Origin: Verrucomicrobiota bacterium
Lineage (GTDB): Bacteria; Verrucomicrobiota; Verrucomicrobiia; Opitutales; Puniceicoccaceae
Assembly: GCA_038744685.1 (NCBI GenBank)
Contig: JBCDMB010000001.1
Coordinates: 186,001 to 250,000, forward strand
Direction of reading: 5' to 3'
Length of the DNA: 64,000 nucleotides
Shown here: in pieces, positions 1-64,000 of the stretch
Numbering within the stretch: the first letter of the stretch is position 1
How the letters are laid out: each line of letters starts with the position of its first letter
Program-made: the position numbers and the translations under genes
The notes under the pieces: model-generated
Seen by the model: only the letters and a program-made list of their open reading frames with translations
What the model was told of the DNA's origin: nothing
Database searches by the model: none

Positions 1-122
1 ACATAATCGAGGCAAGTTGGGAGGCGTTGAAAGACGCTTATGAGTACAAAATTCTCCTGGAAGAAACCGGTGGAGAGGCTGCGACCGTTCAGGCTTCTCA
101 GCAAGTCAGCGCAGAAGCTTAG
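1..122 (+). CDS. C-terminal end of a citramalate/2-isopropylmalate synthase-like protein (partial)
   Basis: An open frame enters from the left edge (first full codon at base 3) and ends at TAG 120-122. The 39 residues read IIEASWEALKDAYEYKIL followed by a low-complexity Gln/Glu/Ala tail. In the LeuA/CimA family the protein ends with a very similar segment, in which an (N)IIEASW...L.D..EYKL motif closes the LeuA allosteric dimerisation domain. I infer the last 39 residues of a citramalate synthase or 2-isopropylmalate synthase, a cytosolic acetyl-CoA-condensing enzyme of Ile/Leu synthesis. The catalytic domain lies outside the window, so the exact substrate cannot be decided. Confidence 0.6.
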   Translation, partial: IIEASWEALKDAYEYKILLEETGGEAATVQASQQVSAEA

Positions 123-134
123 AACTTCTCGCAC

Positions 135-785
135 TCACTTCTTTCGTCGCTTCACCTTTTTCCGAGGGCTCCGTTTTCCTTTTGCGTGTTTTCCTGTGCG
201 GACGCCGTGAGTGGTAGAGCTCCGGTGTGAATCGGAAGAAAACTCTGGCGAGTTCGAGATTCTTGTTTCGCGGTTTACCCGCGCCATTTCCTCGATCGAG
301 GGAAATTCTTCCGAAAAACCAGAGATACCGTCCTTGGAGCCTTCACCCGGTGTAGAAAGAGGCAGATCAACAGGTAGTGAAGGCGTTGTGGCCTCTTCTG
401 CGATCACTGCCGCAAAAGCGCTTTGGAAGACCTTGTGCGCAATGGCGATTCTGACCGATTTTCCGTAGCGGATCTTGATTGCCCGCTTGACTGATCTTAG
501 GTTCCAGGTGGTTCCTAAGAGGCCAATTTCCTTCGGGGAGTTCGATCGGAGCCAGCGGATCAACTCTGTCTCTTCAACCGGAGAAAGGATATCGGCCTCC
601 TTTCGGCGCCCTTTCCCGGGTGTCTCAAAGATTTTGTCCCCATCTTTCTGATAGGCTTTCCAAACAAAGGAAATCGCCTGGCGAGTCACGCCGAGTTCTT
701 CTGCGATCCTGACTTGTTTTTCGCCTTTGAGAAGGCGATTCACAATTAAGCGTTTTCTATCCGCACCTGCGGTTTCTCGGGCCAT
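135..785 (-). CDS. Small helix-turn-helix protein with a basic tail (IS630-transposase-like N-terminus)
   Basis: A 216-residue protein. Residues 1-50 form a helix-turn-helix of the kind found at the N-terminus of IS630/Tc1-type transposases: RLLKGEKQVRIAEELGVTRQ followed by AISFVWKAY. Residues 60-120 resemble the second winged-helix segment of those proteins (PGKGRRKEADILSPVEETEL, then WNLRSVKRAIKIRYG). No DDE catalytic domain follows. The last 90 residues are Ser/Pro rich and finish in a Lys/Arg-rich run (KGKRSPRKKVKRRKK). It sits 15 bp from the downstream end of the aminopeptidase gene on the same strand. It may be a domesticated transposase DNA-binding domain or a truncated transposase; the clean ending and charged tail favour a retained DNA-binding protein. 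Function unknown. Confidence 0.6.
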   Translation of the reverse strand: MARETAGADRKRLIVNRLLKGEKQVRIAEELGVTRQAISFVWKAYQKDGDKIFETPGKGRRKEADILSPVEETELIRWLRSNSPKEIGLLGTTWNLRSVKRAIKIRYGKSVRIAIAHKVFQSAFAAVIAEEATTPSLPVDLPLSTPGEGSKDGISGFSEEFPSIEEMARVNRETRISNSPEFSSDSHRSSTTHGVRTGKHAKGKRSPRKKVKRRKK

Positions 786-800
786 GGAATTGACCGATAT

Positions 801-2237
801 CTAAAGATTTTGAAATGATTCGGCCCATTTCTCGATGAACCGAACGACTAGGTTGACTCCGAACCCGGAAGCCCCTTCGGAGCGATAAAATCTTTCCTTC
901 GAACTCATTGCAGGTCCAGCAATGTCGAGGTGAACGTGTTTCAAGCCATCGGTCCACTTCAACAAAAACGAAGCCGCCGTAGAGGCACCGCCCCAACGGG
1001 TAGACCCTAGATTGCGAACGTCGGCGACCTTGCTCGTGATCATCTCGTCAAACTCGTCACCTACCGGAAGAGGCCAGACTTTTTCCCCGATCTGATCACC
1101 AACAGAGCAAAGTAGTTGGGAAATTGTCTCGTCTTTGGAAAAAAGGCCCGCTCTTTCTTCGCCGAGAGCCACAACGCAGGCTCCGGTGAGCGTGGCGAGA
1201 TCAATTACTAGGTCGGGTTTTACCTTTTCCCGAACATAGCCAAGGGCATCAGCGAGAACAATTCTGCCTTCGGCGTCGGTGTTTGCCACTTCGATGGTTT
1301 TGCCGTCGTAGCTGCGTAGGATGTCACCCGGACGGTATGCAGACGATCCAGTCATGTTTTCGGCGGCGGCTAGAATTCCGATAACATTTGCCCGTGTTTT
1401 TAAGGACAAGACTGCCCGGAGGACGCCAAGGACTGCGCACCCTCCCATCTTATCGAACTTCATTTCATCCATGTGCTCGCCCGGCTTGATGCAAAGTCCA
1501 CCAGAATCGAAAGTGATCGCCTTTCCAACGACTGCCACCGTTGGAACTCCCCGAGAACCTGAATTGTAGTCAAGACGGATCAAACGGGGCTCATTTGCGG
1601 ACCCCGCACCCACTGCAACAATGCCGCCGAAATGTTCACGCTTCAGTCCAGCCAGGTTCCAGATTTTGCATTTTACAACATCGGATTCGGCAATTTGCCT
1701 TGCTTCGAGAGCCAACTTCTCGGGATAGATTTCATTCCCTGGGAGGTTTCCAAGTTCCCGGCAGTAACTGATTGAACTGCCGATCGCGATCCCTCTTGCG
1801 ATTTGGGCTCGGGTAGACTTTAGGGTCTTTTTTGGACCCACCAAAGTAACTTTTTTCAACGACTGCTCCGGAGTATCCGAGCGAAACTGGTCGAAACGGT
1901 AGAAACCCATCAAGAGACCTTCTGCAATTTCAGAGACGAACTCTTCGGTTTCACTGATGTCGAGTGCGATTTCGGTAGAACCTGCAGCGGTCGCCTTTCG
2001 CGCTGCATGGGCAGCTGCTAGCCGGTAGGAATGACCGGACAGACTCTCTTGCTGTCCCAATCCAATATGAATTTCGAGCCTGTCTTCGGCATGGTAGAGT
2101 GCACTGGATCCAAGTTCCCCATCAAACTCTGAAGCCCGAAACGGTCGCGTGGTGAACTGATCCTTGGCCGTAAAGAGAACCAGATCTGCATTTGCAGAAG
2201 GCGATTCACTGGCTTTCACTTGCAGGTTTTGAGACAT
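801..2237 (-). CDS. pepA: Leucyl aminopeptidase (peptidase family M17)
   Basis: A 478-residue cytosolic two-metal exopeptidase that removes N-terminal residues from peptides. The N-terminal macro-like domain (about 1-150) is divergent; the C-terminal catalytic domain carries the metal and active-site motifs FDSGGLCIKP, MKFDKMGGCAVLG and the family signature NTDAEGRIVLADAL. Length is normal for the family. I chose ATG 2237; a TTG 36 bases upstream (2273) would add 12 residues that look non-native. ATG 2237 overlaps the ATG of the divergent methyltransferase gene within the tetramer CATG (2235-2238), so neither gene has a private 5' leader. No clear Shine-Dalgarno is visible at either candidate start. 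Function is certain; the exact start is less so. Confidence 0.95.
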   Translation of the reverse strand: MSQNLQVKASESPSANADLVLFTAKDQFTTRPFRASEFDGELGSSALYHAEDRLEIHIGLGQQESLSGHSYRLAAAHAARKATAAGSTEIALDISETEEFVSEIAEGLLMGFYRFDQFRSDTPEQSLKKVTLVGPKKTLKSTRAQIARGIAIGSSISYCRELGNLPGNEIYPEKLALEARQIAESDVVKCKIWNLAGLKREHFGGIVAVGAGSANEPRLIRLDYNSGSRGVPTVAVVGKAITFDSGGLCIKPGEHMDEMKFDKMGGCAVLGVLRAVLSLKTRANVIGILAAAENMTGSSAYRPGDILRSYDGKTIEVANTDAEGRIVLADALGYVREKVKPDLVIDLATLTGACVVALGEERAGLFSKDETISQLLCSVGDQIGEKVWPLPVGDEFDEMITSKVADVRNLGSTRWGGASTAASFLLKWTDGLKHVHLDIAGPAMSSKERFYRSEGASGFGVNLVVRFIEKWAESFQNL

Positions 2238-2859
2238 GGGAGGCAGGATTGCAGAGGAAAACAGGGATGACAACCCGCGAACTGATTGGGAGTACCGTTA
2301 CAAGATTGGGGACGCCGGATGGGATCAGGGTCGTCCGGCTCCAGCGGTCAATGAAGCGTTGGAATTCTTTGCTCCCGAATCCCGGATATTGGTTCCTGGT
2401 TGCGGCTTTGGGCACGACGCGGCCGCATTGGCAGCGGCAGGTCATTCCGTAGAAGGATGGGATCTTGCCCGGACTGCCATAGAGGGAGCTCGAAAGCGCT
2501 ACGGCAGTGATCGCCTAGAGTTTTTTGAACGGAATCTCTTCGAATCTGAGCAAGAGGACGCCGGAGTTCAGGAGAGATTCGATGCGGTTTTCGAGCACAC
2601 TTTCTTATGCGCGGTCGGTCCAGACGGGTGGGAAAAGGCCGTGAGGAGTTTTGCGAACCTTTTGCATCCGGAAGGTCGTGTTTTTGCTGTCCTTTTTACC
2701 GCATTGGAGGAGAGGTCACCACCACCATGGGGGATTTCGGAAGAACAAGCTCACCGACTGTTTTCACCGCTTTTTTTAGTCGAGTCGGTGGCGAAGCCTC
2801 GGGAAGCCTTTGATCACCGGCTGGGCGAAGAAACCGTCTGGAAGCTGCGTAAAAAGTGA
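2236..2859 (+). CDS. SAM-dependent methyltransferase, thiopurine S-methyltransferase (TPMT) family
   Basis: A 207-residue class I methyltransferase. The N-terminus has the TPMT-family signature W-x2-RY-x2-GD-x2-WDQGRPAPA (residues about 18-36), then the SAM-binding loop VPGCGFGHDAAALAAAGHSV (about 54-73) and acidic strand end VEGWD. The central HTFLCAV and the PPWGISEEQ segments also fit the family, which methylates small thiol, metalloid or similar acceptors; the acceptor here cannot be read from sequence. An in-frame TGA at 2230-2232 forces the start to ATG 2236 or later, and the conserved Trp near residue 18 makes a later start unlikely. The gene is head-to-head with pepA (start codons overlap) and converges on nnr 15 bp away. 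Confidence 0.88.
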   Translation: MGGRIAEENRDDNPRTDWEYRYKIGDAGWDQGRPAPAVNEALEFFAPESRILVPGCGFGHDAAALAAAGHSVEGWDLARTAIEGARKRYGSDRLEFFERNLFESEQEDAGVQERFDAVFEHTFLCAVGPDGWEKAVRSFANLLHPEGRVFAVLFTALEERSPPPWGISEEQAHRLFSPLFLVESVAKPREAFDHRLGEETVWKLRKK

Positions 2860-2874
2860 TGAATACAGAACGCT

Positions 2875-4449
2875 CTAGTGTTTGAAACCGAGCGCTTCCG
2901 GAAGGTAGTCCAACAGGCGAGTGGTTTTAACGGCTGCGTTTCCCTGTGCACGGGCAAGACAATCAGCGGCTCGGCCATGCCATACGGTGGCGAGGACAGC
3001 GGCCGTAGTTGGATTTCGGGAATCCTGAGAGAGTAGGGAACCAACCATACCGGCCAATAGGTCTCCAGTTCCGCCCCGAGCAAGGACTGGACCCCCAAAA
3101 GGTGAGAGGTAGACTGTGGATGCATTCGCTATTCGGGTTCGAGGACCCTTGAGGACTGTGACGCAGTTGTAGGTTCTACAGAAACTCTTCAGTGCCTCTG
3201 CTCCATTGTCTTCAAATGGGTGCCCTCCGATTCGCTTCCACTCTCCGAGGTGGGGCGTAATGACTATCGGCAGGAATTCCACCGGCCTTTTTGATAGGGA
3301 TTGCGTGATTTCCGGAAAGAGCCCGTCTGCGTCGAGCACAATTGGACGGTCCACTTTCTCGACAAGGTGCCTCACCAATTTGTGTGCTTCAGCTGAACGC
3401 CCGAGTCCCGGACCTGCAAGGATCGCGGTGTAGTCAGTGAGCTTCTGATTGAGTTGGTCGATGATGCCTGAATGGAGGGCTCCGGATTCAGACGACGGCA
3501 CAGAGGTCCACATGGCTTCCGGTTGAGCGATGACTCCCGCAGCCGCTACCCGTTCAACAGTGCCGACGGTGAGTAAACCTACGCCAGAATTGGCAGCTGC
3601 CATCGTGGCCATAATGCACGCTCCCGGCATAGATTCGGAGCCGGCGAGAACAAGCAGGTGACCGTAAGTTCTCTTGTGAGTGGTGGGCTGCCGGAACGAG
3701 GCCAGCTGCCAGAGAATCGTGGGCAGAAGAACCCGAAGATCGGAGTCTGTCTTGGTTTTTGGAGAGAAGAAACCGAGATCGAGATAACGAAGCCTTCCAA
3801 CTTTGTTGATCGAACGATTGTCGGAAACTGGCAGCTTGGCGATACCCGTCGCGTAGGTGAAATCAGCGTTAAAGGCTTTAGGATCGCTTTCGTCTCCGAT
3901 TCCAGATGGCAAGTCAACAGCAGCCCGCAGCCGGACTGCCGGAAAACGGTTTACCGCCTCAATCAGTGAGAGCGGATTTCCCCGCAAAGGTGGGCTGAGA
4001 TTCATTCCAAATAGCCCGTCGATACAAAGATCGATGCACTTTCCATCGGCGAATACTGACAGGACTTCATCGATGTCGGCCTCGTCGGTGAGAATGAACA
4101 CCTTGCTACGGACTCTCAGGAGCTCGTAGGGCGCTCGAACGTTGTCTTTTAGGTCAGTGACTGGAAACGCCAGGAGGACCAGAATGTCCAAGTCCGGATG
4201 TCGATCCTTAAGTGTGTTCGCGCAAATGAGTGCGTCCCCTGAGTTATGACCTTTCCCAGCAAGAACGATCGCTTTTCCCTTTGCGGGGAAGCCGCTGATT
4301 TCCTCAAAGTCATCTTCGATGGCTTCGGCGATTGCGCGCCCCGCTCGAAACATGACAACGTCTTCCGACTCGGCACTCTTGGAGAAAAAAGCGCGCTCAT
4401 AATCCACTGCATCCGAGCAGGAGAGAACGGGATGGGAGTGAATATTCAT
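2875..4449 (-). CDS. nnr: Bifunctional NAD(P)HX epimerase/dehydratase (NnrE-NnrD fusion)
   Basis: A 524-residue metabolite-repair enzyme that epimerises and dehydrates damaged NADH/NADPH hydrates back to NAD(P)H. Residues about 1-215 are the YjeF_N epimerase domain (GKGHNSGDALICANTL; DGLFGMNLSPPLRG). Residues about 235-524 are the ADP-dependent dehydratase of the ribokinase-like fold (GHLLVLAGSESMPGACIMA; AILAGPGLGRS; VLDADGLF; ITPHLGEW; VLKGPRT; GGTGDLLAGMVGSLL). Length and fusion order match the usual bacterial form. It follows acpS by 18 bp; pairing of nnr with acpS and pdxJ is a common bacterial arrangement. ATG 4449 is the start. It is probably the last gene of the minus-strand operon. 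Confidence 0.94.
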   Translation of the reverse strand: MNIHSHPVLSCSDAVDYERAFFSKSAESEDVVMFRAGRAIAEAIEDDFEEISGFPAKGKAIVLAGKGHNSGDALICANTLKDRHPDLDILVLLAFPVTDLKDNVRAPYELLRVRSKVFILTDEADIDEVLSVFADGKCIDLCIDGLFGMNLSPPLRGNPLSLIEAVNRFPAVRLRAAVDLPSGIGDESDPKAFNADFTYATGIAKLPVSDNRSINKVGRLRYLDLGFFSPKTKTDSDLRVLLPTILWQLASFRQPTTHKRTYGHLLVLAGSESMPGACIMATMAAANSGVGLLTVGTVERVAAAGVIAQPEAMWTSVPSSESGALHSGIIDQLNQKLTDYTAILAGPGLGRSAEAHKLVRHLVEKVDRPIVLDADGLFPEITQSLSKRPVEFLPIVITPHLGEWKRIGGHPFEDNGAEALKSFCRTYNCVTVLKGPRTRIANASTVYLSPFGGPVLARGGTGDLLAGMVGSLLSQDSRNPTTAAVLATVWHGRAADCLARAQGNAAVKTTRLLDYLPEALGFKH

Positions 4450-4467
4450 CGACGAGGTGCCCTTACT

Positions 4468-4875
4468 TCAGCGAACCAGCACAGCAACGGCAGTTGCATG
4501 CTCCTTGGTGTGGGCAAGGCTGACCAACACATCGTTTCCACCCTTTTTCTGCAAAAGCTCTTTGCCTTGGGAGTCCAGCCGAATGAATGGTTTTCCGAGA
4601 CTATCTTTAGCGACTGCGGCAGACTTCCATCCCAAGAACTCTCCGATCCCAGTTCCAAAAGCCTTGGAGACGGCTTCTTTCGCAGCAAACCTCGCCGCAA
4701 AGTGAGGCGCAGGGAATTTCATACCGTCGCAGTAAGCCAGCTCTTCGTCCGTAAATACTCGATTCCGGAAGCGTTCTCTTTGTCTTTCAAGTGCTCTGGC
4801 GATCCGTGAAACCTCAATAAAGTCGATCCCGATTCCGAGCACGGAACTGTTCTTTGGAATCTCGGGAGGAACCAT
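4468..4875 (-). CDS. acpS: Holo-[acyl-carrier-protein] synthase
   Basis: A 135-residue phosphopantetheinyl transferase that moves 4'-phosphopantetheine from CoA to the serine of apo-ACP, switching on fatty acid synthesis. Recognised by the N-terminal GIGIDFIEVSRIARAL with the metal-binding Asp, the FTDEELAYC segment, AARFAAKEAVSKAFGTGIG with the metal-binding Glu, and the C-terminal VSLAHTKEHATAVAVL. Length is normal for the AcpS type. It lies 3 bp after pdxJ and 18 bp before nnr, and is therefore almost certainly cotranscribed with both. ATG 4875 agrees with the conserved N-terminus. Confidence 0.95.
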   Translation of the reverse strand: MVPPEIPKNSSVLGIGIDFIEVSRIARALERQRERFRNRVFTDEELAYCDGMKFPAPHFAARFAAKEAVSKAFGTGIGEFLGWKSAAVAKDSLGKPFIRLDSQGKELLQKKGGNDVLVSLAHTKEHATAVAVLVR

Positions 4876-4878
4876 TCT

Positions 4879-5646
4879 TCAACTCGTTGCGCGGTCAATC
4901 GCGCTTTTCATATCCCGGACAGCCTGTTCGATTCCGGTAAGGAGAGCTCGGGAGAGGATGCTGTGTCCTATGTTCAATTCGTTTAGATGGGGGAGCTGGC
5001 AGACTCTATCAACATTTCGATAATTGATTCCATGCCCGGCGTTTACTGTGATCCCGGCAGTGTGCGCGATTTCCGCAGCATTGCGCAATCTTTCCCACTC
5101 GCTTTCCTCGCCTGCGGAACCAAAAGAGCGGGCGAACGAACCCGTGTGAAACTCGACCACGGGTGCACTGAGTTTCTGTGCGAGCTCGATTTGATTGGGC
5201 TCTGGATCGATAAAGAGGCTTACTTCTACGCCAGCACTGCTAAGCTTTTGGACGAAGTCACCGTCTTCAGAGACAAGCCTGTTCAGGTCTAGTCCTCCCT
5301 CGGTAGTGACCTCGCGACGATTTTCCGGAACGAGGCACACTGCCTCCGGCCGGAGATCGAGTGCGATCTCAAGCATGTCGGCCTGGCAAGCCATTTCCAG
5401 ATTCATCCGGGTGGATAGGCTTTCGCGCAGTCGATAGATATCGCGGTCCTGAATATGCCGCCGATCTTCCCGCAAGTGCACGGTGATCCCGTCGGCACCT
5501 GCAAGTTCAGAGCGAAGGGCTATTAAAACGGGGTCGGGTTCGATGAAGCCGCCACAAGTCTTTTCTTCGTCTCGGTAGCGGGCCTGACGAAGAGTTGCGC
5601 TATGATCGATATTAACGCCGAGAAGAATCTTATTTTCTGAAGGCAT
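4879..5646 (-). CDS. pdxJ: Pyridoxine 5'-phosphate synthase
   Basis: A 255-residue TIM-barrel enzyme joining 3-amino-2-oxopropyl phosphate with 1-deoxyxylulose 5-phosphate to make pyridoxine 5'-phosphate, the last ring-forming step of DXP-dependent vitamin B6 synthesis. Motifs: LGVNIDHSATLRQAR at the N-terminus, DGITVHLREDRRHIQDRD, NLEMA, VCLVPENRREVTTEGGLD, VSLFIDP, EFHTGSFA, VNAGHGINYRNV and LNIGHSILSRALLTGI. The start is ATG 5646, giving MPSENKILLGVNIDH; a longer frame to 5760 adds 38 non-conserved residues. The partner enzyme PdxA is encoded at 21951-22967, so both dedicated DXP-pathway B6 genes are in the window although in different operons. Confidence 0.95.
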   Translation of the reverse strand: MPSENKILLGVNIDHSATLRQARYRDEEKTCGGFIEPDPVLIALRSELAGADGITVHLREDRRHIQDRDIYRLRESLSTRMNLEMACQADMLEIALDLRPEAVCLVPENRREVTTEGGLDLNRLVSEDGDFVQKLSSAGVEVSLFIDPEPNQIELAQKLSAPVVEFHTGSFARSFGSAGEESEWERLRNAAEIAHTAGITVNAGHGINYRNVDRVCQLPHLNELNIGHSILSRALLTGIEQAVRDMKSAIDRATS

Positions 5647-5689
5647 TGGGGAGATGAAAGTGTGTCGTGATGCTGAGGATAGACCCTTC

Positions 5690-6160
5690 TTAAAGGTCGT
5701 GTGCGACGGCCATGTTCCGCAAGGCAGTGGAAAAGGCAATGGTTGTGCCGATAATGGCATCTAAAACAACGACTGCGGCAACTACCCATTGGTAGAACTG
5801 CGGGGACTCTCCTGTCCGGCTGATTTCGTAGGTGAGAAGAGCGGTTGCAATGACCACCGCGCAAACCGCTACCACCAAATCAATGACGAATCGGGTTAGC
5901 TTGATGTCCGCGCCCTTCAATACCTCTACAACGAAAACTACCAGAGCGAATACCACCATCGAGTAGTCCAGGGTCGTGCCCTTGAGTGAATCGGGTAAGA
6001 ATTCGACGATAACCGCTACTGCAATCAGTAGAAGAGTCCACGGAAACAACCGCACAAACCGGACGAATTCCTTGAATGTGAATCCTTGATTACTGTCTCT
6101 GGAAGAAACCTGCGAACCTCCTGCCAGAATGCTGGGGTCTGGTGTTTCGTGTTGAGTCAT
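5690..6160 (-). CDS. Four-helix integral membrane protein of unknown function
   Basis: A 156-residue protein. After a polar N-terminus of about 35 residues come four hydrophobic segments (about 38-55, 65-82, 90-110, 123-145) separated by short loops, two carrying acidic/basic residues (EVLKGADIKLTRF; YEISRTGESPQFYQ). It resembles the phosphate-starvation-inducible PsiE type of four-helix membrane protein in size and layout, but I cannot confirm membership. It lies between alr and pdxJ on the same strand, with 43 bp to pdxJ, so cotranscription is likely. ATG 6160 is the only sensible start. Confidence 0.6.
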   Translation of the reverse strand: MTQHETPDPSILAGGSQVSSRDSNQGFTFKEFVRFVRLFPWTLLLIAVAVIVEFLPDSLKGTTLDYSMVVFALVVFVVEVLKGADIKLTRFVIDLVVAVCAVVIATALLTYEISRTGESPQFYQWVVAAVVVLDAIIGTTIAFSTALRNMAVAHDL

Positions 6161-6282
6161 AGTCTTGGTCTGCTGGGTTTAGGTGCGCGGAAATAATGTA
6201 GTATGCGAAGAATCCGTTCTTGAACAGTTGTTTCTAACCTCGAGGCGCTCCTCCTTCGGGTCCCCAGGGTTTTGAATAGGAA

Positions 6283-6375
6283 TCAGTCTACCCAACTTGC
6301 GATCAGCAAGATGACTAGAATTACGCTGCTAAGTACCATGAGTGCCCATCGTTCGGGAAGAGTAGTCTTTAACAT
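6283..6375 (-). CDS. Possible 30-residue single-span membrane peptide
   Basis: The short frame reads MLKTTLPERW followed by ALMVLSSVILVILLIASWVD and TGA. It has a charged N-terminus and one hydrophobic span of 17-18 residues. It begins 8 bp downstream of the alr stop codon on the same strand. A longer in-frame version runs back into alr, but the downstream ATG matches the boundary of the hydrophobic unit. It resembles many small stress-type membrane peptides in form only. No strong ribosome-binding site is visible. Confidence 0.35.
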   Translation of the reverse strand: MLKTTLPERWALMVLSSVILVILLIASWVD

Positions 6376-6383
6376 TTTGATAC

Positions 6384-7523
6384 CTATACCCGGTTCGTTC
6401 GATAGACTCGGGGGACTCGTTTCGTGACGCTGCAGAATACTTCCCATGGGATGGAATCGGTCCATTCGCTAAACTCAGAGACGGTGATCTCCTGATTTCC
6501 ATCCCTTCCAATGAGGACGGCATTTTCGCCAACTTCGACTTTCTCGAGAGAGGATACATCCACGATGACTTGATCCATGGTTACCCGGCCGAGAATGGGG
6601 CAGATCGCTCCTTGAATCAGAACTTTACCCCGATTACTTGCGGCCGTGGGTATCCCGTCGCCATAGCCTGCAGTTAAGATTGCAACTTTAGTGGCTTTCT
6701 CTGTGGTGAATGTCCGGCCGTAGCTAATCGGAGTGTTTGGGGGTAGTGTCTTCGTAAGGCCTATCCGAGTAACGAATCGAAAGACCGGTTCTGTTCGAAC
6801 AGACTCCAGTAAGGTTGAGGAATACTGGTTTACCCCAAACTGCAGAAGACCGACACGGACCGCATTGAAGGGACTCGCCCGATCAAAAGCCTCTGTGCCA
6901 GCACTATTGTCGGCATGAATAAGAAGCTCTCGGTCATCTTTTCTTTCCACGGATTCCAACGCTTTCAGGAAACGGTCTTTCTGTTCCCGCGTGAACTCCT
7001 CGGATCCGGTCGCATCGGAATAGTGAGTATAAATTCCCCTCAATCGGAGGTTGTCTCGAGCGGACACGGCATCAAACAACTCTTTTGCCTCTTCATGCCA
7101 CACTCCCAGTCGGCCCATGCCGGTATCAATCTTCACGTGAACGTCGAGGTCTTTCCCAATTCTTGTCGCAGCGGACGAGAAGCGGCTCACTTCTTCAATT
7201 GAAGAAACGGTTGCAGTAAGCCCCAGCTGCACAAGGGCTCCCTCTTCTTCCGGTAAAACAGCACCGAGCACAAGAATCGGCCAGCCCTTTGCGATTTCCT
7301 GCAATCTCGCTCCCTCCTCAACGTTTGCGACTGCAAATGCGTCCGCATTAGCCTGCATTAAACGGGATACCGTGGGATGGACTCCGTGACCGTAGGCGTC
7401 GGCTTTTACCACGGCTACATATCGGATACCCCGCGGAAGCTTGCTCCGGATACTGACCAAATTTCTTTCAAGAGCTGCGAGGTCAATCTCTGCCCAGCAT
7501 CGGTGATGTCCGGTGGTACTCAT
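6384..7523 (-). CDS. alr: Alanine racemase
   Basis: A 379-residue PLP enzyme interconverting L- and D-alanine for peptidoglycan. The PLP lysine is Lys40 in VAVVKADAYGHG. Other family blocks are DAFAVANVEEGARLQEI, VHVKIDTGMGRLGV, GIYTHYSDA, IRVGLLQFGV-like VRVGLLQFGV, SYGRTFTTE, ILTAGYGDGIPTAASNRGKV and GRVTMDQVIVDVS. Length is normal. It follows tsaB by 22 bp. The combination with the murE/murF cluster elsewhere in the window fits a conventional meso-DAP cell wall. ATG 7523 gives the family-typical N-terminus (HHRCWAEIDLAALERNL). Confidence 0.96.
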   Translation of the reverse strand: MSTTGHHRCWAEIDLAALERNLVSIRSKLPRGIRYVAVVKADAYGHGVHPTVSRLMQANADAFAVANVEEGARLQEIAKGWPILVLGAVLPEEEGALVQLGLTATVSSIEEVSRFSSAATRIGKDLDVHVKIDTGMGRLGVWHEEAKELFDAVSARDNLRLRGIYTHYSDATGSEEFTREQKDRFLKALESVERKDDRELLIHADNSAGTEAFDRASPFNAVRVGLLQFGVNQYSSTLLESVRTEPVFRFVTRIGLTKTLPPNTPISYGRTFTTEKATKVAILTAGYGDGIPTAASNRGKVLIQGAICPILGRVTMDQVIVDVSSLEKVEVGENAVLIGRDGNQEITVSEFSEWTDSIPWEVFCSVTKRVPRVYRTNRV

Positions 7524-7545
7524 AGGGCAAAGAAATTCCCCGGTA

Positions 7546-8196
7546 TCACTTTGGGAACCATTTCTTGTAGTCTACTTTTCCGTTGAAAAGGGGGGAAACC
7601 GTTTGGGTCTCGACCAGAAAACCCGGTTGATCCAAATGGAGCTGCAAAGTGGTAAGCTCTGGAAGCAAGACTTTGTTCACGGGAATGGTGAGGTCGATTC
7701 CATGCCGGTCTTCTCCCAGTAGAAAGGTTGGGTGGTCGTGGTTTGTGCCTTTTTCGGTGTCGAAGAGTTCGATATCTTTTTCATTGGGTTGGTTCTCGTC
7801 TACAAAAACACCAAAGCAGGCACCTCTACGCCAGGGACTGAGCACGGTGAAAGTGGACTCACGTCCCGTCCTGAGGATCTCCCTTGCAGTCCATATGAGT
7901 CCGGAGAATCTGAAATGGGTGCAGCCGCTAGGACTATCCAGACCTTTCCACGATTCTAGAATCATGGAAAGGGTCCTCAGTGCCAGGAGTGAACCGGGAC
8001 CTCCCGAATAGCAAATAGAGTCCATTTCCGAGGGCTTCATTTCTGCGGACGCAAGGACATTTCGAATCACCGTGGCAATTCCTTCCACCGGTCTTCCGGG
8101 TATGCTTTCTGAAGCAATCCATCGGGCTTCCTTTTGGATTGCTGCGTCGGCACGGTTTCCTTCAACGCCGACAGTCAAAGTGACTCCGTTGTTCAC
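7546..8196 (-). CDS. tsaB: tRNA threonylcarbamoyladenosine biosynthesis protein TsaB-like
   Basis: A 216-residue ASKHA-fold protein. The diagnostic segment is SGGPGSLLALRTLSMILESW (about 64-83), the counterpart of the GPGSFTGLRIG block of TsaB, preceded by the typical MKPSEMDSICYSGGPG layout. TsaB is the non-catalytic dimer partner of TsaD in making t6A37 on ANN-decoding tRNAs. The remaining sequence is divergent and the C-terminal half is short. The start is GTG 8196 (no ATG is available). It is 5 bp downstream of rpoN and 22 bp upstream of alr. The family assignment is good, the function is inferred by homology. Confidence 0.75.
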   Translation of the reverse strand: MNNGVTLTVGVEGNRADAAIQKEARWIASESIPGRPVEGIATVIRNVLASAEMKPSEMDSICYSGGPGSLLALRTLSMILESWKGLDSPSGCTHFRFSGLIWTAREILRTGRESTFTVLSPWRRGACFGVFVDENQPNEKDIELFDTEKGTNHDHPTFLLGEDRHGIDLTIPVNKVLLPELTTLQLHLDQPGFLVETQTVSPLFNGKVDYKKWFPK

Positions 8197-8201
8197 CCAA
8201 C

Positions 8202-9641
8202 CTAGTAGGATCGCCGTAAATTGGTTGGAAGAATGCCGAGTTCATCCCGGTATTTGGCTACCGTGCGGCGGGCGATTTTGTAGCCTTTTTCTTTCAGGAT
8301 TTCCACGATGACCTGATCACTGAGCGGTTTGGTCGAATCTTCGCCGTCAACAATCTGCTGAATCGTATCCTTGATGCTTCGGTTGGATACGGAGTTTCCG
8401 TCTTTGGTTTCATACCCGGCCGTGAAGAAATACTTGATCTCAAAAATACCGTGAGGAGTGTCGATATACTTATTTGCAATCGCCCGACTCACGGTCGTTT
8501 CGTGGACGCCTATGATCTCCGCTACCTGATTCATGGTAAGAGGACGAAGCCGGGAAACTCCTTCCTCAAAAAATTCTTTCTGTAGGTCGAGAAGTTGCCA
8601 GGCGATGCGCTCGACGGTTTGCTGCCGCTGCTCGATCGAATTCATCAGGAATCGACCGGAACGAATTCGTTCCCGTAGATACTCCCGCTCCTTAGTCGGT
8701 AACTTTCCCTGGGCGATCATGCTCTTGTATACGCTGCTAATCCGAAGCCGAGGGATGTAGTCATTGTTGAGGATGATTTTCCACTCTCCTTCCTCATCCT
8801 GGAAAATCTTCACGTCCGCAACGATCACCCGATTGTTGTCTTCGGCAAACCTTCTTCCCGGCGCAGGATCAAGACTCCCGATATCCGCTAGCGCTCGATG
8901 AATGGTTTCCGTATCCACGCCGAATTTTCGGGATAGTTCGGGAATTCTACGGCGAAGAAGGAGAGGGTACTCCTCACGAAGGATGCGGGCTGCGAGCGTC
9001 TTCTCTTTTCCCGATAGTTCTAATTGGACCAAAAGGCACTCGCGGCGGTCTTTTGCTCCGATACCCACCGGATCAAAAGTGAGGAGAAGATCGCGCATTT
9101 GCTGGACCTTATTGAGCGGTAGATTCTCTACCAGAGCGATATTCTCCAAATCCTCCTCAAGGAAACCGTCACGGTTTAAGCTACCGATCAAAAACTCAAG
9201 GGCCTTGCGATCTAGAGTATCCAACTCGGAAAGATCTGCCTGCCCAAGGAGATGTTGTTGGAGAGAGATTTCGCCCACGAAAGAATCGAAAAAGTGCTTC
9301 CTTCGCTCTTCCTCCTCTGATGAAGGAGTCCTCGCCGCACCTTCTCCACCAAGTCCATCTCTCCAGTCCTCGTCGAGTTGGTTCAGGAGTTCATAGTCCT
9401 CTTTCTCAAAGTCCATTTCAGATTCAGTGGAATCGGTCTCGGAGCTCTCTCCAGAATCGTCGAGACTGACCCCGTCCATCGGTAGTTCCTCAAGCGTTGG
9501 GTTGAGTTCAAGCTCCTCAAGAATAGAGGATCGCAACTCCATGGCAGGCGCTTGAAGGATTTTCAGGGACTGGCGTAACTGCGGGGCGAGAACCAGTGAT
9601 TGGCTCTGTTTCTGCAGCTGTTGGAATCCCTGATCCGGCAT
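8202..9641 (-). CDS. rpoN: RNA polymerase sigma-54 factor
   Basis: A 479-residue sigma-54. Region I is Gln/Leu rich (SQSLVLAPQLRQSLKILQAP), an acidic region II follows (about 55-105), and the C-terminus holds the core-binding and HTH regions (TMNQVAEIIGVHETTVSRAI) and the RpoN box ARRTVAKYR, which reads the -24 element. The C-terminal peptide YRDELGILPTNLRR is standard. Start ATG 9641; the longer frame adds 13 non-conserved residues. It is transcribed after ychF with a 48-bp gap and just before tsaB. Sigma-54 promoters need an AAA+ enhancer-binding activator, and none is encoded in this window. Confidence 0.96.
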   Translation of the reverse strand: MPDQGFQQLQKQSQSLVLAPQLRQSLKILQAPAMELRSSILEELELNPTLEELPMDGVSLDDSGESSETDSTESEMDFEKEDYELLNQLDEDWRDGLGGEGAARTPSSEEEERRKHFFDSFVGEISLQQHLLGQADLSELDTLDRKALEFLIGSLNRDGFLEEDLENIALVENLPLNKVQQMRDLLLTFDPVGIGAKDRRECLLVQLELSGKEKTLAARILREEYPLLLRRRIPELSRKFGVDTETIHRALADIGSLDPAPGRRFAEDNNRVIVADVKIFQDEEGEWKIILNNDYIPRLRISSVYKSMIAQGKLPTKEREYLRERIRSGRFLMNSIEQRQQTVERIAWQLLDLQKEFFEEGVSRLRPLTMNQVAEIIGVHETTVSRAIANKYIDTPHGIFEIKYFFTAGYETKDGNSVSNRSIKDTIQQIVDGEDSTKPLSDQVIVEILKEKGYKIARRTVAKYRDELGILPTNLRRSY

Positions 9642-9689
9642 GGTATGATTCTTGCTAGCAGATCCGTGGAAGGTCTGCAAGCGTTGGGT

Positions 9690-10790
9690 CTACGCAAACC
9701 GGAAGTGGACCACGTCTCCGTCAACAACCTCGTATTCCTTGCCTTCCAGCCGGAATTTTCCGGCATCTCTGGCACCTTGTAGGCTGCCGGCCTCCACTAA
9801 ATCAGAGTAGGTCACGACCTCCGCTTTGATGAATCCTTTCTCAAAGTCGGTGTGAATAACACCTGCGCATTGAGGGGCCTTCATTCCCTTCCGGAAAGTC
9901 CATGCCCTGACTTCGGGCTCTCCGGCGGTGAGGAAGGAGGCGAGGCCCAATAGCTCGTAGGTGGAGCGAATCAAAAGACCAACGCCTGAATCGCGGACGC
10001 CTAGCTCAGCGAGGAATTCTCGTGCTTCGTCAGGCTCAAAATCGATCAGCTCCGCCTCGGTTTGCGCGCTTATGATACAAACTCCAGCGCCACCGCGTTG
10101 TTCTGCGTAATTCTTCACCGCTTTCACCGAGTTCAAGGAGTTTGCATCTGCCAAGTCAGTGTCGGCCACGTTGCAGGCGTAGAGCACTGGTTTGGATGAC
10201 AGCAAATTCAAGTGAGGCAATAATGAGTCTTCACCTTCTTCCAGAGGTAGTTGGAAAGCCGCTTTACCCTCATTGAGGAAAGGAATGAGGCGCTGAATCA
10301 GCGTGAGGGATTTTGCTGCATCCTTGTCACCACCACGGGCCTTCTTTTGGACTTTCGTTTCCTGACTGGCCAGGCTCTGGAGGTCTGCGAGGATCAGTTC
10401 GGTCTCGATCGTCTCGATATCCCGCACCGGGTCGATCTCTCCCATGGTGTGAACGACATCCGCATCTTCAAAACAGCGAACCACCTGAACAATCGCATCG
10501 ACCTCCCGAATATTTGCGAGAAATTGATTTCCCAGACCATCCCCTTTGCTTGCTCCGGCAACGAGTCCGGCAATGTCGACCATCTCGACCGCTGCGGGGA
10601 CGATCTTTGTTGTCGAAACGAGCTCTGCAAGTGGGGCGAGCCGCTCGTCAGGTACCGTCACCACACCGACATTCGGTTCGATCGTGCAAAAAGGATAGTT
10701 CTGAGCCTCAGCCTTTCGGGTCCGCGTAAGCGCGTTAAAAAGAGTGCTTTTTCCGACATTCGGTAGTCCAACAATACCAGCTTGCAGCAT
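9690..10790 (-). CDS. ychF: Redox-regulated ATPase/GTPase YchF (Obg family)
   Basis: A 366-residue TRAFAC P-loop protein of the Obg/YchF class that binds ribosomes and hydrolyses ATP. The G1 motif [15 protein letters not shown] starts at residue about 8, followed by [11 protein letters not shown] (switch I), [21 protein letters not shown] (G3, given here by its two ends) and a helical domain; the C-terminal TGS domain holds [22 protein letters not shown]-like [17 protein letters not shown] and [19 protein letters not shown]. Length and order are normal. It appears to be the first gene of the minus-strand run that continues into rpoN. ATG 10790 gives the invariant [15 protein letters not shown]. 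Confidence 0.96.
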
Positions 10791-10959
10791 TCTCTTTATG
10801 CATAGGCGAAAAGTATCATTGTCGAGACCAATAGTGGAAATGAGATTCGTAGGGAGTAGGATCGGACTTCTCCATGAAGGGTATCAGCATGCGAGGTGCA
10901 CCTGCGTTCCACAAATACCTTGGAGGTGATTATTCGAATCCTGCTCAGGTAACTCTATT

Positions 10960-11847
10960 TTAGCACCGGCTTTCTCTCGGTCTTCTCCTGAATCCGCAAA
11001 CGAGTGCAAATGCCCCAAAAGCGAAGATGAATCCGGCAAACGCAGGCTCCGGAACCGGAGTGAACGTCAAGTTGTCGAATGCGAAATAGGCAGGTGTGTT
11101 AAGGCCGAAATCACCTGTGTCGGTCCCTGCGATTGAGAACTCCAAGGTATCGATTTCGCTGAAGTTGAGGGTCCATGTATTCCATTCCTCTTCGATCTCA
11201 AACGAGCCGGAGCTCACGTTCCACTCTGCTAAACGAACAGTTGATGTGTCTACTGGTGATCCTCCAAGATACCCGGTTGCAGTTACCTCAAAAAAGTCAC
11301 CAACTCCGAAGGGCGTTAGGGAGTTGTCGTATTCGTCAAGGTAAGTTCCATCGGCGTATTTGGTGACAAAACTGTTTGTCGGAACCTCTTCCATATCGTT
11401 CCAGCCGTCTGCTCCGAATAAAAGGGCGTAATAGACATATGTTGTATTGGTTATGTCGATTGACTGGACTGTAGCAGAGCCCGCCGAAAAGGTGATGCCT
11501 TCCTCGGAGTTGAAATAGATCCCGTAGACATCGTCGCCGTTTCCGCTACCGGTTATGGCCTTCATTTCATTTGCGAATCCAACGGTATCGGAACCAAATG
11601 CGGTGGCCGTCTCGCTCGAAGTGCTGAAACCGTCCCAGAAGCGAGAAGAACCGAACTCGTTGGCATCGAAACCATAGATTGCCCCGTTATCCATAAAGCT
11701 CTGATTTTCGCCAACGGGTCCGTTGTTTGGGTTGTTGTTTAGGTTCGGCCCAGGGAGCAACCCGGTGAGGGTCGAAATATTCCCCGAGACGGGCAAGGCG
11801 GATAGCAGCAAGATCCATATGGTCGAGATGATTCTTTTACTTGTCAT
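10960..11847 (-). CDS. Secreted PEP-CTERM protein with a DUF4465-like domain
   Basis: A 295-residue exported protein. Residues 1-22 are a signal peptide. The body (about 45-260) fits DUF4465, with FWDGFSTSS near the start and the closing GLNTPAYFAFDNLTFTPV. The C-terminus is a complete PEP-CTERM signal: PVPEPAFAGF, a hydrophobic helix, then the basic cluster GFRRRPRESRC. PEP-CTERM proteins are sorted by exosortase and are often surface or exopolysaccharide-linked. No exosortase gene is in the window. It lies downstream of, and on the same strand as, the prepilin gene, with a 156-bp gap. The role is unknown. Confidence 0.82.
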   Translation of the reverse strand: MTSKRIISTIWILLLSALPVSGNISTLTGLLPGPNLNNNPNNGPVGENQSFMDNGAIYGFDANEFGSSRFWDGFSTSSETATAFGSDTVGFANEMKAITGSGNGDDVYGIYFNSEEGITFSAGSATVQSIDITNTTYVYYALLFGADGWNDMEEVPTNSFVTKYADGTYLDEYDNSLTPFGVGDFFEVTATGYLGGSPVDTSTVRLAEWNVSSGSFEIEEEWNTWTLNFSEIDTLEFSIAGTDTGDFGLNTPAYFAFDNLTFTPVPEPAFAGFIFAFGAFALVCGFRRRPRESRC

Positions 11848-12003
11848 GATTGTTTTCGCTATTGTTTGTAGTTAAAGATTATCGAGAAGCGTTTGTCGGC
11901 GATCCGTTGTCAGTCCTTAGCGCGATTTGAGTAGTGAAGAGAGTCGTGTGCGAGTAGGAGAGAATAGTCTGGTGATTCAAAAGAGGCTTTCGGTTGTTCA
12001 AGT

Positions 12004-12798
12004 TTATTGATTCTCTGGATTCCAGAAACCGTTGTTTTCGTCGGGTCCAAACCAGCCGAGCATTTGTGTGTCTGCATTTCCACCGTGGGGATTGTGCCCG
12101 ACATCCCTGGACTCGATAGATTCAAAAGACACATGTCCGTCGCACCAGGCGGCGAGAGCCCGACCGCTGAAGCGGAAATGGACGCTGGGAGAGGGGCGCA
12201 TTCCACTCGGTCCGCTGCCAAAGTCCCAGAAAGGAGGGTGGCTGAAGGGATACTCCTGAACAGAGTCGCCTGTTGCGTACGCAGAGGAGGTGAACATGAC
12301 GGTTCTGGACGGCTCCAAAATCTGGGACGGACGGGCGGCGATCCTGTCGCCGTCGCTGTCCCATGCGCGGCGCCCTCCGGATTGCCCCTCAGGTCGACCA
12401 CCGACGTAATTGTCGTTGTAGCCGTAACCTCCGGCTCCGCTTTCGAAACTATCGCCTCCGGTCACCATTTCCGTGAAGAGCGGGCACGGCGTCACTTGAC
12501 GGGACTCACCGAGATAATCGGCGAGGTAGCCAAGAGCAGGGTCGAAGGAACCGTCGGAAGCTCTTCCACCGCTCCATCGTTTTGTATTATTTCGGTTCGC
12601 AATCGGAGCAAAGGTTCCGTGCTCGGCAGCATAATTGAGATTTGCGACGGCTAGCTGGCGGATATTTGTGGCACTACGGATAGCCAGTGAAGACGAATGG
12701 GCAGATTGCACAGACGCGCTTATTGCTGCACCGAGAAGTAGGACAACTGTAAGAGCCAGAACCAGCTCAATGAGAGTGAATCCAGACCTTCGCCTCAT
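12004..12798 (-). CDS. Type II secretion/type IV prepilin-like protein with DG-motif C-terminus
   Basis: A 264-residue pseudopilin. The N-terminus MRRRSGFTLIELVLALTVVL has the prepilin peptidase site G|FTLIE and the hydrophobic N-terminal helix. The C-terminal part is of the H-x9-DG type abundant in Planctomycetes and Verrucomicrobia, seen as VHFRFSGRALAAWCDGHVSF; here the usual His (HSGxxN) is Phe, so the motif is atypical. The start overlaps the stop of the upstream surface-protein gene by 4 bp (ATGA at 12795-12798), showing translational coupling. Its place behind two secreted proteins suggests a dedicated export or display role, which is inference. Confidence 0.85.
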   Translation of the reverse strand: MRRRSGFTLIELVLALTVVLLLGAAISASVQSAHSSSLAIRSATNIRQLAVANLNYAAEHGTFAPIANRNNTKRWSGGRASDGSFDPALGYLADYLGESRQVTPCPLFTEMVTGGDSFESGAGGYGYNDNYVGGRPEGQSGGRRAWDSDGDRIAARPSQILEPSRTVMFTSSAYATGDSVQEYPFSHPPFWDFGSGPSGMRPSPSVHFRFSGRALAAWCDGHVSFESIESRDVGHNPHGGNADTQMLGWFGPDENNGFWNPENQ

Positions 12799-14252
12799 GA
12801 AGAGTCTTGCTGAACGATTTCGACCTTGAAGAAACGGTGAGCCGCCTCAGCCACAGTTTTCGTGTCGCGCACGGTCACCCTACGAATCACACCAATCGAA
12901 GCGATCTCGCTGTCACTGGTTTCAGAGATTTCGGGATTCATGCCTTCGACTGCGACGAGCGGCTGTCCGCCCGTTGAACTTGCCATCAATTCCCAGTCCT
13001 CTGGATTCAAAAGGCTATCGGTTACCCAGACTTTGTAGGTCAGGTCGGTAAGACGCTCGTCCCGGCGAAAGGTGAACTCTGCGCGTCGTTCGCCATCTTT
13101 TTCGACGATGGCAATATGACAAGGGTGAACTTCTGATTGAGCCTTCCAGGGCAGCATAGCGAACGCGTATTCCTCGAGGTTAGTCAGCCCATCGTTTTCC
13201 GGGTCATCGCCAGGATCGCGGTCGGTGGCTGTCAAAAGTTGGAGTTGTGGCCATTCCAGATAGGTCATCTGTTGGGAGATGGCACCTATGGCCTCAATGT
13301 CTGCTCCCCCAGAACCCCAGGTCCACCAGGCGTCGTAGATGGGGTGGTCGGTTGAGAACGGCAGATCGGTCGCGGGATCGGTGAGTCCAGTGGCATTATC
13401 GGAAAACAGACCTGTGCCCGGGATATCGACCAACCGGATGTGGGTTACCTGCGAAAGCCCAACTTGGGCGATATCAAACGGTGTGCCCCAGGAAAAGCCA
13501 TAGGCGTTGGAGTGTTTGCCGGCCAAATTGTATACCTGCGATGAGTCGATCGTCGCATACGGGCCGATCGTTCCATTTTGAAAAGGTCCTGGCGATGTGA
13601 GTGAGGCAGATGGGAATCGCACGAAGTTGACTCCATCCGCTGAAACCTCGACGTAGACAAGTTCCGCGGAAATCTCACCGGCAACTGTGCCGTTCACTGT
13701 CGAAGAATTGGCGACAAATCCGTTCTCAAACACCGTGAAATCTGCTCCCGTCATATCCCGGATTGGCTCGTCAAAAACGACAGTGATTGTCCCGGGACCT
13801 GTGCTGGTAGGATGGTTTGAATCGTTCGGCCACTCGCTGGGCCACGTGTCTCCCAGCGAAACGATGTCGAAAACATCGCCGGTGACCGGCCCAAGGATGT
13901 TGGCCGGATCGACAAATCCCGGATCGTAGTCATACATGAAGTCGTAGAGAGCCTGTGCATCTGGATCGTCGATCAATGAATATCCAGCGACTGAATCGGC
14001 CCAACCGAAAAAGAGCGGATTCACGTAGTTATCCGGATTGGCAACGAAACCCACTCCGTCGTCGATATTCGCCTTTCCGATGCCATCCGGTCCAACGAAG
14101 CCGGGAATAGGAGCATCCCAAGGGTTGTTCGGATCATCGAGAGATATTGAGAAGGGTCCACCCCCAGGAGAGGGATCAATGGGCGACTGATTGGCCGCCA
14201 GACTTCCAGCGATCAAGAGTATGAGCACGATCTGAACAAGGACCAGCTTCAT
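12795..14252 (-). CDS. Secreted surface protein, paralogue of its upstream neighbour, with C-terminal Ca-binding type module
   Basis: A 485-residue exported protein. Residues 1-19 are a signal peptide. The central region (about 150-310) shares a domain with the gene at 14249-15268: GADFTVFENGFVANSS / GADFAVFENGFGFGGG, VSADGVNFVRFPSASL / ISTNGSDFLRFPSISL, and YNLAGKH plus GTPFD in both. After it comes DPENDGLTNLEEYAFAM, a thrombospondin-type-3-like calcium repeat, and a C-terminal beta module ending in VTVRDTKTVAEAAHRFFKVE, common in verrucomicrobial secreted proteins. No PEP-CTERM signal. Both ends overlap neighbours by ATGA (14249-14252 and 12795-12798). Function unknown. Confidence 0.82.
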   Translation of the reverse strand: MKLVLVQIVLILLIAGSLAANQSPIDPSPGGGPFSISLDDPNNPWDAPIPGFVGPDGIGKANIDDGVGFVANPDNYVNPLFFGWADSVAGYSLIDDPDAQALYDFMYDYDPGFVDPANILGPVTGDVFDIVSLGDTWPSEWPNDSNHPTSTGPGTITVVFDEPIRDMTGADFTVFENGFVANSSTVNGTVAGEISAELVYVEVSADGVNFVRFPSASLTSPGPFQNGTIGPYATIDSSQVYNLAGKHSNAYGFSWGTPFDIAQVGLSQVTHIRLVDIPGTGLFSDNATGLTDPATDLPFSTDHPIYDAWWTWGSGGADIEAIGAISQQMTYLEWPQLQLLTATDRDPGDDPENDGLTNLEEYAFAMLPWKAQSEVHPCHIAIVEKDGERRAEFTFRRDERLTDLTYKVWVTDSLLNPEDWELMASSTGGQPLVAVEGMNPEISETSDSEIASIGVIRRVTVRDTKTVAEAAHRFFKVEIVQQDSS

Positions 14253-15268
14253 CGACGTTTACGACGGCGGCGCAGGCAGAACGGAAGCGAACTGAGGCCT
14301 AGGATCAGAGCAAATGCGGTTGGTTCAGGTACGACGTTGATCGCACCAACAGAGCCAGTTGGCAGACCAAGGTAGTCGAATCCACTCGAGTCGAAGGTTA
14401 CCCAGTTGTCCAAAATGGGATTACCTAAAGAATCCAAATCAAGACCCGCGATGGGGCTACCTTCGTCCAGCAATTCGCCGCTTCCAACCACATCGACGAG
14501 CCGAATGAAGTTGATCTCATTCAAATCGACGTCGCCGTTGATCACCTCGGGTGCCGAGACCAGTTCGTTCAAATCAAAAGGCGTTCCTAGGTTGGTTCCG
14601 TGCTTACCGGCTAAGTTGTAGACGTTCGTCATGTCGTAAAGTTGAAACGTGCCAAGTGTGCTCACAGCCTCCGTGTTGAGCGAGATTGAAGGAAAGCGTA
14701 AGAAGTCAGATCCATTGGTGGATATTTCAACATGTGCTAGTTCTGCAAAAAACCCGCCTCCAAAGCCAAAGCCATTTTCAAACACGGCGAAATCCGCACC
14801 GGCGCCGTTGAAGATCGGATTGGCGAAGCCGACAGTGATGGAACCGGGTCCGTCGATTCCAATGAATCCGTAGGAGTCTGTAGAACTATTTACATCTCCA
14901 GAAAAATTGTCGGTAACACCACTCCCTGCATGAAAGGAGCTTGGCTCCGAACCGACCTCGGGCCGGTAGAGACGATCAAAGCCTAAAGGAAGTCCGGTCG
15001 GTCGACTTACTGGGCTGTAGAGATCACCTAGCGACGCAGAGCCACCTGAAGGGTTTTGAAAACCAGACCCGACGCCGGGCGCAGGGGAATAATCTACAAT
15101 TGAATCTTCGAAGATGGAGATATCTGACCGCGGAATCGGGTTGTCTGGCGCACCCTCAGTGCCTCCCGAGAAGTCAGAGTAGGGGCCTGCCAAGGCAGAA
15201 TTTACCATCAACAATGACGCGGCAAATGCGACGGAGCTGTTTGTGCCAATGCTTGTTTTCATGCTCAT
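14249..15268 (-). CDS. Secreted PEP-CTERM protein
   Basis: A 339-residue exported protein. The N-terminus is a signal peptide ending around SALA-GPYSD (two adjacent Met codons, 15268 and 15262, are both possible starts). The central domain (about 130-260) is shared with the protein encoded immediately downstream. The C-terminus carries VVPEPTAFALILGLSSLPF and RRRRKRR, a textbook PEP-CTERM sorting signal. It is the first gene of a three-gene coupled set (PEP-CTERM protein, surface protein, prepilin). The shared domain in tandem genes points to duplication followed by loss of the sorting signal in the second copy. Ligand and role unknown. Confidence 0.82.
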   Translation of the reverse strand: MSMKTSIGTNSSVAFAASLLMVNSALAGPYSDFSGGTEGAPDNPIPRSDISIFEDSIVDYSPAPGVGSGFQNPSGGSASLGDLYSPVSRPTGLPLGFDRLYRPEVGSEPSSFHAGSGVTDNFSGDVNSSTDSYGFIGIDGPGSITVGFANPIFNGAGADFAVFENGFGFGGGFFAELAHVEISTNGSDFLRFPSISLNTEAVSTLGTFQLYDMTNVYNLAGKHGTNLGTPFDLNELVSAPEVINGDVDLNEINFIRLVDVVGSGELLDEGSPIAGLDLDSLGNPILDNWVTFDSSGFDYLGLPTGSVGAINVVPEPTAFALILGLSSLPFCLRRRRKRR

Positions 15269-15296
15269 CAGGTGACGATTTGTAGTCTCAAAGAGG

Positions 15297-16358
15297 TCAA
15301 TCCAGTCTCCCGCTCCTTCTACACGCGAAAAGCAATGCGAATCCGGAAAACAGCAAAGCGTAGATCGCAGGCTCAGGGACGATGGTCACTTCGAGAATAT
15401 CTCCGCCGGGAGAAGGTGTAAAATAAAGGGGATCTCCCTGGCTAAAGTCGCCGTCCACCGAAATAGCTCCGTAAAATTCTGTGAAGTTATTCGACGAAAC
15501 AATCGTTTCGTAGGTTCCGGTTTCGGTGTCCAGCCAACCGAGAGTGTGTAGGTCATTGGTCCCCGAGAAATCGTTTACCGCGAAGAAGACATTCCCTCCC
15601 GCGTCTACGGCCAATCCGTTGCCACCTCCTGGGAGGGCCCAAGTTTCGGCCGCATCACCGAGAGTGAGGAAAGTGTCCTCCTCGTCGGCGTAGAGGTCGT
15701 TGACCACGCTAGCGACCTGCGAGGCGGTCCAGCGATAAAGGGTGTTGGTCGTAAATGTCCCATAATAAAAATCGCCATTCGGGGCAATTGCCAGATGGGC
15801 GGAGTTCCCGGCCGTTTCAATCAATGTATCATGGCGAGCCGGATCTCCACCGGGAATTGCAAGGTGGTCGAAGGCAAAGACAAAATTAGATTGACCTGTG
15901 GTACCATTCCAGGGCTCGGCTAGGCCGGAAACATACAATTGGCCACTAGAGACTTGTCCTCCGTAAGCGTTGATCATCGTCACACCTTCAGGTCCGGGAG
16001 TCTGCCATGAGCCGCCGCTGCCGTTGTAGGTGTAGACATCGCTGTCTGAAAAGCCGTAAAGCGAGGCTGCGTAGAATAGATTATTCGAAGAGTCGTAAAC
16101 TCCAAAGGCGTCTCCAAAGCCATTCGAGAGGGTTCCCCCGGGCGGAAGACCTATAGGGTTGGTAGTACCGGAAGCGGTATCGTAGGTCGAATAACCTCCT
16201 GATGCTGTCCAGTAATGGATAGTGCCGTTATTTGCGGTAAACTGCCCTTCGGGTGATATGGGAATCGTCGAAACGTTGTAGACAGCGTGCAAGTTGACCG
16301 TGAGTGTCAATAACGAGCATGCTAGGACTGGCCTCTTTACTGTTTTTAGATGGATCAT
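15297..16358 (-). CDS. Secreted PEP-CTERM protein, probable beta-propeller
   Basis: A 353-residue exported protein. Signal peptide about 1-26. The body has repeated blade-like segments rich in Gly/Asn/aromatics (YDSSNNLFYAASLYG; IAPNGDFYYGTF; VDAGGNVFFAVNDFSGT), suggesting a beta-propeller, which is inference. The C-terminus IVPEPAIYALLFSGFALLF-ACRRSGRLD is a PEP-CTERM signal. I chose ATG 16358 because GAGG lies nine bases upstream; a GTG at 16379 would extend it by seven residues. It is divergent from the Fur-like gene, and the palindrome at 16470-16491 sits between them. The 28-bp gap to the next PEP-CTERM gene makes one transcript from here to the prepilin gene plausible. Confidence 0.82.
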   Translation of the reverse strand: MIHLKTVKRPVLACSLLTLTVNLHAVYNVSTIPISPEGQFTANNGTIHYWTASGGYSTYDTASGTTNPIGLPPGGTLSNGFGDAFGVYDSSNNLFYAASLYGFSDSDVYTYNGSGGSWQTPGPEGVTMINAYGGQVSSGQLYVSGLAEPWNGTTGQSNFVFAFDHLAIPGGDPARHDTLIETAGNSAHLAIAPNGDFYYGTFTTNTLYRWTASQVASVVNDLYADEEDTFLTLGDAAETWALPGGGNGLAVDAGGNVFFAVNDFSGTNDLHTLGWLDTETGTYETIVSSNNFTEFYGAISVDGDFSQGDPLYFTPSPGGDILEVTIVPEPAIYALLFSGFALLFACRRSGRLD

Positions 16359-16469
16359 TGGGAAAAGCCTCGGTTGCACTCACTGCATTCAGTGACCGAA
16401 GCTGCACGGGAAATCTGAAATAGTGCGATCGACATACCGGCAATTTTGTCTCGTTTATTCAAAGTTTAC

Positions 16470-16491
16470 TAATGATAATTTAATATCATTA
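16470..16491. promoter_or_regulatory. 22-bp palindromic operator candidate between Fur-like gene and PEP-CTERM operon
   Basis: Perfect 8-bp arms TAATGATA and TATCATTA flank the AT-only spacer ATTTAA. The site resembles Fur-family boxes, which are built on TGATAAT/ATTATCA half-sites, but its centre is even-numbered rather than odd. It lies 47 bp before the start of the Fur-like gene and 112 bp before the divergent PEP-CTERM gene, in the only AT-rich stretch of this region. Autoregulation and control of the secreted-protein genes is inferred. Confidence 0.6.
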
Positions 16492-16537
16492 ATGAAAGTA
16501 TTGAAGTGTCGGGCGCAGACAAGTTTTTTTGTTTCAG

Positions 16538-16930
16538 ATGCAACAGCGAAATACGAAACAACGAGCTGTAATCGAATCTATAATCGAAACTACTGCCCGG
16601 CCTCTTACTCGAGCTGAGATCTGGGAGGAGGCCAAGAAACCGTTGCCGTCGGTTGGTTTCGCAACGGTCAGTCGAGCGGTGAATGACTTTCTTGCGGAAG
16701 GACGATTGATCGCTCTCCGCTATCCGGGTCAGCCGACACGGTATGAAAAGCTAACCAACAAAGAGCATCCTCATCTCCTTTCACACAAGGACGGGAAAAT
16801 CTATGATTTGGACCTACCCATGCCGGAGGTGAAGATTCCTAAGATTCCTGGTGTGACTATTACCGGCTACGAAGTGCTGTTTTTTGGGGAACCGCTGGAA
16901 GACGATGATACGGGCGGCCCGGAATTATAG
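16538..16930 (+). CDS. Fur-family transcriptional regulator lacking the zinc cysteines
   Basis: A 130-residue regulator. The N-terminal winged helix is clear: RNTKQRAVIESIIETTARPL, then AEIWEEAKK and SVGFATVSRAVNDFLAEG (compare LATVYRTLKxLxExG in Fur) and GQPTRYEK. The second half keeps only part of the metal/dimer domain: EHPHLLSHKDGKIYDLDLP replaces the usual HHHLxCxxCGxVxE, so the two Cys of the first CxxC and one His are missing and the C-terminal CxxC is absent. It ends with acidic EPLEDDDTGGPEL. Metal sensing may be altered or lost. Start ATG 16538 (a TTG three codons earlier is less likely). It is divergent from the PEP-CTERM operon, with a palindrome between. Confidence 0.8.
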   Translation: MQQRNTKQRAVIESIIETTARPLTRAEIWEEAKKPLPSVGFATVSRAVNDFLAEGRLIALRYPGQPTRYEKLTNKEHPHLLSHKDGKIYDLDLPMPEVKIPKIPGVTITGYEVLFFGEPLEDDDTGGPEL

Positions 16931-16970
16931 GCTTTTCAAGCGGGCTAGAGCCGGAAATTGAAATGTCCTT

Positions 16971-16990
16971 GGACAACGAGGCCGTTGTCC
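16971..16990. repeat. Short intergenic hairpin repeat (CTGGAG + 8-bp stem + 4-nt loop)
   Basis: GGACAACG-AGGC-CGTTGTCC forms a perfect 8-bp stem with a 4-base loop. Read on the minus strand it is preceded directly by CTGGAG (16991-16996). The element at 38926-38951 has the same lead-in, stem length and loop length with a different stem sequence. No U-run follows on either strand, so a simple terminator role is unlikely. It sits in the 151-bp gap between the Fur-like gene and purH, where I see no recognisable riboswitch. Confidence 0.55.
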
Positions 16991-17081
16991 CTCCAGCGAC
17001 TTCTTGCTCCAGTTGGTGTGAATTCTTCCCTGCAAGACGAAACAGGTTGCCCGGCCTGAGAGTCTGCCACTAGATCGATGT

Positions 17082-18638
17082 ATGGGACGAAATGCGTTGA
17101 TCTCGGTATCCGACAAAGCTGGCTTAGCACCTTTTGTGCGGTCTCTTGTAGACGAATTTGACTACCGGATTTATTCGACGGGTGGCACCGCCCGATTGTT
17201 GCGGGAGGAAGGAATCGAGGTGACCGATGTCAGCGACCTAACTGGCTTTCCCGAGATTATGGAAGGCCGTGTAAAGACTTTGCATCCAAAGATTCACGGC
17301 GGCTTGTTGTGTCGCCGCGACAAGGAGGAGCATTTGGCCCAGGCCGAGGCGCAGGGAATCGAGATGATCGATTTGGTCGTCGTAAACCTTTACCCGTTTG
17401 AAAAAACGGTCGCCAGAAACGATGTTGCGGAAGAAGAGGCGATTGAAAATATCGACATCGGCGGTCCATCGATGCTGAGAAGCGCAGCCAAGAATTTTTC
17501 TTCGGTAACGGTCCTTACCGAGGCCGGAGACTACGATTCTTTCCTCGAGTCTCTTCGTATTCACGGTGCCGAGGGCTCCTTGCCGCTCCGCAGGTCTTTT
17601 GCGAAAAAGGTTTTCCAGCGAACCTCCGCTTACGACAAAGCTATCGGCGAGTATCTGGCGAAAACAGAGGCGGAGATCCCTGATCTCGACGCGCTTTCCG
17701 GTTTTCCCCAGGTCTTCCAGATCGAATCGCGTCTCGATGAAAAGCTGCGGTACGGGGAGAATCCCCATCAACAGGCGAGCCTCTACGGTGATTTCTCCGA
17801 GTCTTTTGAGCAACTCCAAGGAAAGGCGCTTTCGTTCAATAACATCATCGATATCTCGGCAGCTGCCTTTTTGATCGGCGAATTTGAGAAACCGACCGTT
17901 GGAATATTGAAGCATACGAATCCTTGTGGAGTCGCTTCTGAGATGGATCTTCTTGAGGCTTGGGAGAAGGCATTTGCAACCGACCGGCAGGCTCCGTTTG
18001 GAGGGATTATTGTCTCGAACCGAACGATCACTGGGGATCTAGCGGAAAAGATTGGATCGATTTTTTGCGAGGTGATTATCGCGCCGGATTTTTCACCTGA
18101 AGCCTTGGCGCACTTTGAAAAGAAGAAGAACCTCAGATTGATTGTCGCGAAGGCGGGTTTACGGGCGGATTCGCTTATGGACGTTCGTAGTGTGGCTGGG
18201 GGATTCCTTGTCCAGGACCGCGACCAGAAGAAACTGCTCCCGCAGAACTGCGAGGTGGTGACTGAACGTCAACCGACTGAGGAGGAGTGGGCAGCCATGT
18301 TCTTTGGGTGGAAGGTCGTAAAGCACGTGAAGTCCAATGCGATCGTCTACGCGGGCGCCGAGCACACCCTCGGGATCGGCGCCGGCCAAATGTCACGAGT
18401 GGACAGCTCCAGAATTGCCGTCTGGAAGGCCGGGGAGGCGGGATTGAGTCTGAAAGGGTCGGCAATTGCCTCTGACGCCTTCTTTCCTTTTGCAGACGGT
18501 TTAGCGGCTGCGGCCGACGCTGGAGCAACGGCCGCCATTCAGCCAGGTGGGTCGGTCCGGGATGAAGAGGTGATTGCCGAGGCGAATAAACGTGGGATGG
18601 CGATGGTCTTCACCGGAGTGAGACACTTCCGGCACTAG
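17082..18638 (+). CDS. purH: Bifunctional AICAR formyltransferase/IMP cyclohydrolase
   Basis: A 518-residue enzyme performing the last two steps of IMP synthesis. Residues about 1-145 form the MGS-like cyclohydrolase domain (ALISVSDKAGL; IYSTGGTARLLREEGIEVTD; MEGRVKTLHPKIHGG; VVVNLYPFEKTV). The rest is the formyltransferase domain: YGENPHQQASLY, GKALSFNNIIDISAA, ILKHTNPCGVAS, APFGGIIVSNR, LRLIVA and the C-terminal SDAFFPFADGL and AAIQPGGSVRDEEVI with its His/Lys neighbourhood. Length is normal. It stands alone on the plus strand, with convergent FAH-family gene 28 bp beyond its stop. The 151-bp leader holds a hairpin repeat. Confidence 0.97.
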   Translation: MGRNALISVSDKAGLAPFVRSLVDEFDYRIYSTGGTARLLREEGIEVTDVSDLTGFPEIMEGRVKTLHPKIHGGLLCRRDKEEHLAQAEAQGIEMIDLVVVNLYPFEKTVARNDVAEEEAIENIDIGGPSMLRSAAKNFSSVTVLTEAGDYDSFLESLRIHGAEGSLPLRRSFAKKVFQRTSAYDKAIGEYLAKTEAEIPDLDALSGFPQVFQIESRLDEKLRYGENPHQQASLYGDFSESFEQLQGKALSFNNIIDISAAAFLIGEFEKPTVGILKHTNPCGVASEMDLLEAWEKAFATDRQAPFGGIIVSNRTITGDLAEKIGSIFCEVIIAPDFSPEALAHFEKKKNLRLIVAKAGLRADSLMDVRSVAGGFLVQDRDQKKLLPQNCEVVTERQPTEEEWAAMFFGWKVVKHVKSNAIVYAGAEHTLGIGAGQMSRVDSSRIAVWKAGEAGLSLKGSAIASDAFFPFADGLAAAADAGATAAIQPGGSVRDEEVIAEANKRGMAMVFTGVRHFRH

Positions 18639-18666
18639 AGACGATTGCGAGTATCCGACATTGAAG

Positions 18667-19473
18667 TTAAACGTCAGACTTCGAGGCTGCTAGTGGATTC
18701 GAAAGGGTGCCGATACCCTCAATTTCCACTTCTATGACATCTCCATCGCGCATAAAAACCGGTGGCTTGCGAGCGAATCCTACGCCTTGAGGAGTTCCGG
18801 TTAGGATAACCGTTCCGGCCTTGAGCGTGGTTTCCATGCTTAGAAATTCGACGAGGGTTGGAACATCAAAAATTAGATCGGAGGTGCTGGATTCTTGCAT
18901 CACCGTCCCATTTAGTCTCGACGAAATAGACAGAGACCACGGATCAGAAATTTCGTCGGTCGTTACAATGACCGGGCCCAAGGGACAGAAGGTGTCAAAT
19001 GTTTTTGACCGGCTGAATTGACCTCCGCCTCTTTCGGACTGCCAGTTTCTGGCAGTGACGTCGTTGGCACAGGTAAAACCCAAAATGACGTCCAGTGCAT
19101 CTTCACGCCGAACGTTTTTGCAGTCTTGGGAGATGACGATCGCTAGTTCGGCTTCGTAGTCAATGGTCTCTGAGATCTGCGATGGAGGAAGTTGAATGGG
19201 ACTCTCTGGACCGGTGACCGAAGTAGGGGATTTTAGGAACACTACGGGATACTCGTTGACATGGATGCCGGTTTCTCTGGCGTGTTCGCGGTAGTTCAAG
19301 CCAATGCAGTAGATGGTTGGGGGATCAAGCGGTGCGAGGAAATGGCCTTTGGATTCGATTCCCGAATCGTGTAGCTTTCCAAAGAGTTCACCTTCGAGAC
19401 GAGTGAACGAGCCGTCGCGATTAGCGTTTACAAGGACTGCACCTTCAGAGGACTGAATTCTCGCTATTCTCAT
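18667..19473 (-). CDS. Fumarylacetoacetate hydrolase (FAH) family protein
   Basis: A 268-residue protein of the FAH/2-hydroxyhepta-2,4-diene-1,7-dioate isomerase superfamily. Metal-binding landmarks are present: YCIGLNYREHARETG, PVVFLKSPTSVTGP, DYEAELAIVI (Glu ligands), GFTCANDVTARNWQ, SKTFDTFCPLGPVIV and ILTGTPQGVGFARKPP with GDVIEVEIEGIGTL at the end. Family members hydrolyse acylpyruvates or decarboxylate oxaloacetate-like substrates; the substrate cannot be set here. There is no aromatic-degradation context. Start ATG 19473. It is convergent with purH and 62 bp downstream of accD's stop on the same strand. Confidence 0.88.
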   Translation of the reverse strand: MRIARIQSSEGAVLVNANRDGSFTRLEGELFGKLHDSGIESKGHFLAPLDPPTIYCIGLNYREHARETGIHVNEYPVVFLKSPTSVTGPESPIQLPPSQISETIDYEAELAIVISQDCKNVRREDALDVILGFTCANDVTARNWQSERGGGQFSRSKTFDTFCPLGPVIVTTDEISDPWSLSISSRLNGTVMQESSTSDLIFDVPTLVEFLSMETTLKAGTVILTGTPQGVGFARKPPVFMRDGDVIEVEIEGIGTLSNPLAASKSDV

Positions 19474-19535
19474 GGTAAAGTCTCCTCCAGCTCAAATTGT
19501 AAGAAAGAAGATTCGAAGGTTGGATCGCATCACCT

Positions 19536-20399
19536 CTACGCGATTTCCTCGGGGGTACGGCCCGTGAATGCGGCGAGAAAGAAGGCTAGTTTTGCTTTGA
19601 GTTCAGGGCGAGGGATGATCTGGTCAATCAGTCCGTGGTCCAAAAGAAACTCAGAGGTCTGGAACCCCGGCGGTAAGTCCTGCTGGGTTGTCTCTTTGAT
19701 CACCCTCGGTCCGGCAAAACCGATAAGCGCTGCCGGCTCGGCAACGATCAGGTCTCCCAGAGATGCGAAGCTCGCCATCACTCCTGCCATTGTCGGATTC
19801 GTGAGGACCGAAATATAAGGGAGCTTTGCTTTCGCAAGCCGCCCGAGAGCCGCACTGGTCTTCGCCATCTGCATTAAACTGAGAATACCCTCATACATCC
19901 TCGCGCCTCCAGAGGTTGAGACTACGATAACCGGCATCTTTTTCTCGTATCCCCGTTCGATCGCGCGGGTGATTTTCTCACCAACTACCGAACCCATAGA
20001 GGCTCCAAGAAAACGGAAATCCATGACCGCTAAACTCACGGGGATTCCAGATAGCTCACCGTAACCTGAAACAACTGCATCTTTCAGCTCAGTCCGGTCA
20101 CGATATTGGCTCAATTTTTCCGGGTAGGAGGAAGAAGGACCCCGAAACTTAAGAGGATCAACTGATTCCAAATTCGTGTCGCACTCCTTCCAAGTGCCTT
20201 CGTCAATCAGCGACCGAATCCGAGCAGGGGCGGGTAAGGGAAAATGGTAGCCACTCTTCGGAACCACCATCAGGTTCTGTTCGAGCTCCTTGTTGTAAAT
20301 GATCTCCCCTGATTTCGGGCATTTGGTCCACAATCCCTTGGGAATGTCCTTTCGGTTGACGATTACCCGTGAGTAGTTCGGTTTGCTGAATAGTGCCAT
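19536..20399 (-). CDS. accD: Acetyl-CoA carboxylase carboxyltransferase subunit beta, zinc ribbon degenerate
   Basis: A 287-residue beta subunit that, with AccA, transfers the carboxyl group from biotin to acetyl-CoA to give malonyl-CoA. The crotonase-like domain is well conserved ([97 protein letters not shown]). The N-terminal Cys4 zinc ribbon (normally two CPxC knuckles) is present in outline as [10 protein letters not shown]...[11 protein letters not shown], but three of four cysteines are replaced (Cys27 kept; Ser30, Val46, Ser49). Start ATG 20399 agrees with the family; a longer frame to 20525 is spurious. It follows comF by 59 bp. Confidence 0.94.
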
Positions 20400-20458
20400 T
20401 GAGAAGAGGGTTTTAGGTAGAAACGTAGAGGAGCACCTAAATTCGTTGCGAGGATTTT

Positions 20459-21190
20459 TTAACCGTGCGCAAAGGCCGCTACGTCCAAAATCTCTATTCC
20501 AATTGCTCTCAAAACGGTTGCGCACGCATTCAAGGTGGCCCCTGTAGTGAAGATATCGTCGAAGATAACGTAACGGCGGCTTTTTTGGGTTAGGTTGCTC
20601 CGTTTCGAAACTGCAAAAGCACCTGCGATTTGCCGAATACGCTCTTTTCGATCTGCACGTGTCTGTGAGTCTGTATCGATGACTCTTTTCAGTAGTGGCT
20701 CAATGTCGAAGTTGACCGGAGACTGTAAATGCAATTCTCGAAGGAGAATCTCTGTCTGATTAAACCCTCTTCTTCGCAGCTTTCTCGGGTGGAGGGGGAC
20801 AGGAATCACGACCGCGTTCTCCAAGAAAGTCAAAAACCCCGGAGCGGTGGCCAAAAGAGCCGCAAGATCTCTAGCTAGGTAGGATTTTTTTTGGTACTTG
20901 AATGCGTGTATGAGGGTTTTGATATCCCTGGAAAGTGTAAACCCACATTTCCCATGAGAGAAGTTGGGATTCAGCAATTCACAATTGTGGCAAACCGGTG
21001 ACTCTTCCAGACTGCCATAGAACGGATGACCACAGGTAGGGCAGCTGGGGTCGCGAATCATCGGGAGGCGAGCGAAAGCTCTCTCGGAAAGATAGCGGAA
21101 ACGGGTCTCTCCTAGTGGAGAATGGGTGACCACACAGTCGCGAGGGTAGAGCAGATCTAGAAGCGCGGAAGGAAGAGATCGGACTCTCAT
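20459..21190 (-). CDS. ComF-family phosphoribosyltransferase-like protein
   Basis: A 243-residue protein. Near the N-terminus is a zinc-finger-like region with [10 protein letters not shown] and CHNCE, followed by [47 protein letters not shown], and the PRPP-binding loop [20 protein letters not shown]. These are the standard ComF/GntX blocks. ComF of naturally competent bacteria assists DNA uptake; other members are of unknown role, so competence is only a possibility. Start ATG 21190; the longer frame to 21253 runs into truA. It is 26 bp downstream of truA in the lpxA-pdxA-truA-comF-accD run. Confidence 0.88.
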
Positions 21191-21216
21191 CAAACAAGTG
21201 AATCGAAGTTCTCTGG

Positions 21217-21954
21217 CTACGGGTAGAACACCTCTTCGAGGAAGAGGCCGCACGCAGGTGCGGTGTACACCTCAGTGGTTCGAACCTTTTCTTCGAGCAA
21301 CTCCGCTATGCGATCAGCGGAGAGCTTTCCAGACGCGACCCGGATCAAAGACCCGGCCATTGAGCGGACCATTCGATAGAGAAAACCACTTCCGCTGACT
21401 TCAAGGCACCAATCACTGTTACCTTCGGAGATCAGCTTTACTGATCGGATGGACTTCACTGGATTCTCTTGCGGATGAACTTTTCCTGCAAAAGCAGTGA
21501 AGTCGTGCGTGCCTTCGAATTCCTTCAAGACCTTTGTAATCCGTTCAGATCGAAACTCACGCTCGATATGCCAGCAGTACCGAATCGAAAAGGGATTTGG
21601 AGGACGAGTGGAGAACCTATATTTGTAGGACTTTCCAATGTTGGAATGCCGCGCGTGAAAGTCATCCGGAGCTAAACTAGCAGCCTCAATCCGGATGGAA
21701 GCCGGAAGCTTCGTATTTACTGCGCGGCATAGTGCTTCCCCATTGTGATTCCACGGGAAGTCAAAGTGAAAGCACTGCCCGTTAGCGTGAACACCGGAAT
21801 CGGTTCGGCTGGCTCCGTGAATTTTGATGGAATCTCGAAGAACCTCTGACAGTGCGCCTTCGATGAAATTCTGCACGGCAGACCCATCTGCTTGGCTCTG
21901 CCAACCGGAATAATCCGTTCCATCGTAGGCGCAGGTTACTTTCCAACGAGTCAT
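21217..21954 (-). CDS. truA: tRNA pseudouridine(38-40) synthase
   Basis: A 245-residue enzyme that isomerises uridines 38-40 of the tRNA anticodon stem-loop. The catalytic Asp is in GASRTDSGVHANGQ; other blocks are CAYDGTDYSGWQSQ, YKYRFSTRPPNPF, FEGTHDFTAFAGK, VSGSGFLYRMVRSMAGSLIRV and TAPACGLFLEEV. Length is typical. ATG 21954 overlaps the pdxA stop in ATGA (21951-21954), so the two genes are translationally coupled. The arrangement is the usual one for a core housekeeping operon. Confidence 0.95.
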   Translation of the reverse strand: MTRWKVTCAYDGTDYSGWQSQADGSAVQNFIEGALSEVLRDSIKIHGASRTDSGVHANGQCFHFDFPWNHNGEALCRAVNTKLPASIRIEAASLAPDDFHARHSNIGKSYKYRFSTRPPNPFSIRYCWHIEREFRSERITKVLKEFEGTHDFTAFAGKVHPQENPVKSIRSVKLISEGNSDWCLEVSGSGFLYRMVRSMAGSLIRVASGKLSADRIAELLEEKVRTTEVYTAPACGLFLEEVFYP

Positions 21955-22967
21955 TCGGTGGCTGTCTTAGGCCTACCTGGGCTTTCGCGGTGCGCAATCA
22001 AGCGATGAGCCAACGACACCGCATTACAGAAACTTTGTGGTGATCCCTCTCGTTTTCCCGCAAGGGCAAATGCTGTGCCGTGGTCAGGACTGGTTCTTAC
22101 AAATGGCAATCCGAGGGTAACGTTCACGGAGGAGTTGAAATCCACCGTTTTCAGCGGTCCGAGCCCCTGATCGTGGTAGAGTGCGACGACGACGTCGAAT
22201 TCTCCCTCAAGATGACGGAGAAATAGGGTGTCAGCGGGGAGACATTCCGAAAGCCCTGGGAACTCGGGTTGCATCTCAGAGAGTATCGGATCGATAAAGT
22301 CGCGCTCCTCCAGTCCAAGCACTCCCTGTTCCCCTGCATGCGGATTGAGTCCGCAAACTCCGATACGGGGCGATTCGAGATCTGCTGTTGCACGTGCAAG
22401 GATCGCAGCGTGTCGAATGGTGCGGACGAGATTGATTCTGCTCAAAGACTGCGGAACCTCATTGAGAGGAATGTGCCAGGTCACCAGGGCAACTCTCATC
22501 CGCCCACCCGCAAAGGCCATAGTGGGCTCCCCTCCCCATCGAGCCGCAAAAAACTCCGTTTGTCCGGGGTGAGGAAAACCTGCTTTCGCCAGCCACGATT
22601 TGCTGACTGGTGCAGTGACCACCCCGCTGTAAAACCCTTGCAGGCAGCCGTGAGCGACCGATTCAAGACAGGCAAAAGCCGTCCGGGCCCCTTCAACATT
22701 GGGTCTTCCCGGCATTGCGCCGGAGCGGCCTACCTCTATCCCGTGAATGGGGTGGATTTGCTCGAGTCGGGTCAGCCAGTCGGCTGGACCAACGAAAACG
22801 TAGTGTGGTTCGGAGGTTTTGTTTTCGCTCCACCACGCCTCCACGACCTCAGGGCCGATTCCGGAAGGATCTCCTCCAGTGATCGCGATTGGCAGCGAGT
22901 GCTTGCTCGTGAGTGCCTCTACCGGTTTCGGAAGGGATTCAACTTCTGGCAATGGAACCTTTGGCAT
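21951..22967 (-). CDS. pdxA: 4-hydroxythreonine-4-phosphate dehydrogenase
   Basis: A 338-residue NAD-dependent dehydrogenase that makes the 3-amino-2-oxopropyl phosphate substrate of PdxJ. Motifs: AITGGDPSGIGPEVV, VTAPVSKSWLAKAGFPHPGQTEF (metal-binding His and substrate loop; two parts), VCGLNPHAGEQGVLG, LPADTLF, YHDQGLGPLKT and VNVTLGLPFVRTSPDHGTAF. Start ATG 22967 overlaps the end of lpxA by 29 bp; GTG 22997 would make the overlap 59 bp. The PdxJ gene is at 4879-5646 in another operon. It is translationally coupled to truA. Confidence 0.95.
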   Translation of the reverse strand: MPKVPLPEVESLPKPVEALTSKHSLPIAITGGDPSGIGPEVVEAWWSENKTSEPHYVFVGPADWLTRLEQIHPIHGIEVGRSGAMPGRPNVEGARTAFACLESVAHGCLQGFYSGVVTAPVSKSWLAKAGFPHPGQTEFFAARWGGEPTMAFAGGRMRVALVTWHIPLNEVPQSLSRINLVRTIRHAAILARATADLESPRIGVCGLNPHAGEQGVLGLEERDFIDPILSEMQPEFPGLSECLPADTLFLRHLEGEFDVVVALYHDQGLGPLKTVDFNSSVNVTLGLPFVRTSPDHGTAFALAGKREGSPQSFCNAVSLAHRLIAHRESPGRPKTATE

Positions 22968-23718
22968 AACTGCGGCTAGAGGGGACGAAAAACTCACAAA
23001 AGCGGATGGCCTCTGGTGACTTGGGCTTTTCGATGGTCTTCACGGTTGAGACGGGATTTCCCGGTGACCTGAGAATGAGATGGTAGAGCTCTTTTAGTTC
23101 ACGGATCGTTTCAGTAGGGACTTTTCTCCGGCGAAGTCCGATGAGGTTAAGTCCCGATACATCATCCCTCTCACTAATTAGAAGGAAGGGCGCTACGTCT
23201 TTGGTGATTCTCGCCGTTCCTCCAATCATTGACCCTTCGCCTATTCTGGAGTGCTGGTGGACAGAGGAGTTCCCGCCGAGGAACGCGTTTCTACCAACGG
23301 TTACATGGCCTCCGAGAAGAGCGTCACTAGCAGCGACTACACCGTCCTCGAGCAAACAATCATGCCCTGCGTGAAAACCGGCCATCAAAAAGACTTTCGA
23401 ACCAATCCGGGTATTTCCGCCTTCATGAATGGATCGATGGATCGTTACCCCTTCGCGGAGGGTCGACTGGTCCCCGATCACGACACCTGAAGACACCGTC
23501 GGATCAAATTCCAGGAAGTTCGGATCGCCCCCTGTGATCGAAAACGAATCAATCAGACAATCGGCGCCGATTACTGATCCTTTTCGAACGACTACGTGAG
23601 ACCGCAGGACAGTTCGGGGACCGATCTTTACTCTATCCTCGACGACACAAAACGGACCGATTGTCACCCCTTCTCCGATATTCGCTTGGTCGCTTACGAT
23701 AGCTGTGGGGTGAATCAT
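22939..23718 (-). CDS. lpxA: Acyl-[ACP]--UDP-N-acetylglucosamine O-acyltransferase
   Basis: A 259-residue left-handed beta-helix acyltransferase for the first step of lipid A synthesis, in the cytosol. Hexapeptide repeats run from residue 1 (HPTAIVSDQANIGEGVTIGP) to about 190. The catalytic His region is MAGFHAGHDCLLEDGV; the substrate loop is SITGGDPNFLEF and the C-terminal helical domain begins at LNLIGLRRRKVP. These separate it from LpxD. It indicates an LPS-type outer membrane. ATG 23718. It begins the minus-strand operon and is divergent from mraZ with a 273-bp gap. Other lpx genes are absent from the window. Confidence 0.93.
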   Translation of the reverse strand: MIHPTAIVSDQANIGEGVTIGPFCVVEDRVKIGPRTVLRSHVVVRKGSVIGADCLIDSFSITGGDPNFLEFDPTVSSGVVIGDQSTLREGVTIHRSIHEGGNTRIGSKVFLMAGFHAGHDCLLEDGVVAASDALLGGHVTVGRNAFLGGNSSVHQHSRIGEGSMIGGTARITKDVAPFLLISERDDVSGLNLIGLRRRKVPTETIRELKELYHLILRSPGNPVSTVKTIEKPKSPEAIRFCEFFVPSSRSYAKGSIARS

Positions 23719-23924
23719 TCAGAGCGGACGTTAGGTAGCCGTGACGCCGCGTGCAAGGGTAGAGAACCAGTTCAGGAGACTTATCACCTAGGCTCGATCC
23801 GGTGGAGGGAAGACCAAATGTAGCCAGATTAGAAATACTTTTTGGGGCTCGGATCTTGGCCAATGAAGGCATCTGCCCCGGCGTTCCAGGCGGAGAAAAT
23901 CTGAGTTGGAGTGGGTGTAATCTA

Positions 23925-23957
23925 TTGACATGTGGGACATAGTGGGGCGAAATGGGG
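23925..23957 (+). promoter_or_regulatory. mraZ promoter region with MraZ operator (three TGGG repeats)
   Basis: Three TGGG(A/G) boxes start at 23933, 23943 and 23953, exactly 10 bp apart: the TGGGN-N5 tandem arrangement bound by MraZ in other bacteria. A perfect -35 hexamer TTGACA (23925-23930) lies just upstream, so the boxes occupy the -35/-10 interval; no strong -10 hexamer is obvious. A further TGGG at 23912 is out of phase. The site lies 35 bp before mraZ. Autoregulation of the dcw cluster by MraZ follows from established work on MraZ. Confidence 0.85.
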
Positions 23958-23991
23958 CAAATAGGTTCACGAAGAACCGGAATGGTTTACA

Positions 23992-24441
23992 ATGGTCGCC
24001 GCAGAAAGAGCGTTTTACGTTGGGGAGTTTTCTCACTCTCTTGATGCCAAGGGTCGTCTCACGATCCCTTCGAAATGGCGATTTCAGGGGGACGATGAGG
24101 AGGTGTATCTCGCCCTGCCGAATCCGGGCGGGTTCATTACGGTTTACCCTCCTAAAATGATTGATCGCTTTGAAGAGCAGGTCTCAAAGATCAGCCTTGG
24201 CGATCCGGCAGGTCAGCGGCTGATGACTCAGCTTGGCTCAATGTCTCACTCCTTCGGCTGCGACAAACAAGGGCGCATCAATTTGAACGAAAAACTCATC
24301 GCGCACGCCCAGATCGGTAAGAAGGCAGTTTTAGTTGGGAACTTTAGCTATTTTAGCATCCATTCGGCCGATCGTTACGAGGGCGCGGATTTGAACGATC
24401 CGGATCTGATGAACCGGATCCTGCAGCAGATCAATGTCTGA
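23992..24441 (+). CDS. mraZ: Transcriptional regulator MraZ
   Basis: A 149-residue AbrB-fold ring-forming DNA-binding protein that controls the dcw cluster. Two copies of the SpoVT/AbrB-like unit are seen, each with the DxxGR motif: [14 protein letters not shown] (about 17-30) and [14 protein letters not shown] (about 88-101). Start ATG 23992. It overlaps rsmH by 8 bp. The three phased TGGG boxes upstream form its expected operator. Confidence 0.95.
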
Positions 24442-25384
24442 GGAACTACAGCGCCAGATTGATAGGGGCCACGAGCCAGTTCTTCTGCGAGAGACTCTCG
24501 AAGGTCTTGCCGCGGACCGTGGCGGCAAGTTTCTTGACGCCACTTTCGGTGGAGGCGGACATTCCCGGGCAATCCTATCTGCAAACCCGGCAAATCGACT
24601 CATGGCTTTGGATCGTGATCCTTCAGCTGGGGAACGCGCGGCTTTGTTCGAAGCCGATTTTCAGGGCCGCTTCACTTTTCGAGCCATGGATTTTGGGCAA
24701 CTGGAGAAGCTTGAGGAAAGAGACTTTGACGGGATTCTTTTCGATCTGGGTGTATCCTCTTTTCAGCTGGACGAAGGCAGTAGGGGTTTCTCGTTTCGAA
24801 TGGATGCTCCCCTCGATATGCGGATGGACCCCGGATCGGGTATTTCCGCCTCCGAATTTCTCGAAACCGCAGAAGAGAAAGAACTGGTCGAGGCGATCCG
24901 TGACTTCGGTGAAGAAAAATTCTGGCGGCGTATCGTTCAGTCGATAACGGACGCACGGGGAACGGGGAGTCTCAGTCGGACCTCCTCCTTCGCGGAACTC
25001 ATTGTCAATGCGGTACCAGCGATTGCAAAAAGGAGCCGGATCCATCCTGCCACACGAACCTTTCAGGGAGTCCGTATCGCTGTGAACCGTGAGCTGGACT
25101 CGATTCAGGATTCGCTTCCGGAAGCATTCAACCGATTGGCACCGGAGGGACGCTTGGCTGTGATCAGTTTCCACTCGCTTGAGGATCGCTTGGTGAAGCG
25201 GTTCTTTCGCAGGAAAGCGGGACGTCCAGAAGGTGCCAATGACTCCCGACCGCAGGATGAACGGACTGTCGAAGCTACCTTACCATTTTCCCGTCCAACT
25301 CGTCCAAGCGAGGACGAGGTTCAGGCGAATCCTCGCAGTCGTTCCTCTCGCTTACGTTTACTCGTGAAGAACCCAAGTCCATGA
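24434..25384 (+). CDS. rsmH: 16S rRNA (cytosine(1402)-N(4))-methyltransferase
   Basis: A 316-residue SAM-dependent methyltransferase acting on C1402 of 16S rRNA. Motifs: [28 protein letters not shown] (SAM-binding), [26 protein letters not shown] (given as ends), [33 protein letters not shown] and [17 protein letters not shown]. Length is typical. It starts inside mraZ (8-bp overlap) and its stop overlaps the next start in ATGA at 25381-25384, the tight packing typical of the dcw cluster. Confidence 0.96.
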
Positions 25385-25746
25385 AATCAACTCCCCGTCA
25401 CGTCTTACCACCCCTGAACCTGCTCCTTCTGGGAGTCTTTCTGGCAGTTTGTTTGTTTGGGGGTCTGTCCCAGGTTTGGATTCAAAGACAGATTAGCCAC
25501 ACAGCTGATCTTATCGAAGATCATGAACGAGCCTTGCAGGATCTCGAGCGAAAGAACCGCTACATGAGCAGTCGACTTGCTGAGGCTCATCGACCCGATG
25601 AACTGATCCGTCGTTCCGGAAATAACCTAATCCGTCCAGACTGGCGGAATATCGTGCAGGTGGAGCGCGCCTATGATGCAGACGGAAATCGGGTGGTTCG
25701 GATGGTTAGTTATGGTGCGCCCCTCGAAGTGGCAGCCAACCAATGA
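25381..25746 (+). CDS. ftsL: FtsL-like cell division protein
   Basis: A 121-residue bitopic membrane protein: short basic N-terminus, one transmembrane helix ([18 protein letters not shown], about 13-30), then a helical, coiled-coil-like stretch ([20 protein letters not shown], then [11 protein letters not shown]). Sequence identity in FtsL is always low, so the call rests on topology, size and the invariant position between rsmH and ftsI. FtsL joins FtsB and FtsQ to activate septal peptidoglycan synthesis by FtsWI. The stop lies within the ftsI frame, giving about a 35-bp overlap. Confidence 0.72.
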
Positions 25747-27544
25747 GAACAGCCCTTTTAACGTGTTGCCGCCATTTATAGGAGGCTTTCGCTACGGCCT
25801 GATATTGATTGCGATTTTCGCGTGTTTTGGGGCGATTTTCTTTCGACTGCTTCATCTGCAGGTTTTTGAAAGTGACCGCTATGTTGCTTTTGCGGAAGAG
25901 AGTCGAGACCGCTATGACCGTCTCGTAGCCGCCCGTGGACCCATTGTCGATCGGGCAGGAAATCTACTGGCCTCGACCCGGACCGTTATTGAGTTGGGGG
26001 TTGATCCTCAAGCGCTCGTTCGGGAGGATTTCACGAAGGTCGGAGATTTGGCATCCATTCTTGGCGTGCCACAAGATGAGATTCGGCGGGCATTTGAAAA
26101 GAGAGAGCGAAAAAACCCGCGGACCGGAGAGATCGCTGAGGTGCGATGGGTAAAATTGTCCGATGCAGTTTTTCCGGAAGACTACGAACGGATTCGGGAG
26201 CTCGGCATTCGCGGCGTCTACGGTCACTACGAGAATCAGCGTGTGTATCCTGCAGGTTCAATGGCTGCACATTTGGTGGGATTTGTAGCCGATAACGGTG
26301 AGGCTTACTACGGTGTTGAACAGGCTCTCGATTTCTACCTCGACGGTCAGGATGGTTGGCGAGAATCCGAAAAGGATGGTCGTCGGCGTGAGATGGCGCA
26401 GTTTCGCTTTCGCGAAGTCGCCCCACGGTCGGGTCTGGGCGTCGAGCTTTCTCTCGACCTCGTCTTGCAAACCAAAGTTGAGGAGGAATTGGACGCGATC
26501 ATGGAAGAGTATGCGCCCGATTCGGCCTCGATCATCGTTTCAGACCCGAGAACCGGCGAAATCCTCGCCCTTGGAAATCGTCCCACCTTTGACCCGAACT
26601 ATCACAGCAAATCGGACAAGACCTCATGGAGAAATCGTGCACTTACTACGGTTTATGAGCCGGGTTCTACCTTCAAGATCGTTGCTGCTGCCGGAGCATT
26701 GAATGAAGGACTGGTTGATCCGGAAACCGTTTTTGACTGCAGCGAGTCCCGCGTCGCTTACAACGGGCGAACCGTGCGGATGCCGGCGGACCACAAGACC
26801 TATGAGAGCCTGAGCGTTGAACAGATTGTAGTGAAGTCAAGTAACCGGGGCGCCGCATTACTCGGCATGAGCTTGGGCGACAATCGACTTCATGACTACG
26901 CAAGACGTTTTGGATTTGGAGAGAGGACAGGGCTTCGGCTGGGTTCTGAGTCGAGGGGGATTCTCCATCCTGTTGAAGATTGGGACGGCTTAACCATCTC
27001 CCGTCTACCCATGGGACACGCGGTTTCCGCTACCCCGGTTCAGGTCCACGCGGCGATGGCTACGATTGCTGGGGGAGGGATTAGAAAACCATTGAGGTTG
27101 ATTAGGCGGGTATTTGATGCCGAGGGAGAGACGGTCCTTCAATTTAACTCTGGAGAAGAGAAACGGGTCATTAGTGAGGAAGTAGCTCACACCATGGCGA
27201 GTTTCCTCGAGATGGTTGTAGGTGCGAATGGAACGGCTCGTCGTGCGTTCCTCGATGGATTTCGGGCGGCGGGTAAGACCGGCACCACTCAAATGATCAT
27301 TGATGGACGTTATTCCAACGAACATCACGTGGCGTCTTTTAGTGGATTTCTTCCAGCCAATCAACCGAAGGTGGTCATCACGGTCGTTGTTGAAGATCCA
27401 CAGGTCGATGGAGTTGGCTATGGAGGAGTAGTTGCCGCTCCCGTTTTTCGAAACATCGCAGAAACTGCCTCCCACCATCTTCAAATATTGCCGGATGGAG
27501 TGATCGGGCAGCGAATGATAGCATTGTCAGAAGGGGATCGATGA
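25712..27544 (+). CDS. ftsI: Septal peptidoglycan transpeptidase (class B PBP)
   Basis: A 610-residue protein with a short cytosolic tail, one transmembrane helix (YGLILIAIFACFGAIFFRLL), a PBP-dimer domain and a transpeptidase domain. Active-site motifs are STFK with nucleophile Ser319 (YEPGSTFKIVAAAG), SSN (VVKSSNRGAALLG) and KTGTT (AAGKTGTTQM). No PASTA domains. It cross-links peptidoglycan at the septum. The start is uncertain: ATG 25712 is chosen, but ATG 25673 and GTG 25763 are also in frame. The stop overlaps the murE start (ATGA at 27541-27544). Confidence 0.94.
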   Translation: MVRPSKWQPTNENSPFNVLPPFIGGFRYGLILIAIFACFGAIFFRLLHLQVFESDRYVAFAEESRDRYDRLVAARGPIVDRAGNLLASTRTVIELGVDPQALVREDFTKVGDLASILGVPQDEIRRAFEKRERKNPRTGEIAEVRWVKLSDAVFPEDYERIRELGIRGVYGHYENQRVYPAGSMAAHLVGFVADNGEAYYGVEQALDFYLDGQDGWRESEKDGRRREMAQFRFREVAPRSGLGVELSLDLVLQTKVEEELDAIMEEYAPDSASIIVSDPRTGEILALGNRPTFDPNYHSKSDKTSWRNRALTTVYEPGSTFKIVAAAGALNEGLVDPETVFDCSESRVAYNGRTVRMPADHKTYESLSVEQIVVKSSNRGAALLGMSLGDNRLHDYARRFGFGERTGLRLGSESRGILHPVEDWDGLTISRLPMGHAVSATPVQVHAAMATIAGGGIRKPLRLIRRVFDAEGETVLQFNSGEEKRVISEEVAHTMASFLEMVVGANGTARRAFLDGFRAAGKTGTTQMIIDGRYSNEHHVASFSGFLPANQPKVVITVVVEDPQVDGVGYGGVVAAPVFRNIAETASHHLQILPDGVIGQRMIALSEGDR

Positions 27545-29127
27545 GGCTCCCTGATCTCCAGATCAGCACTCTGATCGAGAATCGCTTTTGGTCTCCTTCG
27601 GTCGTTCCCTACGCTGGAGGGGGCGGTAGCTCGTTGCCTGAAGTTCGTCTTCTCAGCGAGCTGGTGGGTGGCTTTCCTTTGGTCGCACAAAAAGGATCAA
27701 TGGAACAAGAGGTTCAGTCCATCATCACCGATAGTCGAAGAGTAGTTCCCAAGAGTTTGTTTTTTGCCCGAAAGGGTCTGAGGACAGATGGTCGTCTTTT
27801 TGTCGAGGAAGCGATCGATCGTGGCGCAGTCGGCATTGTTTCGGAGGATCCACCAGGGTCCCATGCTGGCGTGACGTTCCTCCAGGTGGCGTCGGTTCCT
27901 GAAGCACTCGCTTCGATGTCTGGAGAATTTTACGGTTGGCCGGATCGAAAGTTGCAGACAGTTGGCGTGACTGGCACGAACGGGAAAACGACGGTTTCCT
28001 GGTTGGCGCGTGAGCTGATGGCGGCAGACGGAGCGAAATGTGGGCTGATCGGTACGATCCACTACGATCTCGGTGGTAGGACAGTTCCGTCTTACAAGAC
28101 TACGCCGGAGTCAGTAGACACGTTTTCTTTGATGAGTCAGATGATTGGCGCTGACTGTAAGTCAATGGTCATGGAGGTGAGCTCTCACGGGATCGACCAG
28201 AAAAGGGTTCAAGGGATTGATTTTGACATAGCCGTATTTCTCAACCTGACGCAGGACCACCTGGATTACCATTACAGCATGGAGGAGTACTACCAGGTGA
28301 AAAAGCGACTCTTCGACGGTGGGATCGGGACCAAACCCAAACTGTCGATCATTAACCAGGACGACGAATATGGACAACGTCTCCTGAGAGAAGTCGGAGA
28401 GTCGAGCAGTGTCCGCACCTTTGGGCTTGGACCGCAGGCAGACTACCGGGCGGAGGCGATAAGGTTTTCTCGGAGTGGTGTTTCCTTCCGATTGATTACC
28501 CCCAGCTGCACACTCAATCTCAAAGCGAAGCTGGCGGGTCGGTTTAACCTTCTGAATATTTTGGCAGCGGTCGCCATTGCTGAAGAGAGTAGCTGTGATA
28601 TCGAAAAGTCGACTGCGCTTCTCAAGTCATTTTCAGGTGTGCCAGGTCGACTGGAGAGGATCGACGAGAAGCAGGGTTTCGAAGTCTTCGTAGATTACGC
28701 CCATACCGATGATGCTCTTCGGTCCACTCTGGAGGTGTTGCGAGAGATCACCCCGGGTAGAATACATTTGGTTTTTGGGTGTGGAGGAGACCGTGATCGT
28801 ACAAAGAGACCGTTGATGATGCACGTTGCCCAGACTTTTGGAGACTACTGTTGGGTCACAGCCGACAATCCACGATCCGAACCGTTGGAAAGGATTTTTC
28901 AGGATATGAAGCGAGGGGTTAGCAAACCCGATCAGGTGGAGTTCATTGAGGACCGGAGGATGGCGATCAGTATGGCATTTGACGCCGCCAAACCCGAGGA
29001 CACCGTCCTTATCGCTGGAAAGGGTCACGAGCCCTTTATGGAATTTGCAGATACGATTGTTCCCTTCGATGATCGGCAGGTGGCGCGAGAATTGGTTCGA
29101 ATCAAGAGGCACAAACCCCAAGGCTGA
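27541..29127 (+). CDS. murE: UDP-N-acetylmuramoyl-L-alanyl-D-glutamate--2,6-diaminopimelate ligase
   Basis: A 528-residue cytosolic ATP-dependent ligase adding the third peptide residue. The P-loop is GVTGTNGKTTVSWLA; other blocks are SIITDSRRVVPKSLFFA, KTTPESVDTFSLM, VMEVSSHGIDQKRV, FLNLTQDHLDYHYSMEEY, FVDYAHTDDALRSTL and LVFGCGGDRDRTKRPLM. The amino-acid selectivity motif is DNPR (TADNPRSEP), which in the family predicts meso-diaminopimelate rather than lysine. The N-terminus is about 35 residues longer than usual, with a GGGGS-like stretch. ATG overlaps the ftsI stop. Confidence 0.95.
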   Translation: MRLPDLQISTLIENRFWSPSVVPYAGGGGSSLPEVRLLSELVGGFPLVAQKGSMEQEVQSIITDSRRVVPKSLFFARKGLRTDGRLFVEEAIDRGAVGIVSEDPPGSHAGVTFLQVASVPEALASMSGEFYGWPDRKLQTVGVTGTNGKTTVSWLARELMAADGAKCGLIGTIHYDLGGRTVPSYKTTPESVDTFSLMSQMIGADCKSMVMEVSSHGIDQKRVQGIDFDIAVFLNLTQDHLDYHYSMEEYYQVKKRLFDGGIGTKPKLSIINQDDEYGQRLLREVGESSSVRTFGLGPQADYRAEAIRFSRSGVSFRLITPSCTLNLKAKLAGRFNLLNILAAVAIAEESSCDIEKSTALLKSFSGVPGRLERIDEKQGFEVFVDYAHTDDALRSTLEVLREITPGRIHLVFGCGGDRDRTKRPLMMHVAQTFGDYCWVTADNPRSEPLERIFQDMKRGVSKPDQVEFIEDRRMAISMAFDAAKPEDTVLIAGKGHEPFMEFADTIVPFDDRQVARELVRIKRHKPQG

Positions 29128-29134
29128 CGGTCCG

Positions 29135-30538
29135 ATGGAGAGCGTTCTGAAAGAGGGAGAAGTAGTCTTTCGCCGACCCTTCTTCGACGAACAGCTGAGC
29201 GCGGAATGGATCAACGATGCTGATTTTGCCGGAGCGACTGGATTCGCTATCGATTCACGAAAAATTTCGGCAGGAGAGATTTTCGTGGCCTTGAAGACGG
29301 CGAACAGAGATGGCCATGACTATTTAGTGGACGCCCTTTCGAGGAATGCCTCCGCGGCCCTCGTTGAGCATCCTCGGGAAGAGGTCGATCTTCCCCAGAT
29401 CGTGGTCGAGAGCACAGAGGCTGCTCTACAAACACTTGGTTCTGCCTGGAGGAAGGAATGGGGTGGTCGTGTGATTGCAGTAACAGGCAGTTGTGGTAAG
29501 ACATCGACCAAAGAGGTTCTCGGTTTACTTCTCGGGGAAGAGGATACCTTTGTTACGCCGGGCAATTTGAATAACTACCTCGGAGTTCCCCTTAGTGAGC
29601 TGCAACTGCGAACCAAGCACAAGCGCGCGGTCTTGGAAGCGGGAATCAATGAGCCTGGCGAAATGGCAAACCTCGCCAGGATGATCGATCCTCAGGTGGC
29701 GGTAGTCACTACGATTGGCCCCGCCCATTTGGAGAAACTCGGCTCCTTGGAAAGGATCGCCGAGGAAAAAGCCCACTTGCCGTTACGGGCGAGCGAAAGA
29801 GTATTTCTGGGGCCTGCGTGCTCGGAATACGGAGCGTTTACAGAAGCAGGATTTTCGGATCCACACTGGCTTCTTCCGGTTGCTCGGACGATTATTCATC
29901 CCCCGGAGGGAGAGCTTTGGCGCTACAACGTGGTTTCAGATTTGGAGACCGGACAGAAGACCGTGCGGATTCGAAATCAAGTTGTCGTGGAATTTCCACT
30001 ACCGGAGGTAACCGCCGGGATGGTTGAGAACATTTGCCTCGCACTGACTGTAGTCTTGCGGGAAGGGGTGTCTCTCGAGAAGGCGCTGAAACGTTTGGAG
30101 AATTGGTCCCCTGCTCGCCAGCGAGGTGAAGTGATCGAAGTCGGTGGTCGAACGGTTTATGCCGATCACTACAACGCAAACCCGGCCTCGTTTGCTGACG
30201 CGGTGACGTTCTTCCACAACCGATTTGAGGGGCAGACGAAAGTTTGGATACTTGGTGGAATGGAGGAGCTGGGAGAGGAGAGCCCGGCATGGCACCGCCA
30301 ACTCGCAACCGCGCTTCCGGTAGAAGAAGGGGATCGGGTGTTTTTGGTAGGTGAGGCTACGAAAGAAATGATCTCCACGGTGGAACGCAGCTTAGGCAGT
30401 GAAGCTGTTCTGCAAGTCAACGCAGTCGAAGAAATTCTGGACAAGGTCAAAAGAACGGAAGGGATCATATTTCTGAAAGGAAGCAGAAAATTTCGGCTAG
30501 AAAAGGTTCTTGAGAGCCTGGCTGAAGACGTGAGCTAG
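29135..30538 (+). CDS. murF: UDP-N-acetylmuramoyl-tripeptide--D-alanyl-D-alanine ligase
   Basis: A 467-residue Mur ligase attaching D-Ala-D-Ala. Blocks: ATGFAIDSRKISAGEIFVAL, VIAVTGSCGKTSTKEVL (P-loop), GNLNNYLGVPLSEL, EAGINEPGEMANLARMIDP, TTIGPAHLEKLGSLERIAEE and YADHYNANPASF. The start is ATG 29135, 7 bp after murE; the longer frame beginning at 28946 lies inside murE and is spurious. This is the last gene of the local dcw cluster: mraY, murD, ftsW, murG, murC and ftsZ do not follow, and the next gene is on the opposite strand. Confidence 0.95.
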   Translation: MESVLKEGEVVFRRPFFDEQLSAEWINDADFAGATGFAIDSRKISAGEIFVALKTANRDGHDYLVDALSRNASAALVEHPREEVDLPQIVVESTEAALQTLGSAWRKEWGGRVIAVTGSCGKTSTKEVLGLLLGEEDTFVTPGNLNNYLGVPLSELQLRTKHKRAVLEAGINEPGEMANLARMIDPQVAVVTTIGPAHLEKLGSLERIAEEKAHLPLRASERVFLGPACSEYGAFTEAGFSDPHWLLPVARTIIHPPEGELWRYNVVSDLETGQKTVRIRNQVVVEFPLPEVTAGMVENICLALTVVLREGVSLEKALKRLENWSPARQRGEVIEVGGRTVYADHYNANPASFADAVTFFHNRFEGQTKVWILGGMEELGEESPAWHRQLATALPVEEGDRVFLVGEATKEMISTVERSLGSEAVLQVNAVEEILDKVKRTEGIIFLKGSRKFRLEKVLESLAEDVS

Positions 30539-30668
30539 ATGGGGCTTTCAGGGTAGGGCCTGTATCAGATCTCATGCGAAGAAGCAGAGGTTTTCACTAT
30601 CAATCCATTGCATCTCTTTCTGCACTCGGTCTGCTTCGTGAAAACAACGTTTTTGCTCAAACCAACCT

Positions 30669-31424
30669 TCAGACAAGCGTTGCGACGGTAACTGCAAACC
30701 ACGGGTGCTCTTCAAATTCTTTCCAGTAAAAGGGGTCTACCACTGAGTAGGCGACCGGGCCGATGAGTGTTTCGGGCCATTCCACGGACTTGAATCCTGC
30801 ATTCTCAAGCTCTTCCGTAATGGTTTCCGGGGTCCACATGGTGTTTTCCGCGCTCACGGTGTTGTCCTCTCCGTAGCGGATAGTCCAGCGGACGCGGGCC
30901 CCATCACCGTAGGGTCCGGAATGGGTGAAGGTCGCGTTGTCCTTTGCAAAGTTCTCGGGATAATGGAAGAGCGAATCAAAGTTACTCCCCATGTGAACGA
31001 AGCGTCCGCCAGGCTTGAGGATCGCTGCGAGTGAGCGACACATCGCCCGCAAATGGTCGCGGGATACCGCGTAGTCCAAGAGCCACTGCGCCGTGGCAAC
31101 GTCGAATTGCCCCAACGAGTCGATAGATGCGGCAAGCTCTCCTCCATCGGCGACTTCGTAGCGAATGCCAAGGTGGGTTTCCTGCTCCTTCGCTCGGGCG
31201 AGTTTGACCATCTCTTCCGAAATATCGATTCCGACCACTTCCCTTGCTCCCATGAGGGCCAATGGTCGCGTAAAGTATCCGTCACCGCAGGCAACATCGA
31301 TTACCCTTTTGCCTTGGAGCGAACCTAGCGCTGTGAACAGAGCATACGGCTCGGCGTACTGTTTCCAACGCACCGCTTTGGTCTGCAAGTAATCTTCCCC
31401 AATGTCGTCGTATTGCGTCCCCAT
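30669..31424 (-). CDS. Class I SAM-dependent methyltransferase
   Basis: A 251-residue methyltransferase. The SAM-binding motif I is VIDVACGDGYFTRPLALMGA, followed by VVGIDISEEMVKLARAKE and later KPGGRFVHMGSNFDSLFHYP. The N-terminus YDDIGEDYLQTKAV is of the UbiE/toxin-A-biosynthesis kind. The acceptor cannot be predicted. It is convergent with murF across a 130-bp gap without a clear terminator, and no partner gene is next to it. Start ATG 31424. Confidence 0.85.
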   Translation of the reverse strand: MGTQYDDIGEDYLQTKAVRWKQYAEPYALFTALGSLQGKRVIDVACGDGYFTRPLALMGAREVVGIDISEEMVKLARAKEQETHLGIRYEVADGGELAASIDSLGQFDVATAQWLLDYAVSRDHLRAMCRSLAAILKPGGRFVHMGSNFDSLFHYPENFAKDNATFTHSGPYGDGARVRWTIRYGEDNTVSAENTMWTPETITEELENAGFKSVEWPETLIGPVAYSVVDPFYWKEFEEHPWFAVTVATLV

Positions 31425-31602
31425 GGAACGACAGTAATCGAATGCGGTAGACGATGGCGAGTGGAATACTCCTCTCTCCGCTGTCGAACTTGGGAGATTA
31501 GTGAAGGTAGGGCTTGCCAGAGCGAATAGATCAGTGGACGGAAGCCTGCTATTTCGGAGCGGTGTTTGAATCCCTATCCAAAAGCAGGTTTTCGTTCAAT
31601 TT

Positions 31603-33330
31603 CTACTTGCCGTGAGATACCCTGGCGGAACCAAAATTTTCGGTCCGAATGGAGGAAGTCTTCTTAGTCCCATAGACTTTCCCCGACGGAACTCCAATTT
31701 CCCGTAGTCTCTTTCCGGCGTAGATATTTCGTTCAATTTCTTCCAAGGGAACGCCTTTGGTCTCGGGGAGGAACTTGATCGCGAGGGCAAGGCCGACCAC
31801 GGTGAAGCAGGCGTAGATGAGCGTTGTGGTTGTCATACCAAGGTCCTGCTTCATGACTGGAAAAAGTTGGCTTACGAAGTAATCGACCAGCCAATTCGCC
31901 GCGACGGCGATGGACATGCCGATTCCCCGGAAGCGAATGGGAAAGATCTCAGAAATGATCAGCCACGCAAGCGGACCGGCACTGATCGCAAAGAAGATGA
32001 TGTAGAGAAGAATGCTGGTGAAGATGAGGTAGGTCGTGAGGCCGGGCACCGTTCCCTGTGGAACGGCATTGGATTGATTTGAGGCACTCGCAGCGTCCGT
32101 CGCAGAGCTGGAAACTTCTTGGTTTGCGTTCGGGGCTCCCGTTTGCTGGACGGTCTGCACGGAAGATGTCTGGGAATGGACTTCGCTTGAGGGGGCTGGT
32201 CCGGCCGCCTGTGCCCGCTGGACTTCGTAGACGTGGAAGAGGTAGGCCTGGACACAGAGCATTACGACGATCCCGCTGACCCCTATGATCATCAGTTTCC
32301 TTCTGCCTAGACGATCGACGAGGAGAATGGAAACAACCGTCGCAATCAAATTGACAACCCCCATTGCGACCTGAGCCCACATGCTGGCTGCATTGCTGAA
32401 GCCGCCTTCTATGAAAATCTCAGGACCGTAATACATGTCTGAATTGATCCCAGTCGATTGCTGGAAGAACTGGAGGAAGAAGCCAAGAACGACTACCGGT
32501 AAAATCAGCCTTCCAAAAACGGCTCGGAGGGTGCCAGTTTCAGTGTTTTGGGTAGCCTCATGGATTTCTCCAAACGTTTTCCGAGCGTCATTCCTACCCA
32601 TCATACGGGTAAGAATTTCGTATCCTTTGTGAAGCATCCCAGTCTCAATCAGCCACCGTGGGCTATCCGGCATCTTCAGCATTCCAAAAAGAAAGAGAAG
32701 AGCGGGCGCTAGGCCGCAGGCGATCATAACTCTCCAGTTGAGATCGTTGCTGGGGATGAACGTATCGACCACGACGCCTACGATGAAAGAGACGAGGATA
32801 CCGACTACGATTGAAAGCTGGTACATGAACAGAATTCTTCCCCGCGATTCCGGAGGGGAAACTTCAGCCATATACATCGGGGTAATCACTGCAGAATTTC
32901 CTACCGCGAAACCCATCAGGAGCCTCGCAGCGACGAATACCCAGAAGCCAGGCGCAAGTGAGGCTACTGAAATTCCAAGAATGAAAAGGAACGCATTGAG
33001 GAGGAGCCCCTTTCGTCTTCCCAAAAGATTGGAAACTTTTCCGCCGAGAATTGCCCCAAATAGAGCTCCCAGCGGAACGCAGGCAACCCAAAGGCCCATG
33101 AGGAAAGGCTCCTCCGTGATTGAGAAATGCGCGTTTACTGCTCCGCCGCACGCGGCAGCGATTGAGGCATCAAATCCAAAAAGGACACCGGACATCGCCG
33201 CCACGATTCCGACGATGAAGCCACTGATCGGTTTCAGGACTCTTTTCTCAAAGTCGGTTTCCGCCTGCGCGAGAACTTGATGGATGGATTTGGGTAGGGA
33301 GGATGAGGTAGCAGAAGCTTCTTCAGTCAT
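31603..33330 (-). CDS. Sugar porter (major facilitator superfamily) with a long low-complexity loop
   Basis: A 575-residue 12-helix transporter of the MFS sugar porter family in the inner membrane. Family signatures: GRRKG after TM2, YMAEVSPPESRGRI, DSPRWLIETG, the QQSTGINSDMYYGPEIF motif in TM7, DRLGRRKL, and PETKGVPLEEIERN at the end. The sugar and coupling ion are not determinable, although proton symport is usual. Unusually, the loop between TM9 and TM10 (about residues 350-425) is expanded by some 70 residues of Ser/Ala/Gln/Asn-rich sequence (SSVQTVQQTGAPNANQ; SATDAASASNQSNAV). Start ATG 33330. It stands alone. Confidence 0.93.
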   Translation of the reverse strand: MTEEASATSSSLPKSIHQVLAQAETDFEKRVLKPISGFIVGIVAAMSGVLFGFDASIAAACGGAVNAHFSITEEPFLMGLWVACVPLGALFGAILGGKVSNLLGRRKGLLLNAFLFILGISVASLAPGFWVFVAARLLMGFAVGNSAVITPMYMAEVSPPESRGRILFMYQLSIVVGILVSFIVGVVVDTFIPSNDLNWRVMIACGLAPALLFLFGMLKMPDSPRWLIETGMLHKGYEILTRMMGRNDARKTFGEIHEATQNTETGTLRAVFGRLILPVVVLGFFLQFFQQSTGINSDMYYGPEIFIEGGFSNAASMWAQVAMGVVNLIATVVSILLVDRLGRRKLMIIGVSGIVVMLCVQAYLFHVYEVQRAQAAGPAPSSEVHSQTSSVQTVQQTGAPNANQEVSSSATDAASASNQSNAVPQGTVPGLTTYLIFTSILLYIIFFAISAGPLAWLIISEIFPIRFRGIGMSIAVAANWLVDYFVSQLFPVMKQDLGMTTTTLIYACFTVVGLALAIKFLPETKGVPLEEIERNIYAGKRLREIGVPSGKVYGTKKTSSIRTENFGSARVSHGK

Positions 33331-33710
33331 GGGAGAGATGGGATGGGGGAGTCATCTCTGAAAGGGGTTTTTCAGCAGATGAGTGGAAGTTAGAGGACTT
33401 TACAGTTTTTTGCGAATCGAAAATCAGACTCTCCAAATGTGGAGGGTGTGATTAAAAATGCGGGGTATCGGGCTAATTCCACCGATGCGGACTGGAGCCC
33501 GCGCTCCTCAAGACCATCACGATGGAGCGCGGACTTGAGTCCGCACCAGTGGAGTAGTGTGTTTTCCGTACTACCCCGTGGCTCTTATTGCACCCAAGAA
33601 TGGGATTCAGCTCTGTCCTAGCTTGAGAATGGCGGGAGCGAAGAAGGGTGCAGGTTCTTCCTGTAGTTGCTTCCGGAATAGATTTCCGAGGCTACAGTCA
33701 CCTTCACCAC
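33331..33710. other. Intergenic region of 380 bp between sugar porter and DNA methyltransferase
   Basis: No convincing coding frame. It holds the inverted repeat listed separately at 33484-33547. The rest shows neither a clear terminator nor a promoter. Confidence 0.6.
33484..33547. repeat. Inverted repeat with 24-bp arms made of nested palindromes
   Basis: The arms 33484-33507 and 33524-33547 match at 20 of 24 positions when one is reverse-complemented, with a 16-bp spacer. The right arm contains the nearly perfect palindrome GCGGACTTGAGTCCGC preceded by TGGAG; the left arm has GCGGACTGGAGCCCGC. This is the layout of REP/BIME-like elements. It fits the family of TGGAG-led hairpins seen elsewhere in this window. 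Confidence 0.65.
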
Positions 33711-34511
33711 TTATTGCTCGGTCTTCTTCACACGCTTTCGAATCACCTCGCAATAGTCGGGATCTTTTTCGATTCCGGCCCATTTTCGGCCATGCTTTTC
33801 CGCTGCTGCTGCCGTGGTGCCGCTTCCTAAAAAGGGATCGAGGATCCAGTCGCCGATAGAGGAACTTGAGAGGACGAGTGCCTCGATAAGAGCGATCGGT
33901 TTTTGGGTCGGGTGTCCCACCTTTTCCTTTGATTGTCCTTTGAGTGACGGGAATCGAAGAATATTGGTTGCGTACTTTCCTTTGCGGAGGTGCTCCATGC
34001 GCGCCTCAGGATCCTTGTATCTTTTATCAGCGGCGTATTTGCGAATCGTCTCCTTATTGTAAGGGATGCGGACGGCGTCTTTGTTGAAATAAACGTGGCT
34101 AGAGGACGTTTTCTTCAGAGCAAGAATCATCTCAAACTGTGGAGTGAAAGAGTCCCGCCGTTCATTGTAGCCGACTGCACGGTCCCACACTATCAGATCA
34201 TGAAATGCGAAGCGCTGACTAAGCTCGGCGCAAACCGATAGGAAGATGTGTTCCCGTTTTCCGGGTTGTCCAAAAATATAGAAAATCCCGTCTTCAGAGA
34301 GGTGGTTGAATGCCTTTTCCACCCAGCCGATTATCCATGTCAGATACTCTTCTTGGCTCGCCCATTGGTTGTCCCATCCTTCATCCGTCTGCACCTGAAA
34401 ATAAGGTGGGTCGGCGATGATGGTCTGAAATGACGAGGACGGTGGGTTCTTCAACCCGGCGCTTACATCGCCCTCGTAGAGATATCCACGACTACAGGGC
34501 TGCCAGGTCAT
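33711..34511 (-). CDS. Solitary site-specific DNA adenine methyltransferase (N6, beta-type order)
   Basis: A 266-residue DNA methyltransferase. The catalytic motif IV is IIADPPYFQV (DPPY, typical of N6-adenine enzymes) near residue 30; the SAM-binding motif lies C-terminal, as WILDPFLGSGTTAAAAEKHG with GIEKD. This IV-then-I order is the beta class. HPTQKP before it is also standard. No restriction endonuclease is adjacent, so it is an orphan enzyme, possibly regulatory like CcrM. The start ATG 34511 overlaps the stop of the MBL gene (ATGA at 34508-34511); the longer frame to 34652 lies inside that gene. Confidence 0.9.
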   Translation of the reverse strand: MTWQPCSRGYLYEGDVSAGLKNPPSSSFQTIIADPPYFQVQTDEGWDNQWASQEEYLTWIIGWVEKAFNHLSEDGIFYIFGQPGKREHIFLSVCAELSQRFAFHDLIVWDRAVGYNERRDSFTPQFEMILALKKTSSSHVYFNKDAVRIPYNKETIRKYAADKRYKDPEARMEHLRKGKYATNILRFPSLKGQSKEKVGHPTQKPIALIEALVLSSSSIGDWILDPFLGSGTTAAAAEKHGRKWAGIEKDPDYCEVIRKRVKKTEQ

Positions 34512-35329
34512 CCAGCAAAGAATGGGTTGTTTTTCTTCTCCTCGGCTACGGTGGTCAAAGGACCATGACCTGGGCAGAGGATGGTTTCGGGATCGAGGCT
34601 TAGGAGGTTGCGCGAAATGGACCGCAGCGCGTTTGCGTAATCGGCTGCACATCCACCGACCGATCCAGCAAAAATTGCATCACCTACGACGCAGATCGGC
34701 CCATCGGGACTATCGAACCGAAACGAAGTTCCTCCGGGAGTGTGTCCCGGCGTCGAAAGACAGTCCAAAGAAAAGGGACCAACATCGACTTTTTGCTGCC
34801 ACTCAATCGGTTGGGTTCCAGCGATCTTCTCGATAGGATGGGCGTAGACCGGACAGTCGGGGAATGCGCCTAGCAGGGAAGGGAGGGCTGCGACGTGATC
34901 GGGATGGCCATGGGTGAGAACGACTCCGACCAGTTCCAATTGGTTCTTGGACAGGAACTCAAGGATTGGCGCGGCATCTACTCCGGTGTCAAACAGGACC
35001 GCCCCACCATCGTTCGAGTAAAATAGGTAAGCGTTGACGTCCATGGATCGGAAGTGACTCACGAAGACTCGCCCTTTGGTCAGTTCGATTGGATTGGGAA
35101 GCCATGCTTTTTGTGCCGACTGAATCAGGGTCTTGCTATCGAGGTTGAGTTGTTCGGCGACTGCTGAAATCGCTTCTTCATCCACTTCACCGCTCTTCAA
35201 AGATTTCAGCAGACCAAGCTCAATTCCCGAGCGTTCGGCAAGTTCCCTATTGGTCAACTGAAGGCCGCTCTGAGCTTTTGAGAGGATGTCCTCACTAAAG
35301 TCTTCGAGGTGGGTGTAGGTGAAGTTCAT
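34508..35329 (-). CDS. Metallo-beta-lactamase-fold hydrolase with N-terminal HTH-like domain
   Basis: A 273-residue protein. Residues about 15-75 look like a Cro/XRE-type helix-turn-helix (LQLTNRELAERSGIELGLLK, then LKSGEVDEEAISAVAEQLNL). The rest is an MBL-fold domain with the metal motif VVLTHGHPDHVA (HxHxDH), a second His in STPGHTPGGTSF, Asp in VVGDAIFAG and the final CPGHGPLTT; this resembles glyoxalase-II/persulfide-dioxygenase-type hydrolases. The fusion is unusual. It is translationally coupled to the downstream DNA methyltransferase. Start ATG 35329. Substrate unknown. Confidence 0.8.
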   Translation of the reverse strand: MNFTYTHLEDFSEDILSKAQSGLQLTNRELAERSGIELGLLKSLKSGEVDEEAISAVAEQLNLDSKTLIQSAQKAWLPNPIELTKGRVFVSHFRSMDVNAYLFYSNDGGAVLFDTGVDAAPILEFLSKNQLELVGVVLTHGHPDHVAALPSLLGAFPDCPVYAHPIEKIAGTQPIEWQQKVDVGPFSLDCLSTPGHTPGGTSFRFDSPDGPICVVGDAIFAGSVGGCAADYANALRSISRNLLSLDPETILCPGHGPLTTVAEEKKNNPFFAG

Positions 35330-35376
35330 CGGCTGAATCAGTTTGTCTCTGGAAAGTTCTGGAAAATGATGGTGAA

Positions 35377-35928
35377 ATGAAACGTGGAAAAACGCCAGCG
35401 AGATGGATCACTACAGCGGCAAAAATTGTGGCGGACTGCCGTGTCTTTTTAGTGAGCCAGCAGTCGAGCAGGAACGAGGAGAATGGGCGAAGCAGAAACT
35501 GGTATGTAATCAATACAAACGACTTCGTAAATGTCGTTGCGATTACGACGGAAAATGAGCTGGTTTTGGTTCGGCAATTTCGGCACGGGAGCGAGGAGTT
35601 TTCTCTGGAACTTCCTGGAGGTATGGTCGACGATGGTGAGGAGCCGCTCGAAGCAGGAGTCCGAGAATTACTGGAAGAGACCGGGTTCGCTGGGGAAAAC
35701 GCGCAGGTATACGCTTCCTGTAATCCAAATCCTGCGATTATGAATAACACGTGTCACTTCGTTCTTATTCAGGACGTGGTTCATCGGTCGGAAGTGAGCT
35801 GGGACGAGAATGAGGAGATGGAGATCGAGTTGATGCCGATGGATAAAGTGAAAGAAGCCTGTCGTCGGGGCGAGTTTATGCATTCGCTGACCTTAGCGGC
35901 TCTGATGCGTTATTTTGTGGCAGAGTAG
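35377..35928 (+). CDS. NUDIX hydrolase, ADP-ribose pyrophosphatase type
   Basis: A 183-residue NUDIX protein. The Nudix box is complete: GGMVDDGEEPLEAGVRELLE followed by ETGF, matching Gx5Ex7REUxEExGU. Upstream VVAITTENELVLVRQFRHG and downstream NPAIMNNTCHFVL are typical of the ADP-ribose pyrophosphatase group, which cleaves ADP-ribose or related nucleoside diphosphate compounds. The start is ATG 35377, 47 bp from the divergent MBL gene, so a shared promoter region is very short. Substrate is inferred from family only. Confidence 0.88.
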   Translation: MKRGKTPARWITTAAKIVADCRVFLVSQQSSRNEENGRSRNWYVINTNDFVNVVAITTENELVLVRQFRHGSEEFSLELPGGMVDDGEEPLEAGVRELLEETGFAGENAQVYASCNPNPAIMNNTCHFVLIQDVVHRSEVSWDENEEMEIELMPMDKVKEACRRGEFMHSLTLAALMRYFVAE

Positions 35929-36080
35929 AACCATAAAAGACTACGAGATTTGATGGGGGGCACGCGGTCACGCTGGTCGCATTGTCACAGTGGGGACACT
36001 TCTTCTCGGACACCGAGATGACGTTGCTCCAGAGGGCCAGATGAATCGAGCGTTGTTCGTGAATCGCTCACCAGTCTGTG

Positions 36081-37103
36081 TCATTTATAAGCGACCGCGG
36101 CACTAGAGGGACCAGCGAGCGGGATGACCTCGAATCGACTAAATCCTGCTTCCCGGCACCAGCCGAAGAATTCTTCCGCGGTGAAGTCGAAGGCATCTCC
36201 AAACTCCATTAGCATGGTGAGTGACATGAACAGGCCAAAGGTATTTTTGCGTCGCTCGTTATCGATCAACGCTTCCACAATTACAAAGGCACCGCCGTCC
36301 GGCAGAGCATCATAGGCTTTTTGGACCAGCATCTTCTTTTGTTCCAGGCTCCAGTCATGAAGGATCATGCCCATAGTGATGATTTCAGCAGAAGGTAGAG
36401 GGTCCGTAAAAAAGTCGATCACCTTCGTCGAGATGCGGTCGGTTAATCCTGCCTCCGCGATCTTGCGGTCTGCGATCTCGGTAACCTTCGGCAAATCGCA
36501 ACTCGTGCACTGGATTTCGGGATGCTTCTTGGCGATGAGACGGGAAAGGAGTGCGTCCGCGCCTCCAATATCGACATGGGTTTTGTATTGATTGAAGGGA
36601 AACTTCTCTGCGAGGAGATCGAAGTTTAGGAATGACTGTCCATGCATGGCGTCCATGAACGTCTCCAAGCGATTCTGATCCTCGTAAAGGGACTCGAAAA
36701 ACGATTTGCCAGTATGTTTAATCTCGCTTTGTGGTTCTCCCGTATGAAGCGCTTCGTTGAAGTCTGCCCAAAAACGAAAGTTACGCATTTCCCACAGCTC
36801 CAGACCACCTCCGAGGTAAGAGTCTTTGCCTTTTACAAGGTGGGTTTCAGTTGTGGCATTATTACAAAAGACCGCCTCTTCTCCGTCTCCCTTGCGGTCT
36901 AAGAGATCGATTGATACCAAAAGGTCTAACCAGTCTCTGGCGGGGCGTTCTTTCAACCCATATTCTGAACAGATTTCCTTAAGAGTCATCGGGCCCTCGA
37001 CCAAACGCGTGTACAATCCGAGCCCCGTGGCTGTGAGGAGAGCCTTTGAGGTCCCGTACCCGGATGCGATGTTCATCAGGTGGTTAGGGTCTGGTTCTTT
37101 CAT
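36081..37103 (-). CDS. O-methyltransferase-like protein (COMT / acetylserotonin type)
   Basis: A 340-residue protein of two parts: an N-terminal winged-helix dimerisation domain (MTLKEICSEYGLKERPARDW, then LLVSIDLLDRKGD) and a C-terminal class I SAM-binding domain (THVDIGGADALLSRLIAKKH; CDLPKVTEIA; ITMGMILHDWSLEQKKML; LPDGGAFVIVEALIDNERR). The HDW catalytic-His block of plant-type O-methyltransferases is kept. Small-molecule substrate unknown. It is convergent with the Nudix gene (152-bp gap) and divergent from the PqiA gene. Start ATG 37103. Confidence 0.85.
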   Translation of the reverse strand: MKEPDPNHLMNIASGYGTSKALLTATGLGLYTRLVEGPMTLKEICSEYGLKERPARDWLDLLVSIDLLDRKGDGEEAVFCNNATTETHLVKGKDSYLGGGLELWEMRNFRFWADFNEALHTGEPQSEIKHTGKSFFESLYEDQNRLETFMDAMHGQSFLNFDLLAEKFPFNQYKTHVDIGGADALLSRLIAKKHPEIQCTSCDLPKVTEIADRKIAEAGLTDRISTKVIDFFTDPLPSAEIITMGMILHDWSLEQKKMLVQKAYDALPDGGAFVIVEALIDNERRKNTFGLFMSLTMLMEFGDAFDFTAEEFFGWCREAGFSRFEVIPLAGPSSAAVAYK

Positions 37104-37303
37104 TTGACGTTATGGTCCAGCACAGAAGGCGTAGGAAGGCGAATGAAATTGAGTCAGTAGGGCTAACCTGGATCGGATTGAGCCATCCTTTTTCAGTGAT
37201 TGCTCTTCTGGGAAGATTAGAGATCATCGAGCCCCGATGCACCGGCATGTTGACTTTATCTGGCTAGCTATGGAGAAGGGTCTCCACAGCGAATAAGTGG
37301 GGA

Positions 37304-38317
37304 GTGAATCACCTCAATCCACTTTCGCATTCTCTCCGCTGGAGCTGTTTCGGGGTTTTAGTAGTCGCCCTTTGCTGTAACGTTTCTGTCCTTTTTGTTC
37401 CCTTTCTCGACTTTCGTCAGGGTCTATCCACCGAGACTTACACGATTTTTCACACTGTTGAGATGCTTTGGGCAGAGGGTATCTATGCTCTCGCGGTTCT
37501 CGTAGTGGGATTTTCTCTGATTTTTCCCTTCTTTAAGCTTTTTGTTCTTTTCGCTGTCGTTTTTTCAGCAAAGCCGGGGCGCATCCGCTTGCGGATGCTC
37601 AACCGGGTGGAATTGCTTGCGAAGTGGTCGATGCTGGACGTCTTCTTGGTTTGCCTGGTGTTGACCCTCACCTCGGGCCAATTTCTCGTCAGCGCGACTC
37701 CCAAACTGGGCGTGCCGCTTTTCATTATCGCGGTAGTGCTCAGCATGATCGTAGGTCAAATCCTGGCCCACCGGCTTCTCGAGCGTTCGAAACACGGGCG
37801 TCAGCTAAGTATCCTCCAGATGAACCCGACTCCTCGAACTCGGTTGATCTTGGTTGGGATTTCCGGCTTCACGCTTTTAGGGGCGCTCACTTTGCCATTT
37901 CTGAAAATCGAAGCGTGGTTCCTCGTCGACGACTCTTTTAGTGTTATAACCGTGGTCCCCTCGCTAGCGGAACAAAAGTCTTACTCTGCAGTTTTCGCGA
38001 CGGCTATTTTCCTGATCGTCTTTCCAGTGGTTCGTTGGCTGGTTCTGGCTGTTCGTTCATGGTATCTCTGGAAGGGCAAGGAAAGGGCGGCCGAAAACAG
38101 GCTTTTCCTTCTCGCACGTTACTGGAGCATGCTCGACGTTTTCGCATTGGCCCTCGGAGTTTTCCTTTTGGAGGGAAGGTCTTTCGTCCCTTCAGATGGG
38201 CAAATTGGGATGGCCCTGTTGGTCGGGGTAGTCCTGGCAAACGTTTTGATTGAGCGTCTTGTGGAGTCGGACCCCGAAGAGAAGATTGGAGCTCTCGCTG
38301 CAACTGAGGAGGTCTGA
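37304..38317 (+). CDS. Double PqiA-domain inner-membrane protein
   Basis: A 337-residue protein with eight predicted membrane spans arranged as two PqiA repeats (about 10-160 and 175-325). Each repeat holds a WSMLDVF motif (LLAKWSMLDVFLVCLVLTL and LARYWSMLDVFALALGVFLL), the PqiA signature. The zinc ribbons that precede each repeat in E. coli PqiA are absent. PqiA-type proteins work with MCE proteins in lipid transport between membranes, but no mce (pqiB) gene is adjacent, so an independent role is possible. The start is GTG 37304 with GGGGA immediately before it. Confidence 0.85.
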   Translation: MNHLNPLSHSLRWSCFGVLVVALCCNVSVLFVPFLDFRQGLSTETYTIFHTVEMLWAEGIYALAVLVVGFSLIFPFFKLFVLFAVVFSAKPGRIRLRMLNRVELLAKWSMLDVFLVCLVLTLTSGQFLVSATPKLGVPLFIIAVVLSMIVGQILAHRLLERSKHGRQLSILQMNPTPRTRLILVGISGFTLLGALTLPFLKIEAWFLVDDSFSVITVVPSLAEQKSYSAVFATAIFLIVFPVVRWLVLAVRSWYLWKGKERAAENRLFLLARYWSMLDVFALALGVFLLEGRSFVPSDGQIGMALLVGVVLANVLIERLVESDPEEKIGALAATEEV

Positions 38318-38328
38318 CTGTTGGAGCA

Positions 38329-38814
38329 ATGGACTCGTGCGTTCGAAAGCAAAATATGAAGTATCACAAAAACCATCCCCCTCATATCGTAAGAGCAAAA
38401 GAATTTGATGTGGGACACAATCCTGGCCAGGCCGGGCATTGCCTGCTCTACGGCAGGCACACTGCAGGCGCCCTCTCGTTATCGGTGTCGATTTTGAAAA
38501 AGGGATCAGAGGCCCCGCTTCATGTCCACAGCCGCGAAGATGAGACGTTTTACGTCATTTCCGGCTCGCTGGATGCTCGTGTGGGAGACGAGCACCATAC
38601 CCTCTATGAAGGAGATGCCGTCTTCTTGCCAAGAGGTCTACAACATCGGTTGCTTTGTCTTAGTGAAGAAGCCAAACTTCTGATGTTGATCCACCCGCCG
38701 GGTCTTGAAAAGTTTTTTGACGAGGTGGATCAAGCCGTTTCGGATGGTCCCGCTTCGAAAGATCAAATGAAGTCGCTCTCGGAAAAATACGGGATCACAA
38801 TTTTGGACGAATAA
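38329..38814 (+). CDS. Cupin-domain protein
   Basis: A 161-residue single-domain cupin. Motif 1 is PLHVHSREDETFYVISG (HxH...E, metal ligands) and motif 2 is GDAVFLPRGLQHRL (PxG...H). The C-terminal GLEKFFDEVDQAV segment is seen in quercetinase-like or sugar-binding cupins; the reaction cannot be set. It follows the PqiA-like gene by 11 bp, so cotranscription is likely. ATG 38329 and ATG 38356 are both possible starts. Confidence 0.85.
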   Translation: MDSCVRKQNMKYHKNHPPHIVRAKEFDVGHNPGQAGHCLLYGRHTAGALSLSVSILKKGSEAPLHVHSREDETFYVISGSLDARVGDEHHTLYEGDAVFLPRGLQHRLLCLSEEAKLLMLIHPPGLEKFFDEVDQAVSDGPASKDQMKSLSEKYGITILDE

Positions 38815-38925
38815 GAGGAGAAAGAAAGTTTCGCCATTTTCCAGATATTTAGACTCAAGCGGAATTGGTAGCTTAATGCCACTTCTCTGAGAAAGCCTCT
38901 AATCCTTGATCGTAAACAGAGCTCT

Positions 38926-38951
38926 CTGGAGGGCCCGCGTCCCCGCGGGCC
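38926..38951. repeat. Short intergenic hairpin repeat (CTGGAG + GC-rich stem)
   Basis: CTGGAG is followed by GGCCCGCG-TCCC-CGCGGGCC, a perfect 8-bp stem with a 4-base loop. Same plan as the element at 16971-16996 (read on the minus strand) with a different stem sequence. No T-run follows. Confidence 0.65.
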
Positions 38952-39035
38952 GTAGTATCGGTGGATTTGTAGCAACGGTCGCCTGGACAGATGACTTGCG
39001 ATCCACGTCTTCGATCATCCGCCTGCGCGGACTTT

Positions 39036-39095
39036 GGCCCTTCGACAGACTCAGGGCGGTGAGCTTCGTCGAGCCGCGAGCTCAGTCGAGTCGCG
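39036..39095. repeat. GC-rich dispersed-repeat-like segment
   Basis: The segment begins GGCCCTTCGACAGACTCAGG and continues through GCGGTGAGCTTCGTCGAGC and GAGCTCAGTCGAGTCGCGG. The pattern CCCTTCGACAxxCTCAGGGxxxTGAGC recurs in intergenic regions of many unrelated bacterial genomes. Only one copy is in this window, so the repeat nature is from general knowledge. Confidence 0.45.
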
Positions 39096-39114
39096 GATGC
39101 TTCTACAGTCTTTG

Positions 39115-39666
39115 CTACTCACAAATCAAAACCAGCGAACCGATGTCTACAGACTCAAACAACTCTTCCATATCCGGGTTGGAGAGGAGGATGCAGCCTG
39201 CGCTGGCGGGGTGGCCGAGTCGATTTTCATGGTTGGTTCCATGAATGTAAATGTAGCGGTCGTGTGAGTCGACACCCCTGCCCTGATTGACACCCGATTC
39301 GAGACCTCTAAGCCAAAGAATTCTGGTCGTGATTAAATTGCCGAACTGTTCGTCTTCCGGCATCTCCCAAAATCGTTTTCCCACTGAGACTCGTCCCTTA
39401 AACACCGTTCCCCTTGGCTCACCATCGCCGATTGCATCTGAAATCTCATGAAGGCCGATCGGCGTTCCTTCCGAATTCTCTACGCAGGAGGGTGGATTTC
39501 TTGAGGTCGAAATAGTGAAAGTGCGCCGAAGAGCCCCTTCCCGATAGAGATCGAGGGTCTGCTTTGAAATGCTGACTGTGAGCGAAACCGGAGTGGGGGT
39601 CGTTGACAGGGCGATGCACTTATCAATAAGAAGGGAAAAATCTTTAGTATGAATAGGGACGGACAT
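39115..39666 (-). CDS. L,D-transpeptidase (YkuD) family protein
   Basis: A 183-residue YkuD-fold protein. After about 27 residues comes VSLTVSISKQTLDLYREG, the usual entry to the domain, then TPIGLHEISDAIGDGEP, YIYIHGTNHENRLGHPASAG and the catalytic Cys in SAGCILLSN. Canonical YkuD enzymes have SHGCVR; here His is Ala and the Arg after Cys is Leu, so activity may differ. There is no obvious signal peptide. L,D-transpeptidases make 3-3 peptidoglycan links or attach lipoproteins. Start ATG 39666 overlaps the asd ATG within CATG (39664-39667). Confidence 0.82.
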   Translation of the reverse strand: MSVPIHTKDFSLLIDKCIALSTTPTPVSLTVSISKQTLDLYREGALRRTFTISTSRNPPSCVENSEGTPIGLHEISDAIGDGEPRGTVFKGRVSVGKRFWEMPEDEQFGNLITTRILWLRGLESGVNQGRGVDSHDRYIYIHGTNHENRLGHPASAGCILLSNPDMEELFESVDIGSLVLICE

Positions 39667-40666
39667 GAGTAAGGGGAGCCGAGTAGGAATTGTAGGAGCG
39701 ACAGGCGCTGTTGGCATTGAGTTGATGCGACTCCTGGAGAACCGCGCTTTTCCAGTCGAGGAGCTGCGACTTTTGGCCTCCAGTAGGTCGGTTGGTAAAG
39801 AACTCGAATTCCAAGGGGAATCCATTCCTGTGCGGGAAGCAAGGCCGGACGAATTTGATGGGCTCGATTTTTTGTTTCTCAGTGCAGGAGGAAGTCGTTC
39901 GCAGGAGATGGCCCCGGTGGCTGCGAAAAAGGGTGCAGTGGTGATCGACAATAGCTCGGTCTTTCGGATGGATGATAGAGTGCCACTGGTCGTGCCCGAG
40001 GTGAACCGTAGTGCACTGGAGCAACATCAGGGGATCATTGCCAATCCCAACTGTTCGACAGCGATTACCCTGATGGGTGCCGCGCCGCTTCATCAGAGCT
40101 TTGGGTTGAAGAGGATGATCTGCTCGACCTATCAGGCGGTCTCCGGGGCAGGTGCTTCGGGGATTGACGAATTGGAACGAGGAGTCGAAGCCTGGATGCA
40201 GGGCAGGGCTCCAGAACCCTCCACCTTTCCTCACCCGATCGCCTTTAACCTCATCCCTCATGTCGATCAGTTTCAGGACTCGGGCTACACGAAGGAAGAG
40301 GTCAAGATGCGGGATGAAAGCCGAAAGATTCTTGGCCTACCAGAGTTGCCGGTGTCCTGCACCTGCGTCCGCGTTCCGGTCTTCCGTGCACACGCGATCA
40401 GTGTCTTTGCGGAGTTCGAACGAGAGGTGGATGTGGCTACTGCGAAGGAAGCGATTCGCGCCTTCGACGGTGCGGAGTTGGTCGACGATCCGGCAGACTC
40501 GGTTTACCCCATGCCGCTGAACTATTCCGGAAGGGCCGCTTGCGGAGTCGGCCGCCTTCGTGAGGACGACGCCCTCGATAACGGATTGGCCTTTTGGGTA
40601 GTTGGTGACCAACTCTGGAAAGGCGCGGCTCTGAATGCACTACAGATCGCGGAGTGTTTGGTTTGA
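39665..40666 (+). CDS. asd: Aspartate-semialdehyde dehydrogenase
   Basis: A 333-residue NADP-dependent enzyme producing aspartate semialdehyde for Lys/DAP, Thr and Met. The Rossmann entry is VGIVGATGAVGIELM, and the catalytic Cys lies in IANPNCSTAITLM; SGAGASGIDELERG and FNLIPHVDQF match the family. Length is normal. The product feeds meso-DAP for MurE. The N-terminus fixes ATG 39665, which overlaps the start codon of the divergent L,D-transpeptidase gene. A TTGACA hexamer at 39603-39608 lies inside that gene and could belong to an asd promoter. Confidence 0.96.
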   Translation: MSKGSRVGIVGATGAVGIELMRLLENRAFPVEELRLLASSRSVGKELEFQGESIPVREARPDEFDGLDFLFLSAGGSRSQEMAPVAAKKGAVVIDNSSVFRMDDRVPLVVPEVNRSALEQHQGIIANPNCSTAITLMGAAPLHQSFGLKRMICSTYQAVSGAGASGIDELERGVEAWMQGRAPEPSTFPHPIAFNLIPHVDQFQDSGYTKEEVKMRDESRKILGLPELPVSCTCVRVPVFRAHAISVFAEFEREVDVATAKEAIRAFDGAELVDDPADSVYPMPLNYSGRAACGVGRLREDDALDNGLAFWVVGDQLWKGAALNALQIAECLV

Positions 40667-40983
40667 GGAAATGTCCCTAAGGCAAGTTTCTCACAGAGGC
40701 AGAGAGGCGCGGAGTAACCTCGCTACAAGGTTCTCGTTTTGGTATCCGTTTCGTAATCCTAATCGGAATTCGGGATCGTTCTCGATACTTCTCGATAGCG
40801 ATACCGAGACCGAACGTTACTCTTTAACCTACCGAAACAGCAATTGACACCCTGAGGGTTGTCGAGTGGCCTTTGAAGGGGAAATCCCTATTTAACTTCT
40901 GCTTCCTGACACCCGAAACCCGACACCCAAAGTCCGTTCCCGTATCCCGATTTCAAACTTCCCTCTTCTAACTTCAAACTTCC
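40667..40983. repeat. Repeat-rich intergenic region (317 bp)
   Basis: No gene. Holds a degenerate segment at 40763-40815 built on TCTCGATA/CGATAGCGATACCGAGAC units, whose reverse complement resembles 55584-55630, and two copies of TTCAAACTTCC at 40952-40962 and 40973-40983, the second ending one base before the next ATG. CACCCGAAACCCGACACCC at about 40910-40928 is also internally repetitive. Confidence 0.55.
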
Positions 40984-41616
40984 ATGAATGTTGTAGCGCG
41001 AATATCCTCTGAATGGCGTCGCCGGATGCTTTTGCTCTTTCTCATGATCTTTGGGATGGGCTGTTGGTTCCTCACAGATGGATATCTCGTCTGGCCAGCG
41101 GAGGCGGAACGTTATGCTGCGTTTAGAGAGATTGCAGATGAGATGATAGCCAGCGGTGACGCCGAGGATGAAGAAAGCTCGGTCCTTCAGCTAGCTTGGC
41201 AGCGTTTTGCCGAGGAGGCCGATTACCCGGCCGACATCCCTAAAGAACGCACCGATGCCGCGATCCGTGAGCAAAGGGTAATCGGTTGGTCGTTGGTTTC
41301 CGCTGCGCTGCTGTTTTTGGCGTGGGTCGCTTGGAACCACACGCGATCCGTTGTGGTCGAAGGTGAGGTGATTACTGGAGCTTCCAAAGAAAAGGTGAAT
41401 TTCAACCAAATCGTTGGAATGGATCGAAAAAAGTGGAAGAAGAAAGGCATCGCCTACGCGATTTACGAAATAGACGGCAAACAAAAAAAGCTCACCCTCG
41501 ACGACCATAAGTTTATCGGTTGTGAGGAGATTATCCTGGAAGCGGAGCGTAGAATCGAGGAGCGGAAGAAGGAAACGGTTGGGACGACAGAGCAGTCTGA
41601 AGCGGGAACTGGTTGA
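40984..41616 (+). CDS. Two-span membrane protein of unknown function
   Basis: A 210-residue protein. Hydrophobic spans at about 14-37 (MLLLFLMIFGMGCWFLTDGY) and 98-116 (VIGWSLVSAALLFLAWVAW) flank an acidic extracytoplasmic region of 60 residues (EIADEMIASGDAEDEESSV). A charged C-terminal domain (about 120-210) reads like a PH- or beta-sheet-type module (VVVEGEVITGASKEKVNFNQ; YAIYEIDGKQKKLTLDDHK). I do not recognise the family. It is flanked upstream by repeats and is convergent with the DUF547 gene. ATG 40984. Confidence 0.6.
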   Translation: MNVVARISSEWRRRMLLLFLMIFGMGCWFLTDGYLVWPAEAERYAAFREIADEMIASGDAEDEESSVLQLAWQRFAEEADYPADIPKERTDAAIREQRVIGWSLVSAALLFLAWVAWNHTRSVVVEGEVITGASKEKVNFNQIVGMDRKKWKKKGIAYAIYEIDGKQKKLTLDDHKFIGCEEIILEAERRIEERKKETVGTTEQSEAGTG

Positions 41617-41648
41617 CCTCCGACGGCAGCGTTCGCCTGAGTCCACAG

Positions 41649-42512
41649 TCACTCAATTCCGTTGAGCGACCAATCGTAGGATTGGTAACGGATCGACCAT
41701 TGGTCGGCGTGGTGCCTCATGTCCATCGCGACTTCAGGAGGAGCAAACTCAGCAAGGTAACGGATGACTTCTGTATCGGAGGAACCAAAATCCTCCTCAA
41801 ACCATGAGAAGATTTTCGAGATTCGCGCCCGCCGTTTGGAGAGGTCGAAAGTGTTGCGGGAAGTGTCCGCTAAAAACCGTCTTCCCTCTTCGTTGAGCTG
41901 CTCATCCAAACGATCCGGCACGTAAGCCTCGCTTCGCAAAAGCGGGCAGGAAACCGCCGCGCATACAATTGCAAAGTGGATGCGGGCATCCTCGAACTCC
42001 GGTCGGATGATGTCGTGCTCGATTTCGTTGAGTGTGTATGTCTCCCCGCCGACGTCCGCAAAGCGAATGTCCCACGCGGTTCGTTTGATCAGCCAGCCGA
42101 TGACCATTCCTCCTGTCGCCAAATCATGGATACTATCTACCGGATAGGCATCGGCGATGAGTTTGAGGGTGTAGGCGTTGTAGGCATTGATCCACAACGC
42201 AAGCCTTTCCTCTTCTGTTGGTAAGGTGGCAGGGTCGGTCTCCGCGAGACTGGCTAGGTATTCCTCCAATCGGGGATCATTCGCTAGTGCTGCGTAGTCA
42301 ACCAGCCCATCCTCAACATGAGTCTCTAGGACGGCAGTAAACAGATTGTGATCGGGTGCGGCCACCGAGAGGAGCGACGTTCCCCCAAAAAAGAGCAATG
42401 TGAGCCCTACGTGACGAATTTTTTGCAGCCAGACCAAGGCAAAGTGGCTCCACCTCTGAAACATCCGGAAAAGATCGAAGCTCAAGTGAGAAAGCGTAAA
42501 TACTCTACTCAT
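41649..42512 (-). CDS. DUF547-domain exported protein
   Basis: A 287-residue protein. The N-terminus has a hydrophobic segment (VGLTLLFFGGTSLLSVAA, about 34-51) that works as a signal anchor or, from an alternative start at ATG 42464, as a signal peptide. The DUF547 core is clear: VDYAALANDPRLEEYLASLA, ALWINAYNAYTLKLI, YTLNEIEHDIIRPEF and HFAIVCAAVSCPLLRSEAY. The biochemical role of DUF547 is unknown. It follows the glycosyltransferase by 6 bp in a three-gene operon. Confidence 0.86.
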   Translation of the reverse strand: MSRVFTLSHLSFDLFRMFQRWSHFALVWLQKIRHVGLTLLFFGGTSLLSVAAPDHNLFTAVLETHVEDGLVDYAALANDPRLEEYLASLAETDPATLPTEEERLALWINAYNAYTLKLIADAYPVDSIHDLATGGMVIGWLIKRTAWDIRFADVGGETYTLNEIEHDIIRPEFEDARIHFAIVCAAVSCPLLRSEAYVPDRLDEQLNEEGRRFLADTSRNTFDLSKRRARISKIFSWFEEDFGSSDTEVIRYLAEFAPPEVAMDMRHHADQWSIRYQSYDWSLNGIE

Positions 42513-42518
42513 GAGATT

Positions 42519-43211
42519 TCAGAGCTTCGCAGCCGGTGGATAGTTGCGCACTAACTTCTCTGGTGACACTCCAGCAAGAAAGCGCAGAAGCAAAACGGCG
42601 TTGTGTAGTTGTTGCCTCCAGATCCCATGCGTTCGAAAACGACGGGAAGAGGTGGTTACCGAAGCTGGGAGTACATCGATAGGCCGGGTCTTTCGGGCCC
42701 GCCTCAAGAGATCGACATCTTCGAACAGTGGGATGGCGCGAAAACCACCCAATGCTTCATAGGCTGATCGAGTCACCAGTATCCCTTGATCGCCAAAACG
42801 GGTGAATACCGAATCGAAACGAGTCCACCATGCGCTGAAGCGAAGGAAACGGCTCGCGTCGTCAAATCGTAGTTGAAACATCGCCAGGCGTGCGTTGGCG
42901 CTTGTCATGTAAGCCTTCGCGGCCTCGACGGCTGCTTCATCCAGTCGAGTGTCGGCGTGGAGGAATAGCAGCCAATCCACATCTCCGGCCTCACGTGCTC
43001 CGGCTCTTAGTTGAGACCCACGGGATTTGGGTAAGTCGCGGCATACTTTTGCGCCAAAGGCGGATGCCAAATCGCCGGTATCATCAGTGCTGCCACCATC
43101 GGCCACGACTACTTCAGCATCGGCCCAACCTTCGCGGACCGAAGCCAAAGTAAACGGAATATTCGCTGCCTCATTGAGAGTAGGGATCACAATGGCGAGA
43201 CGGTCTGACAT
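42519..43211 (-). CDS. Family 2 glycosyltransferase, TIGR04283-like
   Basis: A 230-residue GT2-fold protein: AIVIPTLNEAANIPFTLASV, VVVADGGSTDDTGDLA, SRGSQLRAGAREAGDVDWLL with FLHADTRLD (acidic metal motif), then GDQGILVTRSAYEALGGF and LFEDVDLLRRARK. This is the TIGR04283 type, which often occurs beside radical-SAM/selenodomain proteins; none is present here. The acceptor is unknown. It lies 1 bp after the DUF3047 gene and 6 bp before DUF547. ATG 43211. Confidence 0.88.
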   Translation of the reverse strand: MSDRLAIVIPTLNEAANIPFTLASVREGWADAEVVVADGGSTDDTGDLASAFGAKVCRDLPKSRGSQLRAGAREAGDVDWLLFLHADTRLDEAAVEAAKAYMTSANARLAMFQLRFDDASRFLRFSAWWTRFDSVFTRFGDQGILVTRSAYEALGGFRAIPLFEDVDLLRRARKTRPIDVLPASVTTSSRRFRTHGIWRQQLHNAVLLLRFLAGVSPEKLVRNYPPAAKL

Positions 43212-43212
43212 G

Positions 43213-43899
43213 TTACTTGGATTTTTCTGGCGAAGGGCTGATCTCCAGTACCAGATCCCGAAAATCGCCTTCTGCGTAACCGTCGGTGTTATCTGTATCC
43301 ACCATAATGGCGACAGCCGTTACGACCGAGGGAGACTCTCCGAAGAATTGTTTGTAATCCGCCAAAACATCACGGGATTCCTGCAACCATTCCGCTGGGT
43401 TTTCTGTGGACTCGCCGTTCCGCATCACAATGTGGGCGACGAGTTTCGTGTAGGGGCTCGCGAAAGTCGCTCCCACTGGTTCGCGGGCAGACCAGACATA
43501 GTTGATCGCCCGCGTTCGCGTCGGAAAGACCGAGGTCTCAAAAACGACAAAGACCCGGGCTGCGAAATCGTCGCCTGCCTTTGTGCGCTCGGAGACTGAA
43601 CCGTCGAGCTCGGATCGCACCCGCCAAGACCAAGCCAATTCGATTTTCGTCGGGTCTTCGACATCAAGTCGCCGTGCCATCGCCCGATTGGCATTGGTGG
43701 CCTTTCCAGTGACCTCTACTCCGAATTCCCCGTCCTTGATCTCGTATTCCGTTGATGCGATGAGAGGAAATCCACGAGTCTCCCAAAGCTCCTCGAACTC
43801 CTCCGCAGTTGCTCCAAACAGCTGGAGGGAATCCCCACAGAGACGTTGGGATAGGAGAAAAACGGGGAAAAGACAGAAAAGAAAGCTGACTGACCTCAT
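43213..43899 (-). CDS. DUF3047-domain exported protein
   Basis: A 228-residue secreted protein. The signal peptide is MRSVSFLFCLFPVFLLSQRL (1-20 or so). The rest is a single beta-rich DUF3047 domain with KIELAWSWRVRSELD, DDFAARVFVVFE, AINYVWSAREPVGATFASPY and AIMVDTDNTDGYAEGDFRDL. Function unknown. Start ATG 43899 places the signal peptide at the N-terminus; a longer frame to 43953 adds a polar extension. First gene of an operon with a glycosyltransferase and a DUF547 protein. Confidence 0.82.
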   Translation of the reverse strand: MRSVSFLFCLFPVFLLSQRLCGDSLQLFGATAEEFEELWETRGFPLIASTEYEIKDGEFGVEVTGKATNANRAMARRLDVEDPTKIELAWSWRVRSELDGSVSERTKAGDDFAARVFVVFETSVFPTRTRAINYVWSAREPVGATFASPYTKLVAHIVMRNGESTENPAEWLQESRDVLADYKQFFGESPSVVTAVAIMVDTDNTDGYAEGDFRDLVLEISPSPEKSK

Positions 43900-43975
43900 T
43901 GGGCTAGGATCGTCGGCGAAATCGAAGCGATTGCAAACGGTGGAGCCATTCACCGCATGCGCTTGTAGAACGGAA

Positions 43976-44275
43976 TCAATTCTTCTGTTCCCAGCCTCTC
44001 AGCTCGTAGTATTTTTCTTTGGGCTCTCCTGTCCATCCATTGATGCCATGCTTTGGCAACCACCAAAGATGGATGACAAAAACAAACAAGAGCATTGCTC
44101 CAAGAAATACGAAAAACCAGATTCTCCCTATCGTTGCGGAAATCAAAAGGGAAAGGCCTAAGAAAACGAGGAATTTGGCCAGCCGTCGCCACTTTGGAGT
44201 GCCTTCCTCAAAATGGCCGAAGAAAATGTTCCCAACCGCAAATAGGCTAGAAACAAGGGCTACTTCAAACCACAT
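43976..44275 (-). CDS. Small multi-span membrane protein
   Basis: A 99-residue protein with three hydrophobic stretches (WFEVALVSSLFAVGNIFFG; FLVFLGLSLLISATIG; IWFFVFLGAMLLFVFVIHL) and a polar C-terminal tail of about 25 residues ending YYELRGWEQKN. No family recognised. It lies 76 bp upstream of the DUF3047 gene on the same strand. ATG 44275 is the start. Confidence 0.55.
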   Translation of the reverse strand: MWFEVALVSSLFAVGNIFFGHFEEGTPKWRRLAKFLVFLGLSLLISATIGRIWFFVFLGAMLLFVFVIHLWWLPKHGINGWTGEPKEKYYELRGWEQKN

Positions 44276-44371
44276 ATCATTTCTCCGTTGTCACTGTTTA
44301 ACTTCTGCAGAACGCAACTTTCTTAGTGAAGCACAGCGTTTTACGGCTGTTTCTTCAACGGAATTGAACGC

Positions 44372-44458
44372 TTAATGACTCACAAAGACCTCCGGATAGA
44401 TAGCGAATAAGCCCATCGCTGCGAGTAATAGCAAAGCAATGGCAGTGGCGTCTTCCAT
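44372..44458 (-). CDS. Possible 28-residue membrane peptide
   Basis: The short frame reads MEDATAIALLLLAAMGLFAI-YPEVFVSH then TAA. It has an acidic N-terminus and one hydrophobic segment of about 17 residues. It lies alone between the AraC gene and the 99-residue membrane protein, in a gap of 266 bp. No strong ribosome-binding site. Form only supports it. Confidence 0.35.
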   Translation of the reverse strand: MEDATAIALLLLAAMGLFAIYPEVFVSH

Positions 44459-44541
44459 AGTAGCAGATCGGAATTGATTGGAGAGAGTGAAACGAGAAAA
44501 ACTCAAAAACCACATCATATTTTTGACCCCTTTGTAAGGGA

Positions 44542-45414
44542 TCACGCTGTAAATTCTTGGTGGGCAGCTAGGTGTCGTGCCCGATAGGTACGGGGGGTGC
44601 AGCCAAAGCGACGTTGAAACTGATTATTGAAATTGGAGAGGTTGTTGTAGCCTCCAGAAAAGGCGATTTCAGAAATGGAGGAGTCGGATTCAATGAGCTG
44701 TTGGGCGACATTGGAAAGGCGAAGTCCCTGAATGTATGAGTTGGGAGTGCAGCCAATGCGTTGACGAAAGTTTCGGTGAAAAGAAGATTCACTCATACCG
44801 GCAAGCTTGGCGAGTTGGGCGTTGGTAAGAGAGCTGGTGCTGTTTTGGTGAATGTGAGCGAGTACCGTTTCGAGTTGCTTGATCTGTCTGTCGGGGTTCT
44901 TCAGATTGTATCCTTGGGAAGCGAGAGCTTGGGCATCTATGGTCTCGTTAGCGACGTACAGCAGGTTAAAGAGATGAGCGATAGCAGCCATGCCTGAAAA
45001 GGCGAAAACATGATCGAGTTGATCCGAAATTGTGCTGGCGGATATCCCTTGCAGAAGGAGCCCACGGGACGCGCGCTGGTAGATTCGGTTGATCGTAGGT
45101 GTTGTCTCGGGGAGATGTTTGCTCACCTCGAAGATCCGATTGGAGTCGAACTGAAGGCAACGAGAACGGGATAAACGAGTGCCTTTTACGTTGATAAAAG
45201 CATGAGGGAGATTGCTCCCGAAAAGGTAGATTTGGCCGGGTTGAAATTCGCCAACATAATCGCCAACAAGAACGCGACCGGTACTTTGATCGATCCGCAG
45301 AACCTCGAATTCAGGATGTCGGTGATAGGGACAATCGAAAGTTTCCTGATCGAAGTCTCGGCAGCTTAAGGTCTCGGATTTTTGATCGAGGATTTGTTCA
45401 CGAATCGCGCGCAT
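44542..45414 (-). CDS. AraC-family transcriptional regulator
   Basis: A 290-residue regulator. The N-terminal cupin-like sensor has CPYHRHPEFEVLRI and GEFQPGQIYLFGSNLPH. The C-terminal pair of helix-turn-helix motifs is standard: SLTNAQLAKLAGMSESSFHR and SISEIAFSGGYNNLSNFNNQ, with FRQRIGCTPNSYI and RRFGCTPRTYRARH. Its position divergent from the P450 operon suggests that it controls that operon, probably in response to a small ligand such as a sugar. Start ATG 45414. The 312-bp divergent region holds an inverted repeat at 45652-45675. Confidence 0.92.
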   Translation of the reverse strand: MRAIREQILDQKSETLSCRDFDQETFDCPYHRHPEFEVLRIDQSTGRVLVGDYVGEFQPGQIYLFGSNLPHAFINVKGTRLSRSRCLQFDSNRIFEVSKHLPETTPTINRIYQRASRGLLLQGISASTISDQLDHVFAFSGMAAIAHLFNLLYVANETIDAQALASQGYNLKNPDRQIKQLETVLAHIHQNSTSSLTNAQLAKLAGMSESSFHRNFRQRIGCTPNSYIQGLRLSNVAQQLIESDSSISEIAFSGGYNNLSNFNNQFQRRFGCTPRTYRARHLAAHQEFTA

Positions 45415-45726
45415 GGTTTTTGATTATTTTCCGCAGCCGGTCTTCCAGCCCGCCAAGGAGAGCCGTCGTCTTGCTCAAACCCAAAATTGCTCTCGTCAGG
45501 TCCAAAGGAGGTTAATCGAAGTGCCCTACAGCTGACTTTTAGTAGCGGATAAGCGTATCCTATCATAATATTGGCTAAAAAGTAGCATATTTGTGAGATT
45601 AATGGGAGAAAAACATTAGTTTTCGCTCCTAAAGCAGTAGAGAAAGTTTAGGGGATTAGTATACTCTCTAATACCATTGCACCGCGCGGGTCGCGGCCCG
45701 CGTAAGAAAGAGTAAGCCCTACTACC
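45415..45726. promoter_or_regulatory. Divergent AraC / P450 control region
   Basis: No gene in these 312 bp. The stretch 45535-45600 is AT rich (TATCATAATATTGG near 45560) and may hold the promoters. An imperfect inverted repeat lies at 45652-45675 (arms GGGATTAG and CTAATACC, 8-base spacer). A GC-rich hairpin CGCGGG-TCGCGG-CCCGCG follows at about 45685-45702, 24 bp before the P450 start, in the region of its ribosome-binding site. Confidence 0.5.
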
Positions 45727-46878
45727 ATGCCCGATCATCCTGACCCATTTCGCAAAGCTCGTGCCCGGGAGGGAGTTTTGAACGTCGATTGCGACGGCGA
45801 AAATGTGCCGCTCGTGCTCCGCCATGAGGATGCCAAGGAGACGGCGAAAGACTGGCAGACCTTCAGCAGTGACAATCCTCTGATGTGCGTTTTGCACTCG
45901 GAAGCGGATGTGCGTGGAGTGAGACAGCTCCCGCTTGAGATCGACCCACCGGATCATGCTGATTTCAGGGCTTTAGTGCAGCCGCTCTTCAATAAGCCGA
46001 GGGGTGACGCTAAGTTTATCGCTGCTATTGAGCAGATGATCGACGGGATGGTTAGAGAAGCTGTTGGTCTGGGTGAAATTGAAGTGGTGCGAGGATTTGT
46101 TCTTCCGATGCAGAGTAAGGCACTTGCTCTTTTACTTGGAATGCCGGAATCCGAGGCGGATGTTTGGATCAGTTGGGGTCTGCATGTGTTCCACGACCGA
46201 GATGACGACGCGGGTGATGGGCACTTGCTGGAGCAGTACACTGGGAGCCGTTTCAAGCAGGCAGAAGAGGAGCCTGGAAACGATTTTTTCAGCTACCTCA
46301 ACGAGGTTGAATTCCGTGGTCGCAAGTTGACCTTTGATGAGAAGCAAGGGTTCGCGAACGTGACCTTCGCGGGAGGGCGAGATACCATCATAAATACGGC
46401 TGCAAGCATTTTTGCGCACCTTGCCGAAGATCCCGACTCGCTGTTTTTCCTAAGGGAAGATGAATCACGAATCAATCTCGCGGCAGAAGAGTTCGTGCGC
46501 TACGTAAGCCCACTGACCGCGATCACCCGAAAGTGCCCGCACATGGCAAAATTGGCAGGGCAGGAAGTTCCTGAAGGGGGACGGATTGCGATTTGTTGGC
46601 CCTCCGCTAATCGGGATGAAGCGGTATTTGAAGAACCCGATGAGCTCCGTTTGGATCGGGATCCAAATCCCCACATTGGCTACGGGTTTGGCCGTCACAA
46701 TTGCCTCGGCGCGCACCATGCCCGTCTTCTGTTTCGCACCCTGATGAAGTCGCTTTGTAGACATGTGGAGCGCATGGTCCTCATCGAAGCCGAACCGAAG
46801 ATGGAGAAAGAATCTTCCTACGAGCGGCAGGTCGGTTATGAGTCTGTTCACGTCCGTTTCTTCTCGCGCGATGCGTGA
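45727..46878 (+). CDS. Soluble cytochrome P450
   Basis: A 383-residue bacterial class P450 without membrane anchor. The heme-thiolate loop is YGFGRHNCLGAHHAR with Cys326. The I-helix oxygen-activation motif is FAGGRDTIINTA and the K-helix ExxR is EEFVRY. The early block LPLEIDPPDHADFRALVQPL is typical of soluble bacterial P450s. It inserts one oxygen atom into an unknown substrate using two electrons from NADPH. The next gene encodes a diflavin reductase whose possible GTG start overlaps the P450 stop, which strongly suggests that they are partners. Downstream dehydrogenase and esterase imply that the product is an alcohol or an aldehyde such as formaldehyde. ATG 45727. Confidence 0.93.
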   Translation: MPDHPDPFRKARAREGVLNVDCDGENVPLVLRHEDAKETAKDWQTFSSDNPLMCVLHSEADVRGVRQLPLEIDPPDHADFRALVQPLFNKPRGDAKFIAAIEQMIDGMVREAVGLGEIEVVRGFVLPMQSKALALLLGMPESEADVWISWGLHVFHDRDDDAGDGHLLEQYTGSRFKQAEEEPGNDFFSYLNEVEFRGRKLTFDEKQGFANVTFAGGRDTIINTAASIFAHLAEDPDSLFFLREDESRINLAAEEFVRYVSPLTAITRKCPHMAKLAGQEVPEGGRIAICWPSANRDEAVFEEPDELRLDRDPNPHIGYGFGRHNCLGAHHARLLFRTLMKSLCRHVERMVLIEAEPKMEKESSYERQVGYESVHVRFFSRDA

Positions 46879-46922
46879 TCAGATCTACGCCTGATTCCCC
46901 TCTGCACTGCTTAGAGACTGCG

Positions 46923-48659
46923 ATGAACGGCCCAGAAAAGGCACCCTTTACCGATGAACAGATTGCTTGGCTCAATAACCACCTCGCCAAGCAATTTAGC
47001 CAGATTGCAAAACAGCTTGCTTCCTTTCCGCTTTCCGTTGGCGAGGAGCCGAAGGTTCCCGTGACCATTCTATGGGGTTCGCAGACGGGAAATGCAGAAG
47101 GACTCGCGACTCAGATGGCGACTGCATTATCGGAGGGTCGCTTTGAACCATCTGTAAGTGAGGTAGCCAATTACGATGTCGCAAATTTGTCTTCAGAGGA
47201 GAATCTTCTTGTGGTGACCAGCACCTACGGTGATGGCGAGCCACCCGACAATGCGGTTGATTTCGTCGATGCCCTTTGTACGGATACAGCGCCGCGAGTT
47301 GAGGGACTTCGATTCTCCGTCCTGGCTCTAGGCGATTCTCAATATCCTGACTTTTGCGGAGCCGGTAAGAGGATCGACCAACGTCTCGCCGAACTGGGAG
47401 GAGAGCGCTTGTATGAGCGCGTGGATTGCGACGTCGATTTTGATCGACCTTTCGAGGTTTGGAAGAAGGGGGTGTTGGACGCCCTTGGAGCAGGAGCTGC
47501 GACATCCAAGCCTCGGGTTGCTCCAGCGAAAAAGGAGTCTTTTGGAAAGAAGAGGCCGTTTCCTGCACCTATTCTCAACAACTATGACCTCAATCGGGAA
47601 GGTGCCTTCAAGTCCACTCACCACATTGAACTTTCACTCAATGGCTCCGGCCTCGAATACGAAGCTGGAGACGCGCTCGGCGTCTATCCGGTAAACGACG
47701 AGAATGTGGTCGATGAGATTATCGCTGCTCTATCTTTTGACGCCGAAGCTGAGGTGCCACTCCCTGACGGTGGAGAAGCGCCCTTGCGGGAAGCTCTGCT
47801 GAAGAACTACGAGATCCGAACCCTGAGCAAGAAGCTGATCACCGTTTGGCAGGAGCGTAGTGGTTCGGAATCGCTCAAGTCGCTGATCGAAGAAGACAGC
47901 AATGAGGCATGGGAAGAGTTCTTTTTTGGGCGTGACTTGGTTGATCTGGTTATCGACTATCCGGCGAATTTTCACAGTGTTGAGGAGTTTGTGGGCGTTT
48001 TGAAGAAACTGCACCCGCGGCTCTATTCAATTGCCTCTAGCCCGCAAGCTCACCCTGGAGAAGTTCATCTTACGGTGGGAGTGGTCACCTACGAGACATA
48101 TGGTCGTTTGAGGGGAGGAGTCTGTTCGACCTATCTGGCGAACCGAAGCAATGGTTCTCTTCCGAGTGTCTTTGTGCAGCCCAACAAGGCTTTCCGTCCT
48201 CCCGCAAATGATGATGCCCCGATGATTATGGTCGGGCCGGGAACAGGGATCGCACCCTTCCGGGCCTTTCTGGAAGAGCGCGAGGGCAGGGGAGCGAAGG
48301 GGAAGAATTGGCTCTTCTTCGGGAACCCTCACCGCGCAACCGATTATCTCTACGAGGAGTCGTTGGAAGGTTGGAGGGAGAATGGTCTTTTAAGTAAGCT
48401 GGACCTCGCTTTTTCACGTGACCAGACAGAGAAGGTGTATGTGCAGCACCTCATGCTCGAAAGTGGAGCAGAGATCTGGGAGTGGTTGGAAGAGGGGGGC
48501 TACTTTTTTGTGTGCGGCGATGCTTTGCGAATGGCCAAGGATGTGGACAAAGCACTCCACCAGATCGTGCAGGTTTACGGAGGAAAATCGGAGGACGAGG
48601 CGCAGCACTACATCAAGATCCTCAAGAAGGAAAAACGCTACGCCCGCGACGTTTACTAA
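46923..48659 (+). CDS. Diflavin NADPH reductase (CysJ / P450-reductase type)
   Basis: A 578-residue FMN/FAD reductase. The flavodoxin domain (about 40-190) has TILWGSQTGNAEGLATQMA and TSTYGDGEPPDNA; the FAD/NADPH half has LYSIASSP (FAD), GGVCSTYLA, MIMVGPGTGIAPFRAFLEER and the C-terminal YARDVY characteristic of CysJ. No cysI (sulfite reductase hemoprotein) is adjacent, while a P450 gene is directly upstream, so it most likely feeds electrons from NADPH to that P450. Start ATG 46923; a GTG at 46875 overlaps the P450 stop (GTGA) and would add 16 residues. A 40-residue N-terminal helical lead precedes the flavodoxin domain, as in many CysJ proteins. Confidence 0.9.
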   Translation: MNGPEKAPFTDEQIAWLNNHLAKQFSQIAKQLASFPLSVGEEPKVPVTILWGSQTGNAEGLATQMATALSEGRFEPSVSEVANYDVANLSSEENLLVVTSTYGDGEPPDNAVDFVDALCTDTAPRVEGLRFSVLALGDSQYPDFCGAGKRIDQRLAELGGERLYERVDCDVDFDRPFEVWKKGVLDALGAGAATSKPRVAPAKKESFGKKRPFPAPILNNYDLNREGAFKSTHHIELSLNGSGLEYEAGDALGVYPVNDENVVDEIIAALSFDAEAEVPLPDGGEAPLREALLKNYEIRTLSKKLITVWQERSGSESLKSLIEEDSNEAWEEFFFGRDLVDLVIDYPANFHSVEEFVGVLKKLHPRLYSIASSPQAHPGEVHLTVGVVTYETYGRLRGGVCSTYLANRSNGSLPSVFVQPNKAFRPPANDDAPMIMVGPGTGIAPFRAFLEEREGRGAKGKNWLFFGNPHRATDYLYEESLEGWRENGLLSKLDLAFSRDQTEKVYVQHLMLESGAEIWEWLEEGGYFFVCGDALRMAKDVDKALHQIVQVYGGKSEDEAQHYIKILKKEKRYARDVY

Positions 48660-48670
48660 GCCCGTTTTCT

Positions 48671-49780
48671 ATGCCTATCCAAGCAAAAGCAGCAATCTCC
48701 GATGGTGAGGGGTCCTTCTCCATAGAAACTATTGAGGTGAACCCGCCGAAGCGGGGTGAAGTCCTCGTTGCAATCCAGGCGTCTGGCCTTTGCCACACTG
48801 ATTACGATTCCCTGACCTGGGGCTTTGAACACATCATGGGGCACGAAGGTGCGGGTTTTGTGGAAGCGGTGGGTGAGGGTGTCGACCATGTTGAGGTGGG
48901 TGACAAAGTCCTGCTGAACTGGGCGATTCCATGTAAGGATTGCTTCCAGTGCCAGAACGGCAAACAGAACATTTGTGAGGTAAACTCGCAGGTCACTGGC
49001 AAAGATAAATTCGAAGGCATGGCGCATCCAGAGGCCAGTATTTGGAAGGGCAAACCGGTGAAGCGCTCGTTCAACATCGGTACGCTCAGCAGCCACACGG
49101 TGGTGAAGAAGGAGGCTGTTATTCCGTATACTACTGAGATCCCGTTCACTTCGGCTTGTATCATAGGTTGCGGTGTAATGACTGGTTACGGTTCGGTTGT
49201 GAATTCTGCCAAGCTAGCTGCGGGGAGTAGCGCCGTTGTGCTCGGAACGGGTGGCGTGGGACTCAACTCGATTCAGGGAGCACGTATTTCCGGCGCGGCT
49301 AAGGTCATCGCGATCGATGTGAACGAGGAACGTCTCAAAATGGCCAAGCAGTTTGGTGCCACCCATACAATCCTCGCTTCGCGGGAGGACAAGAGGCTGA
49401 TGCAAGCCTCGGAGAAAGTGAAGCAGCTTTGTGGTGGCCGTGGTGCAGACTACGCCTTCGAGTGCACGGGAGTACCTGCTCTTGGTGCTGCCCCACTAGC
49501 GATGATCCGCAGCGCTGGCACAGCGGTGCAGGTCTCAGGCATCGAAGAAGAAATTACGATCGATATGAACCTATTCGAGTGGGATAAGGTTTACATCAAC
49601 CCGCTCTATGGTGGCGCGATGCCCGAATTCGACTTTCCGAAGCTGCTCGAACTCTACGAGCACAAACAACTCAAGCTCGATGAGCTGATTACCCGCACCT
49701 ATCTCCTTGAGGACTTGCAAAAGGCCATCGACGACATGATGGCTGGCCGTAACGCAAAGGGTGTAATTTCTTTTGAATAA
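48671..49780 (+). CDS. Zinc-dependent alcohol dehydrogenase, class III-like
   Basis: A 369-residue medium-chain dehydrogenase. Catalytic zinc ligands are in SGLCHTDYDSL, IMGHEGAGFVE and IIGCGVMTGYG; the structural zinc site is intact as CKDCFQCQNGKQNIC. The NAD-binding motif is VLGTGGVGLNSIQGARISGA with the acidic IAIDVNEERL (Asp, hence NAD preference). The set of motifs fits class III (S-hydroxymethyl-thiol) or aryl/alkyl alcohol dehydrogenases. It is the third gene of the P450 operon, 11 bp after the reductase, and may oxidise the alcohol or the thiol adduct of formaldehyde made by the P450. Start ATG 48671; the longer frame overlaps the reductase. Confidence 0.92.
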   Translation: MPIQAKAAISDGEGSFSIETIEVNPPKRGEVLVAIQASGLCHTDYDSLTWGFEHIMGHEGAGFVEAVGEGVDHVEVGDKVLLNWAIPCKDCFQCQNGKQNICEVNSQVTGKDKFEGMAHPEASIWKGKPVKRSFNIGTLSSHTVVKKEAVIPYTTEIPFTSACIIGCGVMTGYGSVVNSAKLAAGSSAVVLGTGGVGLNSIQGARISGAAKVIAIDVNEERLKMAKQFGATHTILASREDKRLMQASEKVKQLCGGRGADYAFECTGVPALGAAPLAMIRSAGTAVQVSGIEEEITIDMNLFEWDKVYINPLYGGAMPEFDFPKLLELYEHKQLKLDELITRTYLLEDLQKAIDDMMAGRNAKGVISFE

Positions 49781-49806
49781 GGATTTGAAACCACGGATCA
49801 CGGATC

Positions 49807-50619
49807 ATGAAAGATGCGAAGACATCCCATTTCCGCACGACTGAGATCGGTGAATTTCCCTGTACTCGCGGCACTCATAAGGTGGTCACGGTCAAAAGTC
49901 CGGCCCTCAAAGCGAGGGCAGATCTTTCCATTTTCGTTCCTGAGCAAGCCGAAGGTTGCATCGACCTTCCGGTCGTCACTCTTCTGCACGGCGTTTATGG
50001 AAGCCACTGGATCTGGGCTTTGACGGGCAAAGCCCACGAGACTCTACAGGACCTAGTCGATGAGGGTGAAGTGTCACCGATGCTACTGGCTTTACCCTCT
50101 GACGGACTCTGGGGCGACGGCAGTGGCTATGTTCCTCATTCCAGGCAGGATTTTGATGCGTGGATCTCGCAAGATGTGCGGGAAGCGGTCAGTGAAATTA
50201 CGGGCAACCGTAGTAATACACCGCACTTCATCGGCGGTCTTTCGATGGGAGGCTTCGGTGCTTTGCGCCTCGGGGCAAAGTACCCCGAGCGGTACAAAGC
50301 CTTCGCCGGGCATTCCTCCATCACGTCGATTGATCAAATGTCACTCTTTGTTGAGGAGCCGATTGAAGCCTATCCGGAAGTCAAGGGTATTGAACGAAAC
50401 GTTTTGGACGCGATCATGGCCAACCGCGACCGTATTGGCCCTTTCCGTTTTGACTGTGGGGTAGATGACCCGCTCATCGAACACAACCGAACGCTGTCGA
50501 GGGCACTAGATGACGCGGGCGTGGAATTTACCTACGAGGAATTTCCCGGTGGCCACGAGTGGCCCTATTGGGAAGAGCATGTGGTAAGTACCTTCAAGTT
50601 CTTTGCAGCGCAGCTGTAG
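49807..50619 (+). CDS. Alpha/beta-hydrolase of the esterase D / S-formylglutathione hydrolase family
   Basis: A 270-residue hydrolase. The oxyanion region is TLLHGVYGSHWIWALTG, the nucleophile Ser is in GGLSMGGFGALRLG, and the His end is FPGGHEWPYWEEHV; FRFDCGVDDPLIEHN provides the acid. These blocks match the esterase D superfamily, which includes S-formylglutathione hydrolase and some carbohydrate esterases. It lies 26 bp after the alcohol dehydrogenase. Together with a class III-like ADH it suggests thiol-dependent formaldehyde removal, but deacylation of a carbohydrate is also possible. Confidence 0.88.
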   Translation: MKDAKTSHFRTTEIGEFPCTRGTHKVVTVKSPALKARADLSIFVPEQAEGCIDLPVVTLLHGVYGSHWIWALTGKAHETLQDLVDEGEVSPMLLALPSDGLWGDGSGYVPHSRQDFDAWISQDVREAVSEITGNRSNTPHFIGGLSMGGFGALRLGAKYPERYKAFAGHSSITSIDQMSLFVEEPIEAYPEVKGIERNVLDAIMANRDRIGPFRFDCGVDDPLIEHNRTLSRALDDAGVEFTYEEFPGGHEWPYWEEHVVSTFKFFAAQL

Positions 50620-50889
50620 CTGGTTTTTCCATGCTAAAATTCAAGCGTTCTTTTTCCGCCTATCCCGCTGGGATGCGATTGGACTGAAGGTCGCGGCGCT
50701 ACAGGGATTGAAACGTATCTCGATAAGAATCCAATTCCTGCTTCCTTCCCCTTCACTCCGTGAACTTCTGAGGACGCGGGCGCTGCTACGATTCTCCGCT
50801 GCACCACAACTACCAAACCTTTCTGAGTGGTCACGCGATTTGAAAACGACTGGAACTTGGAGATGTTATGTCAGAGAACCGCAATTTCA

Positions 50890-51834
50890 ATGCAACGAAT
50901 CTTGACCCTTACCTTTTCACTGTTTGTCGCAGCGGGAACACTCGTCGCGGAAAAACACCCGGAACTTGGCGACGTCGAGTGGCTCCGAAATTACGATCAG
51001 GCTGTCAAGGAGTCTGCTGAAAGCGAAAAGCCTCTCCTTATTCTCTTTCAGGAGGTGCCCGGGTGTGAGGGCTGCGTGATCTTTGGGCAGGACACGCTTT
51101 CTCACCCGCTCGTTGTCGATGCGATTGAGAATGACTTTGTGCCTCTGGCCATCCGAAACAATATCTCTACCGGTCATGATCGGGAAATCCTCGAGCGATT
51201 CGAGGAGCCCGCTTGGAACTATCAGGTCATGCGCTTTCTTGATACCAAGGGTGGTGACATCATTCCGCGAAAAGATCGTGTTTGGTCCATCGCGGGAACT
51301 GCCGAACGCATGATCCAAGCGTTGGAAGTAGCGAAACGACCGGTTCCTGATTACCTGCACTCCATCGTTTTGTCTCAGCCAGAGGCCCCTCTCAAGACAG
51401 CTGTTTTCAGCATGTATTGTTTCTGGGACGGGGAGGCCAAACTGGGCGGTATCGAGGGCGTTGCGGAGACTGAAGCAGGTTGGCTTGACGGCCGAGAAGT
51501 TGTTCGCCTTCGTTTCGATCCTGCAGTGATCGCCTGGCCGGAGCTGGTGCGAACTGCCCAATCCCATGGCTGTGCTAAGCACGTCTATGCACCTGACGCG
51601 GAATCGCTTAGGGAAACTCCTGCAGCCATAAATTCTCACGCTGAGCTCCTGATACCCAAGGCATACCGCAAAGCTCTCGCAAGCGATCAGAAGCGCCACT
51701 TGCAGTTTTCCAGCCTGAAAAACCTTCCTCTGAACCCAGTCCAGCTTACGAAGGTCAACGCCGCTCTTGCCAACAAGGATCAGGCCGCGATTGAGAGATG
51801 GCTCAGCCCAAGCCAGCGCAAGAGTTTGCAGTAA
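50890..51834 (+). CDS. Exported thioredoxin-like protein with MsrA-like C-terminal domain
   Basis: A 314-residue protein. The signal peptide is MQRILTLTFSLFVAAGTLVA. Residues 25-160 are a thioredoxin-fold domain with FQEVPGCEGCVIFG; Cys59 and Cys62 form a CxxC. This VPG-C-x-x layout recalls the VPGUxxT group of thioredoxin-like selenoproteins, here in the Cys form. Residues about 168-240 look like methionine sulfoxide reductase A: AVFSMYCFWDGEAKLGGIEG matches the GCFWGxE active-site block (Cys177), followed by VAETEAGWLDGREVV. The combination suggests repair of oxidised proteins or peptides outside the cytosol. It lies 270 bp after the P450 operon. Start ATG 50890 places the signal peptide correctly. 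Confidence 0.75.
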   Translation: MQRILTLTFSLFVAAGTLVAEKHPELGDVEWLRNYDQAVKESAESEKPLLILFQEVPGCEGCVIFGQDTLSHPLVVDAIENDFVPLAIRNNISTGHDREILERFEEPAWNYQVMRFLDTKGGDIIPRKDRVWSIAGTAERMIQALEVAKRPVPDYLHSIVLSQPEAPLKTAVFSMYCFWDGEAKLGGIEGVAETEAGWLDGREVVRLRFDPAVIAWPELVRTAQSHGCAKHVYAPDAESLRETPAAINSHAELLIPKAYRKALASDQKRHLQFSSLKNLPLNPVQLTKVNAALANKDQAAIERWLSPSQRKSLQ

Positions 51835-52494
51835 AGAGCAAAACCTTGAAGGAAACTGGTCTCTCAGTCTCCACCAAATGTGCAAACGACGTGAACGTGT
51901 TCACTCGGAGGAGTCGAATACGGTGATCCTAACCCTTCATGCATTTCTCGGATCAGCAGGGGGCGGACGAAGGATCCAGAGACTGCGTGAGTTATGGGGT
52001 GGAATCCAACTCCTTTACGGAAATCCTGAAGAACAGATTGCTCAGGGAAGAATCGAAGGTTCTTACTTCATGAGCGATCTCGGAATCTCCTGATTGATTT
52101 AAGTGCGTTCGGCCGACGAGTGACGAGAGGGTAAGACACAACTGCCTTTCAATTCCGAATACCTACTTGCGAGACTGCCTCTCCCTTACAGAGAGCGGAA
52201 TGACCTGCCAGATAGTTGAAAAAGGATACGACTGCCAAAGAACCTTTGCTATTTAATCGGTAGAAGGTCGAACTTCACTTTATGATGAGAAAGCTGGAAC
52301 GGAAAATGTAGGGGGTTTACGGTAATGCTGAATTCCCCTGACCAACTTATGATTCCGAGTCTTCCTTTCAACATCGCTGATTTATCCGCAGTAACGTCTC
52401 AATACGAGCACGCTTTCCACTGTCCTGCTTGCCCAAATGACCGATCAGACTCAAAGGGACAGAGGTTCGAATTTGGGTTTGTTGAATTGAGGAA
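51835..52494. other. Long intergenic region (660 bp)
   Basis: No gene I can support. A frame at 51878-52093 would give 71 residues (containing VILTLHAFLGSAGGGRRIQR) but has no recognised family. The rest has no clear repeat, terminator or RNA. Confidence 0.5.
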
Positions 52495-53748
52495 ATGAGG
52501 GTCCTTCACCTGAATACACGGTCCTCTGGTGGTGCGGCTCGCGCTGCCATACGGTTACATGAAGGCTTGAAAGCGGAAGGGGTTTCATCCCGTTTCGCGG
52601 TGGCTCCCAATTACCAGAGGGACGGATTCGAGAGTCCGTTGTGTCCTGCACCCGATTCGAGATGGATCGGTCCTTTCCGGCGGTTCTGGCAGGATCGTGA
52701 GACCCGGAAGCGCTATTCGACCCTCGAACCTTCTACGTTTCATCGGGACTGTCGAACCAAGTTTCGGCCCAATCATCTTGAGCCTTTGCTCCCGGCGGAT
52801 GTCATCCATCTTCATTGGATTTCGGATTTTCTCGATTGGGAAACCTGTCTCCCTTGGTTAGCGAAGCAAGCTCCTCTTGTCTGGACCCTTCACGACATGA
52901 ATCCATTCTATGGAATCTGGCATTACGCGCCAGACGTGCACGAGCAGTCCGGACCCATGCAGGAATGGGAAAACGAAGTGCGAAAGATCAAATCGCGAAC
53001 CCTTTCTAAGATTGATGCGGATCGAATCACCTTGGTGGGTCCATCTCGCTGGGTTGCCGAGCGCGCGAGAGAAAGCAGCCAGATGGGACGTTTCCGCACC
53101 GTCTCGATTCCCTATGGCTTGCATACAAGGGTGTTTCGACCGATCAACAAGTCGGTCGTTCGAGAAGCACTTGGTATTCCGAAAAACTACCGAACCGTTG
53201 GATTTATGGCTCCCGTTCTCAAAGATCCACGCAAGGGTTATAACCTTCTGCTTGAGGCACTCTCTCATTTAGCTGAGAAGGGTGATGACCTCTCCCTGAT
53301 AACTGTAGGTCCGGGAGCTAAAGAATCGCCCGATTTCCCGAGTTTAAACTTAGGAAGAGTCGGAAGCGATGACCTCTTGCGGCTCTTCTATGCAGCCATT
53401 GACTGCTTCGTTTGTCCTTCGCTGCAAGAAGTTTTCGGTCAAGTCATTACCGAAAGCATGGCCTGCGGGACGCCGGTAATTGGATTTGAATCGGGTGGGA
53501 TTCCAGAGATCATTTGCCCGGGCGAAACGGGATGGCTTGTCCCGACCGGAGATACTCGTGCCTTGGCTCAAACCATTGAGAAAGCGGTGTCCGACCCCAT
53601 TCTTCTCCGATCCTATGGCCAGAATTGTCGTGGCGTTGCCACTGAGGAATATTCGTTAGGCAAACAGGCGTCTGCCTACCAGAAACTGTATGAGGAAATC
53701 CTTGAACGTGTATCCCGGTCCACCCTTGTTCCACGAGAGAAGGTTTGA
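52495..53748 (+). CDS. Family 4 glycosyltransferase
   Basis: A 417-residue GT-B fold enzyme. N-terminal MRVLHLNTRSSGGAARAAIR, then VIHLHWISDFLDWET and VWTLHDMNPFYGIWHYA, which are typical of the WcaC/WcaL-like exopolysaccharide GT4 group. The C-terminal nucleotide-sugar site is VGFMAPVLKDPRKGYNLLLE, FVCPSLQEVFGQVITESMAC and GTPVIGFESGGIPEII, containing the E-x7-E motif. It adds a sugar, probably to a surface or exported polysaccharide. It stands alone, with a 660-bp gap before and 209 bp after. Confidence 0.92.
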   Translation: MRVLHLNTRSSGGAARAAIRLHEGLKAEGVSSRFAVAPNYQRDGFESPLCPAPDSRWIGPFRRFWQDRETRKRYSTLEPSTFHRDCRTKFRPNHLEPLLPADVIHLHWISDFLDWETCLPWLAKQAPLVWTLHDMNPFYGIWHYAPDVHEQSGPMQEWENEVRKIKSRTLSKIDADRITLVGPSRWVAERARESSQMGRFRTVSIPYGLHTRVFRPINKSVVREALGIPKNYRTVGFMAPVLKDPRKGYNLLLEALSHLAEKGDDLSLITVGPGAKESPDFPSLNLGRVGSDDLLRLFYAAIDCFVCPSLQEVFGQVITESMACGTPVIGFESGGIPEIICPGETGWLVPTGDTRALAQTIEKAVSDPILLRSYGQNCRGVATEEYSLGKQASAYQKLYEEILERVSRSTLVPREKV

Positions 53749-53957
53749 AAACCTGAGGTTAGGATCTCGCAGGTTCTTGCTAGTCCACCGGCTCTGTAAG
53801 CTTAACGATCAGTCAGCAGGAAACGGCCTACCGAGGGTAGAACGCTAACTCTAAAGACAAGGCCATTCTTCTAAGCTGATCTCGAATTCTGTCACCTCAA
53901 GAGGTGGATTAATCTTTAGTCTGTATTGCTTTGAGAGGTGATCCCCCTTCAAATCCT

Positions 53958-55501
<1,544 letters not shown>

Positions 55502-55502
55502 T

Positions 55503-55518
55503 TAGGTCTATTGACCTA
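55503..55518. promoter_or_regulatory. TetR-type operator O2
   Basis: TAGGTC-TATT-GACCTA, with the same 6-bp arms as the first operator. It lies between the dehalogenase gene and the divergent TetR gene, so repression of both is plausible. Confidence 0.85.
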
Positions 55519-55583
55519 ATCTGTCAAGTGTGTTGAGCTCATCTCATTAAACCGAGCCTCACTCAAAGCATGTTCGCAAAAAT

Positions 55584-55648
55584 CGAGATCGGTATCGCCA
55601 TCGAAAGCACTCGAGACCCGAGTTCGATCCAGATACCGAATCCCGAGC
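55584..55648. repeat. Degenerate CGAT/CGAG-rich intergenic repeat
   Basis: Built on TCGGTATCGCCATCGAAAGC and ACTCGAGACCCGAGTTCGAT; the first part resembles the reverse complement of 40763-40815. It lies between the operators and the TetR gene. Confidence 0.45.
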
Positions 55649-55683
55649 ATGTTCTATTTGAGTAGCGAAGTAATACCAACCGT

Positions 55684-56241
55684 ATGGAAACCAAACATCA
55701 GATCATTAGATCCGCTCTGGTAGTCCTGAAGGAAGAGGGCACAGAGGGTCTGACACTCCGGAAGGTCGCGACCCACGCTCAAATGAGTCTGGGGAACCTT
55801 CAGTATCACTACAGAAACAAGTCAGCTCTTTTTGGTGGCCTTGCAGAGCATTACTTCGATGAATGCAGTGAGATCCTTCAAGGCTACGTGCCGCTCAGTT
55901 CCGAGGAGGATCTCTCGAAACGTCTTAGACACCTGATCGATTTCATCCTCGATCACTTGGACCATCTGACGGATATGTGTCGTATCTTCCGTGAGCTTTG
56001 GGCGTTGGCGACGCGGGATCGACAAATCAGTTGCCAGCTTTCCGACTACTACCGGGTAAGCCGGAGAGAAATGGAGTCTCTTTTTCTCGAAATCACTTCT
56101 TCACCTGAGGGGAGTCAGAGAATTGTTACACTCCTTCTCCCATACTTTGAAGGGTTTTCGATTACCCATAATGCTCTTGGACAGAGCAAAGAGCAGGTTG
56201 CTGATCTTCTTACGCAGCTCGCTTTTGGTCTCGGCAAATAA
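55684..56241 (+). CDS. TetR-family transcriptional repressor
   Basis: A 185-residue regulator. The N-terminal helix-turn-helix is IIRSALVVLKEEGTEGLTLR, KVATHAQMSLGNLQYHYRNK, typical of TetR (the QYHYRNK recognition-helix end). The ligand domain (about 60-185) is all helical and unassigned. It is divergent from the dehalogenase/oxidoreductase operon, and two matching TAGGTC-N4-GACCTA palindromes lie in the intergenic region. It probably represses the operon and itself until an organic ligand binds. ATG 55684. Confidence 0.93.
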   Translation: METKHQIIRSALVVLKEEGTEGLTLRKVATHAQMSLGNLQYHYRNKSALFGGLAEHYFDECSEILQGYVPLSSEEDLSKRLRHLIDFILDHLDHLTDMCRIFRELWALATRDRQISCQLSDYYRVSRREMESLFLEITSSPEGSQRIVTLLLPYFEGFSITHNALGQSKEQVADLLTQLAFGLGK

Positions 56242-56591
56242 TATCTACCAGAATTCGGTATAGTCGGCTCGGACAGCTGTGCTGCAAGGACTCGAGGGAT
56301 TGAGGCTTGAATCTAATGACGTCGACTAATCCACCTTGCGCCTCAGCATGGACGACTGACCCAAACGAGTCGATGGAGTAGAGACAAACACCAGAGTGTT
56401 GTAGCGAAGGTTTCCGATTGTAAGTCACAGCACTATCACGTTCTGTAACCGATTGAACTTGTGGGACTAGTGTTGTTTGAGTGCTTGGAGGCTAAGTGGA
56501 CGTAGCCTCGTGACTCGTGTGTTCTTTCTGTTCTAGGGTTAGATCAGGCCATAGAGGAAGTATAGAACGCACCGGAGCCTGAAGTCTTTTG
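56242..56591. other. Intergenic region (350 bp)
   Basis: No gene, repeat or RNA that I can support. Confidence 0.5.
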
Positions 56592-57575
56592 TCATGGACG
56601 CAACGCGTTCCATTTTCGCCTCGCGACTCCAATGCACTTCTTCAAGAGCACCGACGTCTTAGAGGGACGTTTTATCTTACAGTTGAATTCCTTTTCCCAT
56701 TCCAGCGCCCGTGAAAATTTCTTGTGAAAATCGTGAACATACTGCTTCGAACCTCCTTGAAAGTGTATCATGTTAACCCGTAGCCATCGCCCTTCATGAA
56801 ATACGGAAACGCTCTTCTCAAGTCCATTGAATCGATACAATTTTGACTGGTAGTCACTAAAAAGGTGCATGTTCAAAGATCCGTTACTCATAATTGGAGG
56901 AATGCTGACATGCTTAAACGTAGAAGCTTTGAATTTATAGACCTCTGCACCTGTGCCCTGGCTGTTTTCCCAGAAGTCTAGCAACGCCCACATATCACTG
57001 AAATGAATTTCGGCCCCCGAAGGATGGGTTCCCTTCCAGATTTTCGGGTATGGCGAAGGGCGATTTCTTTCAATGCGTCAGTTTCGTTCGAGTAGAGTTC
57101 GGATAGATACCTGCAGAACTCTTCGATTACCCCCTCATTTCGAAAAAAAAAGAAATTCCGGAGCGCCGGGATCGATGGTTTGTCCGTAGTGAAAATCTGG
57201 ATACTCATCAAGAAGAACCGCCGGAGGAGTGAGTAGAAAATTGTCTGTATCGAGATACAAGAAGTTCTGTAACCGATAGTGCTTCGCCAGATTTAATAAG
57301 ATAAACCACCTTTCGAAACAGAATCTCTCATACCGCAAATGATTGATTGAAAAATGTTTATAATTTTGGACGAAGGCTTCATAGGAAGTGTCGGCAGCGA
57401 CGAGTGTATCGATTGATACCCATATGCACTGACCGAATTCTTCTGCAATTTCTTTGTTTGAATCATTGCCAGCGAGGAAGATATCGCTGTCAGGAATCAA
57501 CCGACTCAAAAGATCGAGGTTGTACCTCAAGTACTTTTGATGACCGTTGTGAATGAGAACGATAGACCAATTCAT
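56592..57575 (-). pseudogene. Glycosyltransferase-like gene with two frameshifts
   Basis: Three consecutive frames on the minus strand join into one protein. The first part (start ATG 57575) reads MNWSIVLIHNGHQKYLRYNL and reaches the DxD-like FLYLDTDNFLL, then PEFLFF and a stop just after an A9/T9 run (57143-57151). The second frame continues FRNEGVIEEFCRYLSELYSN. The third continues RPSPYPKIWKGTHPSGAEIH and FSDMWALLDFW to the end, so a second shift lies near 57070-57085. The joined product of about 325 residues resembles a polysaccharide glycosyltransferase. It is relatively AT-rich against its neighbours. One change in the T9 run alone does not restore it, so it is probably inactive. Confidence 0.75.
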
Positions 57576-57928
57576 AGGAGCTGTGGGTTTCAGAGATGTA
57601 AGTCGCACTCTGGCAATCGACAAAGTAACAGGCCAGAGAATTGATCCGAGAAATGTCTGATTACGGGTCGAATTCCCTCTGTGCGCCAGGTCATGTGCAC
57701 CTACCGAGAGAGGAGGAAAGAACAACAGCAACTGTGTCTTTTTATCACGGCGGCACTATAAGAAAGTCAGAAGACCTTCGGTTTCCTCACCTGTTTTTGA
57801 GGACACTCTATTTCCAACCGCGTTTAGAGGACAACAAAAGCTAGGGTAGGTCTTCTCTCGCAGACCGCTAAATGCAGTTGGCCGGTTCGTTCCCACTCAC
57901 CTCGGACATCTCGCGGAAGTCCTACCCG
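57576..57928. other. Intergenic region (353 bp)
   Basis: Nothing coding that I can support, and no clear terminator or repeat. Confidence 0.5.
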
Positions 57929-58879
57929 TTACGTGTCGGCGCGGGTGTAGATCACAAAATCCGCCCTTTCAGCGTCTTCGGTCCGAAATGAGGTCGGGTC
58001 TTCGACTGGCCGAATGCTGATCGTTGATATCACCGGAAAAGGGTCGAGATGACGGAGTCGTTGGAGGACTCCACCGTTTTGAGCGATGTGAAAGTCTCCG
58101 GCGATGAGAAGGACCTTTGGATGTTTCGCTAGGGCCATTCTGACCGACTCAGCCATCGTCGCATCCCAAACTTGCTGGGCACGGAAGAAAGACTCTATGT
58201 CGAGACCTTCGCCTTCTTCCTTACCAGCGACGGCGTGCCCACCCATCATTTCGAAAAAGCGGGTCCTGTAAGTTTCTTCGTCAACGTCATCACGAGGGAT
58301 AGCGAAAAGCGGAAGAAGTGTGTTTTGATCAATTTCCGAAAGGACTTGGTGTCCGGCAAAGCGGGAGAGACGGACGTAGCTTCGTGGGGAGTTAGCCGCA
58401 AGGAGAGTCGCTCCTTCTGGAACCCGGTCTCGGACCGATTCGACAATCGGAAGGTACCAAAGACGCCAGTTTTCCTCGCCTCCCCATCCTCGGACATCGG
58501 TAGTGGCTGCTAGAGCATCGGAATCGATTGCTTGGGCAAGAAAGAGGTCGAGGAAGACCTGCTCGTCGCGCTCAAACATTTCCATCGTAACCGCACTGTT
58601 TGGGAAGCCCGCCAATAACTCTTCGACCAGTCTTTGTTCCAACTCGTGCGCTATTGCGTCATCGTGTCGTTCTCCCACCAAAATGATCTGAGAGGAAAGC
58701 ACCGAGCCGACCATCTGGTTCCACGAAATCTCTCCACCAGTGACTCCGTCGTAGATGACCCAATCCGGGAAAACAGGCTCGTCCTCGGCGACGTGTCTGT
58801 GGAGGGTCTGGCAGCCGAATTGGAGGGTAAGCAAAAGGGGGAGTATGGAGCGAGTTAGGATTTGGAAGAAGATGGGCAT
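57929..58879 (-). CDS. ChaN-family lipoprotein
   Basis: A 316-residue protein with a lipoprotein signal peptide: hydrophobic SILPLLLTLQFGC with Cys23 as the probable lipidated residue. The ChaN/Cofac_haem_bdg domain follows: ILVGERHDDAIAHELEQRL, VTMEMFERDEQ, WYLPIVESVRDRVP, ANSPRSYVRLSRF, FRAQQVWDATMAESV and VLLIAGDFHIAQNGGV. ChaN of Campylobacter binds heme and helps iron uptake. It lies beside the heme operon on the same strand, so a role in heme handling is attractive but unproven. ATG 58879. Confidence 0.88.
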   Translation of the reverse strand: MPIFFQILTRSILPLLLTLQFGCQTLHRHVAEDEPVFPDWVIYDGVTGGEISWNQMVGSVLSSQIILVGERHDDAIAHELEQRLVEELLAGFPNSAVTMEMFERDEQVFLDLFLAQAIDSDALAATTDVRGWGGEENWRLWYLPIVESVRDRVPEGATLLAANSPRSYVRLSRFAGHQVLSEIDQNTLLPLFAIPRDDVDEETYRTRFFEMMGGHAVAGKEEGEGLDIESFFRAQQVWDATMAESVRMALAKHPKVLLIAGDFHIAQNGGVLQRLRHLDPFPVISTISIRPVEDPTSFRTEDAERADFVIYTRADT

Positions 58880-59164
58880 TGGTAGCGGGAAAGTTGGGGG
58901 AATGGAGAAGTGGTTTGGATATTTATCCGCGGAGTGTGACCCTCTTCTTACGTGTGAGCAGTCACTTTAGTCGCTGATGTGGAGTTTGTTTCAAGCTCGT
59001 TTCTTTTGGGCTTCTTATTAACTCGCTACTTAAATAGAACATACTCGGGATTCGACACCGGGTCTCGAGAGCATTCGATGGCGCTACCGATCTCGATTTT
59101 TGCGATTATGCTTTGTATGAGGCGCGGTTTAATAAGCCATTGCTCCTTCGATTTCGGCACTCCG

Positions 59165-60244
59165 CTACACCTTTACCCTAAGTCCCGTTTGGCTTTCCTT
59201 TTCGTCCCTTACGATTCTTTTTGGCAAAGTTTTGAGCCATGCGCGCCACGCCCTCCGTTTGATTTCCAGTAGGCAGCCGTCTACTTCTTCCCGGCGTAGG
59301 CGGATGTTCTCGTTCGCGATGTTCGCTAGGTCGTCCATGTTATAGAGAAAAACTTGGTCGAGTATCCCAGCGCCTGCTTCGACGTCGCGTGGAACTGCAA
59401 CATCTACCAAAAGAAGGGGTGCGAATTTACGCTGCCGGGACACCTGATTGACGACTTGCGCAGTAAGAAGTGGATGGGATGATGCTGTGGAGCAGATTAC
59501 AATGTCGAATAAGTGAAGTTTCGACGGGTATGTCTCAAACGGAAGGACGGCGCCTTCAAAAGAGATTGCCAGTTCTTGTGCCCTTTGGAAAGATCGCCCT
59601 GAGACGGTAATATCCCGGGCACCTCGGCTTGAGAGGCTTTGTGCTGTTTTCTCAGCTACTTCCCCGCTTCCGACGAGAAGAACTCGGGGGCCACATACAT
59701 CTCCGAAGACACGGGTAACTAGATCAACTACGACGTTTCCAATTGTGACCTGCCCCTGTCCAATTCCGGTGTGAGTGCGGGCCCATTTGGCTGCTTGAAA
59801 CGATCTTTCGAAAATGGTGCCCAGCTTGCTTCCAGCCCATCCGTTCTTGCGGGCTTCCACCAAGGCGTCTTTAACTTGGCCAAGAATCTCGGTTTCGCCA
59901 ATCATTTGTGAATCGAGTCCCGAAGTAACCGAAAAAAGATGCACAAGCATGTCGCTGTTGGCGTGTACATATGAGAGATCTTCGAGAAGCTCAGGAGGCT
60001 GATGAGTAGTCTCCGCAAGCATGCGAAGAATGGCGAAAGTGTCTGGCTCGCGCGACGTCGAGAGGTAGACTTCCACCCGGTTGCAAGTGTTGAGCAGAAC
60101 GACTTCGTTTACGGAGGGAACTGTAAGTAAGCGTTCGGCCAGCGAACGAAGATTGTCCGGTCCGAGAGAGAAAAGTTCTCTCACTTCTAATGGTGTTCGG
60201 TGGTGCGAAACCCCGACAACCAGCAGCGTGCGCGGAACGCTCAT
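59165..60244 (-). CDS. hemA: Glutamyl-tRNA reductase
   Basis: A 359-residue enzyme reducing glutamyl-tRNA to glutamate-1-semialdehyde, the first committed step of C5-pathway tetrapyrrole synthesis. The catalytic Cys is in VVLLNTCNRVEVY; GVSHHRTPLEVRE, SGLDSQMIGETEILGQVK, FQAAKWARTHTGIGQG, VLLVGSGEVAEKTAQSL and LLVDVAVPRDVE complete the family. The C-terminal dimerisation domain is shorter than in E. coli. Start ATG 60244 overlaps the ccsA-like stop (ATGA, 60241-60244). A longer frame upstream is spurious. Confidence 0.95.
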   Translation of the reverse strand: MSVPRTLLVVGVSHHRTPLEVRELFSLGPDNLRSLAERLLTVPSVNEVVLLNTCNRVEVYLSTSREPDTFAILRMLAETTHQPPELLEDLSYVHANSDMLVHLFSVTSGLDSQMIGETEILGQVKDALVEARKNGWAGSKLGTIFERSFQAAKWARTHTGIGQGQVTIGNVVVDLVTRVFGDVCGPRVLLVGSGEVAEKTAQSLSSRGARDITVSGRSFQRAQELAISFEGAVLPFETYPSKLHLFDIVICSTASSHPLLTAQVVNQVSRQRKFAPLLLVDVAVPRDVEAGAGILDQVFLYNMDDLANIANENIRLRREEVDGCLLEIKRRAWRAWLKTLPKRIVRDEKESQTGLRVKV

Positions 60245-61098
60245 TTTGATAGGATGACCGGACTCTGGCTGGTTGTTTCGGCAAATTCCCCGAGGTCGTG
60301 CGAGCTTTTGACCGGCCAAAGGCTGAAAAGTGCGAAGACATAGAGGGCGAGGAAAGTGACAGCAGCTCGCTGTGGGGAGATCCGGTCTCGTTGCCGCAGG
60401 GTCCAGACAGCTCCGTATCCGATCCAGAGAACGAAAACAGCTAGTAGTTTCATGTGCAATTCGCTCCATGCGTCCTCGAACCACACCAACAAACCGGACG
60501 CAAATGCGAAGGTCAGGATCACGAGTCCGGTCGGGAGGAGGCGACGCGCAAGATTGTCAACCTTGACGATTGAGGGAAGGAAGTAAAATACGCGAGACTT
60601 CCATTTCTTTTCGAGGGCGTAGTACTGTAGGAGGTAGAGGGCTGCGACTGAGGCGAGGAGTCCAAAAATACCGTAGCTAAAAACGGAAAGGGCTGCATGG
60701 AATTCGATGAGAGGATCACCTCCAAAGAGCTTTGCTGTGTGAGGTCGATCCCAGCCAGGCATCAGAAGTGACACAATACCGACGACCGACACAAACGCAG
60801 CCGATGCAGTGCCCAGAAGGGTCACCCGAAAGACAGGCCCAACGATCAAGAAAAGAAAAATCGTCGACCAGAGCACAAACTGAATAATTTCAAAAGAGTT
60901 TCCGAGGGGACAGGCACCGATTTCGAGGCCCCGTAGGTAGAGTCCGGCGGTTTGTAATAGAAAGCCGGTGACAATGATAGGGTAAGTGATCGAGCGCGCA
61001 TGGGGACGGCGGTTGAAAAGGCGGACTGCAGCGTAGACAACTGCGAGGAAGTAGGCAGCCGTTGCCAACCAAATCAGCAATCGGTCTGGCTGGTCCAT
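60241..61098 (-). CDS. CcsA/HemX-like cytochrome c assembly membrane protein
   Basis: A 285-residue protein with about eight membrane spans and the conserved block EFHAALSVFSYGIFGLLASV, plus GLVILTFAFASGLLVW and WSELHMKLLAVFVLWIGYG. It belongs to the CcsA/YpjD/HemX cytochrome c assembly superfamily. Position directly before hemA matches HemX of Gram-positives, which influences glutamyl-tRNA reductase level. It starts immediately after the hemH stop with no gap and overlaps hemA by 4 bp. Confidence 0.88.
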   Translation of the reverse strand: MDQPDRLLIWLATAAYFLAVVYAAVRLFNRRPHARSITYPIIVTGFLLQTAGLYLRGLEIGACPLGNSFEIIQFVLWSTIFLFLIVGPVFRVTLLGTASAAFVSVVGIVSLLMPGWDRPHTAKLFGGDPLIEFHAALSVFSYGIFGLLASVAALYLLQYYALEKKWKSRVFYFLPSIVKVDNLARRLLPTGLVILTFAFASGLLVWFEDAWSELHMKLLAVFVLWIGYGAVWTLRQRDRISPQRAAVTFLALYVFALFSLWPVKSSHDLGEFAETTSQSPVILSK

Positions 61099-62169
61099 TT
61101 ACGTAATTGTGGAAGGAGCCGCTTGCTTTGGACTCTGCTCTGAGGAGAGGACTCCATTTCTCCAGCGATTGATTCGATTCATCAGGACCTCGATCCAAGC
61201 CGGGTGATCGTTGAGGCAAGGGATTTGTTCAAACCATTCTCCGCCAGCTTCTTCAAAAATCTCTTTTCCTTCCATTGAGATCTCTTCCAGAGTCTCGAGG
61301 CAGTCAGTTACGAACGCCGGACAGATAACCAGTAGCCTGCGGATGCCTTCTTCGGGAAGTGATTCAAGGGTTTTGTCCGTGTAGGGTGTAAGCCAAGGAT
61401 CCCGACCCAGCCGGGACTGGAAGGAGATCCGATACTGGTCGCTTCTGAGTCCAGCCTTCGCCGCCACCTTGTGGGCAGTGGTGAAGCATTGGTGGCGATA
61501 GCAGGTCGCGTGCGCAGGATGGCAATTCTCGCAGCAATCTTCGGACTCTAGACAGTGGGCATGAGAGGGATCCGACTTTCGTAGATGGCGTTCTGGAATT
61601 CCGTGAAAGGAAAAGAGCACGAGGTCCGGTTGTTTCGTCAGATAGGGACGCATGACCGTCTCGACCGCATCCAGGTAGTCGTCGTCCTGATAGAATGGTT
61701 GGAGAAGTGTCGTATGGACACCGGGAAGTTCCTTTTTGAGGCAGCTCATCGCCTTTACCACAACGGTCTCATAGCTGGACATCGCGTAGTGGGGGTATTG
61801 TGGCATGATGAAGAGGTCTGTTACTCCTGCCGCTCTGATCTTCGCAACCTCATCTGGGATTGACGGTGAGCCGTAATTCATGGCGAGAAAGACTGGACAG
61901 TCTTCCCTATCGAGTAGGTCGCGCACGTTTCGACTCGTAACGATCAGTGGAGAGCCTTGATCGGTCCAGACACGGCTGTAGGCTTCCGCCGAATTTTTTG
62001 GTCGGAAAGGGAGAATGAATGCGTTCACCACCATCCATCGAATTGGCTTTGGTGCGTCAAGAACCCGGCCATCCATTAGAAATTCACGGAGGTACCTGCG
62101 GACGTCTCCGACTTCGGTCGAGTCGGGAGAGCCCAAATTTAACAACAGAACACCGGTTTTTTTGACCAT
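61099..62169 (-). CDS. hemH: Ferrochelatase with a cysteine-rich insertion
   Basis: A 356-residue enzyme inserting ferrous iron into a porphyrin (protoporphyrin IX, or coproporphyrin III). N-terminal GVLLLNLGSPDSTEVGDVRR, catalytic His189 in LFSFHGIPERH, and the later FQSRLGRDPWLTPYTDKTL and VICPAFVTDCLETLEEI are typical. After the catalytic His is a cysteine cluster, CLESEDCCENCHPAHATCYR followed by HQC (Cys206, 212, 213, 216, 223, 228), more than most ferrochelatases carry there; it could hold an iron-sulfur cluster or zinc. Which porphyrin is used cannot be told. ATG 62169. Confidence 0.94.
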   Translation of the reverse strand: MVKKTGVLLLNLGSPDSTEVGDVRRYLREFLMDGRVLDAPKPIRWMVVNAFILPFRPKNSAEAYSRVWTDQGSPLIVTSRNVRDLLDREDCPVFLAMNYGSPSIPDEVAKIRAAGVTDLFIMPQYPHYAMSSYETVVVKAMSCLKKELPGVHTTLLQPFYQDDDYLDAVETVMRPYLTKQPDLVLFSFHGIPERHLRKSDPSHAHCLESEDCCENCHPAHATCYRHQCFTTAHKVAAKAGLRSDQYRISFQSRLGRDPWLTPYTDKTLESLPEEGIRRLLVICPAFVTDCLETLEEISMEGKEIFEEAGGEWFEQIPCLNDHPAWIEVLMNRINRWRNGVLSSEQSPKQAAPSTIT

Positions 62170-62198
62170 ACTTTACGGTGCCTTTCCGCGGTTAGGTG

Positions 62199-62711
62199 TC
62201 AATTCGCTGGAGGCAGAATCCAGCCGCCTGTATCGGGGGGTGCAACAGGCTCCGGTTCTTCGATTACCTCGGTCACTTCTTCCGTTTCTGGTTCCGGCGT
62301 TGGTTCTGGCTCTGGCAGAGCTTCGGCCGCCATCCTTTCCGTTTTCATTCGAACCACTTCAGAAAGCGCAGAATTATATTCGGTTCGTAGACGATCGATT
62401 TCAGTCAGAGCCCTCAGCTTTTCGTCACGCTCCTCGTTTAGAGAGTCGCGCAACTCCTCCATTTCAGCGGATGCTTCTCCATCGCCACTTTTCTCTTCGA
62501 GTGCGGAGCGGAGGTCTTCGATCTCATTCTCCATGTTTTCGATTAGAGCTGCGAATCGAGCCGACTCGTCTGTCCGGATAGCAGCTTCATCAAGGTCACT
62601 TCCCAGAAACCGTGCTCCCGCCTCACTGTTCACCAAGGCAAAGAGGATTCCCCAAGGGAGGAGAGCAAGCACGAGGATAACCAACAACAGAAGATTCTTG
62701 GAACCATTCAT
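62199..62711 (-). CDS. Membrane-anchored coiled-coil protein with a proline/glutamate-rich tail
   Basis: A 170-residue protein: one N-terminal transmembrane helix (LLLLVILVLALLPWGILFAL, about 7-26), a long acidic coiled coil (about 48-125, ALIENMENEIEDLRSALEEK and later ELRDSLNEERDEKLRALTEI), then a Pro/Glu-rich segment (PEPEPTPEPETEEV) and WILPPAN. Function unknown. It lies between tatD (43-bp gap) and hemH (29-bp gap) on the same strand. ATG 62711. Confidence 0.65.
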   Translation of the reverse strand: MNGSKNLLLLVILVLALLPWGILFALVNSEAGARFLGSDLDEAAIRTDESARFAALIENMENEIEDLRSALEEKSGDGEASAEMEELRDSLNEERDEKLRALTEIDRLRTEYNSALSEVVRMKTERMAAEALPEPEPTPEPETEEVTEVIEEPEPVAPPDTGGWILPPAN

Positions 62712-62754
62712 AGGTGGGTTTTTACGTCCGAAAACGGAAAAGGTCGAGTCGGAA

Positions 62755-63555
62755 TCAGATTCCGAAAAAGTCCCGAGTATTTCGTTCGCTGGTGGAAATG
62801 ACTTCTTCGAGGGAGCACTTGAAAAAGTCGGCGCAGAATTGGGCTAGAGTTGCCGTGTGGGCGGGTTCATTTCTCTTTCCTCGAAAAGGCTCAGGCGAAA
62901 GATAGGGGCTGTCGGTTTCGAGGATTAGCCTTTCGAGACCATTCTTGGCGAGTGATTCGCGGACTGCTTCTGCGTTTTTGAAAGTGATAATCCCTGTGAA
63001 TGAGCACCGTGCTCCAAAGGATTCCACGGCTTTGAAGGTTTCCGGGCCTTCAGCGAAGCAGTGAAAGAGTGCTTTCTCTCCCGGGAAATCTACTGCCGAT
63101 AAGACTTCAAGACAGTCCGTAACGGTCCCTCTCGAATGAATCACCACGGGGAGATTCAAATCCTTCGCCAGCTGCAGTTGTCTTTCAAAGGCTTCTCGTT
63201 GGAGTATTTGGAACGAGTTTCGTGATTCTTTGGGTAAACGCGTGTAGTCGAGTCCAATCTCACCAACCGCACAGGGTAGCTGCCCGTTGGACGACTCCCA
63301 ATAGGAACGGATCTTTTTGATCTTCTCCCTCTGATTCTTGTCAACATAGGATGGATGGAGGCCAACGGTCCAGTGAACCCTACCGGGATAGGTGGAAGCC
63401 ATCGTGCGATGACTTTCCCAGTCGTCCGTATCCGTTCCGATCGCAATAATCCTTCCGACTCCCTGAGTCTGGGCTCGATTCAACCATGCGTGCGCCTCTT
63501 CGGTTGGACTCCCTCCTTCGTTGGGCGGGTGGCAATGGCTATCAATCAGTGGCAT
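62755..63555 (-). CDS. tatD: TatD-family metal-dependent hydrolase
   Basis: A 266-residue TIM-barrel hydrolase. Metal ligands are in LIDSHCHPP, VGEIGLDYTR, VVIHSRGTVTDC, LFHCFAEG and ILETDSPYLSPEPFRGKRNE. TatD-family enzymes act as 3'-5' exonucleases or D-aminoacyl-tRNA deacylases. Start ATG 63555 gives the family-typical MPLIDSHCH; it overlaps the upstream incomplete gene by 14 bp. Length is normal. Confidence 0.94.
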   Translation of the reverse strand: MPLIDSHCHPPNEGGSPTEEAHAWLNRAQTQGVGRIIAIGTDTDDWESHRTMASTYPGRVHWTVGLHPSYVDKNQREKIKKIRSYWESSNGQLPCAVGEIGLDYTRLPKESRNSFQILQREAFERQLQLAKDLNLPVVIHSRGTVTDCLEVLSAVDFPGEKALFHCFAEGPETFKAVESFGARCSFTGIITFKNAEAVRESLAKNGLERLILETDSPYLSPEPFRGKRNEPAHTATLAQFCADFFKCSLEEVISTSERNTRDFFGI

Positions 63556-64000
63556 CTTCCGCACTCTTAGCCAACAGCGATGGAAGGTAGACGGTGACTT
63601 GATAATAGCCCCGTCTAGTGGTGATTTGGTTCTCGGGATCCGCAATAAACTCGCGAATGGTAGCGTCGAGAGTCAGGTCTCCAGTAGACTTAACCCGAAG
63701 GGCGGTGGGTCGACTGATGTTGGACGTCTGGTCTATTAGAAAGACGCCCGGGGACACGAATGATGAGTCGCGGGCAACCTCTTCTATCGAGGGCGGCACG
63801 GCGAGGTGAATGAAAGAGATTTCGTCGGAACCGAGATCGAGAATTCGAATGGTCATGGATTCACTCTGCGGATCAACACCAGGTGTTTCACTCCTTCCGA
63901 AGGACTGAAGCGAACTAGCGTTTTGCTCGAGGATAAATGCCTGAGCATTTTCATCCACCTCCTGCTCGGGAACCCACTCTTTCCACGAATCGGCAGCTTT
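63542..64000 (-). CDS. Protein of unknown function, 5' end beyond the window
   Basis: The frame is open from the right edge (no stop from 64000 to the TGA at 63542-63544) and gives 152 residues, starting KAADSWKEWVPEQEVDENAQ. An ordered beta-rich part follows (IRILDLGSDEISFIHLAVPP; VFLIDQTSNISRPTALRVKS; LDATIREFIADPENQITTRR; YYQVTVYLPSLLAKSAEDAT). I do not recognise it. Its stop overlaps tatD by 14 bp, so the genes are likely cotranscribed. Confidence 0.55.
   Translation of the reverse strand, partial: KAADSWKEWVPEQEVDENAQAFILEQNASSLQSFGRSETPGVDPQSESMTIRILDLGSDEISFIHLAVPPSIEEVARDSSFVSPGVFLIDQTSNISRPTALRVKSTGDLTLDATIREFIADPENQITTRRGYYQVTVYLPSLLAKSAEDATD

Follow-up and report, generated by a model that had tools for sequence, protein, structure and literature searches.

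A putative sugar O-demethylation operon of Verrucomicrobiota with a CysJ-type diflavin reductase between its P450 and alcohol dehydrogenase genes

A gene module for the demethylation of 6-O-methyl-D-galactose (G6Me) has been described in marine Bacteroidota (Reisky 2018; Brott 2023, PMC10033563). The published neighborhood consists of a cytochrome P450 with its redox partners, a ferredoxin (Fd) and a ferredoxin reductase (FdR), together with an esterase and an alcohol dehydrogenase (ADH). Formaldehyde release has been published for this P450 family, in equimolar amount for the P450 reaction, and the ADH is required for growth on G6Me but not on galactose (Brott 2023, PMC10033563). The published neighborhood analysis highlighted marine Bacteroidota genera; the phyla of a 2025 paper are Pseudomonadota, Bacteroidota and Planctomycetota.

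In the window, by which we mean the whole 64,000-nucleotide stretch of DNA analyzed, from a marine-type Verrucomicrobiota bacterium, we examined an operon in which genes for a P450, a CysJ-like diflavin reductase (DFR), a zinc ADH and an esterase are co-directional and tightly spaced, with an AraC-type regulator gene transcribed divergently (Table 1). An earlier note on this DNA, made from the sequence alone, had described these five genes and their order, the P450 heme cysteine, the gaps of 11-44 bp, the divergent AraC gene and a GTG overlapping the P450 stop codon, all of which were confirmed. The gaps are 44 bp (P450 to DFR, counted to the ATG at 46923), 11 bp (DFR to ADH) and 26 bp (ADH to esterase). 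The GTG, at 46875, is an alternative start for DFR, but since DFR homologs begin MxGPEKAPF, the ATG at 46923 is the likely start. No cysI gene was found in the operon locus. A promoter scan yielded one candidate against a mean of 2.8 in shuffled sequence, which is no excess, so the candidate 5' to the P450 gene is at most suggestive.

Table 1. Coordinates of the predicted genes and of the promoter candidate in the window
Feature	Coordinates	Strand	Remarks
AraC/HTH_18 regulator	44542..45414	-	divergent from operon; HTH_18 1.4e-25 and cupin-like N-terminus
Sigma-70-like promoter candidate, weak, 5' of P450	45638..45665	+	TAGAGA-16-TATACT, 9/12 matches
Cytochrome P450, 383 aa	45727..46878	+	PF00067; heme thiolate Cys326; I-helix FAGGRDTIIN
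CysJ-type diflavin reductase (DFR), 578 aa	46923..48659	+	flavodoxin + FAD_binding_1 + NAD_binding_1
Zinc-dependent NAD-type ADH, FoADH/ZoADH family, 369 aa	48671..49780	+	ATG start; 8h2a/8h2b matches
CE1-type serine esterase, 270 aa	49807..50619	+	PF00756; GLSMG nucleophile motif, Ser146

The P450-DFR-ADH-esterase order recurs at locus L169 of a second genome, G450, which belongs to another family within the order; identities to the window proteins are 94% (P450), 81% (DFR), 92% (ADH) and 77% (esterase). The arrangement is thus not due to chance, and as G450 is a single-contig genome, an assembly artefact was ruled out. A divergent AraC gene is frequent among relatives, placed either directly before the P450 gene or before a ferredoxin gene that precedes it.

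Our survey took in 80 ADH loci of other genomes, together with an additional 21 P450 loci. The order P450-Fd-FdR-ADH-EST (EST, esterase) accounted for 42 of the 80 ADH loci, all in Bacteroidota, and Fd-P450-ADH(-EST) for seven, in Verrucomicrobiota. None of the 80 held a DFR, and across both sets the P450-DFR-ADH-EST order was found only in the window and G450, so that two genomes carry this variant. The four-gene neighborhood that the earlier note had proposed to search for is rare, and since its other three members are widely conserved in loci that lack the reductase, the module does not depend on DFR. DFR fills the slot between P450 and ADH where many Bacteroidota have Fd and FdR, neither of which is present in the window locus. 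The module ferredoxin had no match in the host genome or in G450 and was present in all six other module genomes searched; a Reductase_C-type FdR was likewise missing from the host genome and G450. The genes nearby are not always a guide to the electron donor, since three Verrucomicrobiota modules (L062, L063 and L071) have neither Fd nor DFR locally.

The cofactor motifs of DFR for FMN, FAD and NADPH are intact, including SRDQTEKVYVQ and a C-terminal ARDVY. Its N-terminus, MNGPEKAPFTDEQ..., is of the soluble CysJ type and shows no membrane anchor. Against TIGR01931, the equivalog model for CysJ, it scored 637.3 bits, below the cut-off of 668.15. The host has two more CysJ-like genes, one adjoining CysI (C35) and the other adjoining NirA (C12), which leaves the third for the P450. 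The NirA-linked paralog also falls just under the TIGR01931 cut-off, at 662.6. That DFR is the only sulfite-reductase flavoprotein of the organism was considered and rejected, given the CysJ-CysI pair on C35. In a phylogenetic tree, the P450-linked DFRs form a clade with 100/100 support, distinct from the clades linked to CysI and to NirA and nested among unlinked CysJ-like reductases. Their nearest relatives without a P450 are monocistronic genes for CysJ-like proteins, whose genomes have CysI and NirA as well. The origin of DFR is a lineage of unlinked CysJ-like genes in another family. An association of DFR orthologs with cysI, which the earlier note had named as grounds for abandoning its proposal, was looked for, and the orthologs do not lie beside cysI. 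Its suggestion that the P450 draws on a stand-alone diflavin protein of CysJ type finds support in gene linkage.

The heme ligand of the P450 sits in HIGYGFGRHNCLGA. Its best solved structure is the Zobellia P450 6g5o (E 1e-94; runner-up 1.8e-38), although identity to the Z. uliginosa enzyme is only 41%. For the ADH, the best structures were 8h2a (E 5e-166) and 8h2b (E 7.7e-156), with the next ADH at 1.7e-60; it is 69% identical to FoADH and 63% to ZoADH, and has the same zinc ligands (C41/H58/C167 and C88/C91/C94/C102). With both proteins nearest to G6Me enzymes by a wide margin, the earlier proposal that the genes form a module for oxidative O-demethylation gains support, an algal methyl sugar being the probable substrate. 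The same comparison disposes of the view that this is an undescribed system, as the P450, ADH and esterase are homologs of those in the published G6Me neighborhood. What looks new is the electron supply, in which the usual Fd and FdR seem to have been replaced by one flavoprotein of the sulfite/nitrite reductase family. The open-access papers searched, which are part of the literature, gave no description of a stand-alone diflavin reductase accompanying a carbohydrate P450; an epothilone paper that mentions sulfite reductase is no precedent, as it concerns ferredoxins. Nor did they yield anything of use on the interface of sulfite reductase, on bacterial P450 reductases of the stand-alone kind, or on P450s and fucoidan in Verrucomicrobiota.

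Two of the earlier assignments did not hold. The ADH is not of class III (229.3 bits to TIGR02818, cut-off 543.95), nor is the esterase an S-formylglutathione hydrolase by sequence (31.6 bits to TIGR02821, cut-off 281.7). An AlphaFold model of the esterase (pLDDT 91.7) matched feruloyl esterases best in Foldseek, at 23-25% identity, followed by S-formylglutathione hydrolases at 14-18%. The esterase gene was close to the ADH gene in 76 of the 80 ADH loci.

The flanks of the G450 operon hold genes for a GH2 hydrolase, an SSS symporter, a GH42-like protein and a GLAA-B-barrel beta-helix (GH110-like) protein, and these neighbors look galactan-related. No glycoside hydrolase or sulfatase, whose proximity the earlier note had suggested checking, was present among the ORFs scanned around the window operon. 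The host genome as a whole has 74 sulfatase-family matches.

Taking these observations together, we think that the operon serves the oxidative O-demethylation of a methylated sugar, most likely of red-algal galactan type, in which DFR feeds the P450 (probability about 0.68). Electrons would pass from NADPH to FAD and then FMN of DFR, and the FMN domain would hand them singly and directly to the soluble P450, replacing the Fd and FdR of Bacteroidota. The P450 would hydroxylate the O-methyl carbon, and the resulting hemiacetal would break down to the free sugar and formaldehyde. The ADH and its partner esterase would contribute an auxiliary reaction, one that Zobellia requires, as shown there for the ADH, and the presumed signal for the AraC regulator is the sugar. 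The electron transfer, the NADPH specificity, the chemistry and the substrate class are all predicted from sequence.

A sub-case of this explanation, to which we give slightly less than even odds, is that the substrate shifted together with the reductase, so that the same module chemistry acts on a methyl ether other than G6Me, for example a different O-methyl hexose, an O-methyl pentose or a methylated oligosaccharide. The P450s of the window and G450 fall in a clade of 16 (100/100) with those of L032-L034 and of family f81, and the tree rejects a position within the clade of P450s from Verrucomicrobiota Fd-type modules. Residues near-invariant in Fd-type P450s, a set derived in this analysis and not taken from a publication, are altered in the window protein (R53 to M, P246 to E, G267 to T and K/R312 to D). 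The window P450 is in a sister subclade to the G6Me-type P450s, and with these residues lost it may act on a methyl ether of a different kind. The low identity to the Zobellia enzyme points the same way, as does the position of L034 next to a GH39-family hydrolase and a sulfatase. However, the changed positions are known from alignment and their contact with substrate is putative, the ADH is nested within the clade of the Verrucomicrobiota Fd-type modules, and the G450 neighborhood favors a galactan. It is unlikely that DFR is a spare sulfite or nitrite reductase flavoprotein that landed in the operon while an unlinked ferredoxin feeds the P450. Its CysJ-type sequence (637 bits to TIGR01931) and its monocistronic relatives would fit such an origin, but the host already has its CysI and NirA pairs, DFR has been retained in two families with gene order preserved, and both genomes lack the module ferredoxin and Reductase_C FdR.

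The role of the ADH and esterase bears on two further readings. The earlier note had them oxidize thiol-bound formaldehyde to formate, which would suit their frequent co-occurrence, the published formaldehyde release and an esterase fold that matches S-formylglutathione hydrolases among others. We regard this as very unlikely: FoADH and ZoADH, with which the window ADH shares its zinc ligands, did not oxidize formaldehyde with glutathione, mycothiol, bacillithiol or the other thiols tested, and the bulky ones do not fit into their narrow active site (Brott 2023, PMC10033563). Moreover, 17 loci with full flanks have the ADH-esterase pair with no P450 within ~8 kb. These pairs also count against the idea, which we think unlikely, that the sugar-O-CH2OH hemiacetal is oxidized by the ADH, giving a formate ester that the esterase then splits to sugar and formate, with little formaldehyde freed. 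The chemical analogy is the oxidation of a hemithioacetal and subsequent hydrolysis of the thioester, and such a route would account for the co-occurrence of the two genes as well as for an ADH requirement that is seen on G6Me and absent on galactose. It is pure inference, though; equimolar formaldehyde was reported, and the narrow ADH site was judged unlikely to admit sugars (Brott 2023, PMC10033563).

If DFR does reduce the P450, the operon would encode a demethylase for methylated sugars that is compact, consisting of two proteins and driven by NADPH. It would also offer a natural experiment on how P450 operons exchange a redox partner, and would allow one to test whether the ADH-esterase pair, conserved as it is, depends on the electron source. 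A bolder reading, which we hold to be less likely than not, is that a dedicated P450 reductase evolved here from a CysJ-type DFR, turning a three-component NADH-driven P450 demethylase for carbohydrates into a two-component NADPH-driven one as the P450 shifted to a non-G6Me methyl ether. This would be part of a wider radiation, in these bacteria, of CysJ-like DFRs replacing ferredoxin for several heme enzymes (CysI, NirA and P450). The survey extends G6Me-type modules across Verrucomicrobiota.

Compared with CysJ of assimilatory NADPH-sulfite reductase (structure 6efv, E 8e-127), DFR shares the domain order, the N-terminal helix region, the NADPH motif and the C-terminal DVY, but it has no CysI partner and, besides its separate clade and sub-threshold score, lies inside a P450 operon. 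Like eukaryotic NADPH-cytochrome P450 reductase (class II), it is a stand-alone FMN/FAD diflavin reductase and presumed direct P450 donor; it is far nearer to CysJ (1e-127) than to that enzyme (1e-77), however, shows no anchor at its N-terminus and accompanies a soluble bacterial P450. In self-sufficient fusions of the P450BM3 type a diflavin reductase also drives the P450, as presumed here, whereas the window proteins are separate polypeptides and the P450 is of the G6Me family. The Verrucomicrobiota Fd-type modules (Rubritalea profundi L059, Pelagicoccus mobilis L061 and the Opitutales MAG locus L064/G379) share the divergent AraC gene and contiguous P450-ADH-EST genes, and their ADHs are 74-77% identical to that of the window; in them a [2Fe-2S] ferredoxin gene directly precedes the P450 gene and no reductase is linked, whereas in the window a ferredoxin is absent and the DFR gene separates P450 from ADH. 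The Zobellia/Formosa G6Me module has a homologous P450 (6g5o) and ADH (8h2a/8h2b), an adjoining esterase and an AraC regulator. The window differs from it in having a single CysJ-type DFR instead of Fd and FdR, a P450 of a sister subclade with altered conserved residues, and no local polysaccharide-utilization cluster.

All five genes recognised in the earlier note were found in the window, which lies at 186001-250000 of contig C1 in a host genome of 3.64 Mb and 56 contigs. The four genes of the plus strand are separated by gaps of only 44, 11 and 26 bp. A GC-rich inverted repeat, CGCGGG-TCGCGG-CCCGCG, is located about 25 bp 5' to the P450 start codon and may serve as an operator or form a regulatory hairpin. 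The gene just 3' to the operon encodes a type 2 thioredoxin-like protein of the VPGUxxT family (NF041383, 357 bits), whose motif has Cys (VPGC) where selenocysteine would stand.

Features of the P450 operon and its surroundings in the window
Feature	Position	Strand	Remarks
AraC regulator	44542-45414	-	divergent from operon
Inverted repeat	45685-45702		
P450	45727-46878	+	heme Cys326 intact
CysJ-like diflavin reductase (DFR)	46923-48659 (alternative GTG 46875)	+	FMN/FAD/NADPH motifs intact
Zinc ADH	48671-49780	+	zinc ligands intact
Esterase	49807-50619	+	GLSMG motif intact
VPGUxxT-family protein	50827-51834	+	

The closest solved structure to the window P450 is 6g5o (E 1e-94; runner-up 1.8e-38), which we take to be the enzyme from Zobellia that Reisky et al. 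(2018) described as demethylating 6-O-methyl-galactose. The P450 of the Z. uliginosa module (L134) has almost the same sequence as 6g5o. The closest relatives of the window ADH are 8h2a (E 5e-166) and 8h2b (7.7e-156), with the next at 1.7e-60; these are presumably the structures that Brott et al. (2023) reported for FoADH and ZoADH, from the 6-O-methyl-D-galactose (G6Me) module of Formosa and Zobellia. Identity of the window ADH is 69% to FoADH and 63% to ZoADH. Given this kinship, the module that had been proposed as an undescribed system is largely a variant of one already described. When the ADH of Zobellia is deleted, growth on G6Me suffers strongly and growth on galactose does not (PMC10033563). 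Oxidation of thiol-bound formaldehyde, the role earlier suggested for the ADH and esterase, was looked for in FoADH and ZoADH and did not occur with any thiol tried (PMC10033563), so that role finds no backing in these close relatives. Very tentatively, the pair might intercept the hemiacetal product of the P450.

Module loci were surveyed among the best 80 of 406 ADH relatives in GTDB genomes and among P450 loci from 388 sampled genomes of the phylum, a sample rather than an exhaustive set, and scored for P450, ferredoxin, ferredoxin reductase, DFR, ADH and esterase. Within the 80 ADH loci, the P450 was accompanied by ferredoxin, ferredoxin reductase, ADH and esterase in 42, all from Bacteroidota; in 7 Verrucomicrobiota loci a ferredoxin lay directly 5' to P450-ADH(-esterase), without a linked ferredoxin reductase. 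Of all loci surveyed, just two had a DFR in the module, that of the window and that of G450, whose genome is a single contig and belongs to a different family of the host's order. Gene order is the same in both, with identities of 94% (P450), 81% (DFR), 92% (ADH) and 77% (esterase). The module ferredoxin had no match in the host genome or G450 and was present in 6 of 6 other module genomes searched. Reductase_C-type ferredoxin reductases were likewise missing from both, but this says little by itself because the Verrucomicrobiota ferredoxin-type genomes also lack them. We infer that the DFR feeds the P450 because the two are linked, the arrangement is conserved and the module ferredoxin is missing. 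Three Verrucomicrobiota P450-ADH modules (L062, L063, L071) had no recognised ferredoxin or DFR nearby, the P450 match in L062 being partial. A second P450-like match in the host (C7:68156-68341, L058; 45% identity) covers the heme region only.

Three CysJ-like genes occur in the host genome: the first, on C35, adjoins CysI; the second, on C12, adjoins a nitrite reductase of the NirA family and a molybdopterin (nitrate-reductase-like) oxidoreductase; and the third is the DFR of the operon. In a tree of 45 CysJ-like proteins, the window and G450 DFRs formed a clade (100/100) apart from the CysI-linked and NirA-linked groups and nested (100/99, 100/100) among unlinked reductases from f10, a family within the host's class (69% identity to the window DFR in G235, 66% in G238). 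No P450, CysI or NirA was found within about 8 kb of the f10 genes at the 7 loci read; f10 genomes encode CysI and NirA elsewhere, with CysI paired to a CysJ of its own. Most simply, a reductase of this unlinked kind would have been recruited into the demethylation module. Monocistronic f10 reductases without a nearby heme-protein partner (L210-L221, L223-L229) are 57-69% identical to the window DFR. In the host's order, the NirA-family gene mostly adjoins a CysJ-like DFR, with a molybdopterin gene (host C12, L055:6995-10505, minus strand; L141-L168), which suggests that nitrite assimilation there is driven by NADPH and diflavin, not ferredoxin.

ADH and esterase occurred together, nearly always as neighbours, in 76 of the 80 ADH loci surveyed, and probably form a unit for consecutive steps, also away from P450s. 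In 17 of these loci with full flanks, no P450 was found within about 8 kb (L068, L070, L088, L093, L096, L097, L100, L104, L111, L114, L115, L122, L125, L130, L133, L135, L138); thus the pair may serve purposes other than P450 demethylation or cooperate with a P450 encoded elsewhere. Because the esterase model (pLDDT 91.7) best matched feruloyl esterases and then S-formylglutathione hydrolases, its fold would be compatible with hydrolysis of a formate ester or a thioester.

Three observations point to a methylated galactan sugar as substrate: the relationships of P450 and ADH; the galactan-type genes that flank the operon in G450 (GH2, sodium symporter, GH42-like and a GLAA-B-barrel beta-helix gene, read as GH110-like); and the richness of the host genome in sulfatases (74 matches). 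However, the window and G450 P450s fall in a 16-member clade (100/100) whose other members mostly lack module genes, and the window P450 is altered at positions nearly invariant in ferredoxin-type P450s (R53M, P246E, G267T, K/R312D). The ADH, unlike the P450, is nested among Verrucomicrobiota module ADHs. On these sequence grounds the operon looks composite, and G6Me itself is an uncertain substrate. In the region L034:6816-16644, a ferredoxin is linked to a related P450, and the neighbouring genes encode a URO-D-family protein (possibly a methyltransferase), a GH39-family hydrolase and a sulfatase.

The SRDQ-EK-YVQ motif of the DFR is the same as in CysJ and CPR in alignments, which predicts use of NADPH, whereas the Bacteroidota reaction consumes NADH (Brott, PMC10033563). 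Relative to the open-access literature searched, the new element is the CysJ-derived DFR replacing ferredoxin and ferredoxin reductase in two genomes: in Bacteroidota these two genes often lie between P450 and ADH, and in the window and G450 that slot is occupied by the DFR.
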